Shown piece by piece: positions 1 through 10,274 of a stretch of 10,274 nucleotides of DNA (its first letter is position 1; every line of letters begins with the position of its first letter). Where the stretch lies: NCBI GenBank assembly GCA_017412325.1, contig JAFPYE010000007.1, positions 1 to 10,274 on the forward strand. The letters run 5' to 3'. The notes beneath the pieces were generated by a model. The model made no database searches, was not told the origin of the DNA, and was given only the letters and a program-made list of their open reading frames with translations. The position numbers and the translations under genes were made by a program. The DNA is from Kiritimatiellia bacterium. GTDB lineage: Bacteria; Verrucomicrobiota; Kiritimatiellia; RFP12; UBA1067.

Positions 1-620
1 AAGCCCGTGCCCGTCAGCTTGCCCGAAAGCCCCAGGTTCGTGCGCACGCGGTTCGACAGCTCGTTCATCATGGCCCAGTAGACGGTGTACCAGCCCGCGA
101 TCACGTTCGCGCGCGCGTTCGACGACTGGCGGCGGCCCGTGACCACCGTCTCACCGTCGCACAGCGCGTCGTTCACCGCGTCGAGCCAGTTGTCGGCGGC
201 GATGTTGTCGGCGTCGAAGACCGCGATCGCGTCAAAGCCGCCGCGCGCGCGGACGCGTTCGATGCCCCACGCGAGCACGTCGCCCTTGCCGGCGCTCGGC
301 GTCGTCTTCTCCCAGACGGTCGCGCCCGCCGCGCGCGCCACCGCCGCCGTCGCGTCCGTGCAGTTGTCCGCGAGCACGATCGTCTCGCGGCGGTCGGCGG
401 GATACTTGCCCATGGCAAGACTCTTGACCGGGAGCCGGATCACCCGCTCTTCGTTGCGCGCGCAGACGAGCACCGCGAAGCGCAGCTTTTCCGCCGCCGG
501 CGGGTGACGGCGTTCGCGCCGCACGAGCCCGAGCAGCACCAGCAGCGTCGACCACAGGAAAACGCCGCTCAGCGCGCAGCAGAGCAGATCGAAGACGAAT
601 GCCGCCGTGGGGTGGGCCAT
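1..620 (-). CDS. Family 2 glycosyltransferase, membrane-anchored (C-terminal part lies beyond the window)
   Basis: The first 206 codons of a GT-A fold glycosyltransferase read from ATG at 620 to the window edge. Residues about 6-33 form a hydrophobic N-terminal helix followed by RRERRH, suggesting membrane anchoring with the catalytic domain in the cytoplasm. The GT2 signature follows: VLVCARNEERVI at about 50-61, VLADNCTDAT at about 82-91 for nucleotide-sugar binding, a GKGDVLAWG segment at 111-119, the DAD metal-binding motif inside VFDADN (about 134-139), and KLTGTG at the cut end. This layout resembles processive, membrane-bound GT2 enzymes that make envelope or exported polysaccharides; donor and acceptor are not readable. 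An in-frame TGA lies 27 bases upstream and no other start codon lies between, so ATG 620 is the start. It has no Shine-Dalgarno. It follows the 79-residue membrane protein gene by 39 bases and is probably cotranscribed with it. Confidence 0.88.
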   Translation of the reverse strand, partial: MAHPTAAFVFDLLCCALSGVFLWSTLLVLLGLVRRERRHPPAAEKLRFAVLVCARNEERVIRLPVKSLAMGKYPADRRETIVLADNCTDATAAVARAAGATVWEKTTPSAGKGDVLAWGIERVRARGGFDAIAVFDADNIAADNWLDAVNDALCDGETVVTGRRQSSNARANVIAGWYTVYWAMMNELSNRVRTNLGLSGKLTGTG

Positions 621-659
621 TGCGAACGAAAGGAGCCGCGTCCGTCACGCGGCACAGGC

Positions 660-899
660 TCAGGCCTTGCTCAGGAACTCGAAATGCGTGTAGAGCACGT
701 AGACGAGAACGCCCGAAACCGCCAGCGCGACGAGCGCGGCGATGAGGGCGGCCGTGGCCGCGCCCTTGCTGGTCGTCCCGCCCTTCGCACCCTGGACGGG
801 CGCGGTGGGTTCGAGCTTGAAGCGATCGGCGATTGTCGCGCCGCCGGCAGCTGCGGGAGCGGCCGGTGCGGCAGATTTTGCTGGCTTCTTGATTTTCAT
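660..899 (-). CDS. Small single-pass membrane protein, unknown function
   Basis: A 79-residue protein that I do not recognise. Residues 1-20 are Lys/Ala/Pro-rich (MKIKKPAKSAAPAAP), 21-48 are a polar stretch with FKLEPTAP and two Gly/Ser/Thr-rich patches, and about 49-71 form one strongly hydrophobic helix ending in VLVYVLYTHF. The basic N-terminus suggests it faces the cytoplasm, leaving only a few residues on the far side. Coding is supported by a well-placed promoter at 909-938, an ATG exactly 9 bases after the -10, and a sensible soluble-then-membrane layout, although Ala/Pro-rich translation is cheap in GC-rich DNA. It is upstream of the GT2 gene and probably in the same transcript, so a role as an accessory membrane subunit is conceivable but is inference only. 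There is no Shine-Dalgarno, which fits leaderless initiation. Confidence 0.7.
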   Translation of the reverse strand: MKIKKPAKSAAPAAPAAAGGATIADRFKLEPTAPVQGAKGGTTSKGAATAALIAALVALAVSGVLVYVLYTHFEFLSKA

Positions 900-908
900 G
901 GCAACGTA

Positions 909-938
909 ATTATATCATGAAAACGGTTTCGAAAGCAA
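909..938 (-). promoter_or_regulatory. Promoter of the small membrane protein/GT2 unit, predicted leaderless start
   Basis: Reading the minus strand, TTGCTT (938-933) is followed after 18 bases by the extended -10 TGATATAAT, with a perfect TATAAT at 914-909. The transcription start would fall near 902, giving a leader of about 3 bases before ATG 899. The AT-rich hexamer stands out in GC-rich surroundings and sits between the argD stop and the next start codon. No terminator is visible between argD and this promoter. Confidence 0.72.
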
Positions 939-957
939 GATGCCGTTTCGGGGCGAC

Positions 958-2163
958 TTACTCCGCGTCGCCGCCGAACGTGCAGTCAAGCGCGTCGGCG
1001 ATCATGTCGACGGCCTCTTCGAGGTCCTCTTCCTTCAGCACCAGCGGCGGCAGGAAGCGGACGACGTTGCCGCCCGCCGTCAGCGCCAGAAGCCCCTGCG
1101 CCCGCAGCGCCTCGACGACCTCCTTCGGGTCGCCGTCCACCACGAGGCCGAGCATCAGCCCCTTGCCGCGGACTTCCAGCAGCTGGTCGTACTGGTCGAC
1201 GAAGCCCTGCAGCGCCTCGCGGAAGAGGTTGCCCACCTCGGTCGCGCGCTGCAAGAGCCCCTCTTCCTCGATGACGTCGATGACCGCGAGCGCCGCCGCC
1301 GCCGCGACGGGGTTGCCGCCGAAGGTCGACGCGTGCGAACCGGGCGTGAACACGTCCGCGCACTTCGCGTTCGAGACCAGGGCGCCCATCGGGATGCCGT
1401 CGGCGAGCGACTTGGCGAGCGTGAAGAGGTCGGGCTGGACGTCGTAGCCCTGCCACGCGAACCACGTGCCCGTGCGGCCCATGCCCGTCTGCACCTCGTC
1501 GCAGATCATCAGGAGGTTCTTCTCGTCGCAGAGGGCGCGCACGCCCGCCATGAATTCCGCCGTCGCGGGCGTGACGCCGCCCTCGCCCTGCACGGCTTCG
1601 AGCAGGATGGCGACCGTCTTGTCGTTCACCGCCGCCTTGACGCTCTCCAGGTCGTTGAAGTCCGCATAGGCGAAGCCGACCGGCAGCGGGTCGTAGCCCT
1701 CCTGGCACCACGCCTGCGCCGTCGCCGCGAGCGTCGCGAGCGTGCGGCCGTGGAAGCCCTGGCGCATCGTCACGACCTCGTAGCGCCCGCCGTTCGCCGC
1801 GCCCCACTTGCGCGCAAGCTTGATCGCCGCCTCGTTCGCCTCCGCGCCCGAGTTGCAGAAGAACACCTTGCCGCCGAGGCCCGAAAGCGCGACCAGCTTC
1901 GCGGCGAGCTTCGTCGCGGGCTCGTTCGCGTAGAGGTTCGACGCGTGCGTGAGCTTCGCCGCCTGCTGCTGGATCGCCTCGACCACCTTACCGTGGCAGT
2001 GGCCGACATTGTGCACGCCGATGCCCGCCGTGAAGTCGTACAGCGTCAGGCCGTCGGCGTCGCGCACCGTCACGCCCTTGCCGCTCGCCAGGACCACGCT
2101 CGGCGCGTACGTCGGCATCAGGCACTTCCCGTAGGTTTCCAACATGTCGGTTGTCTTGCTCAT
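958..2163 (-). CDS. argD: Acetylornithine aminotransferase (ArgD), class III PLP enzyme
   Basis: A 401-residue cytoplasmic enzyme that transaminates N-acetylglutamate semialdehyde with glutamate to N-acetylornithine in arginine synthesis. Class III aminotransferase landmarks are present: FTAGIGVHNVGH at 44-55, CNSGAEANEAAIKLAR at 103-118 for PLP phosphate binding, FHGRT at 137-141, EAVQGEGG at 189-196, DEVQTGMGRTG at 222-232, the Schiff-base lysine K251 in TLAKSLADGIPMGA, and STFGGNPV at 279-286. Length and order match ArgD; the argB gene directly upstream supports arginine rather than GABA or ornithine transamination. Some ArgD enzymes also serve as succinyl-diaminopimelate aminotransferase in lysine synthesis, which sequence alone cannot separate. 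ATG at 2163 overlaps the argB TGA as ATGA and has a GGAGA Shine-Dalgarno at 2171-2175, seven bases away, so expression should be coupled to argB. The stop is TAA. Confidence 0.95.
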   Translation of the reverse strand: MSKTTDMLETYGKCLMPTYAPSVVLASGKGVTVRDADGLTLYDFTAGIGVHNVGHCHGKVVEAIQQQAAKLTHASNLYANEPATKLAAKLVALSGLGGKVFFCNSGAEANEAAIKLARKWGAANGGRYEVVTMRQGFHGRTLATLAATAQAWCQEGYDPLPVGFAYADFNDLESVKAAVNDKTVAILLEAVQGEGGVTPATAEFMAGVRALCDEKNLLMICDEVQTGMGRTGTWFAWQGYDVQPDLFTLAKSLADGIPMGALVSNAKCADVFTPGSHASTFGGNPVAAAAALAVIDVIEEEGLLQRATEVGNLFREALQGFVDQYDQLLEVRGKGLMLGLVVDGDPKEVVEALRAQGLLALTAGGNVVRFLPPLVLKEEDLEEAVDMIADALDCTFGGDAE

Positions 2164-3020
2164 TCCGTTATCTCCGTTCCCACGCCTTCACGCGTGAATA
2201 TTTCCAAAAGCAGCGAATGCGCCATCCGTCCGTCCACCAGGTGGACCTTCTTGACGCCGGCGCGGATGGCGTCGCAGCAGCTGTCGATCTTCGGGAGCAT
2301 GCCGCCCGAGATGATCCCCTCCGCCTTCAGCTTGGCGACCGACGCGAGCTTCAGCGTCGAGAGGAGCGTCCGGGGGTCGCTTGGGTCGTTCAGCAGCCCC
2401 GGCACGTCCGAGACGAGCGCGAACTTGCGCACCTTCAGCTCCTTGGCGAGCGCCGCCGCCGCGATGTCGGCGTTGACGTTGTAGAGGTGGTGGTCGTCGA
2501 CGCCCGTCGCGAGCGGCGTGACGACGGGGATGATCCCCGCGTCCAGCATCTCGTTCACGGCGCGCGCGTCCACCGCCACGACCTCGCCCACGTAGCCCCG
2601 GTCGGGCGCGGCGATCTTCCGCGCCGCGAACATCCAGTTGCCGTGGAGCGTGCGCGCGTTGACGCCCTTGGCCAGCAGCCGCTTGATGATGTCGGTGTTG
2701 ACGACGTTGTTCAGCGTCTTGCGCACGACCTCCATCGTCGCCTCGTCGGTGACGCGCTGGCCCTCGACGAACTGCGGCTCGTGGCCCGATTCCTTGATCG
2801 CCTTTGAAATCGCCTTGCCGCCGCCGTGCACGATCACCACCTTGATGCCGACCGCCCGCAGGAACGCGATGTCGTCCATCAGCGAATCGAGGTTCGTCTC
2901 GACCTCCATCACGCTGCCGCCGACCTTCACGAGGACGACCGACCCCTTGAAGTCGATGATATACGGCAAGGCCGCGGTCAGGACCGCCGCCTTTGCCATT
3001 GCTGTATCTACCTTCTCCAT
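2160..3020 (-). CDS. argB: Acetylglutamate kinase (ArgB), arginine-inhibited type by its N-terminus
   Basis: A 286-residue amino-acid kinase family enzyme that phosphorylates N-acetylglutamate with ATP, the second step of arginine synthesis in the cytoplasm. Visible motifs: VKVGGSV at 31-37 with K32, HGGGKAIS at 65-72, GQRVTDEATMEVV at 87-99, NVNADIAAAALA at 181-192, LVSDVPGLL at 202-210, GGMLPKI with K244, and VHLVDGR at 259-265. The segment AAVLTAALPYIIDFKG at 11-26 matches the extra N-terminal helix of arginine-sensitive hexameric NAG kinases, which the E. coli-type insensitive dimer lacks. Feedback inhibition by arginine is therefore likely. ATG 3020 is 9 bases after a -10 hexamer; the 12 bases before it are pyrimidine-rich with no Shine-Dalgarno, so translation from a leaderless mRNA is predicted. 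M8 (2999) is an alternative that would still keep the regulatory helix. Confidence 0.95.
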   Translation of the reverse strand: MEKVDTAMAKAAVLTAALPYIIDFKGSVVLVKVGGSVMEVETNLDSLMDDIAFLRAVGIKVVIVHGGGKAISKAIKESGHEPQFVEGQRVTDEATMEVVRKTLNNVVNTDIIKRLLAKGVNARTLHGNWMFAARKIAAPDRGYVGEVVAVDARAVNEMLDAGIIPVVTPLATGVDDHHLYNVNADIAAAALAKELKVRKFALVSDVPGLLNDPSDPRTLLSTLKLASVAKLKAEGIISGGMLPKIDSCCDAIRAGVKKVHLVDGRMAHSLLLEIFTREGVGTEITE

Positions 3021-3029
3021 GAAGGAGAT

Positions 3030-3038
3030 ATTATATCA
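3030..3038 (-). promoter_or_regulatory. Extended -10 promoter of argBD, predicted leaderless start
   Basis: The minus strand reads TGATATAAT, with TATAAT at 3035-3030, seven bases after the stop codon of the GH20 gene. No convincing -35 is present at 16-18 bases, so the TG extension probably carries recognition. The start would be near 3023, leaving a leader of about 3 bases (TTC) before ATG 3020. There is no terminator between the GH20 gene and this site, so read-through from upstream is also possible. Confidence 0.72.
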
Positions 3039-3044
3039 TAAATT

Positions 3045-4547
3045 TCAGTCGATTGGCGCGGCATTGATGCAGAATTCGCGGATCAGCGTCGACCGCACCG
3101 CCGGGATGCGCGCGCGGAACGACGGCCACGACTTGCGCGCCGGCTGCGTCCACAGGCACTCCGCGAGCGCGCTCATGCGCGGCCACATCTTCCACTCGTA
3201 TTCGCTGCCATTCCACGTGTATTCGGTCCAGTTGTTGCCCTGGCCGCCGAGGATGTGGCCCTGCTGCCCCTCGGGGATCCCGCGCGCCGGGTCGAAGCCG
3301 TAGCACCGCTCCAGCGTCGCGGCAAAGCCGTAGTTGATGTATTCGTAGGGATCTTCCTTCAGACCCTGCGGATTGTCGAGGTAGCACGGATCGACCGGCG
3401 TCATGACCGCGTCGTTGCCGCGCGCCGCCGCCTTGATGCCGCCGCCCGGGCCGCGCCACGACATGATGATCGTCTCGGTGCCGGGGTTGCCGTCCAGCAC
3501 CTCGTCCCAGCCGACCGCGCGGCGGCCCTTCCGGGCGAGATACTCGGTGAAGTGGCGCGTCATCCAGCCCTGCAGGCCTTCCTCGCCGTCCAAACCCAGG
3601 TCCTTGATGCGCTGCTGGCACTTCGCGCAGTGCTTCCACATCTTCTTCGGCGCCTCGTCGCCGCCGATGTGGACGATGGGCGACGGGAAGAGGTCGCACA
3701 CTTCGTCCAGCACGTCCTCCAGGAACTTGATCACCTGGTCGTTGCCGCCGCAGAAGATGTGCTCGCTCACGCCCCAGCGCGACCACGGCGCAAACTGCTC
3801 GCCCGTGCAGCCAAGCTCGGGGTAGGCCGCAATCGCCGCAAGCGCGTGGCCCGGCAGCTCGATCTCGGGGATGACGGTGATGTGGCGCGCCGCCGCGTAG
3901 GCGACGATCTCGCGCACGTCGTCCTGCGTGTAGTAGTAGGGCCCGTAGGGAATATGGTTGTTCACCCAGGACGTCTCCTCCCCGTCGTCGCCCGGCTGGA
4001 TGAGGCACTTCGGCTTCGGGCTGCCGGGACGCACCGCTCCCTTCCGCGTCAGCTCGGGATACTTCTTGATCTCGAGGCGCCAGCCCTGGTCCTCGGTCAG
4101 GTGCCAGTGCAGGACGTTCAGCTTGTGGTAGGCCATCGCGTCCAGCGTCTTCATCAGCACTTCCTTGCCGAAGAAGTGGCGGCAGTCGTCGAAGTGGAGC
4201 CCGCGCCACTTGAAGCGCGGCGCGTCCTCGATCTCGACATAGGGGAGGACGAGCCCCCGGCCCGAGCGCGCCGTCAGCTGGCGGACCGTCTGGCCCGCGT
4301 AGAACCGGCCCGCCGCGTCGGACGAGACGATCTTGACGCCGTCGTCCGAGACCGTCAGCCGATAACCTTCCGCCGGAATCGCCGCGTCCGTCTCGAACAC
4401 CGTCAGGGCACCGAGCGCCTTCTGGTCCTGCACGACGAGCGAACCTTCGCGCTCGACCACCTTGTTCGGCAGCGGAATCACGTTGACCGACGCCATCGTT
4501 CCCATCGCCGTCGCGGCCACCGCGCCGGCAATCAGTTCCTTCATCAT
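3045..4547 (-). CDS. GH20 beta-N-acetylhexosaminidase, exported
   Basis: A 500-residue glycoside hydrolase family 20 enzyme removing terminal beta-linked GlcNAc or GalNAc, from chitin fragments, peptidoglycan-derived sugars or host glycans. Residues 1-20 look like a signal peptide (Lys near the start, then AGAVAATAMGTMA), placing it in periplasm or outside. Residues about 22-110 form the GH20 N-terminal domain (IPLPNKV); the TIM barrel starts at KWRGLHFDDCRHF (113-125) and continues with HKLNVLHWHLTEDQGWRLEIKKYPELT. The catalytic pair D297-E298 sits in HIGGDEAPKKMW, with further substrate-pocket elements MSWRG (362-366) and NNWTEY (438-443). Ten cysteines is many, and some may form disulfides. 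Two adjacent ATGs (4547 and 4544) are possible; the purine run GGGGGAAGGAA just upstream fits the second slightly better by spacing. The first overlaps the stop of a 14-codon upstream ORF. No other start is available before an in-frame TAG. Confidence 0.93.
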   Translation of the reverse strand: MMKELIAGAVAATAMGTMASVNVIPLPNKVVEREGSLVVQDQKALGALTVFETDAAIPAEGYRLTVSDDGVKIVSSDAAGRFYAGQTVRQLTARSGRGLVLPYVEIEDAPRFKWRGLHFDDCRHFFGKEVLMKTLDAMAYHKLNVLHWHLTEDQGWRLEIKKYPELTRKGAVRPGSPKPKCLIQPGDDGEETSWVNNHIPYGPYYYTQDDVREIVAYAAARHITVIPEIELPGHALAAIAAYPELGCTGEQFAPWSRWGVSEHIFCGGNDQVIKFLEDVLDEVCDLFPSPIVHIGGDEAPKKMWKHCAKCQQRIKDLGLDGEEGLQGWMTRHFTEYLARKGRRAVGWDEVLDGNPGTETIIMSWRGPGGGIKAAARGNDAVMTPVDPCYLDNPQGLKEDPYEYINYGFAATLERCYGFDPARGIPEGQQGHILGGQGNNWTEYTWNGSEYEWKMWPRMSALAECLWTQPARKSWPSFRARIPAVRSTLIREFCINAAPID

Positions 4548-4588
4548 TTCCTTCCCCCTGTGTTGCGCTCCCCCCGGAGCTTGTTCAT
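4544..4588 (-). CDS. Possible 14-codon leaderless upstream ORF overlapping the GH20 start
   Basis: ATG at 4588 opens MNKLRGERNTGGRK and ends at TGA 4546-4544, which overlaps the first GH20 ATG as ATGA. The ATG lies 9 bases after the -10 hexamer at 4603-4598, the same distance as at argB and the small membrane protein gene, so it would be translated as a leaderless start. The purine-rich run at 4558-4548 serves both as its last codons and as the GH20 ribosome-binding region. The peptide is basic and hydrophilic and resembles nothing I know; a role in coupling or tuning translation is more plausible than a peptide function. It may be chance, since a 14-codon ORF is short. Confidence 0.4.
   Translation of the reverse strand: MNKLRGERNTGGRK
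4567..4580 (-). other. Small hairpin in the GH20 leader
   Basis: The minus strand reads GCTCC-GGGG-GGAGC: a perfect 5-bp GC-rich stem with a 4-base loop, within the transcribed leader and inside the 14-codon upstream ORF. It lies about 20 bases before the GH20 start, so it does not directly cover the Shine-Dalgarno. The stem is short and could be chance in GC-rich DNA. Confidence 0.35.
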
Positions 4589-4597
4589 GAAAGCACT

Positions 4598-4606
4598 ATT
4601 TTACCA
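4598..4606 (-). promoter_or_regulatory. Extended -10 promoter of the GH20 gene
   Basis: The minus strand reads TGGTAAAAT, an extended -10 with hexamer TAAAAT at 4603-4598, in an AT-rich island between the ribosomal-operon terminator and the GH20 gene. A start near 4591 gives a 44-base leader to GH20, or a 3-base leader to the upstream ATG at 4588. No clear -35 is visible. Position and AT-richness support it; the hexamer is weaker than those at argB and the other sites. Confidence 0.58.
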
Positions 4607-4646
4607 TTTTACCGCCCCCGCGCGCAAGTGCCCGCGCCCATTGGAC

Positions 4647-4684
4647 AAAAAAACAAAGCGCGGCTGAATGCCGCGCTTCGTTTT
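4647..4684 (-). terminator. Intrinsic terminator ending the L25-S6-SSB-S18-L9 operon
   Basis: The minus-strand RNA forms AAGCGCGGC-ATTCA-GCCGCGCTT, a perfect 9-bp stem (4678-4670 with 4664-4656) and a 5-base loop. It is followed by TG and seven T residues at 4653-4647. Flanking AAAAC and GTTTT extend the stem to 15 bp with one G-U wobble. It begins about 20 bases after the rplI stop codon. The plus-strand copy also ends in TTTT after a stem with one A-C mismatch, so it might work weakly in both directions. Confidence 0.93.
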
Positions 4685-4703
4685 CGCCGTGTCGGTCCGA
4701 CGC

Positions 4704-5171
4704 TTAGACCGCCGGGGCGGCCTCGTCGAGAATCGTGATCTTGCAGCGGGCGAAGACGCCCTGGCCGAGATCGATCTTCGCCTCGTACTCGCCGACTTCG
4801 CGGAGCGACTCTTCGAGCGAGAACTGGCCGCGCTCGATCTTGACGCCGCGCTGGGCCTCGATCGCCGCGAGCAGGTCCGTCACGCTGACCGCGCCGTAGA
4901 GCTTCTTGCCGTCGGTCGTCGCCGCCGACACCGTGAGCTCGAGCTTGTCGAGCTTGCGGGCGATCTCGAGCGCTTCCTTCTTGAGCTCGGCGGCACGGGC
5001 GGCACGCTCGGCCTCGAGCTTCTTCAGGCGGCGCTTCGCGGCCTCGGTCGCGAGCGCGGCGAGACCCTGCGGGAAGAGGTAGTTGCGGGCGTAGCCGGGG
5101 GCGACCTTGACGATCTCGCCGGCCTTGCCGAGCTTCTTCACGCTGTCCATGAGCATCACTTCGATTGCCAT
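4704..5171 (-). CDS. rplI: 50S ribosomal protein L9
   Basis: A 155-residue large-subunit protein that binds 23S rRNA near the L1 stalk. The N-terminal domain is clear: LGKAGEIVKVAPGYARNYLFPQGLA at about 14-38, the family signature. A long charged Ala/Glu/Lys/Arg helix follows at about 42-75, then the C-terminal domain from KLELTVSAATTDGKKLYGAVS to the end. The length is slightly above the usual 148-150. ATG 5171 is fixed by a strong AAAGGAG Shine-Dalgarno eight bases upstream that lies next to the rpsR stop codon, 16 bases before the start. It is the last gene of the operon; the intrinsic terminator follows. The C-terminal tail DEAAPAV is a small extension. Confidence 0.96.
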   Translation of the reverse strand: MAIEVMLMDSVKKLGKAGEIVKVAPGYARNYLFPQGLAALATEAAKRRLKKLEAERAARAAELKKEALEIARKLDKLELTVSAATTDGKKLYGAVSVTDLLAAIEAQRGVKIERGQFSLEESLREVGEYEAKIDLGQGVFARCKITILDEAAPAV

Positions 5172-5187
5172 GATTCCGCTCCTTTCC

Positions 5188-5418
5188 TTAGGCCATCAGG
5201 CCCATGTTGCGGGCGCGCTTGACGCCCTGGCGGATCTGGCGCTGCTGCGCCGACGTGACGCCGGTGATGCGCGCGGGCAGGATCTTGCCGTAGTCCGTGA
5301 TGTAGTACTTCAGCGTCTCGATGTCGTTGATGTCGATCTGGTCCTTGGGACCGAGCGGCGGACGCTTCCTCGCGGCGAATTCCTCGCCGGCCGAGCTGTT
5401 GGATTTCTTGAAAGCCAT
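5188..5418 (-). CDS. rpsR: 30S ribosomal protein S18 (cysteine-free type)
   Basis: A 76-residue small-subunit protein that pairs with S6 on the 16S platform. The core is unmistakable: IDINDIETLKYYITDYGKILPARITG at about 28-53, then TSAQQRQIRQGVKRARNMGL, matching the S18 C-terminal half. There are no cysteines, so this is the zinc-free form. The N-terminal tail MAFKKSNSSAGEEF is the usual variable, disordered part. ATG 5418 has an AAAGGAAA Shine-Dalgarno at 5433-5426, seven bases away. It is placed between ssb and rplI as in the common rpsF-ssb-rpsR-rplI operon; the gap to ssb is 30 bases. Confidence 0.96.
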   Translation of the reverse strand: MAFKKSNSSAGEEFAARKRPPLGPKDQIDINDIETLKYYITDYGKILPARITGVTSAQQRQIRQGVKRARNMGLMA

Positions 5419-5448
5419 GGTTGGATTTCCTTTTTAAGTTTTTGCGTT

Positions 5449-5868
5449 TTAGAACGGGAGCGCCTCTTCGGTCTCGCTCATCTCCATCGCGCTGGGCGCG
5501 GGGAACTCGGGCCGCTGCCCCTGGGGAGCGAACCGCTCGCCCTTGGGCAGGAACTTGATGGTCGTCGCACGCACCTTCAGCTTCTGGTGGCGCACGCCGT
5601 CCTTCTCCCAGGTGTCCATCTGGAGCCGTCCCTCGACGAGGATCGAACTGCCCTTGGCGAGGTACTGCCCGCAGAGCTCCGCCAGCTTGTCCCACGCATC
5701 GACGTCGATGAAGACGGGGAAGTCCTGCATCTGTCCGTTGCGGTCCCGGCGGCGCTCGTTGATGGCGAGCCCCAGACGCGCGACCTTCATGCCGCTCGCC
5801 CCCGTCATGCGGACGTCGGGGTCGCGGGTGAGGTTGCCCATCAGGATGACTTTGTTGAAGGAGGCCAT
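5449..5868 (-). CDS. ssb: Single-stranded DNA-binding protein, short-linker form
   Basis: A 139-residue SSB that coats single-stranded DNA during replication, repair and recombination and recruits partners through its C-terminal tip. The OB fold covers about 1-110: FNKVILMGNLTRDPDVR at 4-20, VARLGLAINERRRDRNG, then FVDVDAWDKLAELCGQYLAKG-like text (here PVFIDVDAWDKLAELCGQYL) and ILVEGRLQMDTWEKDGVRH. The tip ETEEALPF is a variant of the canonical acidic DDDIPF. The linker between OB fold and tip is only about 25 residues and lacks the long Gly/Gln-rich region of E. coli SSB (178 residues). ATG 5868 has no recognisable Shine-Dalgarno in the 27-base gap after rpsF, unlike its neighbours; this could lower its translation relative to S6 and S18, which is inference. 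Confidence 0.96.
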   Translation of the reverse strand: MASFNKVILMGNLTRDPDVRMTGASGMKVARLGLAINERRRDRNGQMQDFPVFIDVDAWDKLAELCGQYLAKGSSILVEGRLQMDTWEKDGVRHQKLKVRATTIKFLPKGERFAPQGQRPEFPAPSAMEMSETEEALPF

Positions 5869-5895
5869 GAGATGTGTCCCGTTGGTCGTGTCGTC

Positions 5896-6303
5896 TTAGG
5901 CCTCGGTCGGCGTCTCGCCGGCGGCGACGGCTTCAGCGGCCTGCTGCTGCGCGGCGGCCTTGCGGGAGGCGCGATCGGCGCGGGCCGTGCGCTCGGCGGC
6001 GATCTTCGCCTCGCGGCGCTCGTCGACGGCGAGGATCTGCACGCGGAACACCTCTTCGACGAGGCGGTAGCGCTTGATCAGCTCCTCGATGCGGTCGGCG
6101 GGAAGCTCCATGCGGACCTTCACGTAGACGCCCGATTCCTTCTTGGACAGCGCACGCGCGAAGGTGCGCTTGCCGAGCGATTCGGTCGACAGCACCGTGC
6201 CGCCGATGCGCGTCACTTCCGCGAGCGCCTTTTCGAGGTTCGCGTTGAGGACGTCGTCCTTGGTGACGCCGACGAAGATATAGATTGCGTCGTACTTCTT
6301 CAT
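5896..6303 (-). CDS. rpsF: 30S ribosomal protein S6
   Basis: A 135-residue small-subunit protein that forms a heterodimer with S18. The S6 ferredoxin-like fold occupies about 1-95: YDAIYIFVGVTKDDVLNANLE-type N-terminus, GGTVLSTESLGKRTFA (about 34-49) and the beta strand VYVKVRMELPADRIEELIKRYRLVEEVFR. Residues about 97-135 are an Ala/Glu/Arg-rich tail, typical of variable S6 C-termini. The start ATG 6303 shares one base with the L25 stop (TAATG) and has a full AAGGAGG Shine-Dalgarno at 6317-6311 inside the L25 gene, seven bases away, so strong coupled translation is expected. Autoregulation by an S6:S18 complex is known in other bacteria; I see no clear binding motif here. Confidence 0.95.
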   Translation of the reverse strand: MKKYDAIYIFVGVTKDDVLNANLEKALAEVTRIGGTVLSTESLGKRTFARALSKKESGVYVKVRMELPADRIEELIKRYRLVEEVFRVQILAVDERREAKIAAERTARADRASRKAAAQQQAAEAVAAGETPTEA

Positions 6304-6962
6304 TATTTGGCCTCCTTCTTCGCAGCAGCGGCGTCTTCCTTGCCCTTCTTGATCACTTCAGGCGTCTTCTCCGCGGCCGCCGCGCCCGCCGTCGCCGGCG
6401 CGTCTTCCGGCGCCTTGACGACCGCAACCGGAATCTCCGGACGCGTGGCGATCGTCTGCTTGTCGCCGAGCTGCAGGTCGCGCACGAAGAGCGTCTCGTC
6501 GACGTTGAGGTTGGTGACGTCGATCTCGAACTTCTCCGCGATGTCCGTCGGCAGGCAGAGCACGTCGATCGTGCGCAGCGTCTGTTCCAGCACGCCGCCG
6601 CCCAGCTTCACGCCGACCGCCTCGCCCACGAGGTAGAGCGGCACCGTGACGCGCACCTTCTCGGTGAGCGACACCTCGCTGAAGTCCACGTGGATGGGCG
6701 TGCCCGCGAGCACGTCGTTCTGCATCTCGCGCATGAGCGCGGGGACTTCCTTGCCGTCCATGTCCAGCGTGACCAGGAGCTGCTTGCTCGCATGGCCGCG
6801 CATCGCCATCATGAAGTCGTGCGCCGGGAGCTTGATCAGCTCCGTGCCGCCCTTCTTCATCTTCATCACGCTGCCGGGGATCATGCCCGACTTGCGCAAA
6901 CGGCGAACCGCTCCCGTACCCTGTTCGGTGCGGGGCTCCGCCTTGATTTTGATCTGATCCAT
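6303..6962 (-). CDS. rplY: 50S ribosomal protein L25, long CTC/TL5 form
   Basis: A 219-residue L25 of the CTC type, which binds 5S rRNA in the large subunit. The N-terminal 5S-binding domain (about 1-90) starts IKIKAEPRTEQGTGAVRRLR and includes TLDMDGKEVPALMREMQNDVLAGTPIHVDF-type text; the C-terminal TL5 domain (about 95-180) includes VPLYLVGEAVGVKLGGGVLEQ and LRTIDVLCLPTDIAEKFEIDVTNL. A Lys/Ala-rich tail ends the protein. The usual IPGVVYG segment is replaced by IPGSVMKMKKGG, an odd change at a conserved spot. ATG 6962 is chosen because MDQIKIKAEPR matches family N-termini; an upstream TTG at 7043 would include the promoter. There is no strong Shine-Dalgarno, only an A-rich stretch. In many bacteria ctc and pth precede rpsF; pth is absent here. 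Confidence 0.92.
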   Translation of the reverse strand: MDQIKIKAEPRTEQGTGAVRRLRKSGMIPGSVMKMKKGGTELIKLPAHDFMMAMRGHASKQLLVTLDMDGKEVPALMREMQNDVLAGTPIHVDFSEVSLTEKVRVTVPLYLVGEAVGVKLGGGVLEQTLRTIDVLCLPTDIAEKFEIDVTNLNVDETLFVRDLQLGDKQTIATRPEIPVAVVKAPEDAPATAGAAAAEKTPEVIKKGKEDAAAAKKEAK

Positions 6963-7027
6963 CTTGTTCTTTCTTGTTTTTGCTTTCGCATACTCTCGCG
7001 CACGCGCGCTACACTCTGCGACAAACG
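6963..7027 (-). promoter_or_regulatory. Untranslated leader of the ribosomal operon, possible fold
   Basis: About 65 bases lie between the predicted start (near 7027) and the L25 ATG. On the minus strand TCGCA (7021-7017) can pair with TGCGA (6990-6986), enclosing CGCG-CGTG-CGCG (7008-6997). The last 20 bases before the ATG are A-rich and unstructured. Leaders of ribosomal operons are often sites of feedback by a product, but I do not recognise a known ribosomal-protein binding motif and the inner stem is only 4 bp. Confidence 0.3.
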
Positions 7028-7033
7028 GGCGAA

Positions 7034-7063
7034 AGTATATCAAAAACGCCGCCCGCCGCGCAA
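7034..7063 (-). promoter_or_regulatory. Promoter of the ribosomal-protein/SSB operon
   Basis: TTGCGC at 7063-7058 is followed after 18 bases by an extended -10 TGATATACT with hexamer TATACT at 7039-7034. The -35 and spacing resemble those of the promoter at 909-938. The start would be near 7027, giving a conventional leader of about 65 bases, unlike the other promoters of this class in the window. It is located between the response regulator stop and L25, with no strong terminator before it. Confidence 0.72.
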
Positions 7064-7083
7064 GAGCGAATATTTATGCGGGG

Positions 7084-7767
7084 TTACTTGACGAGCTTGT
7101 AGCCCGCTGCGCGCTGGCAGACGATCAGCTCGCCCGCCGCGCCCAGCTTGCGGCGCAGGTTCCAGACGTGCACGTAGACCGTGTTGTCGTCGCACGCGTA
7201 CCCTTCGCCCCGGATGTGGTCGAGGATCTCCTCGGACGAAAACACCCGCCCGCGCTCGCCGTCCAGGAGCCGCAGGATGTCGAGCTCCGTGCGCGTCAGC
7301 ACGCGGTTGCGCCGCGACCCGTCCCGGACCGTCAGCTCGCAGCAGTCGACGACCGCGCGCCCGACCTGGATCGTCACCTCCGGCTTGAGCCCGCGCCGGA
7401 ACGCCGCCAGCCGCGCCACCGCGCGCGCCACCCGCGCCACCCGCACGGAATCGGGGTCCGTCTTCAGGACATAGTCGTCGCCGCCCAGCTCCAGCCCGCG
7501 CACGTGGTCGTCCGCGCCGTCCAGCTGCGTGTTGAAGACGATGGGCGTCAGCGCGTCGATCGCGCGCATCTGGCGGCACGCCGTAAAGCCGTTCTGCCCC
7601 GGCAGCATCACGTCCAGCAGCACCACGTCGGGCCGCCGCTCGCGGAACTTCGCGACGCCCTCCTCCGCCGTCCGCGCGAGCCGCACCGTGTAGCCCTCGC
7701 CCGCGAACAGCTTGGCGTAGGCGGTGCGGAAGATGCGTTCGTCCTCGACGATCAGGATGTCGGCCAT
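7084..7767 (-). CDS. OmpR/PhoB-family response regulator, orphan in this window
   Basis: A 227-residue two-component transcription regulator. The receiver domain (1-about 118) has the acidic pair E8-D9, phosphoacceptor D52 in LLDVMLPG, switch residue T80 in PIVFNTQ, and K102 in DDYVLKTD. The proline that normally follows this lysine is replaced by threonine, and the T-A pair by T-Q, so the phosphorylation face is slightly unusual. The C-terminal winged-helix domain (about 135-227) contains LTRTELDILRLL, FSSEEILDHI, DDNTVYVHVWNLRRKLG and AAGYKLVK, as in PhoB. The DNA target is unknown. ATG 7767 has a GAGGGGG ribosome site six bases upstream that includes the TGA of the preceding HAD-like gene, so the two genes are probably cotranscribed and coupled. 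No histidine kinase gene is nearby. Confidence 0.93.
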   Translation of the reverse strand: MADILIVEDERIFRTAYAKLFAGEGYTVRLARTAEEGVAKFRERRPDVVLLDVMLPGQNGFTACRQMRAIDALTPIVFNTQLDGADDHVRGLELGGDDYVLKTDPDSVRVARVARAVARLAAFRRGLKPEVTIQVGRAVVDCCELTVRDGSRRNRVLTRTELDILRLLDGERGRVFSSEEILDHIRGEGYACDDNTVYVHVWNLRRKLGAAGELIVCQRAAGYKLVK

Positions 7768-7778
7768 CGCGCGCCCCC

Positions 7779-8723
7779 TCAGAATCCCGGCAGGTTCATC
7801 TGGCCCGAGACGCAGACCTTGCGCCCCTTCGTGAGCGTGCGGTCGGACGTGTCGTAGACGACGAACTTGATGCCCTCGAACCGCCGCGACAGCTCCGCCT
7901 TGATGTAGTTCGAGACGCTGCGCACGTTCCCCTTGTCGTCGTCGGAGAACCCGATCGCCACGGAGCGGTCCAGCCCGCCCGTGCGCTGGAGCGTGTGGAA
8001 GACGTGCTCGACGAAATCGCGGATCGCGAACTCCTTGGCGAGCTCCGGACGCGCGGCGGTCGTGGCCGTCGCAAGCTTCTCCTTGTAGATCGGGTCGTTC
8101 GCCATGCGCGCCTTGAAGCCGTCCCAGGTGACCGCCGAATAGCGGCACATCCCGAGGTAGTAGTCGAGCTCCTCCGCGTCGGTGCCGAACGTCTCCACCT
8201 TGTCCAGCCACTTGCGGTAGCCGCGCAGGTTCGACATCATCATCTCGCGCTCGAGCGGCGTGAGCGCGTTCTCGATGAAGAGCCGCACCGCCTTTTCGAT
8301 CGTCTCGGGCGCGTGGCCGCGCGCGGTGACGATGGCGAAGATGCGCCCTTCGACGAGCGTCTTCTTGAAGGTGTTGTAGCTGGGGCTCGGCTTCTCGATC
8401 CCCGCCGCCACGCGCTCGAGCGCGGCGAGCGTGTCCTCGATGAAGTGGTTCGGCTCCCCGCTCTGCGCAGGATCGGCGAAGCAGCGGAACGCCTCTTCCC
8501 AGCCGCCGCACGCGGGGGCGCGGTAGTGCTCGGTGTCGGCGCGCACGAGCGCGAAGGTCGAGGTCGACACCTCCACCGGCTTCCACGGCGACGCGGGCGT
8601 TTCGCGGTGCTCCAGCCGGATCTTCGTCGGCATGTGCAGGATGTTGTCGTCCCAGTCGAAGATGTAGTACTTGAAGTCGCGGTCGGCGACCTCTTCGTTC
8701 ACGTATGGGATCGGCTTCGTCAT
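7779..8723 (-). CDS. HAD-like protein of unknown substrate
   Basis: A 314-residue protein with haloacid-dehalogenase superfamily features. Motif I is YYIFDWDDNILH at 19-30, with D23 and D25 as nucleophile and general acid; it is followed by D26-N27 where DxDxT or DxDxV is usual. Motif II is AIVTARGH at 130-137 with T133; a motif IV-like VAIGFSDDDKGN lies at 255-266. The long stretch between motifs I and II and again between II and IV suggests cap insertions. HAD members are mostly phosphatases; the substrate cannot be told, and polynucleotide or sugar phosphates are equally possible. ATG 8723 is preferred because the -10 hexamer (8737-8732) sits 8 bases before it. A second ATG at 8741 would add MIYYPA and overlap the queH stop as ATGA. 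The response regulator gene follows 11 bases after the stop. Confidence 0.82.
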   Translation of the reverse strand: MTKPIPYVNEEVADRDFKYYIFDWDDNILHMPTKIRLEHRETPASPWKPVEVSTSTFALVRADTEHYRAPACGGWEEAFRCFADPAQSGEPNHFIEDTLAALERVAAGIEKPSPSYNTFKKTLVEGRIFAIVTARGHAPETIEKAVRLFIENALTPLEREMMMSNLRGYRKWLDKVETFGTDAEELDYYLGMCRYSAVTWDGFKARMANDPIYKEKLATATTAARPELAKEFAIRDFVEHVFHTLQRTGGLDRSVAIGFSDDDKGNVRSVSNYIKAELSRRFEGIKFVVYDTSDRTLTKGRKVCVSGQMNLPGF

Positions 8724-8731
8724 CGCCGGAT

Positions 8732-8740
8732 AGTATATCA
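8732..8740 (-). promoter_or_regulatory. Extended -10 promoter embedded in the end of queH, predicted leaderless HAD start
   Basis: The minus strand reads TGATATACT, hexamer TATACT at 8737-8732, whose TGA is the queH stop codon. The start would fall near 8725, leaving about 2 bases before ATG 8723. No -35 matching TTGACA is seen at 16-18 bases. Its close identity to the sites at argB, the ribosomal operon and the small membrane protein gene supports function. Confidence 0.65.
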
Positions 8741-9307
8741 TATCTCGCCGCGCGGCTTGCGGGGCTTCGGCGGCTTGACCGAGAACTCGCAGCCGCAGAA
8801 CTTCTGGCGGTAGAGCCCCAGCTCCGCGCTGCGGCGCATCGACTTCAGGAAGCCGTCGTGCTTCTTGAAATTCTCCTCCAGGAACTTCGGCGCGCCCGGC
8901 TCGTAGGGCAGGAGCGCCGCCTCGCGGAAGATGACCTGCGTGTCCTTGTGCGGCGAGACGGTCAGCGTCGTCGTGAACGCCCCGATGCCCATCTCCTTCG
9001 CGAACGCCATCGTCTTGCCGAGGTTGTAGCGGAAGCACTTCGCGCACCGTTCGCCGCGCTCGGGCTCCGTCTCCAGCCCCGCCGCGACTTCGCGCCGCCA
9101 TTCCGCGTGGTCGTACTTGAGCGCGACGAGCTTCACCCCCTCCGCGTCCGCCACCTTCTGCGCCTCCGCGAGCCGCCGCAGGAACTCCGCGTGCGTGGCG
9201 ATGTTGGAATTCGCGAAGAACATCACGACCTCGTACCCGAGCTCCTTCAGTCGCGGCACGCACGACGAAGAGCACGGCCCGCAGCAGGTATGGAGCGCGA
9301 CGGTCAT
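8738..9307 (-). CDS. queH: Epoxyqueuosine reductase QueH
   Basis: A 189-residue cytoplasmic enzyme catalysing the last step of queuosine synthesis, reduction of epoxyqueuosine to queuosine in the anticodon of GUN-reading tRNAs. It replaces the unrelated QueG in many bacteria. The QueH (former DUF208) hallmarks are visible: LHTCCGPCSSSC at 5-16, FFANSNI at 30-36, ERCAKCFRYNLGKT at 86-99, TTTLTVSPHKD at 112-122, and LYRQKFCGCEFS at 165-176. The cysteines C8, C9, C88, C91, C171 and C173 match the conserved set used for iron-sulfur and metal binding. Length is typical. ATG 9307 follows the nitroreductase stop by 15 bases with only a weak CCGGA upstream, so it is probably read as part of that transcript. 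Its stop codon lies within the promoter of the next gene. Confidence 0.95.
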   Translation of the reverse strand: MTVALHTCCGPCSSSCVPRLKELGYEVVMFFANSNIATHAEFLRRLAEAQKVADAEGVKLVALKYDHAEWRREVAAGLETEPERGERCAKCFRYNLGKTMAFAKEMGIGAFTTTLTVSPHKDTQVIFREAALLPYEPGAPKFLEENFKKHDGFLKSMRRSAELGLYRQKFCGCEFSVKPPKPRKPRGEI

Positions 9308-9322
9308 TCCGGCGGTCGGGCG

Positions 9323-10144
9323 TCAGACGGCGCGGTAGCGCGCCGGGTTGTAGGGATGCGGCGCGGGAAGCGGGCACGCCGCGTAGCCGAGCGCCAGGTG
9401 CCCCACGCCCTCGTAGTCGCCGACGAGCCCGGCGCGGTCCAGGATCGTCCGGCCGAGCGGCGAATCGATCTCCGGCTTCGCGCGGTGGATCCAGCACGCG
9501 GCCAGCCCCAGCTCGTGCGCCTTGAGCATCATGTTGCCGAGCGCGAGCGACCCGTCGTAGACGGCGGTGTCGTTCGCCTTGTTCGCGACGACGAGCAGCA
9601 TCACCGGCGCGGCGTAGAACGGATCGTTCACGCGTCCCGCCGGCGGCGCGCCGCGAATCTCCTCGTTCTTGGCGCGCACCGCTTCGCGGATCGCGGGATC
9701 GTCGAGCCGGATGACGACGGTGCTCTGCTTGTTGCGGCCCGTCGGCGCCAGCAGCCCCGCCTTCACGACTTCGTCCACCAGCTCCCGCGGCGGCGGCTCC
9801 GGCTTGAACGCGCGAATGCTGCGGCGCTCGTAGATGAGTTCGTCCAGCTCCGTCCCGCCGTCGAAGTCAAACGCGGTGCGGCTCGCGACAAAGGGCTTGA
9901 CGAACGTCTCGGCGGCGGCCACGTGCGCCGGATGCGCCGCATACGCGGCGAGCGCGTCCCGCGAAACGAGATACGCCTCCAGCAGGACGTCGCGCGCATC
10001 CGCGCCGTCCGCGTAGACCTTGGCGCGCAGCAGGCCCGGCACCGTGCCGACGAGCCCTTCGAGCGACGTGCGGATGCCCGCCTTGACCGCCGCCAGGTCG
10101 GCCACGTCCTCTTTCAGCTTCCAAATGACAACATGTCTCAACAT
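9323..10144 (-). CDS. Fusion of a Dabb (stress-responsive A/B barrel) domain with an FMN nitroreductase
   Basis: A two-domain protein of 273 residues from the chosen start. The first about 95 residues form a Dabb-type dimeric alpha/beta barrel: MLRHVVIWKLKED, GTVPGL, DVLLEAYLVSRDALAAYAAHPAH and FVKPFVASR. The rest is a nitroreductase-fold domain: ERRSIRAFKPEPPP carrying the FMN-phosphate arginines, AGLLAPTGRNKQ, AAPVMLLVVAN, SLALGNMMLKAHELGLAACWIH and a C-terminal GVGHLALGYA. It is probably an FMN oxidoreductase using NAD(P)H; the substrate is not evident. The start is ATG 10144, because GGAGG (10157-10153) is 8 bases away and Dabb proteins begin M(I/L)RH; ATG 10150 would add MR but leaves only 2 bases. 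A few more residues are possible but not supported. It lies between asd and queH. Confidence 0.88.
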   Translation of the reverse strand: MLRHVVIWKLKEDVADLAAVKAGIRTSLEGLVGTVPGLLRAKVYADGADARDVLLEAYLVSRDALAAYAAHPAHVAAAETFVKPFVASRTAFDFDGGTELDELIYERRSIRAFKPEPPPRELVDEVVKAGLLAPTGRNKQSTVVIRLDDPAIREAVRAKNEEIRGAPPAGRVNDPFYAAPVMLLVVANKANDTAVYDGSLALGNMMLKAHELGLAACWIHRAKPEIDSPLGRTILDRAGLVGDYEGVGHLALGYAACPLPAPHPYNPARYRAV

Positions 10145-10152
10145 ACGCATCG

Positions 10153-10157
10153 CCTCC
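10153..10157 (-). promoter_or_regulatory. Shine-Dalgarno that decides the nitroreductase-fusion start
   Basis: GGAGG on the minus strand, 8 bases before ATG 10144 and only 2 before ATG 10150, so it favours the inner start. It is part of the CTCCGCG repeat cluster. Confidence 0.65.
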
Positions 10158-10194
10158 GCGTCTTTGCGTCTCTCCGCGAGGAAAACCCTCCGCG
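10154..10194. repeat. Short intergenic repeat cluster with three CTCCGCG copies
   Basis: On the plus strand CTCCGCG occurs at 10154-10160, 10172-10178 and 10188-10194, with GCGTCT repeated at 10158-10163 and 10166-10171. The whole 46-base gap between asd and the nitroreductase fusion is largely made of these units. It resembles the short, dispersed GCGTCT/TTTGCG-type repeats I recall from several environmental bacterial genomes; that likeness is from memory. One copy supplies the Shine-Dalgarno of the downstream gene. Confidence 0.5.
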
Positions 10195-10196
10195 CG

Positions 10197-10274
10197 TCAG
10201 ATCAGCCCGCGCTTGATCAGGTGCTCGGCGATCTCGACCGCGTTGAGCGCCGCGCCGCGCAGCAGCTGGTCGCC
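10197..10274 (-). CDS. asd: Aspartate-semialdehyde dehydrogenase, C-terminal 25 residues
   Basis: The window edge opens inside a gene whose last 25 codons are readable before TGA at 10199-10197. The tail GDQLLRGAALNAVEIAE, ending HLIKRGLI, matches the conserved C-terminal helix of bacterial aspartate-semialdehyde dehydrogenases, usually written (S/G)D(N/Q)LxxGAALNxVQIAE. The enzyme reduces aspartyl phosphate to aspartate semialdehyde on the path to lysine, diaminopimelate, methionine and threonine. Only the tail is seen, so completeness and active site cannot be judged. It precedes the nitroreductase fusion by about 50 bases, and cotranscription is possible. Confidence 0.82.
   Translation of the reverse strand, partial: GDQLLRGAALNAVEIAEHLIKRGLI

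Follow-up and report, generated by a model that had tools for sequence, protein, structure and literature searches.

The window, a stretch of 10,274 nucleotides from a Kiritimatiellia bacterium, carries a recurrent -10-like element close before several ATG codons on the minus strand and raises the question of whether the genes concerned are translated from mRNAs without a leader. An earlier note had listed four copies of TGATATAMT and a fifth, variant copy, with an ATG 8 or 9 bases past the hexamer at four of the five. Direct reading of the letters bore this out, with TGATATAAT at sites 917 and 3038, TGATATACT at 7042 and 8740 and TGGTAAAAT at 4606 (Table 1); the distance is 9 bases at 917, 3038 and 4606 and 8 bases at 8740, and there is no ATG near 7042. 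No TGATATAMT was expected in the window on the basis of 200 dinucleotide shuffles, compared with the four observed.

Table 1. Elements and genes of the window discussed in the text (positions in the window).
Feature	Position	Strand	Remarks
Extended -10 TGATATAAT	909..917	-	ATG 9 bases on
79-aa Pro/Ala-rich protein, hydrophobic C-terminal stretch	660..899	-	ATG at 899, putatively leaderless
Extended -10 TGATATAAT	3030..3038	-	Directly past GH20 stop; ATG 9 bases on
argB	2160..3020	-	ATG at 3020, putatively leaderless
-10 TGGTAAAAT of GH20 gene	4598..4606	-	Retained in nearest relative L138
14-codon ORF	4544..4588	-	Opens 9 bases past TGGTAAAAT; start not conserved
GH20 glycosidase	3045..4547	-	Leader of ~44 bases, AGGGGGAAGGAA upstream of ATG
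Extended -10 TGATATACT of bL25 gene and genes after it	7034..7042	-	Leader of ~65 bases
Extended -10 TGATATACT	8732..8740	-	TGA doubles as queH stop codon; ATG 8 bases on
314-aa protein	7779..8723	-	Start at 8723 (putatively leaderless) or, in the same frame, at 8741 (overlapping queH by ATGA)

Across the 878,340-base MAG, which its nearest named argB relatives place in the Kiritimatiellae, TGATATAMT occurs 129 times and the reversed pattern not once. An ATG lies 6-11 bases past the motif 58 times, compared with 10 times at 17-22 bases (binomial p 1e-9). The peak in the genome-wide distance scan that the earlier note had predicted was found at 6-11 bases, the commonest distance being 7, and is wider than the 8-9 bases foreseen. 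The scatter of the gap across 6-11 bases, where a single value might stand, is a point against the leaderless reading. A pyrimidine directly precedes the ATG in 43/55 short-gap strings vs 14/30 longer-gap strings, both tallies being parsed as strings, not sites, from a match listing that omitted some matches having a nearer ATG (54 at gap 6-11 vs 58 in the full count). Such an excess is the expectation if the A of the AUG is often +1, and it agrees with a 5' end that would lie at or near the AUG. Leaders of 2-3 bases had been proposed; many may instead be of 0 bases.

A true promoter could nevertheless drive translation from an SD-led ATG further down, the near ATG being a chance codon. This is the case at 4606, and in argB our caller chose a further in-frame ATG, located at 2999 and preceded by AAGG. 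As a general account we consider it very unlikely, as chance is contradicted by the 58 vs 10 ATGs by spacing and a later start by two further observations. In argB, the first ATG is retained in 15/15 named loci and the second in 12; these loci represent 14 MAGs (L021 and L022 belong to the same MAG), a 16th match, from Rhodoferax with 29% identity, being excluded. Additionally, the first Pfam match in the 10 putatively leaderless proteins scanned starts at residues 4-6 for five and 14-28 for the other five, and therefore scarcely leaves space for a later start in half of them.

The marked starts had also been said to lack a Shine-Dalgarno sequence, and in a 295-kb sample of the MAG an SD-like word was present in 0/34 spacers at gap 5-12 vs 24/32 at gap 18-60, counted per site. 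The sample comprises 295,223 of the 878,340 bases, 83 of the 129 motif sites and 35 of the 58 short-gap ATGs, most of its contigs having been picked for the motif. The match listing likewise gave 0/55 short-gap strings with an SD word; at least 2 of the 19 "SD" strings in that tally belong to sites at which a short-gap ATG occurs as well. Starts at gap 5-11 comprise 33 ATG, 0 GTG and 0 TTG, compared with 33/251 GTG or TTG among all called starts (Fisher p 0.02), and ATG-only usage agrees with what would be SD-independent translation from a 5' AUG. Signs that the SD mechanism had been given up (a 16S tail without CCUCC, few SD genes) were not found in this MAG, in which the anti-SD tail TGGATCACCTCCTT was identified and SD words precede 56% of operon-internal genes, compared with 20% of ATGs lying inside genes. 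All the SD words claimed before rpsF, rplI, rpsR and argD are present. Early codons of putatively leaderless genes had a lower GC content (0.485) than those of the remaining called ATG genes (0.541; p 0.007). SD-led genes behind this promoter resemble the leaderless ones at 0.506, which rules out early-codon GC as a mark of leaderless starts; folding likewise showed no difference between the leaderless and the SD-led group, and both similarities count against the leaderless reading.

The TGATATAMT promoter class is real. Among 100 TATAMT in the sample, which has a GC content of 65%, 89 are TGNTATAMT and 83 TGATATAMT. As in sigma70-type extended -10 promoters (TGN-TATAAT), stable RNA genes are also served, TGATATACT standing 17-33 bases upstream of 5/8 tRNA genes in the MAG; the motif is therefore a promoter. 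Gram-positive bacteria have TRTG extended -10 promoters, in which T-R-T-G precedes the hexamer and the -35 is weak or absent. The TG-type extension and the weak or absent -35 are shared with TGATATAMT, and to our knowledge the TRTG promoters have no tie to leaderless starts. AT-rich bias upstream of starts has in other phyla been interpreted as serving translation, in the manner of an S1 or Kozak-like signal (PMC5397173). That the element here is such a signal and no promoter is very improbable in view of the tRNA genes; the motif moreover stands before SD-led genes at longer, variable distance.

In the sample, TANNNT at gap 5-11 was found at 31/97 first genes, 5/113 operon-internal genes and ~0.5% of gene-interior ATGs, this tally excluding 27 genes with a gap of 25-59 and 9 without a visible upstream neighbour. 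A separate tally gave 15/32 for divergent first genes vs 5/113 internal, with Fisher p 5e-8 to 9e-9 on its counts; both tallies omit genes lacking a located start. The gene caller was home-made and misplaced some starts, putting that of argB at 2999 and that of the 314-aa gene at 8741. As the motif itself guided the choice of most contigs, the sample gene fractions 47/246 and 31/97 are too high, and scaling for this bias gives ~11% and ~18%. Another very improbable alternative is that processing of longer transcripts yields the leaderless messages: several such genes do lie close behind a same-strand gene (argB 7 bases past the GH20 stop), but processing would not require a -10 at a fixed distance, and TANNNT at this spacing is more frequent at divergent first genes than at internal ones.

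Leaderless initiation at housekeeping-promoter first genes thus appears very probable, and this reading of the sequence is well supported. The suggestion that it is routine at first genes draws support from the spacing, the absence of SD words, the operon-head placement and conservation in near relatives. The housekeeping promoter would have TGATATAMT as its core (more fully, RRWTD-TGATATAMT-AT). For the most part this extended -10 lacks a recognisable -35, and RNA polymerase would start ~7-10 bases past the hexamer, the exact transcription start being our estimate. At slightly less than half of the promoters the start base would be the A of the first ATG or lie up to ~4 bases before it, so that the message would carry 0-4 leader bases and lack a Shine-Dalgarno. 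By analogy with other bacteria, a ribosome loaded with initiator tRNA would bind the 5' AUG directly. For operon-internal and longer-leader genes, initiation would be of the usual Shine-Dalgarno type, the anti-SD being intact.

Within the window, 917 and 3038 appear to be good leaderless cases. The 79-aa protein has no Pfam family and no homologue in the loci searched, and argD, downstream of argB, shows an SD word and an ATGA overlap. Site 8740 is ambiguous, since an ATG does lie at the proposed distance but the alternative in-frame start overlaps the queH stop. The 314-aa protein likewise has no Pfam family; matches came from 55 genomes, and of the best 29 other loci 28 have no -10 at gap 5-13, which counts against the leaderless reading, while the remaining one, L089, has TATAAT 10 bases upstream of an in-frame ATG. 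Two sites did not hold as leaderless starts. The promoter at 7042 is leadered, and at 4606 the ATG opens only the 14-codon ORF and is ATT in L138, by which the idea of a 14-codon leader peptide begun without a leader was rejected. Separately, the distant relative L146, one of 15 GH20 loci examined, has TGGTATAAT 7 bases upstream of the ATG.

Leaderless initiation is already known in other groups, though uncommon, and the lineage is what is new; we found no earlier report of leaderless starts for the Kiritimatiellae lineage. In Deinococcus-Thermus (Zhong et al. 2025, PMC12340547), a -10 similarly lies ~6-7 bp before the start codon of leaderless genes without SD, classical SD genes occur alongside and the -35 is dispensable. 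However, the element there is TANNNT, mostly TACACT, and was supported by reporters and RNA, whereas here a near-fixed TGATATAMT is found by sequence alone at 65% GC. TA-led genes (Zheng et al. 2011, PMC3160421) have a TA-like signal ~10 bp before the start codon and were read as leaderless; as described for them, we found a -10 hexamer above background near the start and no SD word. The signal is TAnnnT in the high-GC groups of that study, whereas 39/47 hexamers in our own-genome gene tally are TATAMT. Among the groups it lists as having leaderless genes, there is no mention of Verrucomicrobia, Planctomycetes or Chlamydiae, although an "Other Bacteria" row is left unspecified. A Verrucomicrobiota lineage would join the few bacterial groups with a sizeable leaderless-looking share of first genes, which bears on the idea that leaderless starts are relics kept by extremophile or slow-evolving lineages. 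In these MAG-only genomes, starts may be misplaced by gene finders that look for an SD, and TGATATAMT offers a handle for correction.

Among relatives, the argB element and spacing are kept in all 15 named loci (gap 8-13), whereas of 30 loci compared, the 17 more distant lack the element, a point against the leaderless reading. For adk, the element with an ATG 7-11 bases on is present in 9/12 nearest loci, own included; the spacing of both genes is retained in near relatives despite altered surrounding DNA. In this genus of gut Kiritimatiellae, many operons thus appear to begin their message at the first start codon or very close to it: all 39 genomes searched in the genus show an ATG excess at gap 6-11 over 17-22 (1776 vs 504), 35 of them at p<0.01, compared with 11/16 genomes in the order and 1/48 in the rest of the class. 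Tentatively, leaderless initiation may be a derived habit of one Kiritimatiellae order and no ancestral relic, in which operon-leaving genes (argB, adk) gain TGNTATAMT. It is possible, though we would not call it probable, that the promoter is set so that the message begins at the A of the AUG, which a near-invariant extended -10 would allow despite the GC-rich genome. Some relatives appear to have argB and adk as leaderless genes, whereas in others the two are SD-led or lie inside an operon, which makes the switch of mode directly testable. First genes of G026 (same order) have TANNNT at gap 5-11 in 9/64, with 4 at 12-18 and 13 at 19-25. Those of G084 (same family) have it in 4/53, with 6 at 12-18 and no clear peak; its whole-genome counts were 201 vs 59, such counts using TATAMT alone, by which lineages with another -10 would escape. 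G121, the only genome from the rest of the class to show an excess (gap 6-10), gave no peak in its called first genes, its sample having 44.5% GC and the caller being tuned to GC-rich genomes. G051 and G184 (same phylum) likewise passed q<0.01 for the spacing excess, and the first genes of G051 gave no peak with TATAMT and a modest one with TANNNT (17/69 at gap 5-11, 8 at 12-18).

The element TGATATAMT occurs 129 times in the metagenome-assembled source genome of the window (878,340 bases across 190 contigs, with a completeness of about 60%), and the reversed pattern does not occur there. The earlier note had expected ATG to cluster shortly after the element, which was borne out: 58 ATGs lie at a gap, counted between the -10 hexamer and the start codon, of 6–11 bases versus 10 at 17–22, and the commonest gap is 7. 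Finer counts come from a 295,223-base sample of contigs, chosen mostly for carrying the element, that holds 83 of these sites. Starts at gaps of 5–11 in the sample are ATG in 33 cases and GTG or TTG in none (counting ORFs that span 50 codons or more, or that continue past a contig end). Counted per site, a Shine-Dalgarno (SD)-like word, defined as AGGA, GGAG or GAGG, lies between the promoter and the nearest open ATG in none of 34 cases at gaps of 5–12 versus 24 of 32 at gaps of 18–60.

Sequence context indicates that the element is a promoter. It precedes five of eight tRNA genes in the sample, at 17–33 bases, and accounts for 83 of the 100 TATAMT hexamers. Across these 83 sites, the conserved stretch extends beyond the nine bases first recognized: C is nearly absent from the four bases 5′ of TG, T occupies -2 in 75, and TTG is found at -35 distance in 20. 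Gram-positive bacteria have TRTG extended -10 promoters, which the element resembles. A pyrimidine directly precedes the ATG in 43 of 55 short-gap strings versus 14 of 30 longer-gap strings; because RNA polymerase favors initiation at a purine preceded by a pyrimidine, transcription may often begin at the A of AUG itself. Assuming a start at the first purine at positions 7–10 past the hexamer, the leader would be 0 bases long in 31 of 55 strings and 1–4 in the remainder.

TGATATAMT occurs four times in the window, with none expected from shuffles, and reading the sequence confirmed the positions of all five -10 elements listed in the earlier note, with hexamer-to-ATG gaps of 9, 9, 9 and 8 bases at those starting at 917, 3038, 4606 and 8740. 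The minus-strand genes include argD, argB, a GH20 glycosidase, rplI, ssb, bL25, a response regulator, a 314-aa protein and queH. The first element is read as marking a leaderless start, as is that of argB, the latter with strong comparative support from other argB loci. The leaderless reading of GH20 was dropped, as the nearest relative keeps the -10 but not the ATG; the comparison marks this gene as leadered. The element before the 314-aa gene stood as a full promoter, but its leaderless start is ambiguous, the protein beginning either at 8723, which would be leaderless, or at 8741, where it would overlap queH, and the promoter–ATG arrangement is not kept in relatives' loci. The 314-aa protein has no Pfam family; of the 59 genomes of the order searched for it, 55 contain a match. 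A DWDD stretch near its N-terminus is reminiscent of HAD-type hydrolases.

Positions of the elements and features discussed
Feature	Position	Strand	Remark
-10 element	917 (start)	minus	
-10 element, argB	3038 (start)	minus	
-10 element, GH20 gene	4606 (start)	minus	
-10 element, bL25	7042 (start)	minus	leader about 65 bases
-10 element, 314-aa gene	8740 (start)	minus	TGA doubles as queH stop codon
314-aa protein	7779–8723	minus	
argB end	2160–2204	minus	argD start
Divergent pair, locus L016	4455–4501		elements 7 bases apart, ATGs 45
Divergent pair, locus L045	294–345		elements 17 bases apart, ATGs 50

At argB, TGNTA(T/A)AMT with an ATG 8–13 bases on is found in all 15 named loci, although spacer and upstream sequence differ between them; all 15 retain the first ATG and 12 the second. 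Named genomes with the closest argB relatives belong to Kiritimatiellae or Verrucomicrobia or are bacterial MAGs, several of ruminant-stomach origin. Across the order, 10 of 30 loci match a strict form of the element, and all 10 belong to the 13 nearest (L206–L218); of the other three, L216 and L218 each carry a variant that differs by one base, at gap 9, and L210 has no element. In 15 of the 17 more distant loci, argB is preceded by an ORF ending NA(E/D)YTT, presumably argJ. At adk, the element lies 7–11 bases 5′ of the ATG in 9 of the 12 nearest loci, and its place is taken by AAGGAG in L109, AAAGGA in L117 and AAGGGAAA in L111, so that the same gene appears leaderless or SD-led between close relatives.

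TANNNT at gaps of 5–11 precedes 31 of 97 first genes of operons in the sample, compared with 5 of 113 internal ones and roughly 0.5% of ATGs inside genes; over all genes with a located start the count is 47 of 246, 39 of them TATAMT. Because the sample is enriched for TGATATAMT, genome-wide shares are lower, scaling to about 11% of genes and about 18% of first genes. Proteins read as leaderless include adenylate kinase, a class-V aminotransferase, RbfA, an M50 protease, DNA polymerase III alpha, ScpA and a UDP-sugar dehydrogenase. Both genes of each of two divergent pairs also look leaderless. SD initiation is also in use, since SD words precede 56% of internal and likewise 56% of first genes in the sample and the 16S tail is intact.

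On this sequence evidence, TGATATAMT is a real promoter class, and routine leaderless initiation is very likely in the genus and parts of the order. Gaps of 6–11 outnumber those of 17–22 in all 39 genomes of the genus searched (1776 versus 504; 35 at p<0.01). A wider comparison, using TATAMT alone with ATG gaps of 6–10 versus 16–20, gave 1666 versus 778 for 16 genomes within the order, 11 of them at q<0.01; 4457 versus 4291 for another 48 within the class, 1 of them at q<0.01; and 14671 versus 15011 for a further 130 within the phylum, 2 of them at q<0.01. The single-contig 3.1-Mb chromosome of G121, of the same class, has 458 versus 234, and may represent a second leaderless lineage of the class. 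In G051, of the same phylum, SD words precede 14% of first genes, below the 23% of gene-interior ATGs, and TANNNT is raised at gaps of 5–11 before first genes (17 of 69); it is possibly an SD-poor lineage like Akkermansia, termed SD-scarce in the available text of PMC10783764, where Kiritimatiellae are listed solely in an anti-SD table.

The leaderless mechanism itself is already known in other bacteria. According to the portions of these sources available, Deinococcus-Thermus is an established case of leaderless genes with a -10 immediately 5′ of the ORF (PMC12340547), and Zheng 2011 (PMC3160421) surveyed such genes in bacteria at large; a review puts the leaderless share of genes at 20–25% for mycobacteria and Streptomyces and at about 60% for Deinococcus deserti (PMC9031893), and Planctomycetes, of the same superphylum, are tied to leaderless or S1-type bias (PMC5397173). 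Among the matches listed in a search by titles and abstract starts, with most subscription papers and all preprints outside its scope, there was no leaderless report for the Kiritimatiellae lineage; the one paper to contain both terms was PMC10783764.

Finally, synonymous sites in roughly the final ten codons of argB, which argD overlaps by ATGA, are almost frozen in our genome and 14 relatives, with a commonest-codon share of 0.98 in the best ten-codon window versus a median of 0.70. Of 146 genomes of the class, two carry the strict DNA pattern of this end, ours and one of its genus. A possible 6-bp hairpin lies 5′ of the argD GGAG (z of -2.7, -2.4 and -0.8 in three sequences), and the frozen end is perhaps a cis element for argD.
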